64,000 nucleotides of DNA from Comamonas sp. lk. Its GTDB lineage: Bacteria > Pseudomonadota > Gammaproteobacteria > Burkholderiales > Burkholderiaceae_C. The DNA lies in assembly GCF_900564145.1 (NCBI RefSeq), contig NZ_UOOB01000002.1:248001-312000 (forward strand), in the 5' to 3' direction. The notes under the pieces were generated by a model. That model did not search any database and was not told the DNA's origin. It was given only the letters and a program-made list of their open reading frames with translations. The position numbers were made by a program, and so were the translations under genes. Positions 1 to 64,000 of the stretch are shown here, in pieces (within the stretch, counting starts at the first letter, position 1; each line of letters begins with the position of its first letter).

Positions 1-192
1 CTTGCCCAGCAGCGGCAGCGTGACCTGCTCCTGGGTTGGCAGCACCGCATCGCCGCTGCGCATTCCCAATGTGGTATCCAGTGAATACATATCCTGGGCC
101 ACGGTATCGCCAAGCATGCTGTTGTCAGCACCCGTGCCTGATCGATCAGACTTGCGTTGGAACCACTGGGTGAATCGTTGTGCAAAAGACAT
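1..192 (-). CDS. pilJ: Twitching-motility methyl-accepting protein PilJ, N-terminal fragment
   Basis: This is the first 64 codons of a gene that runs off the left edge. The visible N terminus (MSFAQRFTQWFQRK) is basic and cytoplasmic; no transmembrane segment is reached before the edge. The identification comes from context: it starts 19 bases after pilI in the order pilG-pilH-pilI, where pilJ is the usual next gene. PilJ is the MCP-like receptor that, with PilI (CheW-like) and the ChpA/PilL kinase, controls type IV pilus extension and retraction. No domain-level evidence is available inside the window. Confidence 0.75.
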   Translation of the reverse strand, partial: MSFAQRFTQWFQRKSDRSGTGADNSMLGDTVAQDMYSLDTTLGMRSGDAVLPTQEQVTLPLLGK

Positions 193-211
193 AGCGCTGC
201 TTCCAGAAACC

Positions 212-739
212 TTAAGCACGAATGCTCAAAAACTTGGCGGTTTGCGACAGGCGCTGCAACTGCAGCTCTTGCCAGCGGCGGCCTGTGCTATCGATATGGA
301 CGGAGCCAAAAAAGCTCGGAGAACGAGCCGGTGCCGGCTCGCTTTGGACAAAGGCGTCTGCGCCGCGCAGACCCTGAAGCTGATCCACCAGCAAGGCAGC
401 ATTCACCTCCAAAGCGGAGTTGAATGCCAGCAAGCTGGTTTCGGATAATTCCTGCTCGCTGCGGGAGCGGCCATGGTTGAGCAGCAGGGCCAGATCCACG
501 ACGCCCGCCAGGGTGCCGCGCAGATTGGCAATCCCCAGAAACCAGTTCTGGGTATAGGGCACGGGCTGAACGCCCGTCCACGGGAAAATTTCCCCAGCCT
601 GGCTCAAGGGCAGCAGGTAGTCACGACCGCCGGCCTGCACGGCCAGCCAGGCAGCGACCGTCACGCTTTCGCTACGTGCTGCCTGCAGGCGGCCTGCCAG
701 ACGGGATTGGAGATCTCGGAGGGCTTCGCGGTTCGCCAT
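212..739 (-). CDS. pilI: CheW-like scaffold protein PilI
   Basis: 175 residues, made almost entirely of one CheW-like domain (about residues 25-165). The pattern YLLPLSQAGEI followed by NWFLGIANLRGTLAGVVDL is the characteristic CheW core around the receptor and kinase contact surface. PilI couples the PilJ receptor to the histidine kinase of the Pil-Chp pathway at the inner membrane. It lies between pilH (15-base gap) and pilJ (19-base gap) on the same strand, consistent with one pilGHIJ transcript. Length matches PilI proteins rather than the shorter flagellar CheW. Confidence 0.9.
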   Translation of the reverse strand: MANREALRDLQSRLAGRLQAARSESVTVAAWLAVQAGGRDYLLPLSQAGEIFPWTGVQPVPYTQNWFLGIANLRGTLAGVVDLALLLNHGRSRSEQELSETSLLAFNSALEVNAALLVDQLQGLRGADAFVQSEPAPARSPSFFGSVHIDSTGRRWQELQLQRLSQTAKFLSIRA

Positions 740-754
740 GGGCAGACGCAGCCT

Positions 755-1120
755 TTACAGCGCTGCGATCTTGGCTTGCAGCTCGGCTGCATCCACCGGC
801 TTGGTGATGTAGCCGCGCGCACCCTGGCGCATCCCCCAGACGCGGTCGGTTTCCTGGTTCTTGCTGGTGCACATGAGAATGGGCACATCGGCAAACAGCG
901 GATCGCGCGAGATGGAGCGGGTCAGCTGAAAGCCGTTCTGGCCCGGCATGACCACATCCATCAAAATCAGATCGGGCTTGTCTTCGGCCAGGCGCTTCAT
1001 GGCCTCTTCGCCGTTTTCGGCGGTGCGCACCTGCAGGCCCTGTCTTTGCAGCAGGTCCGTGAGAAACATCAGTTCGGTCTTGGAGTCGTCTACGACCAGT
1101 ACTTTTTGAATAGGCATCAC
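755..1120 (-). CDS. pilH: Single-domain response regulator PilH
   Basis: 121 residues, a stand-alone receiver domain. It shows the acidic pocket VVDDSKTE near the start, the phosphoacceptor in LILMDVVMPGQNG (D about 55), the conserved T/S position in ILMCTSKN and the lysine in YITKPVD. No output domain follows. In type IV pilus chemosensory systems PilH acts as the second receiver beside PilG and modulates pilus retraction or phosphate flow. Its ATG overlaps the pilG stop by four bases, which indicates translational coupling. Confidence 0.9.
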   Translation of the reverse strand: MMPIQKVLVVDDSKTELMFLTDLLQRQGLQVRTAENGEEAMKRLAEDKPDLILMDVVMPGQNGFQLTRSISRDPLFADVPILMCTSKNQETDRVWGMRQGARGYITKPVDAAELQAKIAAL

Positions 1121-1521
1121 GCGGCTCCCACACCTGCGGTTTGCTGGCCAAACTGTTCCACAGCCTGCAGCAGTTGATCTTTGGTAAAAGGTTTGGTCAG
1201 ATAGTCTTGGCAGCCCACCATGCGGCCGCGTGCCTTGTCAAACACGCCATCCTTGGACGAAAGCATGACAACTGGAGTGCTGGAGAAGCGTGCGTTGCGC
1301 TTGATGATGGCGCAGGTCTGATAGCCATCGAGCTTGGGCATCAGAATGTCGCAGAAAATGAGCTGCGGCTGGTAATCGTTGACCTTGGAAAGAGCGTCGA
1401 AACCGTCGTCAGCCAGCAAAACTTCGTAACCGCCCTGCTTGAGGAAAATCTCGGCGCTGCGGCGGATGGTATTGCTGTCATCGACCACCAGAACCCGCAA
1501 AGGCGCACTGGATGCTGTCAC
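1117..1521 (-). CDS. pilG: Single-domain response regulator PilG
   Basis: 134 residues with one receiver domain. Recognisable parts are VVDDSNTIRRSAE (acidic pocket), IFCDILMPKLDGY (phosphoacceptor Asp about 60), VVMLSSKDG and YLTKPFTKDQ (conserved Lys). The SNTIRRSAE helix is typical of PilG. PilG promotes pilus extension in the Pil-Chp pathway. It is the first pil gene here, followed by pilH with a four-base overlap. The rubredoxin gene ends 50 bases upstream on the same strand, so the transcript may begin at rubredoxin. Confidence 0.92.
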   Translation of the reverse strand: MTASSAPLRVLVVDDSNTIRRSAEIFLKQGGYEVLLADDGFDALSKVNDYQPQLIFCDILMPKLDGYQTCAIIKRNARFSSTPVVMLSSKDGVFDKARGRMVGCQDYLTKPFTKDQLLQAVEQFGQQTAGVGAA

Positions 1522-1571
1522 TGTGAATCTCCTCCCGAATTAGGCCTTGGAATATCGAGCGGCAAAAGCAC

Positions 1572-1745
1572 TCAGATTTCCACCATCTCAAAATCTTCTT
1601 TTCTGGCGCTGCACTCAGGGCATGTCCAGTTCATGGGCACGTCTTCCCAACGCGTATTCGGCGGGATGCCATGTTCGGGGCAGCCTTGCGCCTCGTCATA
1701 AAGCCATCCACAGATCAAACACATCCAAGTTTTAGGGTCGGTCAC
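1572..1745 (-). CDS. rubA: Rubredoxin
   Basis: A 57-residue ORF starting at GTG. It carries two CxxC knuckles, CLIC at residues 9-12 and CPEC at 42-45, separated as in rubredoxins, with the usual GWLYDEAQG and aromatic residues around the iron site. It would bind one Fe(Cys)4 centre and pass single electrons in the cytosol. Compared with the textbook rubredoxin core the first knuckle reads CLICG instead of CxxCG(Y/W)xYD, and the segment between the knuckles is short. Placement directly upstream of pilG is common in betaproteobacteria. GTG was chosen because the next in-frame ATG would leave only one residue before the first cysteine. Confidence 0.88.
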   Translation of the reverse strand: MTDPKTWMCLICGWLYDEAQGCPEHGIPPNTRWEDVPMNWTCPECSARKEDFEMVEI

Positions 1746-1839
1746 AGCTTATAGGGCCTTCACATAGAATGCAACGATTGTATCTAGTCATAACCCCGGC
1801 CTTCACCCTTGCTATCCCGGGTGCACACTGGGGTGAGCC

Positions 1840-2802
1840 ATGGCACTGAACACCCCCCAAACACCTACCCCCTCTTCCACTTCGGACACCGCAGAAACCG
1901 AAGCGAGTCCTATCTGCGTGCTGGTTTTCAACAGCAGCGACCCCAGCGGTGCTGGCGGCCTGTCTGCGGACATCTCCACCATCTCCTGCGTAGGTGGGCA
2001 CCCACTACCCGTGGTAACAGGTGCTTATGCGCGCGACACCGCCCGGGTGTATGAATACTTCCCCCTGGATGACGAGGCCGTCACCGAGCAGGCCCGTGCC
2101 GTGCTGGAAGACATTCCGGTCGCAGCCATCAAGGTCGGCTTTGTGGGCAGCCCGGGCAATCTGGCCGCCATTGCCGAAATTTCCTCGGACTACCCGGAAA
2201 TTCCCATCGTCAGCTACATGCCCGATCTGTCCTGGTGGGAGGAAGACAAGCTAGACCAGTACCTGGATGCATTCAAGGAACTTGTCCTGCCTCAAACCTC
2301 GGTGTTGGTTGGAAACCACAACACCCTTTGGCGCTGGCTGCTGCCCGACTGGAGCAACAGCCGCTCGCCCACGGCGCGCGACATTGCCATGGCCGCTGAA
2401 GCACTGGAAGTGCCTTACGTCCTGGTCACGGGCATACCCCTGCCCGACCAGTTCGTCGACAACATCCTGAGTACTGCCCAGGCCGTTCTGGGCAACAGCA
2501 AATACGAAATGTTCGAAGCCACGTTCACCGGTGCCGGTGATACGCTGTCGGCGGCCCTTACCGCCTTGATTGCGACCGGCAACGATCTGGGCGTGGCCAC
2601 GCTGGAAGCGCTGGAGTACCTGGACCACAGTCTGGATGCAGGCTTCAGACCCGGCATGGGCCACTACATTCCCGATCGCCTGTTCTGGGCCCAGCCCGAC
2701 GAAGACGATGAAGACGCCGAGGCCGCCGGCGGCACCGATAACGAATCTGCCACCAAGCCCATCGAAGGCTTTGTGATGCCCTCTCATGACACAAAACACT
2801 GA
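1840..2802 (+). CDS. thiD: ThiD-like hydroxymethylpyrimidine/phosphomethylpyrimidine kinase
   Basis: 320 residues of the ribokinase-fold ThiD family. [21 protein letters not shown] near residue 34 is the family N-terminal signature, and [12 protein letters not shown] (about 230) carries the anion hole and catalytic Asp. The predicted reaction is phosphorylation of HMP or HMP-P in thiamine synthesis. The protein is longer than E. coli ThiD (about 266) because of a low-complexity Thr/Ser/Pro N terminus and an acidic C-terminal tail. Its last 17 bases overlap hemL, so the two are coupled. I see no TPP riboswitch upstream. The divergent rubredoxin promoter must lie in the 94-base gap at 1746-1839. 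Confidence 0.82.
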
Positions 2803-4090
2803 TCTGAATATTGCCCTGTTCGAACGCGCCAAGCAGGTAATTCCTGGCGGCGTGAACTCTCCCGTACGCGCTTTCGCGGCCGTGGGCGGCACACCCCGCT
2901 TTGTGCAGCGCGCCCAAGGTGCCTATTTCTGGGACCAGAACCAGCAGCAATTCACCGACTACATCGGCAGCTGGGGCCCCATGATCCTGGGCCATGGCCA
3001 CCCCGAAGTGGTGGAAGCCGTGCAAAAAGCCGTACTCGAAGGCTTCAGCTACGGCGCGCCTACCGAGCGTGAAGTGGTGCTGGCCGAAAAAATCCGCGAG
3101 CTCATGCCCTCCATGGACATGGTGCGCATGGTCAGCTCGGGCACCGAAGCCGGCATGAGCGCCCTGCGCCTGGCACGCGGCTTCACGGGCCGCAATACCA
3201 TCATCAAGTTCAACGGCTGCTACCACGGCCATGCCGATGCGCTGCTGGTCAAGGCCGGCTCGGGCCTAGCCACCTTTGGCGCTTCTTCGTCGGCAGGCGT
3301 GCCCTCCGATGTGGCCAAGGACACCATCGTGCTGGAGTACAACGACGTCGCCCAGCTCGAAGAAGCTTTTGCCAAGATCGGCAATTCCATTGCCTGCGTG
3401 ATCATGGAGCCGATTGCCGGCAATATGAACTTTGTGCGCGCTTCGGTGGAATTCACCCGCCGCATCCGCGAGCTGACCCGTGAGCATGGCGCGCTGATGA
3501 TTTACGACGAGGTGATGACGGGTTTCCGCGTGGCCCTGGGCGGCGCGCAAAGCGTGTACGCCAAGGAAATCGCCGGCTTTGCCCCCGACATCACGGTCAT
3601 GGGCAAGGTGATTGGCGGCGGCATGCCCATGGCAGCCTTTGGCGCCCGCCGCGAGATCATGGAAAAGCTCTCGCCACTGGGCCCGGTCTATCAGGCTGGC
3701 ACGCTGTCGGGCAACCCGATTGCCACGGCCTGCGGCCTGAAGACGCTGGAGCTGATCAGCCGCCCTGGCTTTCACACCGATCTGCACCTGAAGACCGGCC
3801 ATCTGATGCAAGGCCTCAAGTCCGAAGCCAATGCTGCCGGCGTGCCCTTCAGCGTGGACTGGCAAGGCGGCCTGTTCGGCTTTTATTTCCTGCCCCAGCT
3901 GCCCAGCACCTATGCCGAAGTCATGAAGACCGACGGCAAGGTCTTCAACCAATTCTTCCACGGCATGCTGGAGCGCGGCCATTACTTTGCGCCCGCACTG
4001 TACGAAGCCGGTTTTGTCAGCGCCGCCCATACGGACGACGATATAGACCGCACCATCGAGGCGGCGCGCGAAGTGTTCAAGACACTTTGA
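2786..4090 (+). CDS. hemL: Glutamate-1-semialdehyde 2,1-aminomutase
   Basis: 434 residues, full length for HemL. It is a PLP enzyme of fold type I. It converts glutamate-1-semialdehyde to 5-aminolevulinate in the C5 route to haem. Landmarks are [13 protein letters not shown] at the N terminus, MVSSGTEA (cofactor phosphate binding), [26 protein letters not shown] (PLP ring Asp) and [10 protein letters not shown] with the Schiff-base lysine at about K274. It overlaps the thiD-like gene by 17 bases. A strong terminator follows. Confidence 0.97.
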
Positions 4091-4107
4091 GCCCCTGAGC
4101 TCTGTTC

Positions 4108-4134
4108 AAAACGCCGGGAACTCCCCGGCGTTTT
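4108..4134. terminator. Bidirectional Rho-independent terminator between hemL and lysR-type gene
   Basis: The inverted repeat AAAACGCCGGG / CCCGGCGTTTT with a short loop has A-runs on one side and T-runs on the other, so it can serve hemL (plus) and the convergent LysR gene (minus). Confidence 0.85.
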
Positions 4135-4144
4135 GCTTGCAGCG

Positions 4145-5071
4145 TCACTGCTGCTCCCAGGCTGCGCCATGTGACTGGATGCTCTGGCAAACCACGGACA
4201 AAGCCCGACTCAAGGGCTTGTCCTTGCGCAGAACCATGGCCAGGGTGCGCTCCAGTCGCGGGGCCAGGGAGCGTAGCTCCAGATCCTCGCGTGCACCGCG
4301 CCCCTGCATGGCCATGCGCGGCAGCACCGCATAGCCCAGGCCGATGGCGGCCATTTCCTTGAGCGCTTCCACGCTGTCCAGCTCCATCTGCAGGCGCGGC
4401 GCCTCGCCACCGCTACGCAACCAGGCATCGACCACGCCGCGGGTGCTGGCGGATTTCTGCAGCGCCAGCTGCGGCAACGGGCGCAGCTGGGCAGCCGTCA
4501 CCGCAGCACCTGAGCCCAGCAAGCCCGGCTGCCCCACGGCCACCAGCTCATCGCGCAGCACCGGCGTGGCCAGCAAAGCACGCCGGTTCACCGGCAAGGT
4601 CACCAGCGCCAGATCCAGGCTGTTGTCTTCCACCCGGCGCACGCATTCCTCGGTATTGCCCGTCACCACCACGATATCGATGCCCGGATACTGGGCGCGC
4701 AGTTGGCGCAGCGCCGCCGGCAGCAGATACAGACAGACTGTCAGACCCGTGCCTATGCGCACCTGACCGCTGACGTCACGCACATGCTCGCCCAGCGCCT
4801 GCTCCAGCCCTTCCAGTGCCAGAGTCACCGCCGGCAACTGTTCCAGCAGAGCCCGGCCGGCGGCGGTAGGCACGGCACGGCGCCCCACGCGCTCGATCAG
4901 CCGCGTGCCCAGCTGGCGCTCCAACTGGCGCAGCTGCAGGCTGACCGCAGGCTGGGACAACTCCATCAGCTCGGCAGCCTGCGAAAAGCTGCCTTCCTGC
5001 ACGATCAGGCAAAAGCTGCGCAACAAGCCCAGGCTGGGGGCGTTGGCCAAAGTTTCACTCATGCTTTGCAT
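4145..5071 (-). CDS. LysR-type transcriptional regulator
   Basis: 308 residues. An N-terminal winged helix-turn-helix (about residues 14-70) contains GSFSQAAELMELSQPAVSLQLRQLE, the LysR recognition helix (quoted in part: SQPAVSLQLRQLE). A periplasmic-binding-protein-like effector domain follows (about 95-295). It is divergent from the M20 amidohydrolase gene with only 48 bases between the starts, so that gene is its probable target. An alternative ATG three codons in (5062) would give MSETLANA. The effector is unknown. Confidence 0.88.
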   Translation of the reverse strand: MQSMSETLANAPSLGLLRSFCLIVQEGSFSQAAELMELSQPAVSLQLRQLERQLGTRLIERVGRRAVPTAAGRALLEQLPAVTLALEGLEQALGEHVRDVSGQVRIGTGLTVCLYLLPAALRQLRAQYPGIDIVVVTGNTEECVRRVEDNSLDLALVTLPVNRRALLATPVLRDELVAVGQPGLLGSGAAVTAAQLRPLPQLALQKSASTRGVVDAWLRSGGEAPRLQMELDSVEALKEMAAIGLGYAVLPRMAMQGRGAREDLELRSLAPRLERTLAMVLRKDKPLSRALSVVCQSIQSHGAAWEQQ

Positions 5072-5119
5072 AAGCAGTCAAAGATTCTCTTGTGGTGATA
5101 CACAGGCGAAGATTAGGCC

Positions 5120-6394
5120 ATGAATACTGCCGAACACTCCGAGCTCCCTCCCATTGACGGCGCGCGCCTGTGGCGCCGCCTGGAAGAACTCTCCACCTTT
5201 ACCCGAGCCGACATCGCCTGGACGCGCCGCGCCTTCAGCCCCGAGTACACCGCCGCACGGGCCTGGCTGCGCGAGGCCTTTGAAGCCGCCGGCCTGCAGG
5301 TGCGCCTGGACGCAGCCGGCAATCTGATCGGCCGTCGCCCAGGCCGGCGCGATGATCTCAAGCCCTTGGCCACGGGCTCGCACACCGACACCGTGAATGC
5401 CGGCGGCCGCTTCGACGGCATCCTCGGCGTGCTGGCCGGACTGGAAGTGGCGCACGCGCTGAACGACGCCAACATCACGCTGGAGCACCCGTTCGAAGTC
5501 ATAGACTTTCTCTGCGAGGAACCCAGCGACTACGGCATCTCCTGCGTGGGCAGCCGCGCCATGGCCGGCCAGCTCAGCGCCGACATGCTGGCCGCCAGCG
5601 ACGGCCAGGGCGATACCCTGGGCCAGGCCCTGCAGCGCCTGGGTGCACGCCCTGAAGCTCTGGCCGAAGCCGACCGCCGCCACGACGGTTTCGCCGCCTT
5701 TGTGGAGCTGCACATAGAGCAAGGCCCCATGCTGGAGCGCGAAGGCCTGGCCATAGGCGCAGTCACCGACATCGTGGGCATACGCCGGGCCCAGCTGTTC
5801 TTCGAAGGCCGACCCGACCACGCGGGCACCACGCCCATGGACGAACGCAGCGACGCCCTGGTGGCCGCCGCCTGCGTGATCCGCCAGGCCCAGCGCCTGG
5901 CCCGCCAGTGGAGCCGTACCACGCCCCACTATGTGGTGGCCACGGTGGGGCGCATGGCGGTCTCGCCCAATGCCAGCAATACCGTGCCCGGTCAGGTGGA
6001 TCTGACGCTGGAAGTGCGCAGCAACCACGCGCCCGTGCTGAAGGAATTCTGGGAGGTGCTGGAGCAGCGCTGCAGCCCGGCCATTAAGCGCCTGGGCGTG
6101 CAGTGGCGCGTGGAGCCGCGCACCCATGTGGATCCCGTGCCCTGCGCGCCCCTGGTCACAGCCGCCGTGGAACGCGCCGCTCAGCGCCTGGGTGTGGGCT
6201 GCCGCCGCATGCCCAGCGGCGCCGGCCACGACGCCATGTATATCGCGCACACCGGCCCCTCGGGCATGATCTTCATCCCCTGCCTGGAAGGGCGCAGCCA
6301 CAGCGCCGTGGAATGGGCCTCACCCGAGCAGGTACTGGCCGGCACCCAGGTGCTGGCCGCCACGCTGCTGGAGCTGGACCGCCAGCCGGGCTAG
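5120..6394 (+). CDS. M20-family Zn-dependent amidohydrolase (N-carbamoyl-L-amino-acid hydrolase / allantoate amidohydrolase type)
   Basis: 424 residues. GSHTDTV (H88, D90), the bridging Asp in GRFDGILGVLAG (about D99), and CEEPSDYGISCVGSR (E133/E134) are the di-metal ligand and catalytic positions of the HyuC/AllC/AmaB subfamily. FEGRPDHAGTTPMDER is the dimerisation-domain signature that binds the substrate carboxylate. GHDAMYIA supplies the last metal ligand region. These enzymes hydrolyse N-carbamoyl amino acids, ureido acids or allantoate. The sequence alone does not fix the substrate. The dedicated divergent LysR gene suggests inducible amino-acid or purine/pyrimidine salvage. The gene ends exactly where the convergent tag gene ends (0-base gap). 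Confidence 0.85.
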   Translation: MNTAEHSELPPIDGARLWRRLEELSTFTRADIAWTRRAFSPEYTAARAWLREAFEAAGLQVRLDAAGNLIGRRPGRRDDLKPLATGSHTDTVNAGGRFDGILGVLAGLEVAHALNDANITLEHPFEVIDFLCEEPSDYGISCVGSRAMAGQLSADMLAASDGQGDTLGQALQRLGARPEALAEADRRHDGFAAFVELHIEQGPMLEREGLAIGAVTDIVGIRRAQLFFEGRPDHAGTTPMDERSDALVAAACVIRQAQRLARQWSRTTPHYVVATVGRMAVSPNASNTVPGQVDLTLEVRSNHAPVLKEFWEVLEQRCSPAIKRLGVQWRVEPRTHVDPVPCAPLVTAAVERAAQRLGVGCRRMPSGAGHDAMYIAHTGPSGMIFIPCLEGRSHSAVEWASPEQVLAGTQVLAATLLELDRQPG

Positions 6395-7000
6395 TCACTG
6401 CGGCCGCAGGAAGGTCTTGCGCGCCTGCTCCACCTGGGCGCGCGTCACGCAGCCCGGGGCGTGGTCGTTGACCATGCCCATGGCCTGCATGAAGGCATAT
6501 ACCGTGGTCGGCCCTACAAACTTCCAGCCGCGCTTTTTGAGCTCCTTGGACAGGGCCTGCGACTCGAGCGTCTGCGCCGGCACTTCGGCACCCGTCGATG
6601 GTGCGGCTGGCTGGTGGCGCCAGAAGAAGGCGGCTAGCGAGCCCTCTTTGTCCACCATTTCGATAGCGCGCTGGGCATTGTGGATCACGGCCTCGATCTT
6701 GCCGCGATGGCGCACGATGCCGGCATCCAGCACCAGACGCTCCACATCGGCCGGGCCGAATTGGGCGACTTGATGAAAGTCGAAGTTGGCAAAGCTGGCA
6801 CGAAAGTTCTCGCGCTTGGCCAAAATCGTGTACCAGCTCAAGCCCGCCTGAAAACCTTCGAGGCTGAGCTTTTCAAACAGCCGTCTGTCCTCCGTCACCG
6901 GAAAACCCCATTCATGGTCGTGGTAGTGCACATACAAGGGCGAGCCATGGCACCAGAAGCAACGGTCCTGCCCGTCTGCAGAAGGAAGTGTGTGAGACAT
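6395..7000 (-). CDS. tag: DNA-3-methyladenine glycosylase I
   Basis: 201 residues, full length for Tag. It opens with RCFWCHGSPLYVHYHDHEWG, in which the Cys and His are the structural zinc ligands of the family. FEKLSLEGFQAGLSWYTILAKRENF is the helix-hairpin and base-pocket region (only part quoted: LEGFQAGLSWYTIL). The C terminus has the remaining ligands in MVNDHAPGC. The enzyme removes 3-methyladenine from alkylated DNA as the first step of base excision repair. It faces the M20 amidohydrolase tail to tail with no intergenic bases, so it must be terminated inside its neighbour or by Rho. Confidence 0.95.
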   Translation of the reverse strand: MSHTLPSADGQDRCFWCHGSPLYVHYHDHEWGFPVTEDRRLFEKLSLEGFQAGLSWYTILAKRENFRASFANFDFHQVAQFGPADVERLVLDAGIVRHRGKIEAVIHNAQRAIEMVDKEGSLAAFFWRHQPAAPSTGAEVPAQTLESQALSKELKKRGWKFVGPTTVYAFMQAMGMVNDHAPGCVTRAQVEQARKTFLRPQ

Positions 7001-7019
7001 GGGTGCACTTTAGCCAAAC

Positions 7020-7054
7020 AAAAAGCCCCGCAGAACAGCATCTGCAGGGCTTTT
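7020..7054 (-). terminator. Rho-independent terminator of the amino-acid permease gene
   Basis: Read on the minus strand, AAAAGCCCTGCAG pairs with CTGCGGGGCTTTT across an 8-base loop and runs into T-rich sequence. It lies between the permease stop (7116) and the tag start (7000). Confidence 0.75.
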
Positions 7055-7103
7055 GATTTGATAGCTGATAGTGCCTGAATTCATTGGGCTTCAGGCATAA
7101 ATC
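7053..7103. repeat. Copy of a dispersed intergenic repeat (AGCTG...TTGA type)
   Basis: The stretch TTTGATAGCTGATAGTGCC followed by TTGGGCTTCAGGC and TAAATC resembles the short dispersed repeat also seen at 22088, 28907, 37911 and 43855. The copies share AGCTGCTAT and GCGCTTGA modules. I judged it by eye, and the copies are degenerate. Confidence 0.45.
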
Positions 7104-7115
7104 ACTTGGAATCGT

Positions 7116-8600
7116 TTATCGCTTGTCGGAATGCGCCAGACGCGAGTGGCGCATGCCGTAGGCCAGATAGATCAGCACGCCTATGGCCATCCAGCCCATG
7201 AAGCGCAGCCAGGTCAGCGTGGTCAGATTCAGCATCAGATAGGTGCACAGCAGGGCCGAGGCCACCGGCACCAAGGGCACCAGGGGCACGCGGTAGCCAC
7301 TTTGCAGATCGGGGCGTTTTTTGCGCAGCACCAGGATGCCAATGCTCACCAGCACAAAGGCAGACAGCGTGCCGATATTGATCATCTCCTCCAGCAGCTC
7401 CACCTTGGTAAAGCCTGCCAGCACGGCAATCACCACGCCCACCAGCAGCTGCAGGCGCACCGGCGTCTTGCGCGTGGCCGAGGTCACACTCCAGCTGCGC
7501 GGCAGCAGGCCGTCGCGGCACAAGGCCAGCAGCACGCGGGCCGAGCCCATCAGCAGCACCATGACCACGGTAGTCAGGCCCATCAGCACGCCCACGGCAA
7601 TCACCTGTGCGGCCCAGTTGGCACCCACGCTGATGAAAGCGGTGGCCAGCGAGGGGTTCTCGGCCTTGGCCAGTTCGCTATAGGGCACCATGCCCGTCAG
7701 CGCCAGCGTGACCAGGATGTAGAGCAAGGTCACCAGAGCCAGACCGCCGAAAATGCCGCGCGGCAAGGTCTTTTGCGGCTCCTTGACTTCTTCGGCCGAG
7801 GTGGCGACCACATCGAAACCGATAAAGGCAAAGAACACCAAAGAGGCGCCGGAGATCACGCCCAGCCAACCGTACTGGCTGGGTTGCGCGCCAAACAGCC
7901 AGGCCAGCATGGGCTGACCCCAGACGTCGCCCGTCACGCCATGGCCGATGACGGGAGGCTGGGCCGGCGGCACAAACGGTGTGAAGTTCTTCACGTCCAT
8001 ATAGGTGAAGCCGACCACGATCACAAACAGCGTGATGGCGATCTTGATCAGCGTGAACACATTGTTGACCTGGGCCGAGGCCTTGGTGCCGCGCATCAGC
8101 AGCGCGGTGAAAACGGCCACGATGACGAACGGCCCCCATTCCATGGCCACCGGCCCCAGATAAATGGTGCTGGGCACATCAAGGCCGGCGGTGGAGAAAA
8201 TGGTGGACAGATAAATGCCCCAATACTTGGCGATCACGGCACCGGCAGAGATCATCTCCAGCAGCAGATTCCAGCCAATGATCCAGGCCAGGCCCTCGCC
8301 CAGCGTCAGATAGGTATAGGTGTAGGCGCTGCCGGTGACCGGCACGCTGGAGGCGAACTCCGCATAGCACATGGTGGCCACGGCACAGGCGGCAGCAGCC
8401 AGGATGAAGGAGAAGATCACCGCCGGTCCGGCAAAGCTGCCCGCCGCGCGCGCTCCCACCGAGAAGATGCCCGCCCCCACGGCCACGGCCACGCCGAGGA
8501 TCATCAGATCAAACACGCCCAAACTGCGTTCGAGTTGTCGTCCCGGCTCATCGGAATCGGCCAGAGCCTGTTCAATTGTTTTCGTTTTAAGCCACTGCAT
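7116..8600 (-). CDS. APC-superfamily cationic amino-acid transporter (CAT type)
   Basis: 494 residues from the ATG at 8600 (MQWLKTKTIEQAL). The in-frame TTG 21 codons upstream gives an unlikely cysteine-rich extension. About 12-13 hydrophobic segments are visible. GVAVAVGAGIFSVGARAA is the TM1 substrate-binding break of the APC fold. SGSAYTYTYLTLGE-type sequence follows TM2-3, and ASLVFFAFIGFDVVATSAEE is the TM6 signature of CAT transporters. Predicted role is proton- or exchange-driven amino-acid uptake at the inner membrane. It is a monocistronic minus-strand gene with a terminator downstream. Confidence 0.88.
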   Translation of the reverse strand: MQWLKTKTIEQALADSDEPGRQLERSLGVFDLMILGVAVAVGAGIFSVGARAAGSFAGPAVIFSFILAAAACAVATMCYAEFASSVPVTGSAYTYTYLTLGEGLAWIIGWNLLLEMISAGAVIAKYWGIYLSTIFSTAGLDVPSTIYLGPVAMEWGPFVIVAVFTALLMRGTKASAQVNNVFTLIKIAITLFVIVVGFTYMDVKNFTPFVPPAQPPVIGHGVTGDVWGQPMLAWLFGAQPSQYGWLGVISGASLVFFAFIGFDVVATSAEEVKEPQKTLPRGIFGGLALVTLLYILVTLALTGMVPYSELAKAENPSLATAFISVGANWAAQVIAVGVLMGLTTVVMVLLMGSARVLLALCRDGLLPRSWSVTSATRKTPVRLQLLVGVVIAVLAGFTKVELLEEMINIGTLSAFVLVSIGILVLRKKRPDLQSGYRVPLVPLVPVASALLCTYLMLNLTTLTWLRFMGWMAIGVLIYLAYGMRHSRLAHSDKR

Positions 8601-8895
8601 GCAGGTTGACGGGGCGCTGCAGCAGCCGCCTGCGGCCGCCACTTGCCCCGAAAGTTTTGTCAAAAATGAATCCTAGGGTTTCCACCGGCGGCTTGCAGCT
8701 TATCTGCGGCTTTCCCGCCATAGCCGCATGTTTTGTGCATTCCGGAGTGCAGCAGCTTCGTGAACAAGCTAGGTAGGCCCCATGCCTGAAGAAGACTGCT
8801 CACACAGCCTTTGCTGCGCTGCTGAACTGCGAGTAAGCGGCCACTGATGCAGGAAACGCTGAATTTCCCCAATAGTCGGCAGCGCTGCGGGGGAA

Positions 8896-9555
8896 TCAGC
8901 GGCCCGCCGGTCTGGGGCCCGGTATCAGCCACTGCAGCAAGGCAACCAGCAGCATGGCCGTGAGCACATCGAGAATATGGTGCTGATGCACCAGCAGGGT
9001 GGAAGCGCAGATCGCCAGCCCCCAGACCAGCAAAAAAGCACACAAGCCGTGGCGGCCGCGTGCCCACTGGGTGCGCACCATGGCCAGGCCCGTGGCCACG
9101 GTATAGACGATGTGCAAAGAGGGCAGAAGATTGTGCGGCTTGTCCACCGCGAACATCAGCGTGAAGATGCTGCGGTAAGGCTCGGCATCGGGCACCACCC
9201 GGTCAAAAGCCAGATTGGCCGGAAACAGAGCGAACACCAGGCCGCAAATCACCGTCGCCGTGACCTGGCGCTTGCCCAAAGCATCCACATCCCGGGCATC
9301 GACCAGCCAGATGGGCAAAAGAATGAAGATGAAAAAGGAAAAGTAGACCCAGATGAACTCCGGCACCAGCGGAATCAGCCCATCCCAGGGAGTGATGAAG
9401 TCATGCCGCAACAGCTGCCGCGATGCCAGCCAGTTGCTGGCCGGATAGATGGCGTAGAACACCACCATGGTGCAGATCGCCCAGAACAGCAGGCCACGGC
9501 CTTTGGCCGCAGGCGAAGATTTGGAAAAAGGCGGGGACGGGAGCATCGGGGCCAT
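8896..9555 (-). CDS. PAP2-like / inositol phosphorylceramide synthase-like membrane protein
   Basis: 219 residues with five or six hydrophobic segments. LLPSLHIVYTVA and the later HQHHILDVLTA are the second and third motifs of PAP2-superfamily phosphatases and IPC-synthase-like transferases (nucleophilic His plus His/Asp relay). The first classical motif KxxxxxxRP is not visible; AFDRVVPDAEPYR lies at that place. That gap favours the IPCS-like branch over a generic phosphatidate phosphatase. Likely site is the inner membrane with the active site facing the periplasm. Substrate unknown. A second ATG three codons in (9546) is an alternative start. Confidence 0.75.
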   Translation of the reverse strand: MAPMLPSPPFSKSSPAAKGRGLLFWAICTMVVFYAIYPASNWLASRQLLRHDFITPWDGLIPLVPEFIWVYFSFFIFILLPIWLVDARDVDALGKRQVTATVICGLVFALFPANLAFDRVVPDAEPYRSIFTLMFAVDKPHNLLPSLHIVYTVATGLAMVRTQWARGRHGLCAFLLVWGLAICASTLLVHQHHILDVLTAMLLVALLQWLIPGPRPAGR

Positions 9556-9592
9556 TATGCAAACACGGCCCGCCAGCCGTGCAGGCTCCCCG

Positions 9593-9626
9593 TAAAAAAG
9601 GCCTGCAGCAATGCGCTACAGGCCTT
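9593..9626 (-). terminator. Rho-independent terminator of the cytochrome c gene
   Basis: On the minus strand AAGGCCTG pairs with CAGGCCTT around a 13-base loop and is followed by a run of six T. It lies 31 bases downstream of the cytochrome c stop. Confidence 0.8.
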
Positions 9627-9656
9627 GGGTCTTCCAGTGAAGCGCAGCAAATCGCA

Positions 9657-10100
9657 CTATTTGGCGGCAGGCTCTACCAGCAGCAACCAGCGCGCCATCA
9701 GCAAAGACTGCTCTTCGCTGATCTGCGGGTGGCGCGGCATGATGACATTGCCCCAGACGCCCACGCTGCCGCCGCGAATCTTGTCGGCCAGATAGGTCTC
9801 GGCATCCGCGCGATCACGGTATTTTTCGGCAATGCTCACAAAAGCCGGGCCCACAAACTTGCGATCCCAGCCATGGCAACGCATGCAGTCGGACTGTTCC
9901 ACCAGCTTCTTGCCAGCAGCCAGCTCAGGATGGCTCTGCACCAGCGCGTCCGCCGCCTGCTCGGCCATGCTGACCCGCATGATGCGCCAGCCGATATTTG
10001 CCACACCCAGCGCCGCGGCCAGCATGACCAGCCCGATCAGCCAGCCAATCCAGCGCGGTTTGGGCGGGTAGTTTTCTTCGTCGTCGATGGGATCAGTCAT
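9657..10100 (-). CDS. Membrane-anchored class I cytochrome c
   Basis: 147 residues. An N-terminal anchor (WIGWLIGLVMLAAALGVANIG, about 17-37) has no obvious cleavage site. A single haem site CMRCH follows (about residues 72-76), and GNVIMPRH gives the likely distal Met ligand (about 119). Size and motif spacing fit a c551/c552-like electron carrier. It would sit on the periplasmic face of the inner membrane. Its redox partner cannot be told from the neighbours (a PAP2-like gene and purH). A perfect inverted repeat lies 26 bases upstream of the start at 10126-10149. Confidence 0.85.
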   Translation of the reverse strand: MTDPIDDEENYPPKPRWIGWLIGLVMLAAALGVANIGWRIMRVSMAEQAADALVQSHPELAAGKKLVEQSDCMRCHGWDRKFVGPAFVSIAEKYRDRADAETYLADKIRGGSVGVWGNVIMPRHPQISEEQSLLMARWLLLVEPAAK

Positions 10101-10125
10101 TGCATATCACTCGCAGTTGTAGCTC

Positions 10126-10149
10126 GGCCCGCCAAGGCGGGCCGAAAAA
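10126..10149. repeat. Perfect GC-rich inverted repeat upstream of the cytochrome c gene
   Basis: TCGGCCCGCC and GGCGGGCCGA are separated by two A. There is no T-run in the exit direction on either strand, so it is not a normal terminator. It may be a decayed terminator of purH or a protein-binding or mRNA-processing site. Confidence 0.6.
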
Positions 10150-10160
10150 CGCTGTCTTTA

Positions 10161-10280
10161 GCGGTGAATACAGGTCCGCGAATCTTCAGATTCGCGATTC
10201 AGACGAGGCGTCGCAGTCGAAGGCAGTAGCAGCGCTACGGCGAGACTGCGCAACGAAGTATGAAGACCTGTATTCGCCGC
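10161..10280. repeat. 120-bp structured inverted-repeat element able to form a three-way junction
   Basis: The outer 16-bp arms GCGGTGAATACAGGTC (10161-10176) and GACCTGTATTCGCCGC (10265-10280) are complementary at 15 of 16 positions, and the exception is a U-G wobble on plus-strand RNA. Inside are two more hairpins. One is CGCGAATC/GATTCGCG with a TTCA loop (10177-10196). The other is CGCAGTC/GACTGCG (10212-10250) enclosing GTAGC-AGC-GCTAC (10226-10238). It sits 8 bases after the purH stop. No protein is evident. It could act as a purH 3' end, an ncRNA or a REP-like mobile repeat. Confidence 0.7.
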
Positions 10281-10288
10281 AGCTAAGA

Positions 10289-11887
10289 TCAGTGGCGGAA
10301 ATGGCGCACACCGGTGAACACCATGGCCACGCCACGCTCGTTCGCCGCATCGATCACTTCCTGATCGCGCATGGAGCCGCCGGGCTGGGCCACGCAGGTT
10401 GCGCCAGCGTCGACCACCACATCCAGACCGTCGCGGAAGGGGAAGAAGGCATCCGACGCCACGACGGTGTTCTGCAGCGACAGCTTGGCCGCTTCAGCCT
10501 TGATGGAGGCAATGCGGGCCGAGTCCAGACGCGACATCTGACCGGCGCCCACGCCCATGGTCATGCCGTTCTTGCAGAACACGATGGCGTTGGACTTGAC
10601 GAACTTGGCCACGTTCCAGGCAAACAGCAGGTCTTGCAGTTCTTCCGGGGTGGGTTGCTTGACGGTCACCACCTTCAGGTCCGCCAGAGTCAGCTCATGG
10701 TTATCGGAAGTCTGCAACAGCAGGCCCGAACCGATGCGCTTGGATTCGATGGCGTTGCGGCCATTGTCCCAGTCGGTTGCGCCGCCGGCAGGCAAAGCGA
10801 TGGTCATCAGACGCACATTGACCTTGGACTTGAAGATCTCCAGCGCTTCGGCGCTGAACTCGGGAGCCATCAGCACTTCGACGAACTGCTTGGAGACGGC
10901 TTCGGCAGCGGCCTTGTCCACGGGGCGATTGAAGGCGATGATGCCGCCGAAAGCGCTGGTGGGGTCGGTCTGGAAGGCCTTGGAATAGGCTTCGAAGGCG
11001 TTGGAGCCCACGGCCACGCCGCAGGGGTTGGCGTGCTTGACGATGACGCAGGCAGGCACATCGAAGCTCTTCACACATTCCCAGGCCGCATCGGCATCGG
11101 CAATATTGTTGTAGCTCAGTTCCTTGCCTTGCAACTGCACACCCGTAGCCAGCGAGCCGGGAGCGGGGTACAGATCGCGGTACCAGGCCGCTTGCTGGTG
11201 GCTGTTTTCGCCGTAGCGCAGGTCCTGGATCTTGACGAACTGGCTGTTGGCCTGGGCCGAGAACAGATTGCGCTCAGGCACGTATTCTTCAGACAGCTTT
11301 TCGTCTTCGAACTTGACCGACGACAGGTAGTCGCTGATGGCGCCGTCGTACTGGCTGATGCGGTTGAACGCAGCTACCGACAGCTCGAAACGCAGCTTGT
11401 TGGACAGCTTGCCGGCGGACTTCAGCTCGGCCAGCACGGCGTCGTACTGGTCGGCTGCGGTCAGCACGCCCACGTCTTTCCAGTTCTTGGCAGCGGAGCG
11501 CACCATGGCAGGGCCGCCGATGTCGATGTTCTCGATGGCGTCGGCCAGCGTGCAGCCGGCCTTGGCCACGGTGGCTTCGAAGGGGTAGAGGTTGACCACC
11601 AGCAGATCGATGGTCTCGATGCCGTGTTCCTTGAGCGCAGCCATGTGCTCGGGCAGCTCGCGACGGGCCAGCAGGCCGCCGTGCACCATGGGATGCAGGG
11701 TCTTGACGCGGCCGTCCAGCATCTCGGGGAACTTGGTGACTTCAGCCACTTCGGTCACGGGCAGGCCCTTGTCGGCCAGCAGCTTGGCCGTGCCGCCGGT
11801 GGACAACAGCTGCACGCCTAGGGCGTGCAGGGCTTGGGCAAATTCGACGATACCGGTCTTGTCAGAGACGGAGATCAGAGCTTTCAT
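10289..11887 (-). CDS. purH: Bifunctional AICAR formyltransferase / IMP cyclohydrolase
   Basis: 532 residues, normal for PurH. The N-terminal MGS-like cyclohydrolase domain (about 1-190) starts [12 protein letters not shown], with [11 protein letters not shown] and GRVKTLHP. The C-terminal transformylase domain (about 200-532) has [12 protein letters not shown], the KHANPCGVA catalytic region and the terminal [10 protein letters not shown]...FTGVRHFRH signature. It performs the last two steps of IMP synthesis. The ATG at 11887 is used because an in-frame TTG three codons upstream has no supporting signal. It lies downstream of fis on the same strand with a 107-base gap. Confidence 0.97.
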
Positions 11888-11994
11888 GGGCGTCAATCAA
11901 GGTTTGGAATAAAACAAGCCGCAAGTGCAGGTGAGTAATGCGCTTGCAGCTATTAATTTGGGAGTATCTGTATCGCTTGGGTCCGGGCTTGCGC

Positions 11995-12228
11995 TCACAG
12001 CATCTGGTGATCGACCAGCTTTTTGCGCAAGGTGTTGCGGTTCAGGCCCAGCCATTCGGCGGCACGCGACTGGTTGTTGTCGGCGTGGCTCATCACCACG
12101 TCCAGCAGCGGTTTTTCGACCAGACGGATCACCATGTCATAAACATTGGCAGGCGTCTCGCCATCCAGATCGCGAAAGTAGCCCTCCAGGCTGTCGCGAA
12201 CGCATTGTTCTAAATTCTGGTTGCTCAT
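11995..12228 (-). CDS. fis: DNA-binding protein Fis
   Basis: 77 residues, the short Fis form typical of betaproteobacteria (E. coli Fis has 98). The C-terminal half carries the HTH QSRAAEWLGLNRNTLRKKL. The N-terminal beta-hairpin arm of enteric Fis is shortened. Fis is a nucleoid-associated factor that bends DNA and activates rRNA and other growth-rate-controlled promoters. Its ATG overlaps the dusB stop by four bases (ATGA), reproducing the conserved dusB-fis operon and implying coupled translation. Confidence 0.95.
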   Translation of the reverse strand: MSNQNLEQCVRDSLEGYFRDLDGETPANVYDMVIRLVEKPLLDVVMSHADNNQSRAAEWLGLNRNTLRKKLVDHQML

Positions 12229-13289
12229 GCACTTATTCCTGCGGGTTCATCCAGCTCGGCGTCTTGTCGGACACCTGCCGTGGCCGCCGGTATCCGATCC
12301 ATCTGCTGCCCCAGGGCATCCAGAAAATCGGCTACGGCCTGCCATTGCACCGCGCAGTCCTCAATTGTGTTGATGTGTTTTCGAAAGTCTTCGCCCCCCG
12401 GTAGGCTGCGCAAATACCAGGCAATGTGCTTGCGCGCACTGCGTACGCCCGTGCCTTCGCCGTAGAGGCTGTAGTGATCTTGCAAATGCTCCAGCAGCAG
12501 ACGGCGCAGCTCCGCCACCAGCGGCGGGGCCATATGCTCGCCCGTGGCCAGAAAATGGGCTATCTCGCGAAAGATCCAGGGCCTGCCCTGAGCGGCACGG
12601 CCGACCATGATGGCGTCCGCACCCGTGTAAGCCAGCACGTCCCTGGCCTTTTCGGGGCTGGTGATATCGCCGTTGGCCACCACGGGCACGCTCACCGCCT
12701 GTTTGACGGCCGCAATCGTGTCGTACTCGGCAAAGCCTTTGTAGCCCTGCTCGCGGGTGCGGCCGTGAACCGTGAGCATCTGGATGCCCACGTCCTCGAA
12801 CTGGCGGGCCAGCAGCACCGCATTCTTGTGCTCGTCGCACCAGCCGGTGCGCATCTTCAGGGTCACCGGCACGTTGTAGGGGCGTGCAGCCTCCACCACG
12901 GCGCGGGCAATCTCCACGGCCAGAGGCTCGTTCTGCATCAGGGCGGAACCCGCCCATTTGTTGCAGACCTTCTTGGCCGGGCAGCCCATGTTGATGTCGA
13001 TGATTTGCGCACCGCGCTCGATGTTGTAGACGGCGGCCTCGGCCATCATCTGCGCTTCGGTCCCGGCGATCTGCACGGAAATCGGGCCGGGCTCGCCTTC
13101 ATGGTTGGCTCGGCGGCTGGTTTTCAGGCTGTTCCACAGGTCTTTGCGCGATGTCACCATCTCGCTGACCGCATAACCCGCTCCCAAGGCCTTGCACAAC
13201 TGGCGAAACGGCCTGTCCGTCACACCCGCCATGGGCGCGACAAACAAGCGGTTTGCCAATGGGATATGACCAATGTGCAGTGCAGGCAT
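12225..13289 (-). CDS. dusB: tRNA-dihydrouridine synthase B
   Basis: 354 residues starting at MPALHIGHIPLANR (13289). A longer in-frame extension to 13343 is not family-like. It has the TIM-barrel FMN enzyme signatures LFVAPMAGVTDRPFR, MGCPAKKVCNKWAGSALM (catalytic Cys that protonates the uridine) and VVANGDI / DAIMVGRAAQGRPW (FMN phosphate). The enzyme reduces specific uridines in the tRNA D-loop using NADPH. It is the first gene of the dusB-fis unit. Confidence 0.95.
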   Translation of the reverse strand: MPALHIGHIPLANRLFVAPMAGVTDRPFRQLCKALGAGYAVSEMVTSRKDLWNSLKTSRRANHEGEPGPISVQIAGTEAQMMAEAAVYNIERGAQIIDINMGCPAKKVCNKWAGSALMQNEPLAVEIARAVVEAARPYNVPVTLKMRTGWCDEHKNAVLLARQFEDVGIQMLTVHGRTREQGYKGFAEYDTIAAVKQAVSVPVVANGDITSPEKARDVLAYTGADAIMVGRAAQGRPWIFREIAHFLATGEHMAPPLVAELRRLLLEHLQDHYSLYGEGTGVRSARKHIAWYLRSLPGGEDFRKHINTIEDCAVQWQAVADFLDALGQQMDRIPAATAGVRQDAELDEPAGISA

Positions 13290-13434
13290 GAGTTGGGGTC
13301 GAAGGCCGCGCGCAGCATGAAGCAAAGGCGCAGCCGGGAGCAAGAAAAGAGGGCTGAATTATACCTGCCCAAATTTTCAGCAACAGCCAACGAAGTGCAT
13401 CCCCCTGCACTGCGAATCACTATCCGTGCAGTGC

Positions 13435-14211
13435 CTACTGCAGCTTGCGAACCGGCAGGTCGAAATACTGGTCCGGATAGGGTTCGTTGACCAGGGTGTA
13501 ATGCCACCATTCCTCGGGCAGATTGCGCCAACCGTGGCGCTGCATCAGGCTGCGCAGCCACAGGCGGTTGTACCTCACGTCGGGCGATTGCCCTCGGTGC
13601 TCGGTGTGGGATTGCTCGTCAAACAGGTCGAACGGCGTGCCCATGTCCACATCGATACCGTCGGCCAGTGGGCCGCGCACCTGCTGGCTGGCGCGCATGG
13701 CGTCCACCACCATCAGTGTCAGATCTGCCGTGCTGGCCCGGCTGTGACCCGACTTTTCAGCGATATAGCCGCGCTTGAACAGCTCGGATTTGGGCACCCG
13801 AGGGTAATACATGTCCCGGTTTTTCTGATCCGCCAGGTCCTTGCCCCAGCGCACAAAGTCGTTGACCGCCTTCTGCGGTCGATAGCAGTCATAGACCTTG
13901 AGCGCCATCCCGCTGGCGGCCAGCTCTTTCTGTACGGCAGCCAGCGATTGCGCGGCAGGGCGGCTCAGCCAGCACTGGGCGCCTTCGTAGCCGGCCACGG
14001 GACGGCCCATGAAGTTGTGCGGCCCCACATAGCGCACGTCCTCGCGCACGCCCGGGGCCAGCGTGGCCAGGGCCACCAGATCAACCGAGTTCTCAGGCTT
14101 TTTTTGCACTGTAGCCGCCGTCTGATGGGCACATCCCGCTATCAAAATTAAAGCAGAAACAGCCACAAGCGCCTTGCCCAGCACTCCCGTCCTTCCCGCA
14201 TTCAACGCCAT
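13435..14211 (-). CDS. D-alanyl-D-alanine dipeptidase (VanX/DdpX family), predicted lipoprotein
   Basis: 258 residues. A signal peptide ends in a lipobox (LILIAGC, Cys about 27), so the enzyme is probably anchored in the periplasm. GHSRASTADLTL gives the first zinc His and Asp, DMGTPFDLF the substrate region, and EWWHYTL the catalytic Glu and last His. CYRPQKAV matches the catalytic Arg segment. It should hydrolyse D-Ala-D-Ala or a related dipeptide. No vanH/vanA ligase is nearby, so resistance is not implied; peptidoglycan-peptide scavenging is a better guess. It is monocistronic on the minus strand. Confidence 0.85.
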   Translation of the reverse strand: MALNAGRTGVLGKALVAVSALILIAGCAHQTAATVQKKPENSVDLVALATLAPGVREDVRYVGPHNFMGRPVAGYEGAQCWLSRPAAQSLAAVQKELAASGMALKVYDCYRPQKAVNDFVRWGKDLADQKNRDMYYPRVPKSELFKRGYIAEKSGHSRASTADLTLMVVDAMRASQQVRGPLADGIDVDMGTPFDLFDEQSHTEHRGQSPDVRYNRLWLRSLMQRHGWRNLPEEWWHYTLVNEPYPDQYFDLPVRKLQ

Positions 14212-14353
14212 TGATGACTCCTGTTGGCTTTAACTTGGTTGGCTGTCAAAAATTTCCAGCATACGCATTCAGATGTAACACGATACAGCAAGGTGCAGCC
14301 CGCCCAACCCCCAGGCGTGAGGGAATTGACCCCCCGCCTACACTGACAGCCGT

Positions 14354-14884
14354 ATGGAAGTCTGGATACATCAGTTGCTGCAATGGCTGTCGCTGCCCGA
14401 ACTGGGGCTGAGCACGGTCTTCATCGTCGCCCTTATTTCAGCCACCTTGCTGCCCCTGGGTTCCGAGCCGCTGGTGGCGGCCCTGGTCTCGGCCAACCCG
14501 GCGCTGTTCTGGCCGGCCATCCTGGTCGCCACGGCGGGCAACACCATTGGCGGCGCCATCAGCTGGTGGATGGGCCTGGGTGCCCAACGGGCCTGGAGCA
14601 AGGCCCGCAAGCTGCGCCATCAGCAAGACGGCGCCCCGGCGCAGAAAAGCCTGCGCCAGCAGTCCCGCTGGCATCGCATCGCCCGCAGCTGGCTGCGCAA
14701 ATACGGGGCCAAGACCTGCCTGCTGAGCTGGCTGCCCATCGTAGGCGACCCCTTGTGCGCCGTGGCAGGCTGGCTGCGCCTGCCCTTCTGGCCTTGCGTG
14801 GCCTATATGGCGATAGGCAAGTTCTTGCGCTACTTTTTGATGACGGCCGGTCTGCAGCAGCTGTTCACGCACTTTTTCAACTGA
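14354..14884 (+). CDS. DedA/YqaA-family inner-membrane protein
   Basis: 176 residues with four or so hydrophobic segments. LISATLLPLGSEPLVAAL near residue 30 and GNTIGGAISWWMG near 60 match the YqaA branch of the DedA (SNARE-associated/VTT) family; LPIVGDPLCAVAGWLR forms the re-entrant segment. DedA proteins are implicated in undecaprenyl-phosphate or phospholipid flipping and in envelope proton-motive-force homeostasis. The role of YqaA itself is unproven. The gene is tail to tail with the porin gene with zero intergenic bases. Confidence 0.85.
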   Translation: MEVWIHQLLQWLSLPELGLSTVFIVALISATLLPLGSEPLVAALVSANPALFWPAILVATAGNTIGGAISWWMGLGAQRAWSKARKLRHQQDGAPAQKSLRQQSRWHRIARSWLRKYGAKTCLLSWLPIVGDPLCAVAGWLRLPFWPCVAYMAIGKFLRYFLMTAGLQQLFTHFFN

Positions 14885-16294
14885 TCAGAACTCGGTGTGC
14901 AAGCGCAGGCTGAACACATTGACCGGCCCGCGCGCAGCGTTGTATGCCGGGTTGCGGATGTGCTGCCAGTCAAAAGTGGCGAACGTGCCCTTGACGAGGG
15001 AGACGCTGTAGAAGCTCTCGAAAATCGTCTCCGGCTTGTAGCGCAACTGCCCATCGCCTATGAACGGGCCCATGCCGCCTGCGGCCAGATAGCCGCGGTG
15101 GGTGGCAGACAGATAGTTGCGCACCAGACCCAGGCCCACCGTATCCTGCGCACGCCCCCAGCGGCTGCCACGCACCAACAGACCGGCTGACAGGGAACGA
15201 TCAATCTCGGTGAAGGCATAGGTCTCGGTCTTGCCATCGGCCCAGCTGCCGCGCGCAAACAGGCCTACGTCATTCGTCAGCGCCTGCTCCAGATTCAGGC
15301 CAAAGCCCCACTTGGTCTGCACTCCGTGGCGCACCGCGTCCAGGTCCGGCGTCGTTGCTGTGGCAGTCCCGTATTTCAAGGCATCCGAATAGCGCGACAT
15401 CACCGAATGGTTGCGAAACACCAGCGCGCGCAGCTTGCCGGGCTGGCCCGCCCACACATGGGCATGCTCAAGCTCTAGCTGATCACCGTAATGCTTGAAA
15501 AAGCGTGAATCCAGCGGCTGGCCGTTGGGCTCCTTGGGCTGAACAAAGCGGCCAAAACGCAGGGCCCAATCGTCGTAATACCACTCCAGCACAGCGCCCC
15601 AGGTATAGCCGCGCGCATCGGCTGCATAGTCATAAGCGCCGTGCGTCATGAGCGCCCAGTTCATGAACTGGGTACGCGGGTCATGGTTGTAGGCATTGCC
15701 GTCGAAGATATCGATCACCGACAGATTGCCCGCCGTGAGCACCAGTCGGCGCTTGTCCACCATGCCGGCCAGTTGGCCGGCCTCGGACTCCTGTGCTTCC
15801 TGGCCGCCACCGTAACCCCAGGTCTGGCGTACAAAAGCGCGCGCCCGGTAGGCCTTGAGCGTAGCTCCCGAGGTACGGGCCAGCTCCCCATTGGGAAAGC
15901 CACCCAGGCCGGTCAAGCCCGAAAGCGGCACGCCTTGGGCGGCCTCCAGGTCCAGATAGGCCTCGCCACCCGCCCAGGGGCGGTAGCCCATCGATGCCGT
16001 GGTGGTAAACGAATAGCTGCGCTCTTTTTGCGGCACCAGGCTGTTGGCCCCGGTATAGGGTGCATCAAAAGCCGGCTTGCGCTGCCAAACATAAGTGGCT
16101 TGAAACTTGGCATTCCACTGCTCTGGCTCCACCAGCTTCGTGCTCGGCACGCTATCGGCGGCGCTGAGCGCATCGACGGCCTCGCTTGGCTGAGCCAGGG
16201 CTGGCGCCATCCAGGCGACAGATAAAGAGAAAACTCCGCCTGCACAGAGCAGATTCTTCAGAGAGTTGTTGTATGTGTTTTTTTGCTGTTGCAT
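14885..16294 (-). CDS. Carbohydrate-selective porin, OprB family
   Basis: 469 residues from the ATG at 16294, preceded by AAGGAG seven bases upstream. A signal peptide (about 1-34, ending LAQ-like) leads into an outer-membrane beta-barrel. FDGNAYNHDPRTQFMNWAL and the following ALMTHGAYDYAADARGYTWG are OprB signatures, and the protein ends in Phe as outer-membrane barrels do. It should allow passive entry of sugars or small polyols. No sugar transporter lies beside it, so the substrate is unknown. An ATATTGC/GCAATAT dyad lies 327 bases upstream. Confidence 0.85.
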   Translation of the reverse strand: MQQQKNTYNNSLKNLLCAGGVFSLSVAWMAPALAQPSEAVDALSAADSVPSTKLVEPEQWNAKFQATYVWQRKPAFDAPYTGANSLVPQKERSYSFTTTASMGYRPWAGGEAYLDLEAAQGVPLSGLTGLGGFPNGELARTSGATLKAYRARAFVRQTWGYGGGQEAQESEAGQLAGMVDKRRLVLTAGNLSVIDIFDGNAYNHDPRTQFMNWALMTHGAYDYAADARGYTWGAVLEWYYDDWALRFGRFVQPKEPNGQPLDSRFFKHYGDQLELEHAHVWAGQPGKLRALVFRNHSVMSRYSDALKYGTATATTPDLDAVRHGVQTKWGFGLNLEQALTNDVGLFARGSWADGKTETYAFTEIDRSLSAGLLVRGSRWGRAQDTVGLGLVRNYLSATHRGYLAAGGMGPFIGDGQLRYKPETIFESFYSVSLVKGTFATFDWQHIRNPAYNAARGPVNVFSLRLHTEF

Positions 16295-16738
16295 TCGCAC
16301 TCCTTGCTGCACATGTGCACAGTCCCTCGACTGCGCAGACAGCGAACTACCAGATAAGGAGAAAGAAGCCATCTCTGTCATGCACGCAGCCGCAGCCATG
16401 CTGCCGCAGGCTGGCAACGGCCATCGCGTTGGTGATTACAGAAAATGGAAAGGCCGGCCACACTGGCTGTAGAACACATGCTCTACCCAATGCTGGACAT
16501 GGCCGAGACGTCAGCCTGCCCGAGACATACCGATGCGTGGCACCGGCCTACAACTATCACTCGGGCTAGTAGTCACTGCCGTCCTTTTGAAAATGAAAGT
16601 GCGCGGATTATAGGCAGCGAATATTGCACTGCAATATCTGCTGTGGCTTGCGGCATAAGAACCACAGTTCGCCAGGATAGGCTCAGGTAAACGCGCCGCT
16701 CCAGCGGCCCGGCTGCGGCATATCCCCCAACCCGTAAT
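16295..16738. other. 444-base intergenic region between porin and Bug receptor
   Basis: No convincing gene. It holds the porin leader, a perfect dyad at 16621-16637 and AT-rich sequence around 16600-16640. The open frames crossing it have no recognisable protein features or ribosome-binding sites. Confidence 0.6.
16621..16637. promoter_or_regulatory. Dyad symmetric site ATATTGC-ACT-GCAATAT
   Basis: Perfect 7-bp inverted repeat with a 3-bp spacer in the only AT-rich patch between the Bug receptor gene and the porin gene. It could be an operator for the porin. No regulator is assigned. Confidence 0.35.
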
Positions 16739-17737
16739 TCAATCCACCTTCAGTCCCAAACTTTGGGTGACGGCGGCATAGCGATCCATATCGGTTTGAA
16801 TCTGCTGCGCAAACTGCCCAGGCGTCTGTTTCAGCAAGGTGTAGCCCTGCTGTGTCAGCGCCTGCTGCATTTCAGGGGCACTCAAAATCTGGTTGAGCGC
16901 CTCATTCAGGTGCGCCACCACCGCATCAGGTGTCGTCGCCGGTGCCAGCAAGCCATGCCATTGCTCTAGCGCAAAGGATTTGACGCCTTCCTCCGCCACC
17001 GTAGGCACGTCGGCCAGCTGAGGCACGCGCTGCGGTGCGGTGATGGCAATGGCACGCACGCGGCCAGCTTCGATCAAGGGCGTTGCACTGCTGGCGGTCA
17101 CCACGCCCAGTGCTACCTGGCCCGCAGCCACCGCCGTGATGGCCGGACCGCAGCCCTTGTAGGGAACATGCTGCAAACGCACTTGCGCAGCCTGGGCCAG
17201 CATCTCGCCGGCCATATGCTGGGGCGTGCCGTTGCCGCAGCTGGCAAACGCCAGAGGTGCCGCAGATGAAGCAAGCTTCAGCGCATCGCCCAGCGTATGC
17301 ACCTCGCTTTGCTGCGGAACGACCAGCACCGAGGCAATCGTGCCCGCGTTGAACACCGGCTTGAAGTCCTTGCGCGGATCGAAATCCAGATGCTGGTACA
17401 CGCCGGGGTTGATGGCAAACGTGCTGTTGACCATCAGCAGCGTGCTGCCGTCGCCCGCCGCCTCCGCCACCTGACGCGCGCCGATATTGCCGCTGGCACC
17501 GGGGCGGTTTTCCACCACCACCGTCTGGCCTATGCGCTGCTGCAGCTCGGCCCCCAGCTTGCGGGCCAGTAAATCCGTACCGCCTCCGGGCGGAAAGGTC
17601 ACCACGATGGTGATGGGCTTTTCAAACCGCATGGCAGCCTTGCCCGTGCTGGCCTGCCACAGGCCTGCGGCGGCCATCACCAACACGGCGGCCGTCAGCA
17701 CAGCCCAGTTGCGGCGATGTTTAGGAATCATCTTCAT
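16739..17737 (-). CDS. Bug/TctC-family tripartite tricarboxylate receptor
   Basis: 332 residues. A signal peptide or anchor (VLTAAVLVMAAAGLWQA, about 13-30) precedes a type I periplasmic-binding fold. ITIVVTFPPGGGTDLLAR, VVVENRPGASGNIGA and HVPYKGCGPAITAVAAGQV are the family signatures for ligand carboxylate binding. No tctAB membrane genes are near, as is usual for the large orphan Bug families of Burkholderiales. Ligand unknown. It lies 133 bases downstream of nadC on the same strand; a GC-rich repeat fills that gap. Confidence 0.88.
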   Translation of the reverse strand: MKMIPKHRRNWAVLTAAVLVMAAAGLWQASTGKAAMRFEKPITIVVTFPPGGGTDLLARKLGAELQQRIGQTVVVENRPGASGNIGARQVAEAAGDGSTLLMVNSTFAINPGVYQHLDFDPRKDFKPVFNAGTIASVLVVPQQSEVHTLGDALKLASSAAPLAFASCGNGTPQHMAGEMLAQAAQVRLQHVPYKGCGPAITAVAAGQVALGVVTASSATPLIEAGRVRAIAITAPQRVPQLADVPTVAEEGVKSFALEQWHGLLAPATTPDAVVAHLNEALNQILSAPEMQQALTQQGYTLLKQTPGQFAQQIQTDMDRYAAVTQSLGLKVD

Positions 17738-17800
17738 CAGCTACACCACAGGACACGCAAAGGCAAAGCGCACGCCAGAGACGCCGAGCAAGAGCCTGGG

Positions 17801-17871
17801 CGGCCCCGCCGCCTCGCGGCGAGGGCGTCGTCCCCTCGGGGGGAAGCGGCAAAGCCGCTCAGGGGGGAGCT
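17801..17871. repeat. GC-rich multi-palindrome intergenic repeat
   Basis: Three consecutive small palindromes lie side by side: CGCCGC-CTC-GCGGCG (17807-17821), TCCCC-TCG-GGGGGA (17831-17844) and AGCGGC-AAA-GCCGCT (17845-17859), followed by CAGGGGGGAGC. The element abuts and touches the nadC stop codon. A related GC palindrome cluster lies between modB and modC. Confidence 0.6.
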
Positions 17872-18743
17872 CATCCAGCATCCAGTCCGATATCCAGCAC
17901 GCGCGCACTGTGGGTCAACCAGCCTACGGCGATCTGATCCACTCCCGTCGCAGCCACCGCAGCCGCAGTTTCGGGCGTGATGCGGCCCGAGGCTTCGGTG
18001 ATCGCCCTGCCCTTGCACATGCCGACGGCGGTGCGCAAATCGTCCAGGCTCATATTGTCCAGCAGCACCACATCCACACCCAGCTGCAACGCCACCTCGA
18101 GCTGGGCCAGCGTGTCCACCTCCAGCTCGATCTTGACCATATGACCCACGCCGGCACGGGCGCGGCCCACGGCGGTGGCCACGTCGCCGGCCAGAGCAAT
18201 ATGGTTGTCCTTGATCAGCACGGCATCATCAAGCCCAAAGCGGTGGTTGCTGCCGCCGCCCACGCGCACGGCGTACTTTTGCAGCGAGCGCAGGCCCGGC
18301 ATGGTCTTGCGCGTGCAGGTCACCCGCGTGCCGAAACCCTTGATGGCCTCGGCAATCGAATGCGTGGCCGAGGCCACGCCGCTCAGATGGCACAGATAGT
18401 TCAGCGCCGTGCGCTCGGCCGTGAGAATGGCGCGGCTCTTGCCGCGGATGCGGGCGATCTCCATGCCCGGCTCCAGCACGGTGCCGTCCTGGCGGCTGAC
18501 CTGGAACTCCATGCGGCCGTCCATCAAGGTAAAGGCCAGGCGCGCCAGATCCAGCCCCGCCAGCACACCGTGTTGACGCGCCATCAGACGCAGCTCGTCG
18601 CTCGCGCCCGCGGGCACGATGGTGTCCGTCGTCAAGTCTCCGGCACGGCCCAGGTCTTCCAGCAAGGCCATGCGCACCAGCGGCTCCAGCATCACATCCG
18701 GCAGAGGCGGAACAGGCAGGGCGGCAGTCTCGATAATGCTCAT
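17871..18743 (-). CDS. nadC: Nicotinate-nucleotide pyrophosphorylase (quinolinate phosphoribosyltransferase)
   Basis: 290 residues, full length. AERTALNYLCHLSGVAS, TRKTMPGLRSLQKYAV with GGGSNHRFGLDDAVLIKDNH (part quoted) and VVLLDNMS are the QPRTase active-site strings, with substrate-binding Arg, Lys and His residues. It makes nicotinate mononucleotide from quinolinate and PRPP, the de novo step into NAD. Here nadC stands without nadA or nadB. It is preceded by an NrtR-like regulator and by a promoter overlapped by a dyad. Its last codons run into the GC-rich repeat. No strong ribosome-binding site is visible before the ATG. Confidence 0.96.
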   Translation of the reverse strand: MSIIETAALPVPPLPDVMLEPLVRMALLEDLGRAGDLTTDTIVPAGASDELRLMARQHGVLAGLDLARLAFTLMDGRMEFQVSRQDGTVLEPGMEIARIRGKSRAILTAERTALNYLCHLSGVASATHSIAEAIKGFGTRVTCTRKTMPGLRSLQKYAVRVGGGSNHRFGLDDAVLIKDNHIALAGDVATAVGRARAGVGHMVKIELEVDTLAQLEVALQLGVDVVLLDNMSLDDLRTAVGMCKGRAITEASGRITPETAAAVAATGVDQIAVGWLTHSARVLDIGLDAG

Positions 18744-18802
18744 TATGAGTATTTGTATAGAAATAAAAAGCGCGATTCGCTTTCAAGCCATCGCGCAAAC
18801 GA

Positions 18803-18835
18803 ACTTATGCTAAACCTGAGCATTAAGTCCGTCAA
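18803..18835 (-). promoter_or_regulatory. nadC promoter with overlapping candidate NrtR operator
   Basis: On the minus strand there is TTGACG (-35, 18830-18835), a 17-bp spacer, and TAGCAT (-10, 18807-18812). An imperfect dyad, ACTTAATGCT...AGCATAAGT (18803-18828), covers the spacer and the -10 box. The adjacent upstream gene encodes an NrtR-like regulator. The placement predicts repression of nadC. The site assignment is inference. Confidence 0.55.
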
Positions 18836-18861
18836 GCCAGTTTCGTCTTCAAAATCAAAAA

Positions 18862-19800
18862 TCAGTGGGATCTGGCCAATGGCAGCTTGTTGCCCGCAAT
18901 CGCTCGTTCGAGCATCACATTGCGGCGAAAGCGAAACAGCTTGGCCGGGCGGCCGGCGCCGGTGGCCGTCATCTGCCCGGTTTCCTCCACCAATGCCTGC
19001 TGCTCGATCAGACGGCGAAAGTTCTGCTTGTGCAGGCCCCGACCTGCCAGAGCTTCGACGGTCTGCTGCAGTTGCAATAGCGAGAACTCGTCGGGCATGA
19101 GCTCAAACACCACGGGCCGGTACTTGATCTTGGCGCGCAGCCTGGCTATGCCGGTAGCCAGAATGCGGCGGTGGTCGTTGCTCATGGCCGTGCCCACCAG
19201 CACCGCGCCCTCGGGCGCACTCACCCCGTCGCGCCAGGCTTCCTGCACCAGGCCGGCTTCGAACAGCAACTCATAGCGCTGCAGCACCAGTTCTTCGTTC
19301 CACTCGTGACCGTCCAGGCCAAAAGTCAATGCAGCCCTTTGCTGACGTTCGTATGCAGCTACAGAATCTGAAGCACTTTCACACCAGTGCCTGAGCACCG
19401 GAGCAATCTGCCCATCAATGACCTCGGGCGCACCCGAACGCCAGTCTTCCCAGGGAAAGTAGCGATACCAGTCCTGCCAGCCGGGCTGGGCATGGCCGTC
19501 GTCATCGAGTTCGCGGGTCAAGGCCAGATAGCTGATGGAGATGGCGCGCACCCCCAGCTCCTGCGAGCGATCGCGGTCGGCAAAGGTATAGAGCTGTTCC
19601 ACAAAACCCAGGGGATGATGGGTTTGCTTCTCCACCCAGGCACGCAGGCTGACCTGCAGCGAGCGGTGGTTGGAGGTGAAGGGGCCGGCAGGCAGCGTCA
19701 CCCCCGCTCTGGTGGTCAGAATGCGCGGCTGACCGGCGGTGACGGCAACCAGCACCGCCACCAGGTCCGCCTGCACGGAGTGCTGCTCGGTCTCGTTCAA
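18862..19800 (-). CDS. NrtR-like NAD-metabolism transcriptional regulator (degenerate Nudix domain plus winged helix)
   Basis: 312 residues. The N-terminal half matches the Nudix-like ligand domain of NrtR: TLPAGPF, a degenerate Nudix helix reading RAWVEKQTHH where catalytic Nudix boxes have REUxEExG, then GFVEQLYTFADRDR and ISISYLAL. The missing glutamates predict no hydrolase activity. The C-terminal part (about 215-300) is a winged helix ending GRPAKLFRFRRNV. NrtR proteins sense ADP-ribose or related NAD metabolites and repress NAD genes. It starts 11 bases after ychF and is followed by nadC. It is about 80 residues longer than usual NrtR. Confidence 0.8.
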   Translation of the reverse strand: MNETEQHSVQADLVAVLVAVTAGQPRILTTRAGVTLPAGPFTSNHRSLQVSLRAWVEKQTHHPLGFVEQLYTFADRDRSQELGVRAISISYLALTRELDDDGHAQPGWQDWYRYFPWEDWRSGAPEVIDGQIAPVLRHWCESASDSVAAYERQQRAALTFGLDGHEWNEELVLQRYELLFEAGLVQEAWRDGVSAPEGAVLVGTAMSNDHRRILATGIARLRAKIKYRPVVFELMPDEFSLLQLQQTVEALAGRGLHKQNFRRLIEQQALVEETGQMTATGAGRPAKLFRFRRNVMLERAIAGNKLPLARSH

Positions 19801-19811
19801 AGGCTGTCGCT

Positions 19812-20906
19812 TTAGACGTTAAACAGGAAGTTCAGTACATCGCCATCCTTGACGATGTATTCCTTGCCTTCGGCGCGCATCTTGCCGGCATCCTTGGCGC
19901 CTTGCTCGCCCTTGAACTGAATGTAGTCATCAAAAGCAATGGTCTGGGCACGGATGAAGCCGCGTTCGAAGTCGCCGTGGATCACGCCAGCGGCTTGAGG
20001 GGCGGTGGCACCGATGGGCACGGTCCAGGCGCGCACTTCCTTCACACCGGCGGTGAAGTAGGTTTGCAGACCCAGCAGCTTGAAGCCGGCGCGGATCAGG
20101 CGGTTCAGACCCGGCTCTTCCAGACCCAGTTCCTCCAGGAACATGTCGCGGTCTTCGTCTTCCATCTCGGACATTTCGGCTTCGATCTTGGCGCAGATGG
20201 CCACGACAGGCGCGCCCTGGGCTTCGGCGTAGGCCTTGAGCTGGTCCAGCAGCGGGTTGTTCTCGAAACCGTCTTCCGACACATTGCCTACAAACATGGC
20301 GGGCTTGGCGGTGATCAGGCAGAACTGCTTGATCAGGGGCGCGTCTTCCTTGGAGACGGGCACGGTGCGTGCTGGCTTGCCTTCGTTGAGAGCATCCTGG
20401 ATCTGGGTTAGCAGGGCAACCACCTTGGCGGCATCCTTGTCGGTACCAGAGCGAGCAGCCTTGTTATAGCGGTGAATTGCCTTTTCCACCGTGGCCATGT
20501 CGGCCAGGCACAACTCGGTCTGGATGACTTCGATGTCGGCAATCGGGTCCACCTTGTTGGCCACGTGGATCACGTTGGGGTCTTCAAAGCAGCGCACCAC
20601 GTTGACGATGGCGTCGGTTTCGCGGATGTGGGCCAGGAACTGGTTGCCCAGGCCTTCGCCCTTGGAAGCACCGGCCACCAGACCGGCGATGTCCACAAAT
20701 TCCACAATCGCGGGAACCACGCGCTCGGGCTTGACGATCTCGGACAGCTGATCCAGACGCGGATCGGGCACTTCCACCACGCCGGTATTGGGCTCGATGG
20801 TGCAGAAGGGATAGTTCTCGGCGGCGATGCCGGCCTTGGTCAGGGCGTTGAAAAGAGTGGACTTGCCCACATTGGGCAGGCCCACGATGCCGCATTTGAG
20901 GCTCAT
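19812..20906 (-). CDS. ychF: Redox-sensitive ribosome-binding ATPase/GTPase YchF
   Basis: 364 residues from the ATG at 20906, the standard YchF length. [19 protein letters not shown] contains the P-loop, [18 protein letters not shown] is the switch II region, and the C terminus is a TGS domain ending [11 protein letters not shown]...[19 protein letters not shown] sequence. YchF is an Obg-family P-loop NTPase that prefers ATP and binds ribosomes. The upstream in-frame extension to 20975 lacks a ribosome-binding site and is not family-like. The nrtR-like gene follows at once. Confidence 0.96.
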
Positions 20907-21160
20907 GGAAATTTCCTTTGATATCAATGCACTATCGAGCACCACACCAGCGTGGCCGAAGTGCCCGATCCGCATTGACGCGTGTTCGGTGTTCTGGAGA
21001 GATGTGACTCAGACGCGCTCTGTTTGCAGAGTTTTGTTCTGGTTTTGTCACTGAAATCTATGCCGATTGTAATGATCAGCGAATCTCTGCTGGCGCGCGC
21101 CGGAATCCGGCCATCCGCAGCGACAGCGGCAAAAGACGCAAAAACGGCGCGAGCAAAGGC

Positions 21161-22048
21161 TCAATCGAAGCGTAAATTTCCGGCCACAGACTGGCCCAGT
21201 TGCAAAGTAACGGTGGCCGCCCGGCCCGGTGGCAAGCCCAGCACCAGGGCATTCATGCCAAAAGTAATAGCATCATCCACGCGTGGATCCTGGCGGTAGC
21301 CACGAATTACCTGCCCTACGGCCGTGCCGGGCACGGCGCTATCGGGGTCGATATCGGGAATGGGGCAGCGCGTGCAGGGCTTGCAAGGGCGCAGGCTGAC
21401 ACCCGCGCTCTCCAGCAGATGCAGCAACTCCACCCGGTCTTCGTCATGGGCCTCCAGACCCGAAATCACGATATTGGGCCTGAAACGCCTGGCATCGACG
21501 GCCGGTTCGGCCAGCTGCTCCAGCCGCTCGTTGAGTTCGTCCACCGCCGCCTGGCTCAGCACCAGCAAGGGGTAGCCATCGGCAAAATGGGTGGGAGCCT
21601 CATCCTGCCCTACCCAGCGCTCGCTGGCTTGCCGGGGCTGGGCTGCGTCAAAGCGCACCAGTTGGGCATCGGTCTGCAGCGCTGCGCTCAGCCATTGCCT
21701 GGCCGGCTGCGCCCATTCGCCCAGATCCCAGGCATCCACCACGTCTTTCCAGACTCGCGCCCGGCGCTTGGCACCCTGGGCTGTCAAAGGAAGTTGCAGC
21801 GCGTCCAACCCAGGAAAGTGGAGCCGCAAATGCTCGCTGCCGATTTCGGGGCGAATCAGCGCCATGCGCGGGTGCGTGCGCTGGGTGAGAAATTCGCCCT
21901 GCTCGTCCACCACCATCCAGTGCCTGTCCCATTGCAGGCCATGGCGGCTCAGCTGCGCCTGCTGCACCGCAATGCCGGCGCAGGATTTGACTGGGTAAAT
22001 CCAGAGCTGAGCGATCTGGCCTTGGACGTCGTAACGGGTATCGGTCAT
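21161..22048 (-). CDS. MOSC-domain protein (YcbX/mARC-like molybdenum-cofactor enzyme)
   Basis: 295 residues. An N-terminal MOSC beta-barrel (about 8-130) begins IAQLWIYPVKSCAGIAV. The MOSC domain (about 140-285) contains RFRPNIVISG and CKPCTRCPIPDIDP, in which one Cys is expected to coordinate Mo as in YcbX and mARC reductases, enzymes that reduce N-hydroxylated compounds. It lacks the C-terminal 2Fe-2S ferredoxin domain of E. coli YcbX, so it would need a separate electron donor. Placement near ychF gives no functional hint. The modABC locus is about 12 kb away. Confidence 0.85.
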   Translation of the reverse strand: MTDTRYDVQGQIAQLWIYPVKSCAGIAVQQAQLSRHGLQWDRHWMVVDEQGEFLTQRTHPRMALIRPEIGSEHLRLHFPGLDALQLPLTAQGAKRRARVWKDVVDAWDLGEWAQPARQWLSAALQTDAQLVRFDAAQPRQASERWVGQDEAPTHFADGYPLLVLSQAAVDELNERLEQLAEPAVDARRFRPNIVISGLEAHDEDRVELLHLLESAGVSLRPCKPCTRCPIPDIDPDSAVPGTAVGQVIRGYRQDPRVDDAITFGMNALVLGLPPGRAATVTLQLGQSVAGNLRFD

Positions 22049-22087
22049 GGCAGGAAGGTGCGGATAAGTTGGAGCAATTTTGACCTG

Positions 22088-22121
22088 TAGCGCTTACCCA
22101 TCAAGCGCAAGCTGCTATCAA
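22088..22121. repeat. Dispersed intergenic repeat, best-preserved copy
   Basis: TAGCGCTTACCCATCAAGCGC continues into AAGCTGCTATCAA. The AGCGCTT/AAGCGC(T) pair can form a small hairpin, and the AGCTGCTAT tail recurs at other intergenic sites of the window (28907, 37911, 43855). Confidence 0.55.
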
Positions 22122-22208
22122 CAGCATAGTTGATGCAGGTGATGGGCCCCGCAAATGGTCAATCCGCGAGGAACACAGGCCCGGCTTACGCCTCCTACAA
22201 TGCCGGAC

Positions 22209-23339
22209 ATGGCGCAAACCTTTGATGTATGTATTCGTGGAGCCGGCATTGTGGGCCGGACCTTGGCTCTTTTGCTGGCGCGTGATCGTCTGCGTGTGGC
22301 ACTGGTCGCACCGGCAGAGCGCAACGCCCAGGGGCGGGATGTACGGGCCTATGCTCTCAATGCCAGCTCCAAGATGGTGCTGGAGTCCCTGCGTTGCTGG
22401 CCCGATGACGAGCACGCCACGCCGGTGACCGGCATGCAGGTGTTTGGCGATCTGGACGGCCAGGTGCAATTCGATGCAGCCTCGCAAGAGGTCGAGGCGC
22501 TGGCCTGGATTGTGGATGTTCCCGCTCTGGAGCAGCGCCTGGCCGAGGCCGTGCGCTACCAGCCCCAGGTGGAAATCGTCAAAGAACCCGTGCCCGCAGC
22601 GCTGACCGCCATCTGCGAGGGCCGCGCCAGCAGCACACGTGCCGAGTTCGGCGTGGATTTTTCCGTCACCCCCTATTCCCAAAGCGCGATTGCCACCCGC
22701 CTGCGCTGTGAGCTGCCCCACGGCGGCATTGCGCGCCAGTGGTTCACGCCCGAAAGCATTCTGGCCTTGCTGCCTCTGGCCGGACCCGAAGGCAACGAGG
22801 TGGCCGTGGTCTGGTCCTTGCAGCAAAGCCTAGTGGAAGAGTGGCTGCACAGCGACGAAGAGACTTTTGCCGTGCGCCTGCAGACCATCAGCCAATACGC
22901 CCTGGGCGAACTGCAGGAAATTGCCCCGCGCGCCGCCTGGCCGCTACAGCAGGCCGTGGCCGACCGCTGGTGCGGCACCCAGATGGATGCCTCACGCACC
23001 CCGCGCAGCTGGGTGCTGGCTGGCGACGCCGCCCATAACGTGCACCCGCTGGCAGGACAGGGCCTGAACCTGGGCCTGGCCGACGCACAGACGCTGGCCC
23101 GCGTGCTGCAGGAGCGCGACTACTGGCGCAGCACGGCAGACACCAAGCTGCTGCGCCAATACGAACGCGAGCGCAAGGCTGCCCTGGCCCCCATGGGTCT
23201 GGCCATGGATGGCCTGCAGCAGCTGTTTGCCCGCCCCGAAGTGCCCATGCAAATGCTGCGCAACTGGGGTATGAAGGGTTTCGAGCGCAGCGGCCCGCTC
23301 AAGTCCTGGATGGCCAAACAGGCCATGGGACTGCTCTGA
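22209..23339 (+). CDS. UbiH-family FAD-dependent hydroxylase
   Basis: 376 residues. It has GAGIVGRTLALLLAR (FAD ADP-binding), GRDVRAYALNASS after the first helix pair, and GDAAHNVHPLAGQGLNLGLAD (FAD ribityl and closing motif), which is near-diagnostic for UbiH/UbiF/UbiI/VisC. The second motif, normally DGxxSxxR, reads EGRASSTR here, a D-to-E change. Predicted role is aerobic hydroxylation of the ubiquinone ring at the membrane. Which ring position cannot be told. An alternative ATG lies at 22200. Neither start has a clear ribosome-binding site. dsbC follows 158 bases later. Confidence 0.83.
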   Translation: MAQTFDVCIRGAGIVGRTLALLLARDRLRVALVAPAERNAQGRDVRAYALNASSKMVLESLRCWPDDEHATPVTGMQVFGDLDGQVQFDAASQEVEALAWIVDVPALEQRLAEAVRYQPQVEIVKEPVPAALTAICEGRASSTRAEFGVDFSVTPYSQSAIATRLRCELPHGGIARQWFTPESILALLPLAGPEGNEVAVVWSLQQSLVEEWLHSDEETFAVRLQTISQYALGELQEIAPRAAWPLQQAVADRWCGTQMDASRTPRSWVLAGDAAHNVHPLAGQGLNLGLADAQTLARVLQERDYWRSTADTKLLRQYERERKAALAPMGLAMDGLQQLFARPEVPMQMLRNWGMKGFERSGPLKSWMAKQAMGLL

Positions 23340-23497
23340 GCCCTGGCCTTCCCGGTCGATCCGGGGAACCCTTGGGCCCCAAGCCACTCCAAAACGCATG
23401 CCCTGCCGCCCAGGCCATGGATTCACTCGGGCCTTGAACGGCAGAAATAAGAAATACCTAAGGTTGGCCGTGCCCAGCGCGGCCCCATACTTGCTCT

Positions 23498-24202
23498 ATG
23501 AAACTTGTTGCCTGCCTGCTGGCCACCGCCAGCCTGACCTTCGGCCTGAGCGTGCATGCCCAGGATGCCAATCTCAAAAAGACGTTGACCGAGCGCATTC
23601 CCCAGCTCGAAAAGATCGATGAGGTGCGCTCCACGCCCATGGCCGGTCTGTACGAGGTCCGCGTAGGCACCGACATCTTCTACACCGATGCCAAGGGCAA
23701 CTACCTGATTCAGGGCGAGCTGATCGACACCAAGGCCAGGCGTAATCTGACCGAAGACCGTATGAACCAGCTGACGGCAGTCGATTTCAAGCAATTGCCG
23801 CTCAAGGACGCCATCACCATCGTGCACGGCAAGGGCGAGCGCAAGATGGCCGTGTTCGAAGACCCTAACTGCGGTTACTGCAAGCGCTTTGAAAAAGACA
23901 TGCAGAGCGTGGACAACGTCACGATCTACCTCTTTCTCTACCCTATCCTGAGCCCGGACTCGGCCGACAAGTCGCGCAACATCTGGTGCGCCAAGGACCC
24001 GGCCAAGGCCTGGCATGAGCAAATGCTCAACAGCAAAAATGCTGCCGCGGCCCAGTGCGATCCTGCCGCCATTCAGCGCAACGTGGCGTTTGGCCGCAAA
24101 TACAAGATCACGGGCACGCCCACCATCATCTTTGCCAACAATGTGCGCGTCCCCGGAGCCATCTCGGCTGCCGAAGTGGAAAAGCACCTGGCCGCCAAGT
24201 AA
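23498..24202 (+). CDS. dsbC: Thiol:disulfide interchange protein DsbC
   Basis: 234 residues. A signal peptide (about 1-21, ending VHA-Q) is followed by an N-terminal dimerisation domain (about 25-85) and a thioredoxin-fold domain with the redox site CGYC at 125-128 in EDPNCGYCKR. GTPTIIFANN holds the cis-Pro loop. DsbC isomerises wrong disulfides in the periplasm and is kept reduced by DsbD. A second Cys pair (C168-type in NIWCAKD and AQCD) matches the structural disulfide of DsbC. A strong terminator follows. Confidence 0.95.
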   Translation: MKLVACLLATASLTFGLSVHAQDANLKKTLTERIPQLEKIDEVRSTPMAGLYEVRVGTDIFYTDAKGNYLIQGELIDTKARRNLTEDRMNQLTAVDFKQLPLKDAITIVHGKGERKMAVFEDPNCGYCKRFEKDMQSVDNVTIYLFLYPILSPDSADKSRNIWCAKDPAKAWHEQMLNSKNAAAAQCDPAAIQRNVAFGRKYKITGTPTIIFANNVRVPGAISAAEVEKHLAAK

Positions 24203-24258
24203 GCTGGACACCATTCACCTCTGAGCGCTTTGCCGCTTAGTCGCATCAAGCGAACCCT

Positions 24259-24301
24259 GGCCGGGGCAGCACAGGCCGTGCAATGCCCCGGCCTTTTTTT
24301 T
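24259..24301 (+). terminator. Rho-independent terminator of dsbC
   Basis: GGCCGGGGCA pairs with TGCCCCGGCC around a 15-base loop and is followed by eight T. It ends 10 bases before the ATG of the M61 peptidase gene, whose GGAG ribosome-binding site follows directly. Confidence 0.9.
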
Positions 24302-24310
24302 GGAGCCGCC

Positions 24311-26188
24311 ATGGCTGTTGCCCCCGCCTCTTTGATTCGCTACACCGTGCAGGCCAGCGCGGTGGACGCTCATCTTTTTGATGTCACCCTGCATCTGGAG
24401 CGCCCGGCAGCCGGGCAGCTGCTGTCGCTGCCGGTCTGGATTCCCGGCAGTTATCTGGTGCGCGAGTTTTCCAAGAACCTGCAAGCGCTGAGTGCCACGC
24501 AAAACGGCCAGCCCATCGCCGTCGAGCAGCTGAGCAAAAACCAATGGAAAATCGGTTGTAGCGCAGATGCAGCTTGCGCTATCAGCTATCAAGTTTGCGC
24601 GTATGACACCTCGGTACGCACTGCCTGGCTGGACCGTCGCCGCGGTTTTTTCAACGGCACCAGCCTGTGCCTGCGCGTGCACGGCCAGGAGCACAACCCC
24701 CATGCACTGGAGCTGCTGAGCAGCCCCGCCACGCAAGACTGGCAGGTTGCCACCGGCCTCACGGCCGCCCAGGTGGACGGCCAGGGCTTTGGTCTCTATA
24801 CCGCCGCCGATTACGACGAGCTGGTGGACTGCCCCGTCGAGATGGGCAAGTTCTGGCGCGGGGAGTTTGTGGCCGGCGGCGTAGTGCATGAATTTGTGGT
24901 GGCAGGAGCCGCACCCAGCTTTGACGGCCGGCGCCTGCTGGCCGATACCCAAAAAATCTGCGAAGCGGAAATCGCCTTCTGGCATGCCGATGGCAGCCGC
25001 CCGCCCATGGAGCGCTATGTCTTCATGCTCAATGTGGTGGATGACGGCTACGGCGGGCTGGAGCACCGCAACTCCACCGCCCTGATCTGCGGCCGCAGCG
25101 ACTTGCCGCGAAAACACACCGGCCCCGGCCAAGCCAAGGCCAGCGAGGGCTACACCACGCTGCTGGGTCTGATCAGCCACGAGTACTTTCACACCTGGAA
25201 CGTCAAACGCCTGCGCCCTGGCGAATTCGCCCGCTATGACTATGAACAGGAAAACTACACCGAGCTGCTATGGTTCTTCGAAGGCTTCACCAGCTATTAC
25301 GACGACCTGTTCCTGCGCCGCGCGGGGCTGATCGACAGCACCCAATACCTCAAGCTCATCACCCGCACCATCAACCAGGTGCTGCAGACCCCGGGCCGCC
25401 AGCTGCAATCGGTGGCTGAGGCCAGTTTTGATGCCTGGGTCAAGTACTACCGCCAGGATGAAAACACGGCCAACCACACGGTCAGCTATTACACCAAGGG
25501 CTCGCTGGTCGCCCTGTGCCTGGACCTGAGCCTGCGCCAGCACGGCGCATCGCTGGACGATGTGATGCGCGGGCTGTGGCAGCTGTCGGACGGTGAGGTG
25601 CAAGGCGGACAGCAGGGCGGCCCCATCACCGAGGCCGATATTGCACGCCTCGTTGCCCAGCTGGGCAACGAGGCCATTGCGCGCCAGCTCCATCTCTGGG
25701 TGCACGGCACAAACGATCTGCCACTGGCAGAACTGCTGACCTTGCACGGCATCAAGGCCAAGGCCGAACCTGCGCAGCTGGCGCAGAAGCTGGGCCTGCG
25801 CGTTCAGGAAAACCATAGCGTGCAGATCAAGACCGTGCTGCGCGGCGGCCTGGCCGAGCAGTCCGGCATGATGGCCGGCGACGAATGGCTGGCCATCGAG
25901 GCCCAGGAGCAGCGCTGGCGCATTACCAAACTGGACGATTTACTGCTCTACGCCGGCGATGCGAATCAGGTCACCGCCTGGGTGGCACGCGACAAGCAGA
26001 TTCTGACGCTGCAGCTGGCCCTGGATCCACAGCCGGCAAAACCCGTCGCCGAGGATGCAAATAGCGCCAATGCGCAAGCCGCGCCCATCAGCAATCTGGG
26101 CCTGGAAGTGAGCGACAAGACCGCTTGCGAGCTTTGGCTGAGCGGCGCCGCCGCCCCAGTCACCGCTGCGGCAGCTGTTGCGGCCTGA
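24311..26188 (+). CDS. M61-family glycyl aminopeptidase with PDZ domain
   Basis: 625 residues from ATG 24311, which has GGAG seven bases upstream. An N-terminal beta domain opens the protein. The gluzincin active site HEYFHTWNVKRLRP follows (H290, E291, H294), and the third zinc ligand lies in LLWFFEGFTSYYDD. A C-terminal PDZ domain (about 500-585) follows. No signal peptide is evident, so a cytosolic location is likely. M61 enzymes release N-terminal Gly or Ala. An upstream in-frame extension (to 24230) would run through the dsbC terminator and is rejected. The DNA at 24553-24600 resembles the dispersed repeat. Confidence 0.9.
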   Translation: MAVAPASLIRYTVQASAVDAHLFDVTLHLERPAAGQLLSLPVWIPGSYLVREFSKNLQALSATQNGQPIAVEQLSKNQWKIGCSADAACAISYQVCAYDTSVRTAWLDRRRGFFNGTSLCLRVHGQEHNPHALELLSSPATQDWQVATGLTAAQVDGQGFGLYTAADYDELVDCPVEMGKFWRGEFVAGGVVHEFVVAGAAPSFDGRRLLADTQKICEAEIAFWHADGSRPPMERYVFMLNVVDDGYGGLEHRNSTALICGRSDLPRKHTGPGQAKASEGYTTLLGLISHEYFHTWNVKRLRPGEFARYDYEQENYTELLWFFEGFTSYYDDLFLRRAGLIDSTQYLKLITRTINQVLQTPGRQLQSVAEASFDAWVKYYRQDENTANHTVSYYTKGSLVALCLDLSLRQHGASLDDVMRGLWQLSDGEVQGGQQGGPITEADIARLVAQLGNEAIARQLHLWVHGTNDLPLAELLTLHGIKAKAEPAQLAQKLGLRVQENHSVQIKTVLRGGLAEQSGMMAGDEWLAIEAQEQRWRITKLDDLLLYAGDANQVTAWVARDKQILTLQLALDPQPAKPVAEDANSANAQAAPISNLGLEVSDKTACELWLSGAAAPVTAAAAVAA

Positions 26189-26293
26189 CGCTGATCACCG
26201 CACAGCGGCCCGGGCACCCTGGCACCTGTGCGGCAACAGCAGTTATTCTTGGCATCTGCAATCCCAACCTTCAGAACCACTCAGGAGACAACC

Positions 26294-27073
26294 TTGGCAT
26301 ACGAAACCATTGAAGTGCGCGTTGAAGCGGACAAGGTCGGCATCATCACCTTGAACCGCCCCAAGCAGCTCAACGCCTTGAACGACCAGTTGATGAACGA
26401 GCTGGGCGATGCCCTGAAGAAATTCGACGCCGATAAAAGCATTGGCTGCATGATCATCACAGGCAGCGAAAAAGCCTTTGCCGCCGGCGCCGACATCGGC
26501 GCCATGGCCCAGTACAGCTTTGCCGATGCCTACGGCGGCGACTACATCACCCGCAACTGGGAAACCATTCGCAGCATTCGCAAGCCCGTGATCGCCGCCG
26601 TCAGCGGCTTCGCCCTGGGCGGCGGCTGCGAGCTGGCCATGATGTGCGACTTCATCATCGCCGCCGACAACGCCAAGTTTGGCCAGCCCGAAATCAAGCT
26701 GGGCGTGATTCCCGGCGCCGGCGGCACGCAGCGCCTGCCCCGCGCCGTGGGCAAAGCCAAGGCCATGGACATGGCGCTGACCGCCCGCATGATGGATGCC
26801 ACGGAAGCCGAGCGCGCCGGTCTGGTCAGCCGCGTGGTGCCGCTGGACAAGATGATGGAAGAAGCCCTGGGCGCAGCCATCATCATCAGCGGTTTCTCGC
26901 AGCTGGCCGTCATGGCGGCCAAGGAGTCCGTGAACCGCGCATTTGAAAGCAGTCTGTCGGATGGCGTGATGTTCGAACGCCGCCTGTTCCACGCCCTGTT
27001 TGCCACGCAGGATCAGAAGGAAGGCATGGACGCCTTCGTCAACAAGCGCCCAGCCCATTTCACCCACCAGTAA
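26294..27073 (+). CDS. Enoyl-CoA hydratase / isomerase, TTG start
   Basis: 259 residues, the usual crotonase length, if translation starts at TTG 26294. A good AGGAG lies at 26283-26287, eight bases or so upstream, and the family N terminus (AYETIEVR) begins at the next codon. The far-upstream ATG (26228) has neither. AAGADIGAM and [13 protein letters not shown] form the oxyanion hole; Glu residues in [20 protein letters not shown] are the two catalytic glutamates (E in PEIKLG and the following region). It hydrates 2-enoyl-CoA in beta-oxidation or phenylacetate-type pathways. No other fatty-acid gene is adjacent. Confidence 0.92.
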
Positions 27074-27080
27074 TTTGGTA

Positions 27081-27086
27081 TATAAT
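27081..27086 (+). promoter_or_regulatory. -10 box TATAAT of the first tRNA-Met gene
   Basis: Perfect TATAAT 11 bases before the mature tRNA 5' end, just after the enoyl-CoA hydratase stop. A matching -35 would fall inside the coding sequence and is weak (TTTCAC). Confidence 0.6.
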
Positions 27087-27097
27087 CGCTGGCTCCA

Positions 27098-27174
27098 GGT
27101 CGTGTAGCTCAGTTGGTTAGAGCGCAGCATTCATAATGCTGATGTCGCAGGTTCAAGTCCCGCCTCGACCACCA
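27098..27174 (+). tRNA. tRNA-Met (CAT anticodon), copy 1
   Basis: 77 bases with encoded CCA. The anticodon loop TTCATAA sits in a CAGCA/TGCTG stem. The D-loop (AGTTGGTTA) and T-arm (TTCAAGT) are normal, and the A51-C63 mismatch of the T stem is also present in E. coli elongator tRNA-Met. That points to elongator Met rather than tRNA-Ile2 or initiator (no mismatched first pair). The acceptor stem GGTCGTG/CTCGACC has a T6-T67 mismatch that copy 2 does not have. Confidence 0.93.
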
Positions 27175-27179
27175 GATAG

Positions 27180-27215
27180 AAAACCGCAGTGCTCTGATGA
27201 ACACTGCGGTTTTTT
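27180..27215 (+). terminator. Terminator after tRNA-Met copy 1
   Basis: ACCGCAGTG pairs with CACTGCGGT, followed by six T. It separates the two tRNA genes, so they are transcribed independently. Confidence 0.88.
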
Positions 27216-27259
27216 CATGTCCGATCTTTTTGATCGCATCAAAAAAATTCTGGATTTGA

Positions 27260-27288
27260 CTGAAAAGCTAATTTTTAGGCATTAGAAT
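27260..27288 (+). promoter_or_regulatory. Possible promoter of tRNA-Met copy 2
   Basis: TAGAAT at 27283-27288 as -10, with CTGAAA 17 bp upstream as a weak -35. TTGACT at 27256 is a better hexamer but lies 21 bp away. Start would fall near the tRNA 5' end. Confidence 0.4.
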
Positions 27289-27299
27289 ACCGGACTGTC

Positions 27300-27376
27300 G
27301 GTCGTATAGCTCAGTTGGTTAGAGCGCAGCATTCATAATGCTGATGTCGCAGGTTCGAGTCCCGCTACGACCACCA
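27300..27376 (+). tRNA. tRNA-Met (CAT anticodon), copy 2
   Basis: 77 bases with encoded CCA. It differs from copy 1 at only a few positions: a perfectly paired acceptor stem GGTCGTA/TACGACC, and TTCGAGT in the T-loop. Anticodon, D-arm and variable loop are identical to copy 1. A terminator follows six bases later. Confidence 0.95.
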
Positions 27377-27381
27377 AATTT

Positions 27382-27413
27382 AAGCCCCAAGCGCTCACGC
27401 TCTTGGGGCTTTT
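27382..27413 (+). terminator. Terminator after tRNA-Met copy 2
   Basis: AAGCCCCAAG pairs with CTTGGGGCTT around a 10-base loop, followed by TT-CGCTTTTT. Confidence 0.85.
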
Positions 27414-27653
27414 CGCTTTTTACAGAGGCCGCATGGCCACCGCGCCGCCTGTTGCGCAGCGCGCGATGCCCTGCTCCCGCTCTCTCACCCCCTCCCCTTC
27501 AGGACTCTTTCTCGTGCCCCTTGCACCCCAAGGATGCTGCACGCGCGCAGCGTGCCCGCGCACTGGTCATCCCACCAGTGAGGGCTGCGCTTTTTCTGCA
27601 GCTTGCCGATGGGCACCGGAAAACGTCCTGATCTCTCGCTCAAGGATGATCCC

Positions 27654-28901
27654 GTGACCTCAAACACCCATGGCGCCGCACAAGCTGGCAGTGCCCCAAC
27701 ACAAGTCGACGGATACAGCTGGAAGGCACTCATGGGCTCGGCCGTCGGCTACGCCATGGACGGCTTTGACCTGCTGATTCTGGGCTTCATGCTCTCGGCC
27801 ATCTCTGCAGACCTGAACCTCACTCCCGGCCAGGCCGGCTCGCTGGTGACCTGGACGCTGATCGGCGCCGTGTTCGGCGGCATTGTGTTCGGCATGCTCA
27901 GCGACCGCTACGGCCGCATCCGCGTGCTGACCTGGACCATCGTGCTGTTTGCCGTCTTCACCGGCCTGTGCGCTTTTGCCCAAGGCTATTGGGACTTGCT
28001 GATTTACCGCACCATTGCCGGCATAGGCCTGGGTGGCGAGTTCGGCATCGGCATGGCCTTGGCCGCCGAAGCCTGGCCGGCCCGCCACCGTGCCCGCGTC
28101 TCGTCCTATGTAGCGCTGGGCTGGCAAGTGGGCGTGCTGGGTGCAGCCCTGCTGACCCCGCTGTTGCTGCCCCTGATCGGCTGGCGTGGCATGTTTCTGG
28201 TGGGCGTGATTCCCGCCCTCGTGGCCTGGGTCATCCGCAACAAGCTGCACGAGCCCGAAGTGTTTGTGGCTCGCAGCAAAAAAGAGCAGCCTTCGGCCCT
28301 GCAGTGCCTGAAGCTGCTGGTCAAGGACAAGGCCACGGTCAAGGTCAGCCTGGGCGTGATCGTGCTGACCTCGGTGCAGAACTTCGGCTACTACGGCATC
28401 ATGATCTGGATGCCCAGCTTTCTGTCCAAGCAAATGGGCTTCAGCCTGACCAAGTCCTCGATGTGGACCGCGGTCACCATCATCGGCATGTCCGTCGGCA
28501 TCTGGGTCTTCGGCCAATTGGCCGACCGCATCGGCCGCAAGCCCACCTTCCTGATCTTCCAGGTCGGCTCGGTGATCTCGGTACTGGCCTATTCCCAACT
28601 GACCGACCCCACGGCCATGCTGTGGGTGGGCGCCATCATGGGCCTGTGCGTCAACGGCATGATGGGCGGCTATGGCGCCGTCATCAGTGAGGCCTACCCC
28701 ACCGCAGCCCGCGCCACCGCACAGAACGTGCTGTTCAACATCGGCCGCGCCGTGGGTGGCTTCGGCCCGGTGGTGGTGGGCGCAATCGCCATGGCCTACT
28801 CCTTCCAGGTGGCCATCGCCCTGCTGGCCGCCATCTATGTGCTGGACATGATTGCCACGGCCTTTCTGATTCCCGAACTCAAGGGCAAGGAACTTCAATA
28901 A
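27654..28901 (+). CDS. MFS transporter, aromatic acid:H+ symporter type
   Basis: 415 residues from GTG 27654, which follows AAGGA by eight bases. In-frame TTG/ATG codons at 27603 and 27609 have no ribosome-binding site. It has twelve hydrophobic segments. AMDGFDLLILGFMLSAIS in TM1 is the aromatic-acid (BenK/PcaK-like) signature, and the MFS loop 2-3 motif is FGMLSDRYGRIRV. The loop 8-9 repeat reads GQLADRIGRKP. It lies beside a LysR gene and a benzoylformate decarboxylase gene, so uptake of an aromatic or alpha-keto acid is a reasonable guess. A terminator follows. Confidence 0.85.
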   Translation: MTSNTHGAAQAGSAPTQVDGYSWKALMGSAVGYAMDGFDLLILGFMLSAISADLNLTPGQAGSLVTWTLIGAVFGGIVFGMLSDRYGRIRVLTWTIVLFAVFTGLCAFAQGYWDLLIYRTIAGIGLGGEFGIGMALAAEAWPARHRARVSSYVALGWQVGVLGAALLTPLLLPLIGWRGMFLVGVIPALVAWVIRNKLHEPEVFVARSKKEQPSALQCLKLLVKDKATVKVSLGVIVLTSVQNFGYYGIMIWMPSFLSKQMGFSLTKSSMWTAVTIIGMSVGIWVFGQLADRIGRKPTFLIFQVGSVISVLAYSQLTDPTAMLWVGAIMGLCVNGMMGGYGAVISEAYPTAARATAQNVLFNIGRAVGGFGPVVVGAIAMAYSFQVAIALLAAIYVLDMIATAFLIPELKGKELQ

Positions 28902-28906
28902 ACAGA

Positions 28907-28940
28907 GCAGCTACTGCTAATGCATCAAGCGCCAGAGCCT
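28907..28940. repeat. Dispersed intergenic repeat copy, overlapping a terminator
   Basis: GCAGCTACTGCTAATGCATC followed by AAGCGCCAGAGCC matches the AGCTGCTA...TCAAGCGC order of the other copies. Its right end provides the left arm of the adjacent terminator. Confidence 0.45.
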
Positions 28941-28963
28941 TCAACAAGCTCTGGCGCTTTTTT
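28927..28963. terminator. Terminator between the MFS gene and the LysR gene
   Basis: AGCGCCAGAGC pairs with GCTCTGGCGCT across a short loop, followed by six T on the plus strand. The A-run on the left is too weak for strong action on the minus strand. Confidence 0.85.
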
Positions 28964-28974
28964 ACGTCCGTTTT

Positions 28975-29880
28975 TCAAGCTCGCTGCCTGAAAACCTCAA
29001 GCACCAGCGAGCGCAGCCACTGGTTGGCCGGCTCCTGCGCAAAGCGCCAGCTCCAGTGCAGCGAGACATCGAACGCGCTTGCCGGCAGATCGGCCTGCAC
29101 TACCGCATAGCCGCCTTGGCGCTCAAAGGTATCGGCAATCTCGGCAGGCATGATCACGGCCAGGTCCGTCTGGCGCACGATGGAGGGCACGGCCATGAAG
29201 TGGGCCGCTGACAGCCGTATCTGCTGCTGCAGATCCAGCGCCTGCAGAATGCGCAAGGTTTCGGAATGGGAGCGCACGGCCACAAACTCCAGCGAGCGCA
29301 GATTCTCCGGGCTGAGCCGCCCGTCTTGCAACACCTGCAGCACCGGGTGCTCTTTGCGCAGCAGCACCGCATAGTGATCCGACAGCAGCACGGTTTGCTG
29401 CGTGCCCGTCACACCGGGCAGAAAACCGATGGCAATATCCAGCGAGCCGCGATCCAGCGCATCGGCAATCTCGGTCATGGCCATGGGCAGGGTCTCCAGC
29501 TGCACATGGGGAGCCTGCTCGCGCAGCGCCCACATCAGCGGCGGCAAGAACCGCGCCTCGCCAATATCGCTGAGATGAATGCGAAAACGCTTTTGCGCCT
29601 GCTGCGGCTCGAAGGCATGGGCCTCGGCCAGCGCCACTTCCAGCGTGGCCAGGGCAGCACGCACCGCCAGCGCCAGCCGCTCGGCACGCGGCGTGGGCCT
29701 TACGCCGCCATGCATGCGCTCGAACAGAGGATCGCCCAGCAACTGACGCAGCCGCGTCACCGCCTGGCTGGCCGCCGGCTGGGACATGCCCAGCTCCTGG
29801 GCGGCACGGCTGACGCTGCCATGGCGAAACACCACATCAAACACGCGCAGCAGATTGAGATCCAGGCCTGATATATCCAT
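28975..29880 (-). CDS. LysR-type transcriptional regulator of the aromatic-acid cluster
   Basis: 301 residues. The N-terminal winged HTH (about 8-66) has GSVSRAAQELGMSQPAASQ and RLRQLLGDPLFER. The effector domain (about 92-295) belongs to the NodD/NahR/PcaQ-like side of the family judging from LLRVFDVVFRHGSVS. It is divergent from the benzoylformate decarboxylase gene and convergent with the MFS gene, so it probably activates one or both. A short dyad lies in the 110-base divergent region. Confidence 0.88.
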   Translation of the reverse strand: MDISGLDLNLLRVFDVVFRHGSVSRAAQELGMSQPAASQAVTRLRQLLGDPLFERMHGGVRPTPRAERLALAVRAALATLEVALAEAHAFEPQQAQKRFRIHLSDIGEARFLPPLMWALREQAPHVQLETLPMAMTEIADALDRGSLDIAIGFLPGVTGTQQTVLLSDHYAVLLRKEHPVLQVLQDGRLSPENLRSLEFVAVRSHSETLRILQALDLQQQIRLSAAHFMAVPSIVRQTDLAVIMPAEIADTFERQGGYAVVQADLPASAFDVSLHWSWRFAQEPANQWLRSLVLEVFRQRA

Positions 29881-29889
29881 AAAACGAAT

Positions 29890-29900
29890 ATCTCTTAGAT
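29890..29900. promoter_or_regulatory. Possible LysR operator dyad ATCT-CTT-AGAT
   Basis: A small perfect dyad with flanking A/T pairs (TATCTCTTAGATG) lies 10-20 bases upstream of the LysR start, in the region shared with the decarboxylase promoter. Size and place suit an autoregulatory LysR site. There is no proof. Confidence 0.35.
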
Positions 29901-29990
29901 GTTTTATTCAATTGCTGGAAATTATGCCGCCCTGCAAGATGACGCCCAAGCGCTTGAGCTCCCCTCTCAGTTCCCTACAGGACGATTGTT

Positions 29991-31619
29991 TTGCAAGTCA
30001 CAACCTCCCATCAAACCGCCCTGGCACAAGCCGAACAGCCAAGCCATACCGTGCGCCACGTCGTGATTGCCATGCTGCGCGAGCTGGGCATGACCCGTAT
30101 TTTCGGCAACCCGGGCTCTACCGAGCTGCCGCTGTTTCGCGACTATCCCGAGGATTTCTCGTACGAACTGGGCCTGCAGGAAGCCGTGGTCGTGGGCATG
30201 GCCGATGGTTATGCACAGGCCACACGCCAGGCCAGTTTTGTGAATCTGCATTCGGCCGCAGGCGTGGGCCATGCCATGGCCAATATCTTCACGGCCTTCA
30301 AGAACCGCACGCCCATGATCATCACGGCGGGCCAGCAGGCCCGCTCTCTGCTGCAGTTCGATCCGTTTTTGCACTCACGCGATGCCGCCGAGCTGCCCAA
30401 GCCCTATGTGAAGTGGAGCTGCGAGCCGGCACGCGCAGAAGACGTGCCCCTGGCTCTGGCCCGCGCCTACTACATCGCCATGCAGGAGCCACGCGGCCCG
30501 GTGTTTGTCTCGATTCCTGCCGATGACTGGGACAAGCCCTGCGAGCCCATCACTTTGCGCCATGTGGGCTTCGAGACCCGAGCCAACCCGCACACCCTGA
30601 GCCTGATCGGCGACGCGCTGGACGCTGCGCAATCTCCTGCTTTGGTGGTAGGCGCCGCCGTCGATCGCGGCCAGGCCTGGGATGAGGTGGTGGCCCTGGC
30701 CGAGCGCCACCAGGCCCGCGTGTTTGTGGCTCCCATGAGCGGGCGTTGCAGCTTTCCCGAAGATCACCCGCTGTTTGCCGGCTTTCTGCCTGCCATGCGC
30801 GAGCGCATGGTCGAGTTGCTGGGCGCGCACGATGCGATTTTTGCCGTGGGCGCTGCCGCTTTCACCTACCACGTGGAAGGCGCCGGCCCCTTCATTCCCG
30901 CAGGCTCTGAGCTGTTTCAGCTGATTGAAGACCCGGCCATTGCCGCCTGGGCTCCCGTGGGCACGGCCGCCGTGGGCAATATCCGCCTGGGCGTGCAGGA
31001 ACTACTGGCCCGCCCGCATATCACGCAGCGCCAAGCCCCGGCCCGCAAGCCTGCTGCGCCCGTACCTGAGGCTCCGGCGGCGGGCGAACGCATGTCGGTC
31101 GCATTTGCCATGCACACCCTGGCCGGCGTGCGTGATCCTCTGAGCATCATCGTGGAAGAAGCGCCCAGCTCGCGCCCCACCATCCAGAGCTATCTGCCGA
31201 TTTTTCACAGCGAGACCTTCTTCACCATGTGCAGCGGCGGCCTGGGCCACAGCATGCCTGCCGCCGTGGGCGTGGCCCTGGCCAAGCCCGAGAAAAAAGT
31301 GATAGCAGTGATCGGCGATGGCTCATCCATGTACGCCATTCAGGCCCTGTGGAGCGCCGCCAATCTGCGCCTGCCCATCACCTTTGTGATCCTCAAGAAC
31401 CGCCGCTACGCCGCGCTGCAGGATTTTTCCAAGGTCTTTGGCTACCGGGACGGCGAGAAGGTGGAAGGCACGGAGCTGCCGGATATCGACTTTGTCGCCC
31501 TGGCCAAGGGCCACGGCTGCGACGGCATGCATGTGGAGGATGCATCGCAGCTGGCCCTGGCCCTGCAGGCCGCCATTGCCCACCCCCGCCCCATCGTGGT
31601 GGAAGTGGAAGTTGCCTGA
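29991..31619 (+). CDS. mdlC: Benzoylformate decarboxylase (ThDP-dependent), TTG start
   Basis: 542 residues with a TTG start preceded by AGGA. The first in-frame ATG (30072) would cut into the first helix before FGNPGSTELP, so TTG is preferred. All catalytic positions known for Pseudomonas putida MdlC are conserved: Ser in GNPGS (43), Glu in LQEAVVVG (64), His in NLHSAAG (87) and His in FTYHVE (294). The ThDP-Mg motif runs from GDGSSMYAIQALW to LKN. The predicted reaction is benzoylformate to benzaldehyde plus CO2. A relative acting on another 2-keto acid cannot be excluded. It is followed by a Bug receptor gene after 47 bases. Confidence 0.82.
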   Translation: MQVTTSHQTALAQAEQPSHTVRHVVIAMLRELGMTRIFGNPGSTELPLFRDYPEDFSYELGLQEAVVVGMADGYAQATRQASFVNLHSAAGVGHAMANIFTAFKNRTPMIITAGQQARSLLQFDPFLHSRDAAELPKPYVKWSCEPARAEDVPLALARAYYIAMQEPRGPVFVSIPADDWDKPCEPITLRHVGFETRANPHTLSLIGDALDAAQSPALVVGAAVDRGQAWDEVVALAERHQARVFVAPMSGRCSFPEDHPLFAGFLPAMRERMVELLGAHDAIFAVGAAAFTYHVEGAGPFIPAGSELFQLIEDPAIAAWAPVGTAAVGNIRLGVQELLARPHITQRQAPARKPAAPVPEAPAAGERMSVAFAMHTLAGVRDPLSIIVEEAPSSRPTIQSYLPIFHSETFFTMCSGGLGHSMPAAVGVALAKPEKKVIAVIGDGSSMYAIQALWSAANLRLPITFVILKNRRYAALQDFSKVFGYRDGEKVEGTELPDIDFVALAKGHGCDGMHVEDASQLALALQAAIAHPRPIVVEVEVA

Positions 31620-31666
31620 CACGCCCTTAGACGAACGACATAAAAACACTCAAGGAGACAGACTTC

Positions 31667-32668
31667 ATGGCAAAAATGCCGCCGATCAACCGCCTGCGCC
31701 GCATGGGACTGGCCGCCATTCCGGCCCTGTTTTGCAGCACCATCGCTACCCCGGCTCTGGCCAATGACAAATGGCCGGAGCGCCCCATCCGCCTGGTAGT
31801 GAACTTCGCCCCCGGCGGTGCCGCCGATGTGATGGGCCGGGCGATTGCCCCCACCATGAGCCAGGCCCTGGGCCAGTCGGTGGTGGTGGACAACAAGCCC
31901 GGTGCCAACGGCAATATCGGCATCGGCGAAACCGTGCGTTCCCCCAAGGACGGCTACACGCTGCTGCTGAGCTCGGGCGGCGGCATCAGCATCAATCCGC
32001 TGATCTACAGCAAGCTGCCCTTCAACCCGGAAAAAGACCTGATTCCCGTGGCTGCCGTGGCCCGGGTCCATGTGTTTCTGGAGACCAATCCCTCGGTGCC
32101 GGTCAGCAATGTGGGCGAGTTCGTCAAACACCTGCAGGCCCATGCCGGCAAGCTGTCCTATGGCTCACCCGGCCCCGGCAGCTCACCCCATCTGGCCGGT
32201 GAAATGTTCAAGCGTGCTGCCAAGGTCGAGGCCACCCATGTTCCCTACAAAGGCGCCGGCCCGGCACTGACCGATGTGCTCAGCGGCCAGCTGCAGTACT
32301 GGTTTGATCCAGGCCCCGGCCTCAAGCAGGTGGAAGCCGGCAAGCTCAAGCTGCTGGCCATTGGCAGCCCGCAGCGCTCGCCGCTCTATCCCAAGGTGCC
32401 CACACTGGCCGAAAGCGGCTTGCCCGGTTTTGATGCCGACACGCTGTTCGGCATCTACGCCCCGGCCGGCACGCCCGTCCCCGTGGTGGAAGCGGTGCGC
32501 GCCAGCGTGCTCAAGGCACTGGAGCAAAAGAATGTGATCGAGGTGATTCAAGGACTGGGCGCCACACCCGAGCCGCGCATGGGCCGCCAGGAGTTTGTGG
32601 ACCACCACGCCAAGGAACGTGCGCGCTTTGCGCCGCTGATCAAGGAAATCGGTCTCAAGGTCGATTGA
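31667..32668 (+). CDS. Bug/TctC-family periplasmic receptor in the aromatic-acid cluster
   Basis: 333 residues. A signal peptide (about 1-33, ending ALA-N) precedes IRLVVNFAPGGAADVMGRA, VVVDNKPGANGNIGIG and HVPYKGAGPALTDVLSGQ, the standard Bug ligand-site strings. It lies 47 bases behind the benzoylformate decarboxylase gene with a good AAGGAG ribosome-binding site, so the two are probably cotranscribed. The ligand may be the decarboxylase substrate or its precursor. No tctAB genes are present. Confidence 0.88.
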   Translation: MAKMPPINRLRRMGLAAIPALFCSTIATPALANDKWPERPIRLVVNFAPGGAADVMGRAIAPTMSQALGQSVVVDNKPGANGNIGIGETVRSPKDGYTLLLSSGGGISINPLIYSKLPFNPEKDLIPVAAVARVHVFLETNPSVPVSNVGEFVKHLQAHAGKLSYGSPGPGSSPHLAGEMFKRAAKVEATHVPYKGAGPALTDVLSGQLQYWFDPGPGLKQVEAGKLKLLAIGSPQRSPLYPKVPTLAESGLPGFDADTLFGIYAPAGTPVPVVEAVRASVLKALEQKNVIEVIQGLGATPEPRMGRQEFVDHHAKERARFAPLIKEIGLKVD

Positions 32669-32708
32669 AGACCCCCAGGGAATCTTTCCCCTTTGATTCC
32701 TCCCTTTT

Positions 32709-32743
32709 CGCCGCCGCGCCCGCCACGGGCCGGCGGCGTTTTT
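32709..32743. terminator. Bidirectional terminator between the Bug receptor gene and modE
   Basis: A GC-rich stem (CGCCGCCG-CGCCCG with CGGGCCGGCGGCG, one bulge) is followed by five T on the plus strand. It overlaps the modE stop at its right end. Confidence 0.7.
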
Positions 32744-33605
32744 ATGCCGTCACCGCCACCACCACGGCAGCTTCCGGAACTTCCAGCCAGACGCTGTCTT
32801 GCGCATCCAGCCCGCTCTGGGCCGGGGCAAAGCCCACAATCTGCGCGCCCCAGGTCAGGCGGCACACGGCTTCGTCACAGGCCACGGGTTCATCGGCCAG
32901 CGATGCCGCGCCGCGCGTCACGCGCTGCACCTGTGCGGGCCAGAGATTGATGGCCTGTGTGGCGGCCATGGGGCGCTCCTGCCCTTTGAAAACCTTGACG
33001 GCCGTGGCCTTGCACAGCGCCAGCACCGAAACGCCGGGCGCCAGGCCCAGCAGCTCATAGCTCTCGGGGGTGATGCGGGCGGCAATGCTCCACTGCGTCT
33101 CGGTCTCGCCCGCAGGGCGCAGCCACACGCGAATCTGGGCGCCCAGGGATTCGACCTTGAGCACGGTGCAGGGCCACTGATTGCGCATGCTGGTCATCAG
33201 ACCCAGATTCACCACCGCAGGCGCGTCGCCCGGGCTCTGCCCGCTTTGCACGCGCTGCAGCACTTCGGCGCGCATGCGCTCCATGGTCTCGGCCGTGGCC
33301 AGCAGGGATTCACCGGCCGCCGTGATCTGTGCGCCGCCGCCGCCGGCGCCGCCCACGCTGCGCTCCACCAGGGGCACGCCCGCCAAGTTGGTCAGGGTAT
33401 CAATGGCCTGCCAGGCGGCCTTGTAGCTCACGCCCACATCGCGTGCAGCCTGGGAGATGGAGCCGCTGTGCGCTATTCCGCGCAGGATGGCGATGCGCCG
33501 GTCGGCAATGTCGTAGCCCAAAGCCTGAGACAGCGAATTGCTGGACAGACCGGCAGCGTCAAAAGTCTCGCGCTGCTCTTGTTCGTGAAATTCTTTTTCT
33601 GACAT
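32742..33605 (-). CDS. modE: Molybdate-responsive transcriptional regulator ModE
   Basis: 287 residues from ATG 33605. The N-terminal winged HTH (about 28-130) contains GSISQAARDVGVSYKAAWQAID and VGGAGGGGAQIT, which are ModE family strings. Two C-terminal Mop/TOBE-like domains (about 145-285) bind molybdate; the segment VVNLGLMTSMRNQWPCTVLKV begins the first (part quoted: MRNQWPCTVLKV). ModE-Mo represses modABC and activates molybdoenzyme genes. It is divergent from modA, and a ModE-type palindrome lies between the two. Confidence 0.93.
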   Translation of the reverse strand: MSEKEFHEQEQRETFDAAGLSSNSLSQALGYDIADRRIAILRGIAHSGSISQAARDVGVSYKAAWQAIDTLTNLAGVPLVERSVGGAGGGGAQITAAGESLLATAETMERMRAEVLQRVQSGQSPGDAPAVVNLGLMTSMRNQWPCTVLKVESLGAQIRVWLRPAGETETQWSIAARITPESYELLGLAPGVSVLALCKATAVKVFKGQERPMAATQAINLWPAQVQRVTRGAASLADEPVACDEAVCRLTWGAQIVGFAPAQSGLDAQDSVWLEVPEAAVVVAVTA

Positions 33606-33650
33606 GGGCGCCATCATGCCCTGCCTTGGATTTTCCTCGCTGGCCCTTGA

Positions 33651-34508
<858 letters not shown>

Positions 34509-34524
34509 CGCTTGCAATAAAAGG

Positions 34525-34550
34525 GTTTGAGGCGGTTTTCCGCCTCAAAC
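34525..34550 (+). repeat. Hairpin between modA and modB
   Basis: GTTTGAGGCGG and CCGCCTCAAAC form a perfect 11-bp stem with a TTTT loop 16 bases after the modA stop. No T-run follows. It may stabilise the modA 3' end so that more binding protein than permease is made, or act as a partial terminator. Confidence 0.65.
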
Positions 34551-34627
34551 TAGGCCGCAAAGATTTCGCTCTTCCCTTGGCGGTGCTGGGCTAAGCTGGC
34601 ATGGTCAAGGGTTATTTTTTGGGTTTC

Positions 34628-35296
34628 ATGCAACTGACCGCCGAAGACTACGCCGCCATCTGGCTCACGCTCAAACTTGCCAGCGTCACCACCGTGCTGC
34701 TGATGCTGCTGTGCACGCCCTTGGCCTGGTGGCTGGCCCACACGCGCTCGCGCTGGGCCGGGCCGATTGGCGCCGTGGTCGCCCTGCCCCTGGTGCTGCC
34801 GCCCACGGTGATCGGCTTTTATCTGCTGGTCACCATGGGCCCTCACGGTCCGATTGGTCAACTCACCCAATCGCTGGGCATTGGCAATCTGCCCTTCACC
34901 TTTGCCGGGCTGGTAGTGGGCTCGCTGATCTATTCCATGCCGTTCACCGTCCAGCCGTTGCAGCGCGCCTTTGAAGCCCTGGGCACACGCCCCATGGAAG
35001 CGGCTGCCAGCCTGGGCGCCAGCCCGCTGGACCGATTTCTGACCGTGGCCCTGCCGCTGGCCAAGCCCGGTTTCATCACCGCCGCCGTGCTGACTTTTGC
35101 CCATACCGTGGGCGAATTTGGCGTGGTGCTGATGCTGGGCGGCAACATCCCCGGCGTAACGCGCGTGGTCTCGGTACAGATCTACGACCATGTGGAAGCC
35201 ATGGAGTACGGCCATGCCCATCTGCTGGCGGCCGGCATGGTGGTGTTCTCCTTTATCGTGCTGCTGGCGCTGAACTGGCTGCAGCCAAAAAAATGA
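34628..35296 (+). CDS. modB: Molybdate ABC transporter permease ModB
   Basis: 222 residues from ATG 34628 ([19 protein letters not shown]), which aligns with the E. coli ModB start. An upstream ATG at 34601 would add nine residues. Five or six transmembrane segments are visible. The cytoplasmic EAA loop reads [20 protein letters not shown] and contacts ModC. GPHGPIG and the conserved family segment [15 protein letters not shown] are present. It forms the membrane channel of ModABC. Confidence 0.92.
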
Positions 35297-35322
35297 CCCC
35301 CACGCTTGCTCTACTCACGTGT

Positions 35323-35383
35323 AGCCGCTGCCCCCCAAGGGGGCCGCTTTTTGCCTTGGGGCGGCCCGGCGGCAAAAGAAAGC
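35323..35383. repeat. GC-rich palindrome cluster between modB and modC
   Basis: It contains CCCCC-CAA-GGGGG (35331-35343) flanked by GCCGC elements, then GCCTTGGGGCGGCCCGGCGGC. It resembles the multi-palindrome element at 17801-17871. It splits modB from modC (94 bases apart) inside an otherwise compact operon. Confidence 0.5.
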
Positions 35384-35390
35384 GTCGCAC

Positions 35391-36476
35391 ATGAGTACCT
35401 CCCCCTTCATCGCCGCCCGCCTGCAATTGCAGCGTGCAGACTTCGAGCTGAATGTCGATCTGGAGCTGCCGGGCCAGGGCGTGACCGCTTTGTTCGGGCC
35501 GTCCGGCTGCGGCAAGACCAGCTGCCTGCGCAGCCTGGCCGGGCTGGAGCGCGCCCGGGGCCGGGTTGCCGTCAAGGAGGCCCTGTGGCAAGACGACGCC
35601 AGCGGCCACTGGCTGCCCACGCACCAGCGGGCGCTGGGCTATGTGTTTCAAGAAGCCAGCCTGTTTGCGCATCTGTCGGTGCAGAAAAACATCGACTACG
35701 GGATGAAGCGTACGCCGGTAGAGCGCCGCCAGGTCTCCAAGGAACGGGCCGTGGAGCTGCTGGGCATCAGCCATCTGATGGATCGCATGCCGGCCACGTT
35801 GTCGGGCGGAGAGCGCCAGCGCGTGGCGATTGCCCGGGCGTTGGCCACCAGTCCCCAGGTGCTGCTGATGGACGAACCCCTGGCCGCACTCGACGCCCAG
35901 CGCAAGGCCGAGGTATTGCCTTATCTGGAGCAGTTGCAGCGCCATCTGCAGATTCCCATCGTCTATGTCAGCCACTCCATGGACGAGGTGGCGCGCCTGG
36001 CCCAACACATGGTGTTGCTCGAAAGCGGCCGGGTGGTGGCCCAAGGCCCGCTGACCGCTTTGCTCTCCCGCCTGGATCTGCCGCTGACACAAGGCGATCT
36101 GGCCTCCAGCGTGATCCATGCCACCGTGCAGACCCACGACATGGTCGACTACCTGAGCACGCTGAGCTTTGACGGCGGCCAGCTGCAATTGGTCATGGCA
36201 CGCCCCAGGCCCATAGGCAGCCAGGTGCAGTTGCGCGTGCAGGCCCGCGATGTCAGCCTGAGCCTGACGCGCGCCGAAGGCAGCAGCATTCTCAACATCC
36301 TTCCTTGCCAGGTACTGGACCTGCGCGAGGACGGTCCGGGCCAGGTCATGGTGTCGCTGCAAAAAGGCTCGGCCCGGCTGCTGGCCCGGATCACCAGACA
36401 CTCCTGCAAGGCACTGCAGCTGCAGGCAGGCAAGCAGGTCTTCGCCCAGATCAAGGGCATGGCCTTGCTGGACTGA
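35391..36476 (+). CDS. modC: Molybdate ABC transporter ATP-binding protein ModC
   Basis: 361 residues. The N-terminal nucleotide-binding domain has Walker A GPSGCGKTS, Q-loop YVFQEASLF, signature LSGGERQRVAIARAL, Walker B LLMDEPLAALD and H-loop YVSHSMDE. A C-terminal TOBE/Mop domain (about 290-355) binds molybdate for trans-inhibition. All motifs needed for ATP hydrolysis are intact. fdhD follows 24 bases after the stop. Confidence 0.95.
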   Translation: MSTSPFIAARLQLQRADFELNVDLELPGQGVTALFGPSGCGKTSCLRSLAGLERARGRVAVKEALWQDDASGHWLPTHQRALGYVFQEASLFAHLSVQKNIDYGMKRTPVERRQVSKERAVELLGISHLMDRMPATLSGGERQRVAIARALATSPQVLLMDEPLAALDAQRKAEVLPYLEQLQRHLQIPIVYVSHSMDEVARLAQHMVLLESGRVVAQGPLTALLSRLDLPLTQGDLASSVIHATVQTHDMVDYLSTLSFDGGQLQLVMARPRPIGSQVQLRVQARDVSLSLTRAEGSSILNILPCQVLDLREDGPGQVMVSLQKGSARLLARITRHSCKALQLQAGKQVFAQIKGMALLD

Positions 36477-36500
36477 AGACTGCGGCGGGCTGAATCGATA

Positions 36501-37403
36501 ATGGCAGCCATGACCGACACCAGTCCCAGCGCCTGTACCCCGCCGCCGCACATTCCCGCCATCAGCCACTTTGCCGTGCAGCGCCACCAGCTGCAGCAAG
36601 AGCCGCTGGCGCAGGATCGCGTGCTGGCCAACGAGGTGCCGATTGCCCTGGTGTTCAACGGCATCTCCCACGCCGTGATGATGGGCACGCCGCTGGATCT
36701 GGAAGACTTTGCCCTGGGTTTTGCACTCAGCGAAGGCATTCTGGACAGCGCTGCCGACTGCTATGGCATCGAGGTCACGCCCGTGGCTGCCGCAGCAGCC
36801 GGCCTGCCTGCCGGCATGGATGGCATGCAGGTGCAGTTGGAGATTTCATCGCGCTGCTTTGCCCGCCTCAAGGACCACCGCCGCAGCATGACGGGGCGTA
36901 CCGGCTGCGGCGTCTGCGGCGTGGAAAGCTTTGCCGCACTGGATCTGGACTTTTCGCCCCTGCCCGCGCATGACTGGCTGGCCCGGGTAGATGTGACCAC
37001 GGTTTGCAGCGCCATCGATGCGCTGTCGGCCAAACAAATTCTCAATGCCCAGGCCGGAGCCATCCACGCCGCCGGCTGGGCCACACTCGATGGTCAGCTG
37101 CACGAAGTGCTGGAAGACGTGGGCCGCCACAACGCCCTGGACAAGCTGCTGGGCCGCCTGGCGCGTACTGCGCGCTTGAGCGAGCCGGGCTTTGTGGTGC
37201 TGTCCAGCCGCGGCAGCCACGAGCTGGTGCGCAAATGCGCCAAGCTGGGCGTGGCGGCGCTGGTCACCATCTCGGCTCCCACCGCCATGGGCGTGCGCAT
37301 GGCCGAGCTGACGGGCTTGCGCTTCTGGGGCCTGTGCCGCCCGCCGCAGGCGGTCTTGTATGCGGCCGGCGGACATGCACTGCCCGACAGCGATAAAGCT
37401 TGA
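36501..37403 (+). CDS. fdhD: Formate dehydrogenase accessory sulfurtransferase FdhD
   Basis: 300 residues. GRTGCGVCGVES contains the CxxC pair that carries sulfur from IscS to the molybdenum cofactor. NEVPIALVFNGISHAVMMGTP, DFALGFALSEGI and EVLEDVGRHNALDK are family signatures. FdhD is needed for activity of formate dehydrogenases. The structural fdh genes are not in the window. Its place at the end of modABC links Mo uptake to formate dehydrogenase maturation. An alternative ATG lies at 36510. Confidence 0.94.
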   Translation: MAAMTDTSPSACTPPPHIPAISHFAVQRHQLQQEPLAQDRVLANEVPIALVFNGISHAVMMGTPLDLEDFALGFALSEGILDSAADCYGIEVTPVAAAAAGLPAGMDGMQVQLEISSRCFARLKDHRRSMTGRTGCGVCGVESFAALDLDFSPLPAHDWLARVDVTTVCSAIDALSAKQILNAQAGAIHAAGWATLDGQLHEVLEDVGRHNALDKLLGRLARTARLSEPGFVVLSSRGSHELVRKCAKLGVAALVTISAPTAMGVRMAELTGLRFWGLCRPPQAVLYAAGGHALPDSDKA

Positions 37404-37491
37404 GCACGCCCCTGCCTGCTCGCCAAGTCCGTAAAATCACAGCTGCTGTGCGGACGCCGTCTGCACTGAACCCAGCCCCTGGATAAACACC

Positions 37492-37899
37492 ATGAACCGC
37501 TGCACCTCCGCTCTCTTCTCGGGCCGTCGCCTGTTGGCCGCCGGCTTGCTGGCCGCTGCCGCCGGCAGCAGCCTGACGGCCATGGCCCAGGGCCTGCCCT
37601 CCAACGAGCCGCGCAACTTTCCGCCCACCGCCTTGTTTGGCGAGCTGACGGTCACCAACTTTCCCGAAGTCGCCATCAACGGCCAGGCCGTTCGCACCAC
37701 TCCCGGCTTTCGTCTGTTCAGCCAGGAGCGCACCATTGTTTTCGCCCACAACTACGCAGGCCAGAAAATGCTGGTCGGCTATGTGATCGAACCCCAGACC
37801 CTTGGCCTGCACACTGCCTGGATTCTGACCCCGGCCGAGATCGAGAAGTACAAGCCCATCCAGCCCAAAACCGGGTTGATGCGCATCTTCGGCAGCTAG
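37492..37899 (+). CDS. Uncharacterised secreted protein downstream of fdhD
   Basis: 135 residues, not recognised. A signal peptide (about 1-33) has a twin-Arg near GRRLLAAGLLAAAAGSS and cleavage after AMA. The rest is a small mixed alpha/beta domain with no cysteines after the first few residues. Motif-like strings are FPPTALFGELTVTNFPEVAING and FAHNYAGQKMLVGYVIEP (parts only). It lies 88 bases after fdhD on the same strand and may belong to the mod-fdhD transcript. No function can be stated. Confidence 0.75.
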   Translation: MNRCTSALFSGRRLLAAGLLAAAAGSSLTAMAQGLPSNEPRNFPPTALFGELTVTNFPEVAINGQAVRTTPGFRLFSQERTIVFAHNYAGQKMLVGYVIEPQTLGLHTAWILTPAEIEKYKPIQPKTGLMRIFGS

Positions 37900-37910
37900 G
37901 TCGCCACTAC

Positions 37911-38005
37911 AAATTGATGAGCTGCTTGCGCACGCTGCGCAATCAGCCCATGACATTTATCTATTAAAACCAAAGTCAGGCATGCGCTAGCTGCTATGAC
38001 TTTTG
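37911..38005. repeat. Pair of opposed dispersed-repeat copies upstream of miaB
   Basis: AAATTGATGAGCTGCTTGCGCA (37911-37932, part of one copy) and, inverted, TGCGCTAGCTGCTATGACTTTTG (37983-38005, part of the other) face each other around an AT-rich spacer. They could form a long imperfect hairpin in the miaB leader. Confidence 0.4.
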
Positions 38006-38048
38006 TGATTGCAGCCACCACAGACTGCAGCGACAACGAGTATTCCCC

Positions 38049-39377
38049 ATGAGCAAAAAAGTCTTCATCAAAACCTTTGGCTGCCAGATGAACGAGTACG
38101 ACTCGGACAAGATGGCCGACGTGCTGGGCGCCGCCCAGGGCTATGAGCCCACGCAGGACGTGGAAGAAGCCGACCTGATCCTGTTCAACACCTGCTCGGT
38201 GCGCGAGAAGGCGCAAGAGAAAGTATTCAGCGATCTGGGCCGCATCAAGCACCTCAAGGAAAAAGGCGTGCTGATCGGCGTGGGCGGCTGCGTGGCCAGC
38301 CAGGAAGGCGAAGAAATCATCAAGCGCGCGCCCTATGTGGACGTGGTCTTCGGCCCGCAAACCCTGCACCGCCTGCCCGATCTGTTGAACGCCCGCGCGG
38401 CCAAGGCCAAACCGCAGGTGGACATCAGCTTCCCCGAGATCGAAAAGTTCGACCACCTGCCGCCGGCCCGTGTCGAAGGTGCTTCGGCCTTTGTCTCCAT
38501 CATGGAAGGCTGCTCCAAGTACTGCAGCTACTGCGTCGTGCCCTATACGCGCGGCGAAGAAGTCAGCCGTCCGTTTGAAGACGTGCTGGTGGAAGTGGCC
38601 GGTCTGGCCGACCAGGGCGTCAAGGAAGTCACGCTGCTGGGCCAGAACGTCAATGCCTATCTGGGCAAGATGGGCGACACGGCCGAGATTGCCGATTTCG
38701 CCTTGCTGCTGGAATACGTGTCCGAAATCCCCGGCATCGAACGCATACGCTACACCACCAGCCATCCCAACGAGTTCACGCCACGCCTGATCGAGGCCTA
38801 CGCCAAGTTGCCCAAGCTGGTCAGCCACCTGCACCTGCCCGTGCAGCACGGCTCGGACAAGATTTTGATGGCCATGAAGCGCGGCTACACGGCTATGGAA
38901 TACAAGAGCACGATTCGCAAGCTGCGCGCCATCCGCCCGGATCTGGCCATGAGCAGCGACTTCATCGTGGGCTTTCCCGGCGAGACGGAAGAAGACTTCC
39001 AGAAGATGATGAAGCTCATCCACGATGTGCGCTTTGACAACTCGTTCAGCTTCATCTTCAGCCCCCGCCCCGGCACGCCCGCCGCCAATCTGCACGACGA
39101 CACGCCGCACGAAGTCAAGCTGCGCCGCCTGCATGAGCTGCAGGCCGTGATCAACAACAACATCAAGGAAATCAGCGAAGAACGCCTGGGCACCGTGCAG
39201 CGTTTGCTGGTCGAAGGCCTGAGCAAACGCGACGGCAGCGAGCTGATGGGCCGCACCGAATGCAACCGCGTGGTCAACTTCCCTGGCAACGAACGCCTGA
39301 TCGGCCAGCTGGTTGATGTCAAAATTACCGAAGCCAAGGCCTACACGCTGCGCGGCGAGGTTGTGCTCAAGGACTGA
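38049..39377 (+). CDS. miaB: tRNA-2-methylthio-N6-dimethylallyladenosine synthase MiaB
   Basis: 442 residues, full length. The N-terminal UPF0004 domain has [27 protein letters not shown] and GGCVASQEG, with the three Cys of the auxiliary 4Fe-4S cluster. The radical-SAM domain has [17 protein letters not shown] (CxxxCxxC). A C-terminal TRAM domain ends the protein. It adds a methylthio group to i6A37 of tRNAs that read U-starting codons. It is followed by a strong terminator. Confidence 0.97.
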
Positions 39378-39427
39378 GCGCCCACTTTCTGCCACCCGCC
39401 ACACTGGCGCGCAGCAGCGCATACCAA

Positions 39428-39462
39428 AGCCTGACGCAGAGAACTCTGCGTCAGGCTTTTTT
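39428..39462 (+). terminator. Terminator of miaB
   Basis: GCCTGACGCAGAG pairs with CTCTGCGTCAGGC around a very short loop and is followed by six T. Confidence 0.9.
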
Positions 39463-39608
39463 CCATTCTGCAGCGGAGTCAAGTCTCAAGTAACAGAACG
39501 TTAAAGGCCATTGCCGACGAAATATCAGCAAAAATCAACAGATAGTATGAAAGCCTGGCTAGGCCTTGCCCTGCCTTCGATTGCCTAGCGCTTCCTGATC
39601 TGGACACC

Positions 39609-41945
39609 ATGAACCTACCAAGCCATGCAGCCGTTTTGCAAGGGGATGCCCTGCACGCCTTTATCGACCAGGCCCACGAGCTGCTCAACGATTACGACGA
39701 AGACCAGTCCGCCATCAATCGCGAGGACCGCATGGCGGCTGCTGCAGAGTTGATGGAGCAGCAGAGCTTTGCCCCCGCCAATGTCAACGATCTGGAGCGC
39801 GTGCACGATTTCTGGCTGATGCTGGACAAGCCCGAGATTGCCAATCGCTTTTTGCAGACGCATCGCCAAAGCGCCTTGCAGTCCGACGAGCGCCGCCCGG
39901 CCGATGCACAGGTGCGCATTGCGCTCAGCGATATCCAGAGCCGTCTGGGCTTTGACAAGGCATCGGCCATCGCGCTGCTCCTGCCCGCAGCCCAGGCCAT
40001 TGCCCAGCTGCCGGCGGACATCGATACCGATCGCTACTGGCACGGCTGGCAGTGGATGACCGACGAGGTCCAGGCCTGGGAAATCGCCGAGCTGGGCGTG
40101 GATCTGCACCGCGCCCGCGAACGCGCCAACCCGGACAACGAGGCCCATCTGGCCCATGGCGATGCCATGGCCCTGGTGCGCAAGGCCGAGCTGGCCCAGA
40201 AACGCGGCAATGCCGGCGCGGCCACCGGCCATGTGCAAAACGCCATCCAGACGCTGCGCGATGCCGCTCCCGAGCAGGAGGTGGATTTTGAACAGTGGAT
40301 GGAGCTGGCCGACCGCGCCCTGCCCGTTGCCACGGCCAGTCTGCCCTCGCTGCTCATGGCCTGCGAGCAGCAATTGCAGCGCACGGAAAACCCGCCGCCC
40401 TCGCCAGCCATCAAGGCCCATCGCAAAGTCAGGATTGTGCGACTGCAGGCCCAGGCCTGTGCGCTGGCAGGCCAGCTGGACGCCGCTTTGCAGCTGGCCC
40501 CGCTGGGCCGCGTGAGCCTGACCGATGACCAGGGCGATCCTTTCAGCGCCTTGCATCTGGAATGGCTGATGCAGGCCGACCGTCTGGACGAGGCCGCGGC
40601 CCTGGCGCTGGAGAGCGTGATGCACGCCCGCCCCCTCTCTGCCGTCGCCGCTTGCAAACTGGCGCAGCAGCGCTTTGACAGCGATGTCGATGCCGACACC
40701 GGCCGCGCCATCACCTGGGCGCTGATTCTTGCCATGGTCCACGCAGATACCGATATGCACTATCTGTTTGCGCAGGAGAAGATGCCAAGCCGTAACGCCG
40801 ATTTCTATCTGGATTTCGTACGCGCACGCGAGCCGCAGAACATCCTGCTCGCCCTGACGCAGGGCATGCGCCATGCCGCCAAGCGCCAGCTGGAACAAGC
40901 CTTGCCCTTGCTAGAGCAATCCGTGGGCCAGCGCCCGGATCTGGCCGACGGCGACAAGCTGTCCGCGCTCTGGGCGGCACGCTTTGCCGTGCTGCCGCTG
41001 GAAGAAGCGCTGGCTCGCCCTTTCCCCGAGGCCTACGGCGCCCATTGGTGCTATGCCGTCGGGGTGACGCTGGACCACGATGAAGAACTGGCCCCGCTGC
41101 TGGGCGGCAAGAAAAAGCTGCCGCCCAGCGAAGTGCGCAGCCAGCTGGCCTTGCGCTACTACGAAGAAAGCTTGCGACGCTTTGAGAGCTTCTGGTCTAC
41201 GGGCCAGGGAGCCTTCAAGGATGCCGATGTGCATGTGTACTCCATGCTGTGCAACAACCTGGCGATCAAATACCGCTTTCAGAATCGCTACGACGAAGCC
41301 GCTGCGCTGCACCACAAAGGCCTGGCCAGCAGCCCGTTTGCCGAGCATCACAACAGCCTGGTGTGGTGCGCGATTGGTAAGGAGGACTACAGCCAGACGG
41401 TGATGGAGGCCGAGCGCCTGTGGCACTTTGCGCAGGAGCATGGCTATGGCCGCCATGATCCGCCCCGCTACCTGCCCTCTGTCGCTTACGCGCTGTACCG
41501 GCTGGACCGCGATGACGAAATCAGCATCTGGACCGAGCGCCTGGATCAATGGTTTCACGAGCTTGACGAAGCCGAACAGCGCAGCGAACGCCGTGACTAT
41601 CTGGCCGCACTGATGGCCATGTTGGATTTTTACTCCATCACCCGCCCCGAGCTGGTGCTGCCACGCCTGCGCAGCCACCAGCAGGAAGTCATTGCCCTAC
41701 GGGACTGCTACCCGCTACGCCGGCTGGCCTGTGCACTGGAAGCCTATCCCGAGCTGCTGGAGGAAGCCCTGGCCCTGCACCAGCAAGCCCAAAGCTATCT
41801 GGACAAGGACAACGACGGCGACGAGAGCGAGCGCCGCGTATCGCGCGAGTGCATTGAGCGCACCGAACGCAAGCTGGCCGAACGTGAGGCTGCGGCCAAT
41901 GGACAAGCGGCTTCCGGCCGCAAGCCATGGTGGAAATTTTGGTGA
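39609..41945 (+). CDS. Large uncharacterised helical-repeat (TPR-like) protein, first gene of a three-gene unit
   Basis: 778 residues, soluble, with no signal peptide or membrane segment. The sequence is alanine- and leucine-rich helical throughout. Many helix pairs look like degenerate TPR units, for example DEAAALHHKGLASSPF near residue 575 and QLEQALPLLEQSVGQRPDL near 430. N-terminal segments are acidic, and the C terminus is charged and ends in PWWKFW. I do not recognise a named family beyond TPR-like architecture. Its last 19 bases overlap the next gene, so expression is coupled. It starts 147 bases after the miaB terminator and presumably has its own promoter. Confidence 0.75.
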   Translation: MNLPSHAAVLQGDALHAFIDQAHELLNDYDEDQSAINREDRMAAAAELMEQQSFAPANVNDLERVHDFWLMLDKPEIANRFLQTHRQSALQSDERRPADAQVRIALSDIQSRLGFDKASAIALLLPAAQAIAQLPADIDTDRYWHGWQWMTDEVQAWEIAELGVDLHRARERANPDNEAHLAHGDAMALVRKAELAQKRGNAGAATGHVQNAIQTLRDAAPEQEVDFEQWMELADRALPVATASLPSLLMACEQQLQRTENPPPSPAIKAHRKVRIVRLQAQACALAGQLDAALQLAPLGRVSLTDDQGDPFSALHLEWLMQADRLDEAAALALESVMHARPLSAVAACKLAQQRFDSDVDADTGRAITWALILAMVHADTDMHYLFAQEKMPSRNADFYLDFVRAREPQNILLALTQGMRHAAKRQLEQALPLLEQSVGQRPDLADGDKLSALWAARFAVLPLEEALARPFPEAYGAHWCYAVGVTLDHDEELAPLLGGKKKLPPSEVRSQLALRYYEESLRRFESFWSTGQGAFKDADVHVYSMLCNNLAIKYRFQNRYDEAAALHHKGLASSPFAEHHNSLVWCAIGKEDYSQTVMEAERLWHFAQEHGYGRHDPPRYLPSVAYALYRLDRDDEISIWTERLDQWFHELDEAEQRSERRDYLAALMAMLDFYSITRPELVLPRLRSHQQEVIALRDCYPLRRLACALEAYPELLEEALALHQQAQSYLDKDNDGDESERRVSRECIERTERKLAEREAAANGQAASGRKPWWKFW

Positions 41946-43129
41946 GTCAAACCCAAGCCAACACAGCCGCCGCCAGCGCCTATCAGGCCCGCGATGTGGT
42001 CAATGCTCCAGCCATCAAGCAGGCCATAGCCCAGCGCAGCGCCGCACGCGGCGATGCGCCCGAGATTTCGGCCTGGCTGGCCAACCATTTCTACCGCCAT
42101 GTGATTGGCAATCTGCAGGCCGAGCCCCCTGTGCTGCAACGCATTGCCAATGCCCATGACTTGCAGCAGCTGCTGGGCCGCCAGGAAGCACCAGCCTGGG
42201 CGCTGGAGCGGCTTGGCAAAAAGGCCATGGGCATTGATCTGCCCGACCTGTGGTGGATAGAGCCGGATGCAGCCATGGTGCTGGCGCTGGAGACACGCCT
42301 GGTGGAGTTTCTCTCCACCCGCAAAGGCACTTCGCTGCAAGGCAAGCTGCAGCGCGTGAACTGCCCTCAGGCCCTGGCGCGCTGGACGCTGGAGCATCTG
42401 GCTTTTCAGAAAAAACAGAGCACGGGCTGGCTGGAGCATTCCAAGAACGCCGTGCACGGCATTGTGCGCGGGCAGCTGGGCATCTTTGTGGAGTTCGACG
42501 CCAAGAGCCCGCAGCTGCGCCAGGAAATGGCTTATGAGAGCCAGATGATGGGCCATTGCGTGGGGCAGTTCTCGGACCGCAAGCACTTCAACGGCGGCTA
42601 TGGCGAGCATTACGCCAGCGGCCTGGAGTCCGGCAAGATGCGCTTGTTCAGCTACCGCACGGGCTCGGCCCAGCCGCGCATCACCGTCAATGCCGTGATG
42701 CAAAAAGACGGCAGTCTGCAGATCGAGCAGATCAAGGGCAAGCAAAACCGCCCCCCGATTGCGCGCTATGCGCCCGATGTCGTAGCCCTGCTCAACCACC
42801 TGCCGCTCAACGACGAAGCGCCGCACGACGCACTGACCATGGGTATTGTGCGTCGCCCGCCCGAGATCTTGGCCGAGGACTCGCAGCTGACGCCCTGGTG
42901 CACCGTGGCCGAGTTGCACAGCGAGAGCGAGCAGCTGTGGCTGCTCAACCGCCATCCGGATCTGCTGCCCCAGCTTCCTCTGCGTACACCGCTGATGCAA
43001 TGGATGGTGGCGGCTCGCAAGGATGCCGTGGACAGCGAAGTCATAGAGCGCATGCCCAAATCTGCAGCGCTGCAGCAGGCACTGCAACTGGCCCGCAAGC
43101 GGCCTTTGCGTGCAGGAGGGCGGGCATGA
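41927..43129 (+). CDS. PcfJ-like domain protein, second gene of the three-gene unit
   Basis: 400 residues from ATG 41927. GTG 41942 is an attractive alternative because it overlaps the previous stop as GTGA. The central region (about 200-275) has SQMMGHCVGQFSDRKHF, then GLESGKMRLFSYRT and PRITVNAVM. This is the order of the PcfJ motif (M-x-HCV ... S-L/F-R ... P-x-x-T-x-x-V), seen in proteins of plasmids, phages and accessory regions. The motif biochemistry is unknown. The N-terminal 190 residues are helical. The C terminus overlaps the next gene by four bases (ATGA). Confidence 0.72.
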   Translation: MVEILVSQTQANTAAASAYQARDVVNAPAIKQAIAQRSAARGDAPEISAWLANHFYRHVIGNLQAEPPVLQRIANAHDLQQLLGRQEAPAWALERLGKKAMGIDLPDLWWIEPDAAMVLALETRLVEFLSTRKGTSLQGKLQRVNCPQALARWTLEHLAFQKKQSTGWLEHSKNAVHGIVRGQLGIFVEFDAKSPQLRQEMAYESQMMGHCVGQFSDRKHFNGGYGEHYASGLESGKMRLFSYRTGSAQPRITVNAVMQKDGSLQIEQIKGKQNRPPIARYAPDVVALLNHLPLNDEAPHDALTMGIVRRPPEILAEDSQLTPWCTVAELHSESEQLWLLNRHPDLLPQLPLRTPLMQWMVAARKDAVDSEVIERMPKSAALQQALQLARKRPLRAGGRA

Positions 43130-43845
43130 GTGGCTGGTGGATTTTTCTGGGTCTGCTGCTGGCCTGGTTCTTCTGGATGCTGCGCAGAGGCTTTAGCAAC
43201 CTGAAGGAAGCCCAAAACCGCGGCGACATGATCAGCTACCAGGCGGGCAGCGCCGAGCGCAACTGGGCGCTGGCGCTGGCCCATCCCACGGCCTATCACG
43301 CCATGCAAGGCGGCTTTGCCAGCCAACTCCAGGGTGCCGACGAAGCCCTGGCCAGGCAGCTGCGCCCCATGGTGCTGCACCATCTGGGCCTGCGCACCGA
43401 TCTTGGCGACGAGCAGATACGCCTGCAATTGCCGGATGCCATGCGTCAGCGCTGGTTCATGCTGGATCTGCAACGCCTGCACCGCAGCGACAATCCCCGC
43501 GCGGCCATGGCATTTGCCTGCGCCCGGGTCACGTTTTTTGTGCGCTGCGCCTATTTGCTGGAATGGGTGGACGAAGAGACGCACTGGGACGTCCTGATGC
43601 TCAACGCCCAGCGCGCCCAGCAGTGCTTTGACAGCTGGCTGAGCTTCGGCCAGGCCTATGCCCAAGGCCGAATCCAGTGGCAGGCACAGGGCCGCTCCGA
43701 TGTGCTGGGCAAGGCCTTCACCCCCGAGGAAGTGGCCCAGTGGGTCACCGAAGCCAAGCACCCCTGGCATGCCATGGACTGGCATCTGCCGCTGACCGCA
43801 GCGCCTGCGCCGCCGGCCGAGCACCCGGCCCAGCTTGCGGCTTGA
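43126..43845 (+). CDS. DUF1266 membrane-anchored protein, third gene of the three-gene unit
   Basis: 239 residues from ATG 43126. An N-terminal membrane segment (WWIFLGLLLAWFFWML, 4-19) anchors a cytosolic domain. The C-terminal half shows the DUF1266 pattern VRCAYLLEWVDEETHWDVL, then QQCFDSWLSFGQAYAQGRIQW. In E. coli, DUF1266 proteins YbeR and YbeU lie in a cluster with J-domain and Sel1-repeat proteins. Function is unknown. A proline- and alanine-rich tail ends the protein. A bidirectional terminator closes the unit. Confidence 0.78.
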   Translation: MSGWWIFLGLLLAWFFWMLRRGFSNLKEAQNRGDMISYQAGSAERNWALALAHPTAYHAMQGGFASQLQGADEALARQLRPMVLHHLGLRTDLGDEQIRLQLPDAMRQRWFMLDLQRLHRSDNPRAAMAFACARVTFFVRCAYLLEWVDEETHWDVLMLNAQRAQQCFDSWLSFGQAYAQGRIQWQAQGRSDVLGKAFTPEEVAQWVTEAKHPWHAMDWHLPLTAAPAPPAEHPAQLAA

Positions 43846-43854
43846 ATCGGCCTG

Positions 43855-43891
43855 CAGCGCTTGAAATGAAAGCGCGAGCCGCTATCAAAAA
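43855..43891. repeat. Dispersed intergenic repeat copy
   Basis: CAGCGCTTGAAATGAAAGCG continues into CGAGCCGCTATCAAAAA: an AGCGCTT/AAAGCGC hairpin followed by the (A)GC(T/C)GCTATCAA tail, as in the 22088 copy. Confidence 0.55.
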
Positions 43892-43892
43892 C

Positions 43893-43917
43893 AAAGGGAC
43901 TGCCGTTCAGTCCCTTT
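43893..43917. terminator. Terminator between the DUF1266 gene and the NlpC/P60 gene
   Basis: AAAGGGACT pairs with AGTCCCTTT around a seven-base loop. T- and A-rich flanks allow use in both directions. Confidence 0.75.
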
Positions 43918-43934
43918 GCTTTATGGCAGCTGCC

Positions 43935-44504
43935 TCATGAAAAAATGCTGCGTGCCTCGGTAAAGCGCTTGGCAAAGTAGACATTGTCCATGCGCACCCG
44001 CTGCACCGTACCGCCGGAAGACGGCGCATGCACAAACTGGCCATTGCCCACAAAAATGCCCATATGCGAGTGAGGCTTGCCCAGGGTGTTGAAAAACACA
44101 AAGTCGCCACGCATCAGGGAGCGCACCTCCACGGGGCTGCTGACCTGCGCCCACTGCGATGTGGTACGCGGCAGGCGACTGGCGGTGATCCCGCCCACCG
44201 CCCACTGGATCAGGCCGCTGCAGTCAAAGCCGCCTTCGGGGGAGTTGCCGCCATAGGTATAAGGCGTGTTGACCACCAGCATGGTGCGCGCCAGCAGGGG
44301 TTCGCGCAGATCATCGGCCAGATTGAGCGCCTGCGCAGAACCCACACCACCGCCTTGAGCTGCAGGCCGAGGTCGGCTCTTGGGAGCTGACGAACAAGCT
44401 GCGAGCAGGCCGGCAAGAGAGGCGGCCAGCACCAGCGCGCAGTGTCTGCGCCCGGCGCTGAAGTCAGTCATGGACATCTTGGCTTGTGCTTTCATGCGGG
44501 CCAT
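43935..44504 (-). CDS. NlpC/P60-family peptidoglycan hydrolase, lipoprotein
   Basis: 189 residues. The signal sequence ends with lipobox LLAACSS. The C-terminal NlpC/P60 domain (about 75-185) has the catalytic Cys in GGFDCSGLIQW, the His in SHMGIFVG and the third polar residue in FVHAPSSGG. It should cut D-Glu-mDAP-type bonds in peptidoglycan stem peptides from the outer-membrane side. Several N-terminal Met codons (44504, 44495, 44477, 44471) are possible starts; the later ones give a normal-length signal peptide. Confidence 0.88.
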   Translation of the reverse strand: MARMKAQAKMSMTDFSAGRRHCALVLAASLAGLLAACSSAPKSRPRPAAQGGGVGSAQALNLADDLREPLLARTMLVVNTPYTYGGNSPEGGFDCSGLIQWAVGGITASRLPRTTSQWAQVSSPVEVRSLMRGDFVFFNTLGKPHSHMGIFVGNGQFVHAPSSGGTVQRVRMDNVYFAKRFTEARSIFS

Positions 44505-44659
44505 GTTCTCAGAAAGCAGGTCGCGACTCCAGCACGTGCGTCAATTCTTACAAAAAATGTGAGCAACTTGTCTCAACTTTTCAGAGTCTTCAAGCAATTT
44601 TCAGCAGATAACTCATATCCAGTAAGCGCTGAAAGCTATGTTTTCAAGAGCAAGACATG

Positions 44660-44688
44660 AAAAAACGCCTGGGTCACAGGCGTTTTTT
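44660..44688 (-). terminator. Terminator of ffh
   Basis: AAAAAACGCCT and AGGCGTTTTTT form the stem 20 bases downstream of the ffh stop. A/T-runs flank both sides, so it may also act on plus-strand transcripts. Confidence 0.88.
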
Positions 44689-44708
44689 GCGGGGCAGTCG
44701 TTAGCCGA

Positions 44709-46097
44709 TCAGAACGGCAGCTTGGGCATACCGCCGCCCATCATGCCTTTCATGCCCTTCATTCCGCCCATCTTCTTCATCATCTTCATCAGACCGCCGC
44801 CCTTGAACTTCTTCATCATGGTCTGCATTTGCTCGAATTCCTTGAGCAGGCGGTTGACTTCCTGCACCTGCACGCCGGCACCGTCGGCAATGCGCTTCTT
44901 GCGCGTGGCCTTGATGAGGGCCGGGTGCTTGCGCTCCTTGAGCGTCATGGAGCAGATGATGCCTTCCTTGCGCTTGATCTCGCGCTCGGCCTTGTCCATG
45001 TCCACGGCACCGGCCTTGCCCGCCAGCTCAGCCGGCAGCTTGTCCATCAGGGTGGACAGGCCGCCCATGGACTTCATCTGCTGCAACTGGGCCAGAAAGT
45101 CGTTGAGGTCGAAGCCGTCGCCGCTCTTGAGCTTCTCGGCCATCTTCTGCGCGGCTTCCATGTCCACGCCCTTGGTGACCTGCTCGACCAGGGCCACGAT
45201 GTCGCCCATGCCCAGCACGCGCTGCGCGTGGCGGTCGGCATCGAAGACTTCCAGGCCGTCGAGCTTTTCGGAGACACCGGCAAACTTGATGGGCGCACCC
45301 GTGATCTGGCGCACCGACAGGGCCGCACCACCGCGCGAGTCACCGTCGAGCTTGGTCAGCACGATACCGGTCAGCGGCAGCGCTTCCTTGAAGGCACGGG
45401 CGGTGTTGATCGCATCCTGGCCCTGCATGGCATCGACCACAAACAGGGTTTCGACGGGCTTCAAGGTGGCGTGCAAGTCCTTGATTTCGGCCATCAGCAA
45501 TTCGTCGATGGCCAGACGGCCGGCCGTATCCACCAGCAGCACGTCAAAGAAATGGCGCTTGGCGTAATCGAGGGCGGCCACGGCGATGTCGCGCGGCTTT
45601 TGATCGGGCGTGGACGGGAACCACTCGGCTCCGGCCTGGGCCGTCACGGTCTTGAGCTGCTCGATGGCCGCAGGGCGATACACGTCGCCCGAGACCGTCA
45701 GCACTTTTTTCTTGCGCTTTTCGATCAGATGCTTGGCCAGCTTGGCCGTAGTCGTCGTTTTACCGGCACCCTGCAGGCCGGCCATCAGGATGACGGCTGG
45801 CGGCTGGGCGTTGAGGTTGATGTCGGCCACGCCCTCGCCCATGGTGGCCGAGAGTTCCTTGTTGACGATGGACACCAGCACCTGGCCGGGCTGCAGCGAG
45901 CTGATGACTTCCTGGCCCAGGGCTTTTTCCTTGACGCGGGCAATGAAGTCGCGCACCACGGGCAGGGCCACGTCGGCTTCCAGCAAGGCCATGCGCACTT
46001 CGCGCAGCATGTCTTGCACATTGGATTCGGTGATGCGGGCCTGGCCACGCATCTCCTTGACGAGTCGCGAGAGTTTGTCGGTCAGTGCGGAGGCCAT
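44709..46097 (-). CDS. ffh: Signal recognition particle protein Ffh
   Basis: 462 residues. The N domain is followed by a G domain with GLQGAGKTTTTAKLA (P-loop), DVYRPAAIEQL, VDTAGRLAIDE (G3) and TKLDGDSRGGAAL (G4). The M domain (about 300-435) has methionine-rich helices, and a terminal tract is rich in Met, Gly and Lys (MMKKMGGMKGMKGMMGGG). It targets nascent membrane proteins with 4.5S RNA and FtsY. No 4.5S RNA gene is seen in the window. It is divergent from the CcsA-like gene, as in many proteobacteria. Confidence 0.97.
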   Translation of the reverse strand: MASALTDKLSRLVKEMRGQARITESNVQDMLREVRMALLEADVALPVVRDFIARVKEKALGQEVISSLQPGQVLVSIVNKELSATMGEGVADINLNAQPPAVILMAGLQGAGKTTTTAKLAKHLIEKRKKKVLTVSGDVYRPAAIEQLKTVTAQAGAEWFPSTPDQKPRDIAVAALDYAKRHFFDVLLVDTAGRLAIDELLMAEIKDLHATLKPVETLFVVDAMQGQDAINTARAFKEALPLTGIVLTKLDGDSRGGAALSVRQITGAPIKFAGVSEKLDGLEVFDADRHAQRVLGMGDIVALVEQVTKGVDMEAAQKMAEKLKSGDGFDLNDFLAQLQQMKSMGGLSTLMDKLPAELAGKAGAVDMDKAEREIKRKEGIICSMTLKERKHPALIKATRKKRIADGAGVQVQEVNRLLKEFEQMQTMMKKFKGGGLMKMMKKMGGMKGMKGMMGGGMPKLPF

Positions 46098-46522
46098 AAG
46101 CAGGAGTGTTCTGAAGTTGTAGACGGTGCTGCCGCCTCAGGGTGAGTCCCTTAAGACTCGAGGTCGGGCGGCTTGGGCCGCAATCAGCTTTTCTGGCAGG
46201 AAAAGCAGTGCCTGCCCGCCTGAAGCGCTCCATTTTACCAACTGCCCTGCTTCTCAGTGGTCTGCCCTTGCAAAGTAGGCGCTTTCATCGGTGCAACCAT
46301 CGCCATGCCTGGCAACCAGCCCTTCGAGCGGGTGTAGCCATGCCGCCAGAATGCAGCCGAAGCCGGCCTTCCCCACAAAGCCCTCTGCACAAGGCCAAAT
46401 CCCAAAGACGCAACCGTGTGCGGGCCCAACACGCAGACAGCAAGCTTGCCATTGAAAAATCAGTCCTTGCCTGGTCCGCACACAAAAGGCGACTACGAGT
46501 CCTCGCAGCTATCATAGAAAGC
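46098..46522. other. 425-base divergent intergenic region between ffh and the CcsA-like gene
   Basis: No gene is supported. Open frames on both strands have no family features. A small hairpin GCTTTTC/GAAAAGC lies near 46188-46207. Promoters for ffh (minus) and the ccsA-pilSR block (plus) must lie here. Confidence 0.6.
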
Positions 46523-47335
46523 ATGCTCTCCTTGCCTTATTCTGCAGCCAGCACCAGTCTTTCCGCCTGGGCTCTGGCGCTCGCCGCAGCCCTTGCCTAT
46601 GCGATTCCAGCGCTGGCCTCCCAACGGATTCGGGAAACAGTGGCCAAACTGAGCCTGCGCGTGGCCTGGGCTCTGCACGGTTTGGCTCTGGCCTGGGGTC
46701 TGCTGGCCCAGGAGCCGCATTTCGGCTTTGCCCCGGCGCTGTCCATCACCGCCTGGCTGGTGCTCACGGTCTATGTGGTGGAGCAGCAGCTGTACCCGCA
46801 GCTGCGCTCGCGCTGGCCGCTTTCCTTGCTGGGCAGCATCGCGGTGATGCTCACGGCTTTATTCCCCGGCAAGCCCTTGCATGTGGATGCATCGCCCTGG
46901 CTGCCCTTGCACCTGGCTTTGGGCATTGCGTCCTATGGCCTATTTGCCGCCGCCGTGGTGCATGCGGCCCTGATGAACCGGGCGGAGCGCAATATGCGCC
47001 AAGGTGGCGACCACGACAGCGGCCTGCCGTTGCTGACCCTGGAGCGCCTGACTTTCCGCTTCGTCAGCGCAGGCTTTGCGGTTCTCACGGCCACGCTGGC
47101 AGCAGGCTGGCTGTTTGGCGAACAGTTGTACGGCAAGGCCTGGGTGTGGAATCACAAATCCGTGTTTTCGCTGCTGTCCTGGATCACGTTTGCCGTGCTG
47201 CTGTTCGGGCGCAAGCGCTTTGGCTGGCGCGGCCAAAGCGCGGTGCGTGTGCTGTATGCCGGCGCGCTCTTGTTGCTGCTGGCCTATGTGGGCTCGCGCT
47301 TTGTGATTGAAGTACTGCTGGGGCGTGGCGCATGA
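46523..47335 (+). CDS. CcsA/YpjD-like cytochrome c assembly family inner-membrane protein
   Basis: 270 residues from ATG 46523. About eight hydrophobic segments occur. WNHKSVFSLLSWITFAVLLFGR near the end is the family region that corresponds to the haem-handling stretch of CcsA/HemX proteins (part quoted here only as WNHKSVFSLLSW). A conserved His also occurs in LPLHLALGIASYGLF. E. coli YpjD, also beside ffh, is the closest kind known to me. The role is uncertain: haem handling or divalent-cation efflux have been suggested for relatives. The next gene overlaps by four bases. Confidence 0.82.
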   Translation: MLSLPYSAASTSLSAWALALAAALAYAIPALASQRIRETVAKLSLRVAWALHGLALAWGLLAQEPHFGFAPALSITAWLVLTVYVVEQQLYPQLRSRWPLSLLGSIAVMLTALFPGKPLHVDASPWLPLHLALGIASYGLFAAAVVHAALMNRAERNMRQGGDHDSGLPLLTLERLTFRFVSAGFAVLTATLAAGWLFGEQLYGKAWVWNHKSVFSLLSWITFAVLLFGRKRFGWRGQSAVRVLYAGALLLLLAYVGSRFVIEVLLGRGA

Positions 47336-47568
47336 AATTCCTGCTGGTTCTCCTGGTCATCGTCGTGGCGGTCGGCATCTGGCGCAGCAAGCGTCGCAAG
47401 GTGCAGATGGAACGCCCCCAGCCCGCCGCCGGGCGCAAGCTGGCTGCGCCGCAGGACATGGTGGAGTGCGCTCACTGCGGAGTGCACCTGCCGCGCGCCG
47501 AGGCGCTGACCGAAAAAAGCCGCTTTTACTGCAGCGCCGAACACCAGGCGCAGGCGGCCCGTCGCTGA
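47332..47568 (+). CDS. Small PP0621-type zinc-finger-like membrane protein
   Basis: 78 residues. One N-terminal membrane helix (LLVLLVIVVAVGIW, 4-17), a basic linker, then CAHCGVHLPRAEAL and FYCSAEH: two CxxC/CxxxH half-sites able to bind one zinc. The PP0621 family is often found between CcsA-like and pilS genes. It overlaps the CcsA-like gene by ATGA, and its stop overlaps the pilS ATG (TGATG), so the three genes are tightly coupled. Function unknown. Confidence 0.8.
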   Translation: MKFLLVLLVIVVAVGIWRSKRRKVQMERPQPAAGRKLAAPQDMVECAHCGVHLPRAEALTEKSRFYCSAEHQAQAARR

Positions 47569-49349
47569 TGGAGCAGCCTTCATCCCAGTCACCATGGGCC
47601 CAAACCATGATTCCACTGGATGTCTCCATCACACGGCAGGCCGATGCCAGCCTCAATGCGCCCTTCATACGTATCTGGCAAGCCTTTCTGAGCGGCCGCG
47701 TGCTGCTGGCCACGGCTCTGGTCCTGCTTCAGGCGCTGAGCACTCAGCTGCAAGCCACGGCCAGCCCCTTGGTCTGGCTGGTGTGCCTGGGCTATCTCAC
47801 GCTGACCGTGGTAATGCGCTGGGCAGCGGCGCGCAATCTGCCCGCGCCTACGGCCGGCCTGCAGTGGCTGCCCGTCATAGGCGTGGATATTGCAGCGGTT
47901 TTCTTGCTGCAGATTCTGCAATCGAGCAACCTCAACTACATGGCGCTGCTCGCCATCCCGATTCTGATTGCATCGGCCCTGGGCAGCATGCTGCTGGCCA
48001 TGGGCACGGCCGCCAGCGTCACGCTGCTCTTGCTGGCCATGGTTTCATGGCTGCATGCCAGCCAGGGCAGCGATGCCACCCAGGCCTACTACCAGACGGC
48101 CTTCACCTGCGCCGGCTATTTCGGCATGGCCTATCTCACGCAGGATCTTTCGCGCCGCGTGCGTCGCGAGCGGGCAGCCGCCCTGCACAGCCGCCTGCGC
48201 ACACAGACACAAGAGCAGGTCAACGCCCTGGTCATCAGCAACCTGTCTGACGGCGTGCTGGTCGTCGATCAAAGCCTGCGCGTGCAGCAGGCCAATCCGG
48301 CTGCGTTGCGGCTGCTGAGCCTGCTGCCCACCCATCCGCCCAGCTTTTCGCTACAGACCCAAACCGCCTGGGAACCGCTGATGGATGCCGTGCAGCTGAG
48401 TTTTGCCCAGAACAGCCCTCTCACGGCCACGGTGCATCTGCAGGCTACACCCCAGCAGGGACGCACCGGCCTGCACCTGCGCACACGCATTACCGAAGTG
48501 ATGGCCGGCGATGCTGAATCCGCTGACTCGCTGTGCGTGGTGTTTCTGCATGATTTGCGGGAGATGGAGGCCCAGCTGCGTACCGAAAAGCTGGCCTCCA
48601 TGGGCCGCATGTCGGCCGCGGTCGCCCACGAGATTCGCAACCCCCTGGCCGCCATTGTCCAGGCCAATGCCCTGCTGGCAGAAGACCTAGCGGGCCAGCC
48701 AGGAGCGCAGCAGCTGTGCAACATCGTCAATCAGAATGCCGAGCGGCTCAACCGCATTGCAGAGGAAATCCTGAATATTGCCCGCGTGCAGCAGGAGGAC
48801 GCTCTGGCCCAAACCCCGCCGCTGGCGCTGGATCGCCATGCAGCGCAGACTTGCCGCGAATGGCAAAGCCAGGCCTCACAGCAACATCTGCTGGAGCTCC
48901 ATCTGGCCGCCCCCAAGCAGGTCGTGAACTTTGACGAGGAGCATCTGCGCCGTGTGCTGGTCAATTTGCTGGACAATGCCCAACGCCACCGCAGCCATGC
49001 GCAGCAGGCACACAGTCTGCAAATTGTCAGCGGGCATGGTGTCAGCGCCTTCATCCCCGCCACGGCGGAGCAAAGCTGGCTGCAGGTCTGGAGCGATGGC
49101 GCACCGCTGGAGAGCAGCGTGCTGCGGCATTTGTTCGAACCGTTCTTCTCTTCCCAGAGCCGCTCCAGCGGACTGGGCCTTTATATCTGCCGTGAGCTGT
49201 GCCAGCGCTACGGTGCCACCATCAGCTATCAGCGACTACCCCGGCCCACACCGCAAGGCATGCAGGAAGGCAATGCCTTCACCGTGGTGTTCAGCAGCAG
49301 CGCAGGGCCTGCCAGTGCGCAATCCCTGTTCGATTTGATTGTGGTCTAA
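47568..49349 (+). CDS. pilS: Sensor histidine kinase PilS
   Basis: 593 residues. Six transmembrane segments occupy about 40-205. A PAS-like domain with NLSDGVLVVDQSLRVQQANPA follows (about 225-330). The H-box AVAHEIRNPLAAI has its His near 354, the N-box reads VNLLDNAQRH, and a G-box SSGLGLYIC follows. PilS phosphorylates PilR to activate sigma-54 transcription of pilin and may sense pilin in the membrane. The ATG overlaps the upstream stop by one base. pilR begins five bases after its stop. Confidence 0.92.
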   Translation: MEQPSSQSPWAQTMIPLDVSITRQADASLNAPFIRIWQAFLSGRVLLATALVLLQALSTQLQATASPLVWLVCLGYLTLTVVMRWAAARNLPAPTAGLQWLPVIGVDIAAVFLLQILQSSNLNYMALLAIPILIASALGSMLLAMGTAASVTLLLLAMVSWLHASQGSDATQAYYQTAFTCAGYFGMAYLTQDLSRRVRRERAAALHSRLRTQTQEQVNALVISNLSDGVLVVDQSLRVQQANPAALRLLSLLPTHPPSFSLQTQTAWEPLMDAVQLSFAQNSPLTATVHLQATPQQGRTGLHLRTRITEVMAGDAESADSLCVVFLHDLREMEAQLRTEKLASMGRMSAAVAHEIRNPLAAIVQANALLAEDLAGQPGAQQLCNIVNQNAERLNRIAEEILNIARVQQEDALAQTPPLALDRHAAQTCREWQSQASQQHLLELHLAAPKQVVNFDEEHLRRVLVNLLDNAQRHRSHAQQAHSLQIVSGHGVSAFIPATAEQSWLQVWSDGAPLESSVLRHLFEPFFSSQSRSSGLGLYICRELCQRYGATISYQRLPRPTPQGMQEGNAFTVVFSSSAGPASAQSLFDLIVV

Positions 49350-49354
49350 GCCCT

Positions 49355-50920
49355 GTGACCTCTATTTCCACCACCTCTGCCAGCGCATCGATTCTTGTGG
49401 TCGATGACGAACCTGATTTGCGCACTCTGTACGAGCTGACCTTGCTGAGGGAAGGTTACCGTGTGGAAACCGCCGCCTGCGTGCAGGAAGCGCGCGAGCA
49501 ACTGCAGTCGCGCCGCTTTGATGTGCTGATCTCCGACATGCGCCTGCCTGACGGCAGCGGCATGGAGCTGCTGCTGGAGCTGCGTGAACAGCAGCGTCGC
49601 GAACGCTGCATCGTCATCACCGCCTACGGCTCGGCCGAAAACGCGGTGGAAGCGCTGCGCGCCGGTGCATTTGACTACCTGACCAAACCGGTGGATCTGC
49701 GCCAGTTTCGCCAGGTCGTGGCCTCGGCCGTGCAAGGCATTGGCGCCGTACCGCCGCCGGGTGCGGCCCCTGCCGCCACAAGCACCGCCAGCACCGGCAC
49801 GGCCGCTGGCGGCGATGCACTGCTGGCACTGGTAGGTTCCTCGGCACTGATGCAGTCCGTCAAGCAGCGCATTGCCAAGGTGGCCAAGGGCATGGCCCCC
49901 GTACTGATTCACGGGGAATCGGGTACCGGCAAGGAACTGGCGGCCCAGGCCTTGCATGCCTGCAGCCAGCGCAGCCAGGGGCCCTTGATTGCCGTGAACT
50001 GCGGCGCCATTCCGGAAAACCTACTGGAGGCCGAATTCTTTGGCGCCCGCAAAGGCTCTTATACCGGCGCCACCCAGGACAGGCCCGGCTACTTTCAGGC
50101 CGGCCAGGGCGGCACCCTGTTTCTCGATGAAATCGGCGATCTGCCGCTGGCCATGCAAGCCAAGCTACTGCGCGCCATACAGGAGCGCAAGGTTCGCCCT
50201 CTGGGCAGCACCCAGGAGGAAGCAGTGGACGTGCGCATCGTCAGCGCCACCCACCGTGATCTGGCTGCCGATGTGCAAAGCGGGCGCTTTCGCCAGGATT
50301 TGTACTACCGGCTCAATGTGATCGAGATTGCGTTACCGCCGCTGCGCGAGCGCCGCGAAGACCTGCCGGCCCTGTGCCGCACCCTGCTGACAAGGCTGGC
50401 CCGCGAATCCCAGATGCCCGAGCCCGAGCTGGATGCCACCAGCCTGGCCCAGATCGCCCAGCTTCCCTTGCCGGGCAATGTGCGCGAACTGGAGAACGTG
50501 CTGCACCGAGCCATCGCCCTGGGCGACGAAGGGCCGCTGCGCATTCCCGAGCAAGCCTTGGCCGCTGCAGCAGCCGAAATGGCAATCGCCCTTGAGAAAA
50601 ACGGTACACAGCCAGCCGCCAACGGCTTCACCCCGCCACCGCCACCACCGGGCGTGACCACCGCCGCGCCCCTTACCTCGCCTGAACCCGCATCCGACGA
50701 CCTGCCTGACGATCTGCAGTCGTGGCTGGACAACCAGGAGCGCGCTATTTTGGAGCGCGCCTTGCAGGACCACGGCTTCAACCGCACGGCCACGGCCGCC
50801 AAACTGGGCATCAGCCTGAGACAAATCCGCTACCGCATCGAGCGTCTGGGCATCAGCTTGCCCGGCGATGGCACACGCGGCGACTCCGAAAGCCCGGACC
50901 ATGACCGCAGCAATCCATAA
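49355..50920 (+). CDS. pilR: Sigma-54-dependent response regulator PilR, GTG start
   Basis: 521 residues from GTG 49355. The receiver domain (about 12-125) has ILVVDDEPDLR, a phosphoacceptor in LISDMRLPDG and YLTKPVD. The AAA+ domain (about 165-400) has Walker A GESGTGKE, the sigma-54 contact loop as GSYTGA (family GAFTGA; PilR proteins often have GSFTGA) and Walker B GGTLFLDEIG. A proline-rich linker leads to a Fis-type HTH (RTATAAKLGISLRQIRYRIE). The pilin gene it should control is not in the window. Its last 20 bases overlap ampD. Confidence 0.93.
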   Translation: MTSISTTSASASILVVDDEPDLRTLYELTLLREGYRVETAACVQEAREQLQSRRFDVLISDMRLPDGSGMELLLELREQQRRERCIVITAYGSAENAVEALRAGAFDYLTKPVDLRQFRQVVASAVQGIGAVPPPGAAPAATSTASTGTAAGGDALLALVGSSALMQSVKQRIAKVAKGMAPVLIHGESGTGKELAAQALHACSQRSQGPLIAVNCGAIPENLLEAEFFGARKGSYTGATQDRPGYFQAGQGGTLFLDEIGDLPLAMQAKLLRAIQERKVRPLGSTQEEAVDVRIVSATHRDLAADVQSGRFRQDLYYRLNVIEIALPPLRERREDLPALCRTLLTRLARESQMPEPELDATSLAQIAQLPLPGNVRELENVLHRAIALGDEGPLRIPEQALAAAAAEMAIALEKNGTQPAANGFTPPPPPPGVTTAAPLTSPEPASDDLPDDLQSWLDNQERAILERALQDHGFNRTATAAKLGISLRQIRYRIERLGISLPGDGTRGDSESPDHDRSNP

Positions 50921-51506
50921 GTCCTCGCCCGGCTGCTGGAAAAAAGGCTGGCTAGACAGCGCTCGCCACCTGCCTTCACCCAACTACGGCTTGCGCCCGC
51001 CGGGGGCCGATATTGATCTGGTGGTGCTGCACTCGATCAGCCTGCCTCCCGGCCAGTACGGCACAGGCGCCGTGCAGCAGCTCTTCACCAACCAGCTCGA
51101 CTGGGACGCCCACCCTTACTACCAGGGCATTCGCGGCCTGGAAGTGTCCTCGCACTTCTTTATTACCCGGCTTGGCGAGATCTGGCAGTTCGTCAGCTGC
51201 GACGACCGTGCCTGGCACGCAGGCGTTTCTCAATGGCGCGGGCGCGAGCGCTGCAACGACGACTCCATCGGCATAGAGCTGGAGGGCCTGGAAGGCCTGA
51301 CGTTTGAAGCTGCACAGTACCAGGCCCTGGATCGCCTGTGCCAGGCCATAGGCGCGCACTACCCCGTGCGCCATATCGCCGGCCACGAGCACATAGCCCC
51401 GGGCCGCAAACAGGATCCGGGCAGCGGCTTTGACTGGCAGAGATTGCGGCAAAGCTTGCATGCAGGCCACGCGACCAGTGTCTGGGAATTCCCCTCCCTG
51501 GTCTGA
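50901..51506 (+). CDS. ampD: 1,6-anhydro-N-acetylmuramyl-L-alanine amidase AmpD
   Basis: 201 residues from ATG 50901. LVVLHSISLPPGQYG holds the first zinc His. SHFFITRLGEIWQFVS, DSIGIELEG and GHEHIAPGRKQDPG supply the catalytic Glu, the second His and the Asp ligand. It removes the peptide from anhydro-muropeptides in the cytosol during wall recycling and thereby lowers AmpR-type beta-lactamase induction. It overlaps pilR by 20 bases, an arrangement common in Burkholderiales. Confidence 0.94.
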   Translation: MTAAIHKSSPGCWKKGWLDSARHLPSPNYGLRPPGADIDLVVLHSISLPPGQYGTGAVQQLFTNQLDWDAHPYYQGIRGLEVSSHFFITRLGEIWQFVSCDDRAWHAGVSQWRGRERCNDDSIGIELEGLEGLTFEAAQYQALDRLCQAIGAHYPVRHIAGHEHIAPGRKQDPGSGFDWQRLRQSLHAGHATSVWEFPSLV

Positions 51507-51933
51507 GACGCGGCCTGAACGCACAATCGTAAAGCCAACAGCACTCTTAAATCAGGAGCAAGCAGCGCTTTTGCTTCTTTGGGTTTAAGTCGAAAACAGC
51601 CTGAACCTCTTTCATGGCTGCGCTTACCGCTATCTTTTATGCCTTCCGGCATGCCTACCATGCGGGCGAACAGCTGCACGCCCCTAGCAGGCTCTTCGCT
51701 TTACGGTCGGATTCACCGGCATTCTCCGTACTGTCAATAGCGTCTTGGCCTAGCCTGTCGCCTGATGCAAACACATGAATTTTTTACAAATTTTCCAGCC
51801 AGGCCGCCAAGCGCCGCAAAGCACGGAAATACGGGGGTTTGCAGCCGTAATCGGGTGCCCGCCACCAGCATCTGAGCGCCGTGAATCACGGTGATTTCAG
51901 GCATTCAGCCACCCTGTTCAATTCAACAGCGAT
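51507..51933. other. Gene-free stretch upstream of the nrdA control region
   Basis: No coding region is supported in these 427 bases. There is a short palindrome CCGTGA-A-TCACGG near 51880. No ncRNA family is recognised. The end of the ampD transcript and upstream nrd control sequences probably share the space. Confidence 0.55.
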
Positions 51934-51980
51934 ACACTACCGGTAGTGTTTGAAAGCGCCTCAGACCCCATATCTAGTGT
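51934..51980. promoter_or_regulatory. Tandem NrdR boxes in the nrdA promoter
   Basis: Box 1 ACACTACCGGTAGTGT (51934-51949) is a perfect 16-bp palindrome. Box 2 ACCCCATATCTAGTGT (51965-51980) fits the NrdR consensus less well. The starts are 31 bp apart (about three helical turns, 15-bp spacer), the hallmark of paired NrdR sites. TTGAAA at 51950 could be the -35, with the -10 inside box 2. Confidence 0.85.
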
Positions 51981-51987
51981 TTACAAC

Positions 51988-52021
51988 TTGTGCACACCCT
52001 GTGCAAACCATGTGTAAACCG
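51988..52021. promoter_or_regulatory. Array of three 11-bp repeats resembling DnaA boxes
   Basis: TGTGCACACC, TGTGCAAACC and TGTGTAAACC start at 51989, 52000 and 52011, exactly one helical turn apart. On the minus strand two read GTTTGCACA and GTTTACACA, each 8 of 9 to the DnaA box TTWTNCACA. TTGTGCACA on the plus strand is also 8 of 9. Confidence 0.6.
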
Positions 52022-52075
52022 AAGCGCTGATCCGTATCCTTGAGGGCCTGCCACCTGTGCAGGCCGCTGCCTGCC

Positions 52076-52084
52076 TTATCCACA
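52076..52084 (+). promoter_or_regulatory. Perfect DnaA box TTATCCACA in the nrdA leader
   Basis: Exact match to the strongest E. coli DnaA box, 20 bases before the nrdA start. In E. coli, DnaA controls nrdAB through upstream boxes, so a regulatory role is plausible. Confidence 0.65.
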
Positions 52085-52104
52085 TTTCGATCCAGAGGAA
52101 ACTT

Positions 52105-55017
52105 ATGCAAGAAGTGCTGAATCCCCTGTCTTCTGCCGCGCAAACTGGCGCCGCAAACGCATCCTTTGCGACTGCTGACAACTACCAAATCATTCGCCGC
52201 AATGGCGACGTAGTGCCTTTTGCCCCCCAGAAGATCGCCATCGCCCTGACCAAGGCCTTCCTGGCCGTGCGCGGTGCCCAGGGAGCTGCATCCGCCAGCG
52301 TGCGCGACACCGTCAATGAATTGACCGAAGCCGTGGTGCGTGCCCTGCTGCGTTCGCGCCCCGAAGGCGGCACCTTCCATATCGAAGACATTCAGGATCA
52401 GGTCGAGCTGGGCTTGATGCGCGGTGGTCACCACGATGTGGCCCGCGCCTATGTGCTGTACCGCGATCGCCGCAACCAGGAACGTGCCGAGCAAAAGAAG
52501 GCTGCCGAAGCTGCTGCCATTGCCGCTGCCGCTCCCGCACCCTCGCTGCATGTGATGGACAACGGCCAGCGCGTGCCCCTGGACCAGCAGCGCATGCTGG
52601 CGCTGATCGAGTCGGCCTGCCGCAACCTCAATGCTGACATCCAGGCTGCCCCCATCGTCGCCGAGACGCTGCGCAACCTCTATGACGGCGTGCCCCTGGC
52701 CGAGGTGTACAAGGCCTCCATCCTCGCAGCCCGCACGCTGATCGAGAAAGACCCCGACTACACCTACGTCACCGCCCGCCTGCTGCTGCACACCATCGTG
52801 CGCGAAGTCATGGGCCGCGACGTGCAACCCGAGGAAATGCCAGCGGCCTATGCCGAGTACTTCCCCGGCTTTGTGCAAAACGGCGTGGACAACGAGCTGC
52901 TCAACCCCGAGCTGCTCCAGTACGACCTGCCCCGCCTGGGCGCTGCCCTGAAGGCCGAGCGCGACCAGCAGTTCGACTACCTGGGTCTGCAGACGCTGTA
53001 TGACCGCTACTTCCTGCACGTCCGCAAGACACGCATCGAGCTGCCTCAGTCCTTCTTCATGCGCGTAGCCATGGGCCTGGCGCTCAATGAACAGGATCGC
53101 AACGCCCGCGCCATCGAGTTCTATGAACTGCTGAGCTCCTTCGACTTCATGTCGTCCACGCCCACGCTGTTCAACAGCGGCACGCTGCGCTCGCAGCTGT
53201 CGAGCTGCTATCTGACCACCGTGCCCGACGACCTGGGCGGCATTTACGACGCCATCAAGGAAAACGCTCTGCTGTCCAAGTTTGCCGGCGGCCTGGGCAA
53301 TGACTGGACGCGCGTGCGTTCTCTGGGTGCCCGCATCAAGGGCACCAACGGCGAATCGCAAGGCGTGGTCCCCTTCCTGAAGGTTGTCAACGACACGGCC
53401 GTGGCCGTGAACCAGGGCGGCAAGCGCAAGGGCGCCGTCTGCACCTACCTGGAATCGTGGCACCTGGACATCGAAGAATTCCTGGAACTGCGCAAGAACA
53501 CCGGCGATGACCGCCGCCGTACCCACGACATGAACACGGCCAACTGGATTCCAGACCTGTTCATGAAGCGCGTGTTGGAAAAAGGCCAGTGGACCCTGTT
53601 CTCGCCTTCCGACGTTCCCGATCTGCACGACCTGTTCGGCGCCGAGTTCGAAAAGGCTTACACCGCCTACGAAGCCAAGGCCGCCAAGGGCGAGCTCAAG
53701 CTGCACAAGACGGTTCCTGCCACCGACATGTGGCGCAAGATGCTCTCGATGCTGTTCGAGACCGGCCACCCCTGGATCACCTTCAAGGACCCTTGCAACA
53801 TCCGCTCGCCCCAGCAGCACGTGGGCGTGGTGCACTCGTCCAATCTGTGCACCGAGATCACACTGAACACCAGCGACACCGAAACTGCGGTCTGCAACCT
53901 GGGCTCCGTGAATCTGGTTCAGCACATCAAGGACGGCAAGCTCGACCATGACAAGCTGCGCAAGACCGTGACCACGGCCATGCGCATGCTCGACAACGTG
54001 ATCGACATCAACTACTACGCCGTGCAAAAGGCCAAGGACTCCAATCTGCGCCACCGCCCCGTGGGCCTGGGCCTGATGGGCTTCCAGGACTCGCTGTACG
54101 AAATGCGCACGGCCTATGCCAGCGACGGCGCTGTCGAGTTTGCCGACCAGGCCATGGAAGCGATCTGCTACTACGCTTACTGGGCTTCGACCGAGCTGTC
54201 CAAGGAGCGCGGCACTTACTCTACCTTCAAGGGCTCGCTGTGGGATCAGGGCATCCTGCCTCTGGACACTCTGAACCTGCTGGAAAAAGCCCGCGGCGGC
54301 TATGTGGAAGTGGACCGTTCGGCTCAGCTGGACTGGGACGCTCTGCGCGCCAAGATCGCCAAGGACGGCATGCGCAACAGCAACTGCGTGGCGATTGCGC
54401 CTACGGCCACCATCTCCAACATCGTGGGCGTGGATGCGTCGATCGAGCCTTCGTTCGGCAACCTGTCCGTGAAGTCCAACCTGTCCGGCGAATTCACCGT
54501 CATCAACCAGTATCTGGTGCGTGACCTGAAGCGCCTGGGCCTGTGGGATGACGTCATGGTCATGGACCTCAAGCACTTTGACGGCTCTCTGCGCGCCATC
54601 GACCGCGTGCCCGAAGAGATCAAGAGCCTGTACGCCACCGCGTTTGAAGTGGAACCCCAATGGCTGGTGGAAGCCGCTGCACGCCGCCAGAAGTGGATTG
54701 ACCAGGCCCAGAGCCTGAACATCTACATGGCCGGCGCATCGGGCAAGAAGCTCAACGACACGTACATGCTGGCATGGCAGCGTGGTCTCAAGACCACCTA
54801 CTATCTGCGCACCACCAGCGCGACCCAGATTGAAAAATCGACGGTTCAAAGCCGCACGCTGAATGCCGTGTCCTCTGCCGCTCCGGCAGCTGCCCCCGCA
54901 GCCAAGCCCGCAGTGAGCGCACTGGAAGCGGCCGCTGCCGCTGCCCGTGCCCAGGCGCCTGCCACGGACATCAAGTTCTGCGCGATTGACGACCCAGGCT
55001 GCGAAGCCTGCCAGTAA
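52105..55017 (+). CDS. nrdA: Class Ia ribonucleoside-diphosphate reductase, alpha subunit
   Basis: 970 residues from ATG 52105, which has AGAGGAA seven bases upstream. An N-terminal ATP-cone (about 30-125, IIRRNGDVVPFAPQKIA) gives overall activity control, and a second cone-like stretch follows (about 145-240). The catalytic barrel has FNSGTLRSQLSSCY, NLCTEI (active-site Asn/Cys/Glu loop) and the C-terminal shuttle cysteines GCEACQ at the very end. It reduces NDPs to dNDPs with NrdB. It is regulated by NrdR sites and possibly by DnaA. Confidence 0.97.
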   Translation: MQEVLNPLSSAAQTGAANASFATADNYQIIRRNGDVVPFAPQKIAIALTKAFLAVRGAQGAASASVRDTVNELTEAVVRALLRSRPEGGTFHIEDIQDQVELGLMRGGHHDVARAYVLYRDRRNQERAEQKKAAEAAAIAAAAPAPSLHVMDNGQRVPLDQQRMLALIESACRNLNADIQAAPIVAETLRNLYDGVPLAEVYKASILAARTLIEKDPDYTYVTARLLLHTIVREVMGRDVQPEEMPAAYAEYFPGFVQNGVDNELLNPELLQYDLPRLGAALKAERDQQFDYLGLQTLYDRYFLHVRKTRIELPQSFFMRVAMGLALNEQDRNARAIEFYELLSSFDFMSSTPTLFNSGTLRSQLSSCYLTTVPDDLGGIYDAIKENALLSKFAGGLGNDWTRVRSLGARIKGTNGESQGVVPFLKVVNDTAVAVNQGGKRKGAVCTYLESWHLDIEEFLELRKNTGDDRRRTHDMNTANWIPDLFMKRVLEKGQWTLFSPSDVPDLHDLFGAEFEKAYTAYEAKAAKGELKLHKTVPATDMWRKMLSMLFETGHPWITFKDPCNIRSPQQHVGVVHSSNLCTEITLNTSDTETAVCNLGSVNLVQHIKDGKLDHDKLRKTVTTAMRMLDNVIDINYYAVQKAKDSNLRHRPVGLGLMGFQDSLYEMRTAYASDGAVEFADQAMEAICYYAYWASTELSKERGTYSTFKGSLWDQGILPLDTLNLLEKARGGYVEVDRSAQLDWDALRAKIAKDGMRNSNCVAIAPTATISNIVGVDASIEPSFGNLSVKSNLSGEFTVINQYLVRDLKRLGLWDDVMVMDLKHFDGSLRAIDRVPEEIKSLYATAFEVEPQWLVEAAARRQKWIDQAQSLNIYMAGASGKKLNDTYMLAWQRGLKTTYYLRTTSATQIEKSTVQSRTLNAVSSAAPAAAPAAKPAVSALEAAAAAARAQAPATDIKFCAIDDPGCEACQ

Positions 55018-55038
55018 AGGAGCGTTTGTAAACAGTAC

Positions 55039-55061
55039 GTAAGACCCTCACCGGGTCTTAC
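55039..55061 (+). repeat. Hairpin between nrdA and the small ORF
   Basis: GTAAGACCC and GGGTCTTAC form a perfect 9-bp stem with a 5-base loop. No T-run follows, so it may tune nrdA:nrdB ratios by RNA processing or partial termination. Confidence 0.6.
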
Positions 55062-55097
55062 GCCCGGCGAGGATGTCATCACTTAACGAGTTTTTTG

Positions 55098-55253
55098 ATG
55101 AGCTTCGACTCCCGCACCGTTTGCATTGCACTCCTTGTACTAATTGCGCTTGCCGCAATTTGGCAACCCGAAATTTTCGGATTTAACGAAAAAACAGAGC
55201 AGACGTTTTACGCCTTGATGGCGGCACTCAAAGCCGACAAGAGTAAGCGTTAA
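55098..55253 (+). CDS. 51-residue single-pass membrane miniprotein between nrdA and nrdB
   Basis: A small ORF starting ATG 55098 (MSFDSRTVCIALLVLIALAA). It has one hydrophobic helix at about residues 8-22, then a polar region with FGFNEKTEQTFYALMAALK and a basic end KADKSKR. It is not a known NrdB, NrdI or NrdH relative. The ribosome-binding site is weak (ACGAG 9-13 bases upstream). Location inside the nrdA-nrdB gap on the same strand implies cotranscription. Nothing in the sequence gives a function. Confidence 0.5.
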   Translation: MSFDSRTVCIALLVLIALAAIWQPEIFGFNEKTEQTFYALMAALKADKSKR

Positions 55254-55305
55254 AAGCTCAACATTGCTACGGATCCCAAGGGATCTGTAGCGCTTTGGAG
55301 AAGAT

Positions 55306-56397
55306 ATGCTGTCTTTTGACGACGACACCTTTGCCCCTTCCGCTGCCAGCGCCGAAGCCGGCACGTCCACCAGTACCCACAAGCGTGTGAATGCTGCCGA
55401 CAAGCGCATCATCAACGCCAAGACCGATGTGAACCAGCTGGTTCCGTTCAAGTACAAGTGGGCCTGGGAAAAGTATCTGGCCACCTGCGCCAACCACTGG
55501 ATGCCCCAGGAAGTGAACATGACGCGCGACATCGCGTTGTGGAAGGACCCCAATGGCTTGACCGAAGACGAGCGCCGCATCGTCAAGCGCAACCTCGGCT
55601 TTTTCGTGACGGCCGATTCCCTGGCCGCCAACAACATCGTGCTGGGCACCTACCGCCACATCACGGCGCCCGAATGCCGCCAGTTCCTGCTGCGCCAGGC
55701 CTTTGAAGAAGCCATCCACACCCACGCCTACCAGTACATCGTGGAATCGCTGGGCCTGGATGAATCGGAAATCTTCAACGCCTACAACGAAGTCAAATCC
55801 ATTCGTGACAAGGACGAGTTCCTGATCCCTTACATCGAGGCGATCATGGACCCCAACTTCAACACCGGCACGCCCGAAAACGACCAGACCCTGCTCAAGA
55901 GCCTGATCGTCTTTGCTTGCCTGATGGAAGGTCTGTTCTTCTACGTGGGCTTCACGCAAATTCTGGCCCTGGGTCGCCAGAACAAGATGACGGGTGCGGC
56001 CGAGCAGTACCAATACATCCTGCGCGACGAATCCATGCACTGCAATTTCGGCATCGATTTGATCAACCAGCTCAAGCTCGAAAATCCGCACCTGTGGACT
56101 GCCGAGTTCAAGCAGGAAATCAATGCGCTGTTCCGCAAGGCTGTGGAGCTCGAATATCAGTACGCAGAAGACACCATGCCACGCGGCGTGCTCGGCATGA
56201 ATGCGTCGATGTTCAAGGGCTATCTGCGCTACATCGCCAACCGTCGCGCCACACAAATTGGTTTGGAAGAACTCTTCCCTGGCGAAGAAAATCCCTTCCC
56301 CTGGATGAGCGAAATGATCGATTTGAAGAAAGAACGTAACTTCTTTGAGACACGAGTGATCGAGTATCAGACCGGAGGCGCACTTTCTTGGGATTAA
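55306..56397 (+). CDS. nrdB: Class Ia ribonucleoside-diphosphate reductase, beta subunit
   Basis: 363 residues. The di-iron and radical site is intact: the ligand helices include [13 protein letters not shown] (Glu and His), YRDESMH-type sequence ([10 protein letters not shown]), and EGLFFYVGF. The radical Tyr lies near the first ligand helix pair as YQYI. NrdB generates the tyrosyl radical needed by NrdA. Separated from nrdA by 288 bases that include a hairpin and the small membrane ORF. Confidence 0.96.
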
Positions 56398-56576
56398 TTG
56401 CTTCTTAGCAGGCACAATGCGAGTCATGACTTGCTTCACTTCATTGCTACTAAAAATGCGTATTGAGGTTGAAGCGGATCCGTGTTCATTGCGATGCGTC
56501 ACTCCACATCGCCTTGAATCGCTTCTCAGCTGAAAAGTTGCGAAGCGTTTTATGCAAATCAACTAAGGAGAAAATG

Positions 56577-57515
56577 ATGGCAACTGCGAAGAAGACGGCC
56601 GCCAAGGCCACGACCGAGAAAAAAGTGTCTGCAAAAAAGGCGGCCGCGCCCAAGACTGAAGCCGTGAAGAAGGCTGCACCCGTGAAGGCCGCTGCGCCCA
56701 AGAAGGCTGCAACCAAGACCACGGCCGTCAAGGCCGCCGCGCCCAAGAAGGCTGCGACCAAGACTGTGGCTGCCAAGGCTGCTGCACCTGCTCCCAAGAA
56801 GGCTGCAACCAAGACTGTGGTTGCCAAGGCTGCTGCACCTGCTCCCAAGAAGGCTGCTACCAAGGCTGTGACCACCAAGGCCGCTGCTGCACCCAAGAAG
56901 GCCGCCACCAAGGCTGTGACCGCCAAGGCCGCTGCCGCGCCCAAGAAGGCCGCTACCAAGGCTGTGACCGCCAAGGCCGCGGCTGCGCCCAAGAAGGCCG
57001 CCACCAAGGCTGTGACCGCCAAGGCCGCCGCTGCGCCCAAGAAGGCCGCCACCAAGGCTGTGACCGCCAAGGCCGCTGCTGCGCCCAAGAAGGCCGCTAC
57101 CAAGGCTGTGACCGCCAAGGCCGCTGCTGCGCCCAAGAAGGTCGCTACCAAGGCTGTGACCGCCAAGGCCGCCGCTGCGCCCAAGAAGGCCGCCACCAAA
57201 GCTGTTACCGCCAAGGCCGCTGCTGCGCCCAAGAAGGCCGCTACCAAGGCTGTGACCGCCAAGGCCGCTACTGCACCCAAGAAGGTCGCCACCAAGGCTG
57301 TGACTGCCAAGGTTGCAGCTCCCAAGAAGGCCGCGACCGCCAAGGCTGCTGCCCCCAAGAAAGCTGTGACTGCCAAGGCTGCCGCACCCAAGAAGGCTGC
57401 TGCCAAGAAAGCGGCTACGGCCCCTGCCCCTGCAGCAGAAGCTCCAGCACCTATCGCTCAGACCAAGCTGGCACCTCAGGCTGCATGGCCCTTCCCCACA
57501 GGCAACAAGCCCTAA
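56577..57515 (+). CDS. Histone H1-like DNA-binding protein with lysine/alanine/proline repeats
   Basis: 312 residues from the second ATG (56577), six bases after AAGGAG. The first ATG (56574) is too close. Almost the whole protein is made of Ala, Lys, Pro, Thr and Val. The core is nine units of the form AAAAPKKAATKAVTAK, flanked by looser KAAAPKK repeats. The tail is neutral (APIAQTKLAPQAAWPFP). Such H1-like proteins (AlgP, BpH1 type) condense or bind DNA. Repeat number is likely variable between strains. Strong terminator downstream. Confidence 0.88.
   Translation: MATAKKTAAKATTEKKVSAKKAAAPKTEAVKKAAPVKAAAPKKAATKTTAVKAAAPKKAATKTVAAKAAAPAPKKAATKTVVAKAAAPAPKKAATKAVTTKAAAAPKKAATKAVTAKAAAAPKKAATKAVTAKAAAAPKKAATKAVTAKAAAAPKKAATKAVTAKAAAAPKKAATKAVTAKAAAAPKKVATKAVTAKAAAAPKKAATKAVTAKAAAAPKKAATKAVTAKAATAPKKVATKAVTAKVAAPKKAATAKAAAPKKAVTAKAAAPKKAAAKKAATAPAPAAEAPAPIAQTKLAPQAAWPFPTGNKP
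56880..57311 (+). repeat. 48-bp tandem repeat, nine units, inside the H1-like gene
   Basis: Nine consecutive 48-bp units encode AAAAPKK(A/V)ATKAVTAK. Most changes between units are synonymous (GCT/GCC/GCG). Units six and nine have GTC (Val) for GCC. The length is a multiple of three, so slippage keeps the frame. Confidence 0.92.
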
Positions 57516-57540
57516 GCAATCGGTTGACTGCTCGGCACTC

Positions 57541-57577
57541 AAAAAAAGCCCGGCCTCTTGCGAGAGCCGGGCTTTTT
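57541..57577. terminator. Terminator of the H1-like gene, possibly bidirectional
   Basis: AAAAAAAGCCCGGC pairs with GCCGGGCTTTTTT (inner CTC/GAG) and has T-runs in both directions. It also faces the end of the convergent PfkB gene. Confidence 0.9.
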
Positions 57578-57600
57578 TATGGCCTCAGGTTTCTGACCAA

Positions 57601-58500
57601 TCAGGGCTGAAAGTCCAGCACATAGTTTTGCGGGCCACGGTGCGCAATTTTCAGCGCGCCCATGCGGTTGCCCAGTTCGGCGCAGCGCACCAGATCCCAG
57701 CCGCGCTCCAGGCCAAACAACAGGGCTCCGCGCCATGCATCGCCGCAGCCCGTGGGGTCCACCACGGCAGCAGGCTTGACGGGGGCTACCAGCGTTTTCT
57801 CGCCCTGCACCCAGACCTCACAGCCTTCGGCGCCCAGCGTCACGATCAGGCCGCGCACCTTGCAGGAGAGTTCCGCAAAACTCCAGCCCGTGCGCTCGCT
57901 GAGCATCTTGCCTTCATAGTCGTTGACCGCAACCCAGTCGGCCTGCTCGATGAAGGCCTTGAGTTCCTCGCCGTTGAACATAGGCAGGCCCTGGCCTGGA
58001 TCAAAGACAAAGGGAATGCCTGCCGCCTTGAACTGGGCAGCGTGTTCCACCATGGCCTGGCGGCCGTCAGGCGCCACAATGCCGACCTTGGCCTGAGCGG
58101 CCATGGCGGGCGTGATGCAGTTCTCATGCGCCTGCATCATGGCGCCGGGATGGAAGGCCGTGATCTGGTTGTTGTCGCGGTCGGTCATGATCATGCACTG
58201 GGCCGTGTGCGTGCTCTGCAACTGACCCACATGGGCGGTTTCAATCCCCAGATCCTTGAAGTGCTGCACATAGCCGGCACCATCGCTGCCCACCATGGCC
58301 ATGGGCCAGGCATCGCCACCCAGCAGCTTCAGGCTGTAGGCAATGTTTCCGGCGCATCCGCCAAAGTCGCGGCGCAAGGTAGGCACCAGAAACGACACAT
58401 TCAGAATGTGCAGTTGGTCGGGAAGAATCTGGTCCGCAAAACGACCTTCAAAGGTCATGATGTTGTCGAATGCCAGCGATCCGCAGATCAAAGCGGCCAT
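57601..58500 (-). CDS. PfkB-family carbohydrate/adenosine kinase
   Basis: 299 residues. It has GGCAGNIAYSLKLLGG (N-terminal PfkB signature) and DPTGCGDAWRGALLFGL (second signature, with the catalytic Asp in GCGDAW). The insert FLVPTLRRDFGG fits the bacterial adenosine-kinase-like branch. Substrate could be adenosine, ribose or another nucleoside; the sequence does not decide. It is the last gene of a minus-strand series, 25 bases downstream of the DUF3426 gene. Confidence 0.85.
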   Translation of the reverse strand: MAALICGSLAFDNIMTFEGRFADQILPDQLHILNVSFLVPTLRRDFGGCAGNIAYSLKLLGGDAWPMAMVGSDGAGYVQHFKDLGIETAHVGQLQSTHTAQCMIMTDRDNNQITAFHPGAMMQAHENCITPAMAAQAKVGIVAPDGRQAMVEHAAQFKAAGIPFVFDPGQGLPMFNGEELKAFIEQADWVAVNDYEGKMLSERTGWSFAELSCKVRGLIVTLGAEGCEVWVQGEKTLVAPVKPAAVVDPTGCGDAWRGALLFGLERGWDLVRCAELGNRMGALKIAHRGPQNYVLDFQP

Positions 58501-58525
58501 GATGTCGTTCTCTTTCTTGATTCAA

Positions 58526-59821
58526 TCAGGGATAAAAAACCAGGGCACGATAGCCAGCCACGGGGGCCGACAGAGGCTGCACTTGCACAGAGATGCTCGC
58601 ACTCCATTCCTGGCCTGGTAGCAATTGCAGGGGCGCACCCAGCGGCTGCAGATCAATCACACGCCGCAGCAGCGGCTTGTCCTGGGCATCGGTCAGTGTC
58701 AGCTCGGTCATGGGCATGGCCACCGCCACTGCGGAGCGGTTTTCCAGGCTCAGGCTCCACTGGTATGTGTTGGTGCCGGCGTTCGCCAGCTGTTTGAAGC
58801 CCGAGCTGCTGATGACGACATCGGCAATCTCGCGCCTGGGTTGGAGCTGGCAGCCTGCGGCCTTGCACAACACGCCAAGCGACGGACGCAGCGCCGGATA
58901 CTGCACAGCCAGCGCATCACGCTGCTGCCATGCATATTGAGCCACCAGTGCCGCAACGGCCAGCAAAGAGCCCAACAGCAAGGCCGCGCGCACCGCCGCG
59001 CTGTGCCAGAAAGCCTGCCGGCGTGCCTGACGCACAAAGCCCGGCTCTGTCGCATCAAGCGATAGGGCGGTATCGACGGACGCATCGCGCTCGTCATCCG
59101 TATCTGCAGCGCCACGATCATCCACTGTGGCTGGTAGTTGCACCAATGCCGCATCGGCAACAACAGCGGGATCAGAAGCATCAGAATTAGAGGCCACAGC
59201 TGCTGCATCCTGGTCATCTGCCGGCTTCGGCATATCGTCGCTGGCGGCTTCACCCCTGTCCGACAAGGCATCCGCCTCGCCGGGGACGTCCGCCGCACCG
59301 GGTGCCACGGCTATCGATGTTTCAAGCTGGGCCTGATCCCCAGGCAAAGGCTCGGAAGACGCCTGCGGGTGCTGCGTTGGTACAGTGGCATGCGTCTCGG
59401 CATGGACCTCGGGCTTCGGCACGGCTGCTGCATCGGGCACAGATGCATGAAGCTCATCAGGCGCCGCGACTTCAAGAGTCTCGGTCTTTGCGCTCTCAGG
59501 CTCGGAGTCAAACTCCGATAAAGCCTTTTCCTGATGTGCGCTTGAAGCTATATCTTCAATAGCAACCGCCCGCACATCCGCCTGCTCATCCGCTTGTGCA
59601 TGTGATGCAACACCAGCCTCAGCAGCCAGCTGTTGAGGCTCGACCTGCTGGGCATTCAGCGGCGCGGGCAGCGCGGATTCGTCCCATGCCTGCAAATCTT
59701 CGCAGGCATCAAAAACGTTCTGGCAAACACCGCAGCGCACCCAGCCTTGCGAAATTCGCAGCTGGTCGGCGACCACTTTGAAACGGGTTTCGCAAGAAGG
59801 GCAGCGTGTGACTTGGCTCAT
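58526..59821 (-). CDS. Zinc-ribbon and DUF3426 domain membrane protein
   Basis: 431 residues. An N-terminal MJ0042-type zinc ribbon has CPSCETRFKVV and VRCGVCQNVF. A long acidic, low-complexity linker follows (about 45-265). One membrane helix (AALLLGSLLAVAALVAQYAW, about 278-297) leads to a C-terminal DUF3426 domain (about 305-431) with CKAAGCQLQPRREI. The linker is unusually long and rich in Ala, Asp and Glu. Function unknown. It is found downstream of prmA in many Burkholderiales. Confidence 0.85.
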   Translation of the reverse strand: MSQVTRCPSCETRFKVVADQLRISQGWVRCGVCQNVFDACEDLQAWDESALPAPLNAQQVEPQQLAAEAGVASHAQADEQADVRAVAIEDIASSAHQEKALSEFDSEPESAKTETLEVAAPDELHASVPDAAAVPKPEVHAETHATVPTQHPQASSEPLPGDQAQLETSIAVAPGAADVPGEADALSDRGEAASDDMPKPADDQDAAAVASNSDASDPAVVADAALVQLPATVDDRGAADTDDERDASVDTALSLDATEPGFVRQARRQAFWHSAAVRAALLLGSLLAVAALVAQYAWQQRDALAVQYPALRPSLGVLCKAAGCQLQPRREIADVVISSSGFKQLANAGTNTYQWSLSLENRSAVAVAMPMTELTLTDAQDKPLLRRVIDLQPLGAPLQLLPGQEWSASISVQVQPLSAPVAGYRALVFYP

Positions 59822-59897
59822 CGGTTGGCAATTGTAGGCAGCACCAGGCTCGCACCCCAGTGGGACGAGCCTGCATCTGTCACGAGCTTGAGTAGGT

Positions 59898-60788
59898 TCA
59901 GGCAGCGCGCTGAGCCGTCATAAGGATCCAGCCGTCTTCGCTGTCCGCCACTTCCAGCTGCAGATAAGGGGCATAAGCCTCTTTGAGCTCGTCCGCCTGG
60001 CGCTCCAAAATACCGGCCAGCACCAGATTGCCACCGGCTTGTACGCGGGCGCACAGCAAAGGAGCGAGCACCTTGAGCGGGGTTGCCAGAATATTGGCCA
60101 GCACGGTCTGGTATGCACCACCGGCCGCATCGGGCAGACCCGACTTCAGCTGCACATGATTGGCACTGGCGTTGTAGTTGGTCGATTCCACGGCAGCGGG
60201 ATCGATGTCCACCGCGTCGATCTCGGTGGCACCGAACTTGGCAGCACCGATGGCCAAAATGCCGGAACCGCAGCCGTAATCCAGCGTGCGGCTCAGCGTG
60301 CCCTCAGCCTGGCGAGAGATCCAGCGCAGGCACATGCGGGTGGTGGGGTGAGTGCCGGTGCCAAAGGCCAGACCTGGGTCCAGGCGAATGCTGATCTTGG
60401 CCTCGGGGGGCAACTCATGCCAGGTGGGCACAATCCAGAACTCTGGCGTGATGTCCACCGGGGCAAACTGCGACTGCGTCAGGCGCACCCAGTCCTGCTC
60501 GGGAACCGTTTTGACGGCCAGCACAGAGCAGCCTTCAAAAAAGTCCTGCGGCTCCAGCAAGGCGCGTGCTTCCCTGGCAGCTTCCTCGTTGGGAAACAGC
60601 GCAATCACGCGGCTGCGCTGCCAGCCGTCTTTGGGTGGGGGCATGCCGGGCTCGCCAAACAATGCCTGCTCGGCGTCGGTTTGTGCGTCAGCGTCTTCCA
60701 CCGAAACGCTCAGCGCGTCCAGGGCATCCAGCGCATCGCTGATGGTTTCAACCCGGTCTTCCGGGCACAACAGGCTCAGCTCAAACAT
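59898..60788 (-). CDS. prmA: Ribosomal protein L11 methyltransferase PrmA
   Basis: 296 residues from ATG 60788 (MFELSLLCPEDR). The SAM-binding domain has GLAFGTGTHPTTRMCL, LDYGCGSGILAIGAAKFGA and VDIDPAAVE. VLANILATPL is the catalytic-region motif of PrmA. It trimethylates L11 on several lysines and the N terminus. An upstream in-frame extension to 60830 is not family-like. Confidence 0.95.
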   Translation of the reverse strand: MFELSLLCPEDRVETISDALDALDALSVSVEDADAQTDAEQALFGEPGMPPPKDGWQRSRVIALFPNEEAAREARALLEPQDFFEGCSVLAVKTVPEQDWVRLTQSQFAPVDITPEFWIVPTWHELPPEAKISIRLDPGLAFGTGTHPTTRMCLRWISRQAEGTLSRTLDYGCGSGILAIGAAKFGATEIDAVDIDPAAVESTNYNASANHVQLKSGLPDAAGGAYQTVLANILATPLKVLAPLLCARVQAGGNLVLAGILERQADELKEAYAPYLQLEVADSEDGWILMTAQRAA

Positions 60789-60889
60789 GGGCCATCCTTT
60801 CTCGAATCGACATAGACCGGGGTACGCCAAGAAGCAAATGCCTTGAGCGCGCCGGGTTCACGTCAATCGTACTTTCCTGAAAAACGAAA

Positions 60890-60919
60890 ATGCTGGTCTC
60901 CGTCGCCAGAGGCCAGCAT
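60890..60919 (-). terminator. Terminator downstream of accBC
   Basis: On the minus strand ATGCTGG-C-CTC pairs with GAG-A-CCAGCAT, followed by TTTCGTTTTT. It lies 36 bases after the accC stop and before prmA. Confidence 0.75.
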
Positions 60920-60954
60920 AAGAAGTCACAGCGTCAAACGGGGCTCTCGCCTCA

Positions 60955-62313
60955 TCATCGCTTGTTGGTGTTGCGGTGCGTCAGCCACTCTTCAAGGTAG
61001 TGGATGTTGGTGCCGCCTTCCATGAACTTGGAATCAACCATCAAATCCTGGTGCAGAGGAATATTGGTATTGATGCCTTCCACCACGGTTTCCTGCAGCG
61101 CAGTGCGCATGCGGGCAATGGCTTGTTCACGGGTGTCGCCGTACGTGATGATCTTGCCGATCATGGAGTCGTAGTTGGGCGGCACAAAGTAGTTGTTGTA
61201 GACATGGGTGTCCACGCGCACGCCGGGGCCACCGGGCGCATGCCACATGGTGATACGACCGGGCGAAGGCGTGAACTTGTAAGGATCTTCGGCGTTCACG
61301 CGGCACTCAATGGCGTGACCCTTGAACTCGACCTGGCGCTGGGTAAAAGGCAGCTTCTCGCCCGCAGCGATCATGATCTGGGTACGCACAATGTCGATAC
61401 CCGTGATCAGCTCGGTGATGGGGTGCTCCACCTGCACGCGGGTGTTCATCTCGATGAAGTAGAACTCGCCGTTTTCAAACAGGAACTCGAAAGTACCCGC
61501 ACCGCGATAGCCGATTTTCTTGCAGGCAGCAGCGCAGCGCTCACCGATGCGCTCAATCAGCTTGCGGGGAATACCGGGAGCCGGAGCTTCCTCGATCACC
61601 TTCTGGTGGCGGCGCTGCATGGAGCAGTCGCGCTCACCCAGATAGACGGCGTTCTTGTGCGTATCGGCCAGTATCTGGATTTCCACGTGACGTGGGTTTT
61701 GCAGATACTTTTCCATGTAGACGGCAGGATTGCCGAATGCAGCGCCGGCCTCAGCCTTGGTCATTTGCACGGCGTTGATCAGCGCAGCTTCGGTATGCAC
61801 CACGCGCATGCCACGGCCGCCGCCACCGCCCGAGGCCTTGATGATCACGGGGTAGCCAATGGCCTTGGCAATGCGCTTGATCAGCGCCGGATCGTCGGGC
61901 AGTTCGCCATCGGAACCAGGCACGCAGGGCACGCCGGCCTTGATCATGGCTTGCTTGGCCGAAACCTTGTCACCCATGATGCGGATGTTCTCAGGCGTAG
62001 GGCCAATGAAGGTAAAGCCGCTCTTTTCCACACGCTCGGCAAAGTCGGCATTCTCGGACAGGAAGCCATAGCCAGGGTGAATGGCTTCAGCGTCCGTCAC
62101 CTCGGCAGCCGAAATAATCGCCGGCATATTGAGGTAGGAAAGCGACGACGGAGCGGGGCCGATGCAAACGGCCTCGTCGGCCAGCTTGACATACTTGGCA
62201 TCACGGTCGGCTTCGGAATACACCATCACCGCCTTGATACCCAGCTCGCGGCAAGCGCGCTGGATGCGCAGGGCAATTTCGCCCCGATTGGCAACCAAAA
62301 TTTTCTTAAACAT
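60955..62313 (-). CDS. accC: Acetyl-CoA carboxylase, biotin carboxylase subunit
   Basis: 452 residues from ATG 62313 ([17 protein letters not shown]). It is an ATP-grasp enzyme with the glycine-rich lid [37 protein letters not shown] and catalytic [14 protein letters not shown]. It carboxylates biotin on AccB with bicarbonate and ATP. It follows accB by 123 bases. No internal truncation is seen. Confidence 0.97.
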
Positions 62314-62436
62314 GAAGTTCCTCGCAGCTTGTTGCCTGCACCTCGGCACAGACCACTGCCAATGACTCAGTCGCGCCGCCCTGGGCTGGCGCACCTTGGT
62401 AGCGAAGCTTGTGCAGCATTCGTTACCCGAAGATCA

Positions 62437-62880
62437 TCACTCGATCACAAACAGGGGTTGGCCGTATTCCACGGCCTGGCCGTTCTCGCCCAACACGCGC
62501 ACCACCGTGCCGCTCTTGTCGGCTTCGATTTCGTTGAGGATCTTCATCGCTTCAACGATGCAGATGGTCTCGCCTTCCTTGACCTGGCTGCCCACATCCA
62601 CAAAAGGCTTGGCGCCAGGGCTGGAAGCGCGGTAGAAGGTACCGACCATGGGAGACTTGACCACATGGCCTTCAACCGCTGCGGGAGCGGCAGCCACGGG
62701 CGCTGCGGCCACAGGGGCAGCAGGCACGGCAGCTTGCATGGGGGCAGCGACAAACTGCTGCACCACGGCGCCTTCGCTCTTGACGATACGGACCTTGCCC
62801 TCTGCTTCTGTGATTTCCAGTTCCGAAACGTTCGATTCGGACACCAGATCAATAAGGGTCTTGAGTTTTCGCAAATCCAT
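62437..62880 (-). CDS. accB: Acetyl-CoA carboxylase biotin carboxyl carrier protein
   Basis: 147 residues. An N-terminal helical part, an Ala/Pro-rich swinging linker (about 46-70), then the biotinyl domain with the lysine at about K113 in [12 protein letters not shown]. It carries CO2 between AccC and AccAD. The leader contains two inverted repeats (62908-62950). It is the first gene of the accBC unit. Confidence 0.97.
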
Positions 62881-62907
62881 GAGAGCTCCAGCGGCTTAAA
62901 ACTAAAC

Positions 62908-62950
62908 AGGGCGCGAATTTACCTCAAATTCGCCCTATTGCGTGCAATAG
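62908..62950. promoter_or_regulatory. Two inverted repeats in the accB leader
   Basis: AGGGCGCGAATTT/AAATTCGCCCT (one bulge, 5-base loop, 62908-62936) and CTATTG-CGTG-CAATAG (62935-62950) lie next to each other 28-70 bases upstream of accB. They may serve as a terminator for the upstream TlpA-like gene or as a regulator or RNA element for accBC. Confidence 0.45.
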
Positions 62951-63022
62951 CCCATATTTTTCAGCAACGTCGCCATGGAATTAGCATTTCCTGCACTTTT
63001 CTGACGCCACGTTTTCGTCAAA

Positions 63023-63604
63023 TCAGCTCTTCTGACTCCAATTAGCAAGATCTTCGCCAGACAACTCACCTATTTTACGTTGTCGTACTTGCCCTTTGGC
63101 ATCAAATAACACCGTGAACGGCAGGCCTCCTTGCAGATTTCCCAAGGTACGGGTCAGGCCCAGACCGCCTTGCATGGCCATTGCCACGGGGTATTGCACT
63201 GGCTGACGCTGCAGGAATCTGAGCACCGCCTCATTCTTATCCACCGCCAAACCGATGACCTGTATGCCGTGGCGCGCCTGCTGCGCCGCAAACGCACTGA
63301 GCATGGGCATTTCCTTGACGCAGGGCGGGCACCAGGTGGCCCAGAAATTGAGCAAAACACTTTTGCCCTGCCAGTCAGCCATGGCAAAAGGCTTGCCATC
63401 CGCAGTTTCGAAAACCTGGCTCCATAGCTGCTGCTCGGCGCTTGGCCCCATGGCCTGAGGCTGGCTGCGCCACCAGGCCACACCGGCGCCGGCAGCCGCT
63501 GCAGCCACCGCCACGCCGCCCGTCAACCACAGGCGCCGGGAGCTGCGCGACCTGATCTGCTCGTGATCATCGACGGCCTGACTTTCTTTTGCGCCTTCAG
63601 GCAT
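63023..63604 (-). CDS. TlpA/ResA-like thioredoxin-fold thiol-disulfide oxidoreductase
   Basis: 193 residues from ATG 63604, six bases after AGGAGG. A second ATG two codons upstream is too close to it. N-terminal membrane anchor or uncleaved signal (about 24-43, GGVAVAAAAAGAGVAWW). The thioredoxin-like domain has NFWATWCPPCVKEMP (WCPPC redox site) and GGLPFTVLFDAKG (cis-Pro). It faces the periplasm and probably reduces apocytochrome c or other thiols. It overlaps the end of the upstream gene by eight bases. Confidence 0.9.
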   Translation of the reverse strand: MPEGAKESQAVDDHEQIRSRSSRRLWLTGGVAVAAAAAGAGVAWWRSQPQAMGPSAEQQLWSQVFETADGKPFAMADWQGKSVLLNFWATWCPPCVKEMPMLSAFAAQQARHGIQVIGLAVDKNEAVLRFLQRQPVQYPVAMAMQGGLGLTRTLGNLQGGLPFTVLFDAKGQVRQRKIGELSGEDLANWSQKS

Positions 63605-64000
63605 TGCCATCCTCCTGTGCCAATAGCTTGCGCAGAGCCTGCACATCACCGCGCGGGCTGCGACCAGCGCTGTCGGGCTTGAGGGCACCACGCACATCAT
63701 CCCTGTCATAAACCATCAAATGTATACCCACGCGCTCATTGAGAGGTTTGCAAAGCGAATGGATGGACAGCGCCTCCACCGGCTGGCCGTGAAAACCAGT
63801 CACCGTGCTGGGTTCGTACTGCACATTGTTGTTGATCAAGGTGATTTCGGCCGACTTGGGATCATCGCAAAAAAGCTGCAGATAGATATCGGACAGCCGG
63901 GTTGCCGTGCCGCGCCAGACGGCACCCGCCAGATGCGGGCGAAACTCCGTGAGTCTCTCCATCCAGACCAGAGCCAGCTCGCGCAAAGCCAGCAGCTCCA
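63597..64000 (-). CDS. Uncharacterised conserved protein, C-terminal part (runs off the right edge)
   Basis: 134 visible codons, open to the window edge, so the start is missing. Strings such as LTEFRPHLAGAVWRGTATR and DIYLQLFCDDPKSAEITL, then GVHLMVYDRDDVRGALKPD look like a soluble alpha/beta protein. I remember similar nucleotidyltransferase-like proteins upstream of TlpA in Burkholderiales but cannot name a family. The stop overlaps the TlpA-like start region, implying cotranscription. Confidence 0.6.
   Translation of the reverse strand, partial: ELLALRELALVWMERLTEFRPHLAGAVWRGTATRLSDIYLQLFCDDPKSAEITLINNNVQYEPSTVTGFHGQPVEALSIHSLCKPLNERVGIHLMVYDRDDVRGALKPDSAGRSPRGDVQALRKLLAQEDGNA

Follow-up and report, generated by a model that had tools for sequence, protein, structure and literature searches.

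Three overlapping genes in the window, i.e., the whole 64,000-nucleotide stretch of Comamonas sp. lk analysed here, are one evolutionary unit and almost certainly one functional unit. They encode a large helical-repeat protein of TPR type (ORF1), a PcfJ-like protein (ORF2), and a DUF1266 protein (ORF3). The best explanation of the set, with a probability of about 0.4, is a membrane-held cytoplasmic complex of a TPR protein and a GNAT-like protein which, on a plan like that of NatA, would modify proteins. The unit is conserved, ORF2 and ORF3 are fused naturally in some loci, and the repeat partner is exchanged between TPR and DUF4034 types. The partner exchange, the fusions, a related cassette in E. 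coli, the tail of ORF1, and the GNAT-like fold proposed for the PcfJ core are described here as new; neither a description of the trio nor DUF4034 was found in the open-access papers searched.

All three genes lie on the forward strand. ORF1 (39609..41945, 778 aa) overlaps ORF2 by 4 bases if the latter starts at GTG (41942..43129, 395 aa) and by 19 bases if the alternative ATG at 41927 is used (400 aa); ORF2 and ORF3 (43126..43845, 239 aa) share the 4 bases ATGA. Reading of the sequence and of the ORF list confirmed this arrangement between two hairpins and reproduced the coordinates and overlaps of the three genes given in the initial annotation, which had also placed a terminator on each side. 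The upstream boundary is an intrinsic terminator 3′ of miaB (39426..39459, forward strand), found by the terminator scan, with a 15-pair stem and a fold of -26.8 kcal/mol (z -7.1). The closing hairpin (43893..43917, assigned to neither strand) has a 10-pair stem read from the sequence (fold -18.1, z -5.6) and is absent from the scan list, which with 8 sites is no richer than its shuffles (mean 7.3). As it lies just beyond the end of the convergent ORF 43935-44504, it is perhaps common to that ORF and the operon. The best named match of ORF1 is from Comamonas aquatilis (97% identity). The host genome comprises 4.9 Mb.

When named genomes were scanned with no query but the ORF2 alignment, 79 loci were obtained, including Comamonas, Delftia, Acidovorax, Burkholderia, Ralstonia, Cupriavidus, Trinickia, Pseudomonas, Zoogloeaceae, Tahibacter, Chitinilyticum, and a Desulfovibrionaceae bin; L017 is the locus of Comamonas testosteroni ATCC 11996. 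A DUF1266 gene lies 3′ of ORF2 in 78 of the 79 and the TPR gene 5′ in 73, many of these loci being close relatives and not independent events. The missing DUF1266 gene (L050) and three of the missing TPR genes (L012, L077, L083) fall at contig ends, and in L076, L084, and L086 the TPR gene is replaced by a downstream DUF4034 repeat gene. Searches of 150 Comamonadaceae genomes gave 8 matches with ORF2, six of them substantial, and 8 with ORF1, namely, the same six and two weak ones. The ORF1 gene adjoins all six substantial ORF2 matches (6/6) and the DUF1266 gene five, the sixth being at a contig end; one further Comamonadaceae genome has DUF1266 without ORF2. With start codons chosen by script, 4-base overlaps are seen at 24 of 73 first junctions and 28 of 71 second junctions, the gaps are short, and the GTG overlap of ORF1 and ORF2 also occurs in related loci. 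The gene order kept across genera, together with these repeated overlaps, indicates that the arrangement is more than chance.

Inter-locus distances of the three proteins correlate at 0.91-0.97 (64 loci, incomplete ones left out), a value computed without a species tree which reflects co-inheritance and not interaction. ORF2 and ORF3 form a single reading frame in 7/79 loci, and in four of these seven fusions (L041, L045, L051, and L073) the two domains are separated by the stretch of highest hydrophobicity. The five fused loci of TPR type occupy about four branches of the ORF2 tree with unfused relatives between them (L041; L045; L051 with L057; L073), those of L041, L045, and L073 being long branches. 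The order PcfJ-DUF1266-DUF4034 is present in L076, L084, and L086 as well as in Salmonella and E. coli. Because the repeat partner can be of TPR or DUF4034 type, the core pair is that of the PcfJ-like and DUF1266 proteins, served by one large helical-repeat protein. Homology between the ORF1-type TPR gene and the DUF4034 gene was rejected (profile comparison probability 0.8%). The initial annotation had inferred a dedicated set of repeat scaffold, PcfJ-like protein, and membrane-tied DUF1266 protein; such a set, with the DUF1266 protein as probably membrane-anchored, is supported by the conserved order, the fusions, the correlated divergence, and the hydrophobic N-terminus of ORF3.

ORF2 was detected in 36/53 genomes of the genus and in 3/299 genomes of a phylum-wide sample, all three of that genus. 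At least 11 loci of Comamonas and Delftia have an upstream gene that starts like the miaB of the window; at the remaining loci the neighbours are different. In the ORF2 tree, which carries a long-branch warning, Pseudomonas L079 and Tahibacter L040 are placed among Comamonadaceae, which suggests transfer. The DUF4034 form of the cassette was matched in 297/5426 E. coli genomes, each time once and on the chromosome, with 80% or more of the three-gene stretch covered and an identity of 95% or more. In two regions inspected it lies, with one small gene, between yegQ and yegP; in K-12, yegP and trhP (another name for yegQ) are adjacent and the cassette is absent at that site. The cassette of Salmonella and E. 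coli, which is annotated in database records, resembles the trio in having homologues of ORF2 and ORF3 in order and a large helical-repeat third gene; it differs in having a DUF4034-type repeat protein, which is encoded downstream and, in those inspected, has no W-W-x-x-W tail. STM2133 appears among hypermotile Salmonella mutants in the available passage of one report (PMC4219756), which is not used as evidence on the cassette.

ORF2 matches the Pfam family PcfJ (PF14284) with E 0.0048 and 17.2 bits, below the curated cut-off of 25 bits; the core alone scores 19.0 bits, and all 37 related cores (37/37) match at E up to 10, the best at 7e-5. A Foldseek comparison with BFVD placed phage proteins named as PcfJ-like in the four top rows, the best with E 1.9e-9. 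The HCV motif previously reported is present as H205-C206-V207; in this motif and in structure ORF2 resembles the PcfJ proteins. The pair H205-C206 (42554..42559, forward strand), located between helices 1 and 2 of the core, is invariant in alignments A1 (24 rows), A6 (37 rows), and A7 (31 rows) and recurs in all 8 of the 10 distant viral alignments that reach that region; both are candidate active-site residues. To our knowledge, an HC pair at this place is not a GNAT hallmark. The loop Q263-x-K-G-K-Q-N269 (42728..42748, forward strand) is likewise invariant and lies where strand 4 ends and beyond it, close to the position that the P-loop has in GNATs, as judged from the alignments, the predicted model, and the GNAT consensus (PMC4964394). 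Since KGKQNRP(P) served as a search pattern for the 79 named loci and for 12 viral contigs encoding distant relatives, the invariance of the loop among pattern-found loci is partly by construction; the A1 rows came from a separate search. With the PcfJ-like proteins of plasmids and phages ORF2 shares the HC motif, the basic KGKQN loop, and matching predicted structures, whereas it differs from them in its score below the Pfam cut-off, its chromosomal location, its constant partner genes, and an N-terminal helical region with a conserved Y-x-x-R-x-x-x-N-A motif.

The PcfJ-like core (residues ~171-321 of ORF2; 42452..42904, forward strand) is likely to have a GNAT-like fold, as suggested by a predicted model and by structure comparison. 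The model (ma9deef8b984d, window positions 42422-42967) has a pLDDT of 93.5 and a pTM of 0.89, and the GNAT superfamily supplies 48 to 50 of the best 50 rows in each of four structure-match listings, with the same order of elements. The predicted order, b0-b1-a1-a2-b2-b3-b4-a3-b5-a4-b6, is that of GNATs in the available part of a review (PMC4964394); the departures are an extra short helix before b5, the last helix, and the length of b5 and b6, which are of 3 residues each. The core has in common with the GNAT superfamily, taken together with FemX and leucyl/phenylalanyl transferase, the order of strands and helices and a Q-x-x-G where strand 4 ends; it is set apart by the absence of detected sequence similarity and by a non-canonical P-loop. 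The P-loop consensus is given in that part of the review as Q/R-x-x-G-x-G/A, and Q263-I-K-G266-K-Q268 departs from it with Q at the sixth position; proven GNATs with atypical P-loops are also described there (PMC4964394). Among the open-access papers listed for PcfJ together with acetyltransferase and GNAT, one names PcfJ, as an entry in a gene-family table. That ORF2 is an active transferase is proposed tentatively.

In ORF3, the DUF1266 domain (PF06889) claimed at the outset is matched with E 3.2e-14 and 53.9 bits (cut-off 27) over residues 119-219 (43480..43782, forward strand). The N-terminal hydrophobic segment (43126..43182, forward strand), whose KD 19-residue mean is 1.70 at residue 1, is followed by R-R and is a probable membrane anchor. 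A hydrophobic 15-residue stretch (mean at least 1.6, within the first 55 residues) is found in 66/71 unfused ORF3 proteins, and the strongest 19-residue stretch is N-terminal in only 33/71, because a helix within the DUF1266 domain is equally hydrophobic. An anchor at this end, as first suggested, is likely. The trio is thus probably membrane-anchored, with ORF3 as the predicted inner-membrane anchor of the set. DUF1266 occurs in 11/299 genomes of the phylum-wide sample, and eight of these have no ORF2 match, so the domain has further uses; the DUF1266 passages available on YnjI and on an H-NS-regulated gene have no bearing on the trio.

ORF1 was described initially as a helical-repeat protein of 778 residues, and the length is confirmed and the type agrees with the family evidence. 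TPR repeats are not significant for the window ORF1 alone (Pfam, single sequence, E 0.09) and are recognisable at the level of the family, whose profile matches designed TPR chains with E 4e-11; TPR_1 is matched with an E of 0.01 or below by 21/43 members. The clearest repeats fall at about profile positions 542-591 and 693-740. The protein ends, after about 35 poorly conserved residues, with the tail KPWWKFW (residues 772-778; 41922..41942, forward strand). The W-W-x-x-W pattern terminates 76/81 ORF1-family ORFs and none of the remaining stop-to-stop ORFs in the loci (0/12,698); of the five without it, two are broken genes and three have changed residues. Across 43 rows, column identity is 93% for W774, 100% for W775, and 98% for W778, compared with an average of 23% over residues 735-768. 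An origin of the tail as a side effect of the overlap with ORF2 was rejected, since it is kept in 47/51 loci with an overlap of at most 4 bases or a gap and in 21/22 with a longer overlap; it is therefore a feature of the protein. With its Trp and basic residues, this end may dock into a partner protein or be placed at the membrane surface. In its own genome, the DNA pattern of the tail occurs at 66 places, compared with 15 for the reversed pattern; one of four places inspected is the end of a long ORF, presumably that of a BamD-like lipoprotein.

The NatA complex consists, according to the part of the source available, of the large TPR subunit Naa15 and the GNAT enzyme Naa10, and it is eukaryotic and ribosome-bound (PMC12830823). 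A large TPR subunit with a smaller subunit of GNAT fold, predicted only in the trio, is common to both; the bacterial trio is probably membrane-held instead, and the likeness is one of plan, with no sequence relation expected. In the preferred reading, the three products would form one cytoplasmic complex at the inner membrane, in which ORF3, with its N-terminal hydrophobic helix and cytosolic DUF1266 domain, would be the predicted anchor and bind ORF2. The invariant basic loop of ORF2 (Q263-x-K-G-K-Q-N) would hold a phosphate-bearing donor, which may be acyl-CoA or, as for FemX and leucyl/phenylalanyl transferase, an aminoacyl-tRNA; H205/C206 would lie at the acceptor side of the core and may take part in catalysis. 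The TPR solenoid of ORF1 with its W-W-x-x-W tail would pick the target and deliver it to ORF2, comparably to Naa15 and Naa10. The complex would serve to modify a protein conditionally on the cytosolic side of the membrane.

The main rival, serious by analogy with the link of DUF1266 to DjlB/DjlC and HscC in E. coli and yet rather unlikely on balance, is membrane protein quality control. The trio would then be a proteostasis module like HscC-DjlB/DjlC-YbeR/YbeU, in which membrane proteins with unfolded cytosolic portions would be bound there by the helical repeats, DUF1266 would be an adaptor, and the PcfJ-like domain a binding, non-catalytic subunit. TPR solenoids are common client binders, and the comparison with YbeR/YbeU made in the initial annotation holds: next to hscC and Sel1-repeat genes, the DUF1266 gene ybeR shares 4 bases with djlB, and the DUF1266 gene ybeU shares 4 with djlC. 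Both systems have a DUF1266 gene that overlaps the gene of a larger protein, and a pair that is attached to the membrane, in the trio probably. Furthermore, the E. coli cassette lies beside baeR-baeS-mdtD-mdtC, and efflux pumps are named as candidate HscC clients in the available part of a review. However, in the E. coli set it is the J-protein that holds the anchor, DUF1266 having by eye no N-terminal hydrophobic segment, whereas the trio has a PcfJ-like protein and neither J domain nor Hsp70: no J domain was found in the three proteins or in the families matched by the 43-member ORF1 alignment, and no Hsp70 gene belongs to the conserved trio. ORF1 also shows no profile similarity to DjlB/DjlC, homology being rejected at a probability of 0.1%, and this reading does not account for the invariance of HC and KGKQN in ORF2.

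It is unlikely, and somewhat more so, that the GNAT likeness is a common alpha/beta arrangement only, with PcfJ as a separate fold family and ORF2 as an adaptor that joins the repeat protein to DUF1266 without being catalytic. The structural matches of the predicted core to GNATs have weak E-values and Z, with no decisive score, the P-loop consensus is incomplete, and solved relatives were found by sequence neither for ORF2 or ORF3 at E up to 1 nor for the core profile at E up to 10. Against this stands the concentration of the best rows in one superfamily with an unchanged order of elements.

A third alternative, in which the PcfJ-like protein would be a nucleic-acid binder and the trio would sense or block plasmid or phage DNA at the membrane, is improbable. 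PcfJ proteins are named after a conjugative plasmid, and the phage matches in BFVD, the relatives on viral contigs, the very basic loop of the core, and the all-or-nothing presence of the E. coli cassette at the site inspected are in its favour. However, searches of PHROGs and PADLOC at E up to 1 gave no match for any of the three proteins (0 PADLOC families of known anti-phage defence per protein), no phage record (0/50,697) and 8/72,556 plasmid records gave a match, and presence in 36/53 genomes of the genus does not speak for a mobile island. The neighbour set comprised 111 proteins from 30 of the 79 loci, chosen for diversity and called with a crude gene caller. Among them, 29 PADLOC models were matched at E up to 1e-5 (methyltransferases being 13 of the best 25), none in more than one protein, and no recurrent defence gene was found. 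The same proteins matched 139 Pfam families; among the 25 listed, NLPC_P60 is in 4 proteins and SRP54, miaB-type domains, LysR, and Zeta_toxin in 3 each, the Zeta_toxin matches being weak (best 1.6e-7) and, with 1 T6SS protein, the neighbours that would suit a conflict system. The conflict system envisaged in the initial annotation is thus weakened, a mobile setting is not supported, and the idea of a complex is strengthened. A plain housekeeping role is countered by the patchy distribution (3/299 in the phylum sample, 297/5426 in E. coli).

PcfJ, DUF1266, and DUF4034 are families of unknown function, and their treatment as one module turns three unknowns into one testable complex, with a likely fold and candidate residues now given for its central, PcfJ-like part. 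As a version is carried by 297/5426 E. coli genomes and K-12 is without it at that site, the question of the trio is open to ordinary genetics. In the widest form of the proposal, which is considered rather doubtful, the PcfJ proteins would be an unrecognised branch of GNAT-fold transferases and the operon a bacterial counterpart of NatA in plan, i.e., a membrane-held TPR and GNAT-like enzyme which modifies chosen proteins on the cytosolic side of the inner membrane and whose target-selecting repeat subunits, TPR or DUF4034, are exchangeable. If the GNAT reading is true, it would provide a first idea of a role for the PcfJ proteins of plasmids and phages.

In E. coli and Salmonella records, the PcfJ-DUF1266 pair is followed by a DUF4034 repeat gene rather than preceded by ORF1, the TPR-type gene of the Comamonas trio (L126:7683-11726; L127:7683-11732; L124:6968-11008). 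Some E. coli carry this cassette next to baeSR-mdtD-mdtC and yegQ/yegP, a site at which E. coli K-12 is without it; in the Salmonella records it adjoins baeSR. Another bacterial family of the class has open reading frames, 765-839 residues long, in each of which DUF1266 matches twice (L143/L150, L145/L151, L146/L153).

Distant relatives of ORF2, the PcfJ-like protein, are encoded on 12 viral contigs (L128-L139; 24-34% identity). Ten were aligned, and HCV is kept in all eight alignments that extend to the HC region; KGKQNRP is present in all ten, but it is the pattern with which they were searched. The G-Y-G region is not alike. At L008 (G122:C20:141234-141329), a 32-residue match to the ORF2 N-terminal region alone (model positions 11-42) sits in a 103-residue open frame.

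ORF1 occupies two frames in the records of Comamonas suwonensis (break at L011, about 9798-9814) and Pseudomonas donghuensis (L056, about 9518-9522), through either sequence error or decay. A tail almost identical to that of ORF1, KTWWKLW, ends a lipoprotein-like ORF of the window's own genome, presumably BamD (L120:3103-4083; C1:2976602-2977582). At window 43893-44504, the hairpin that closes the operon stands between ORF3, the DUF1266 gene, and a convergent ORF, and may serve both as terminator.
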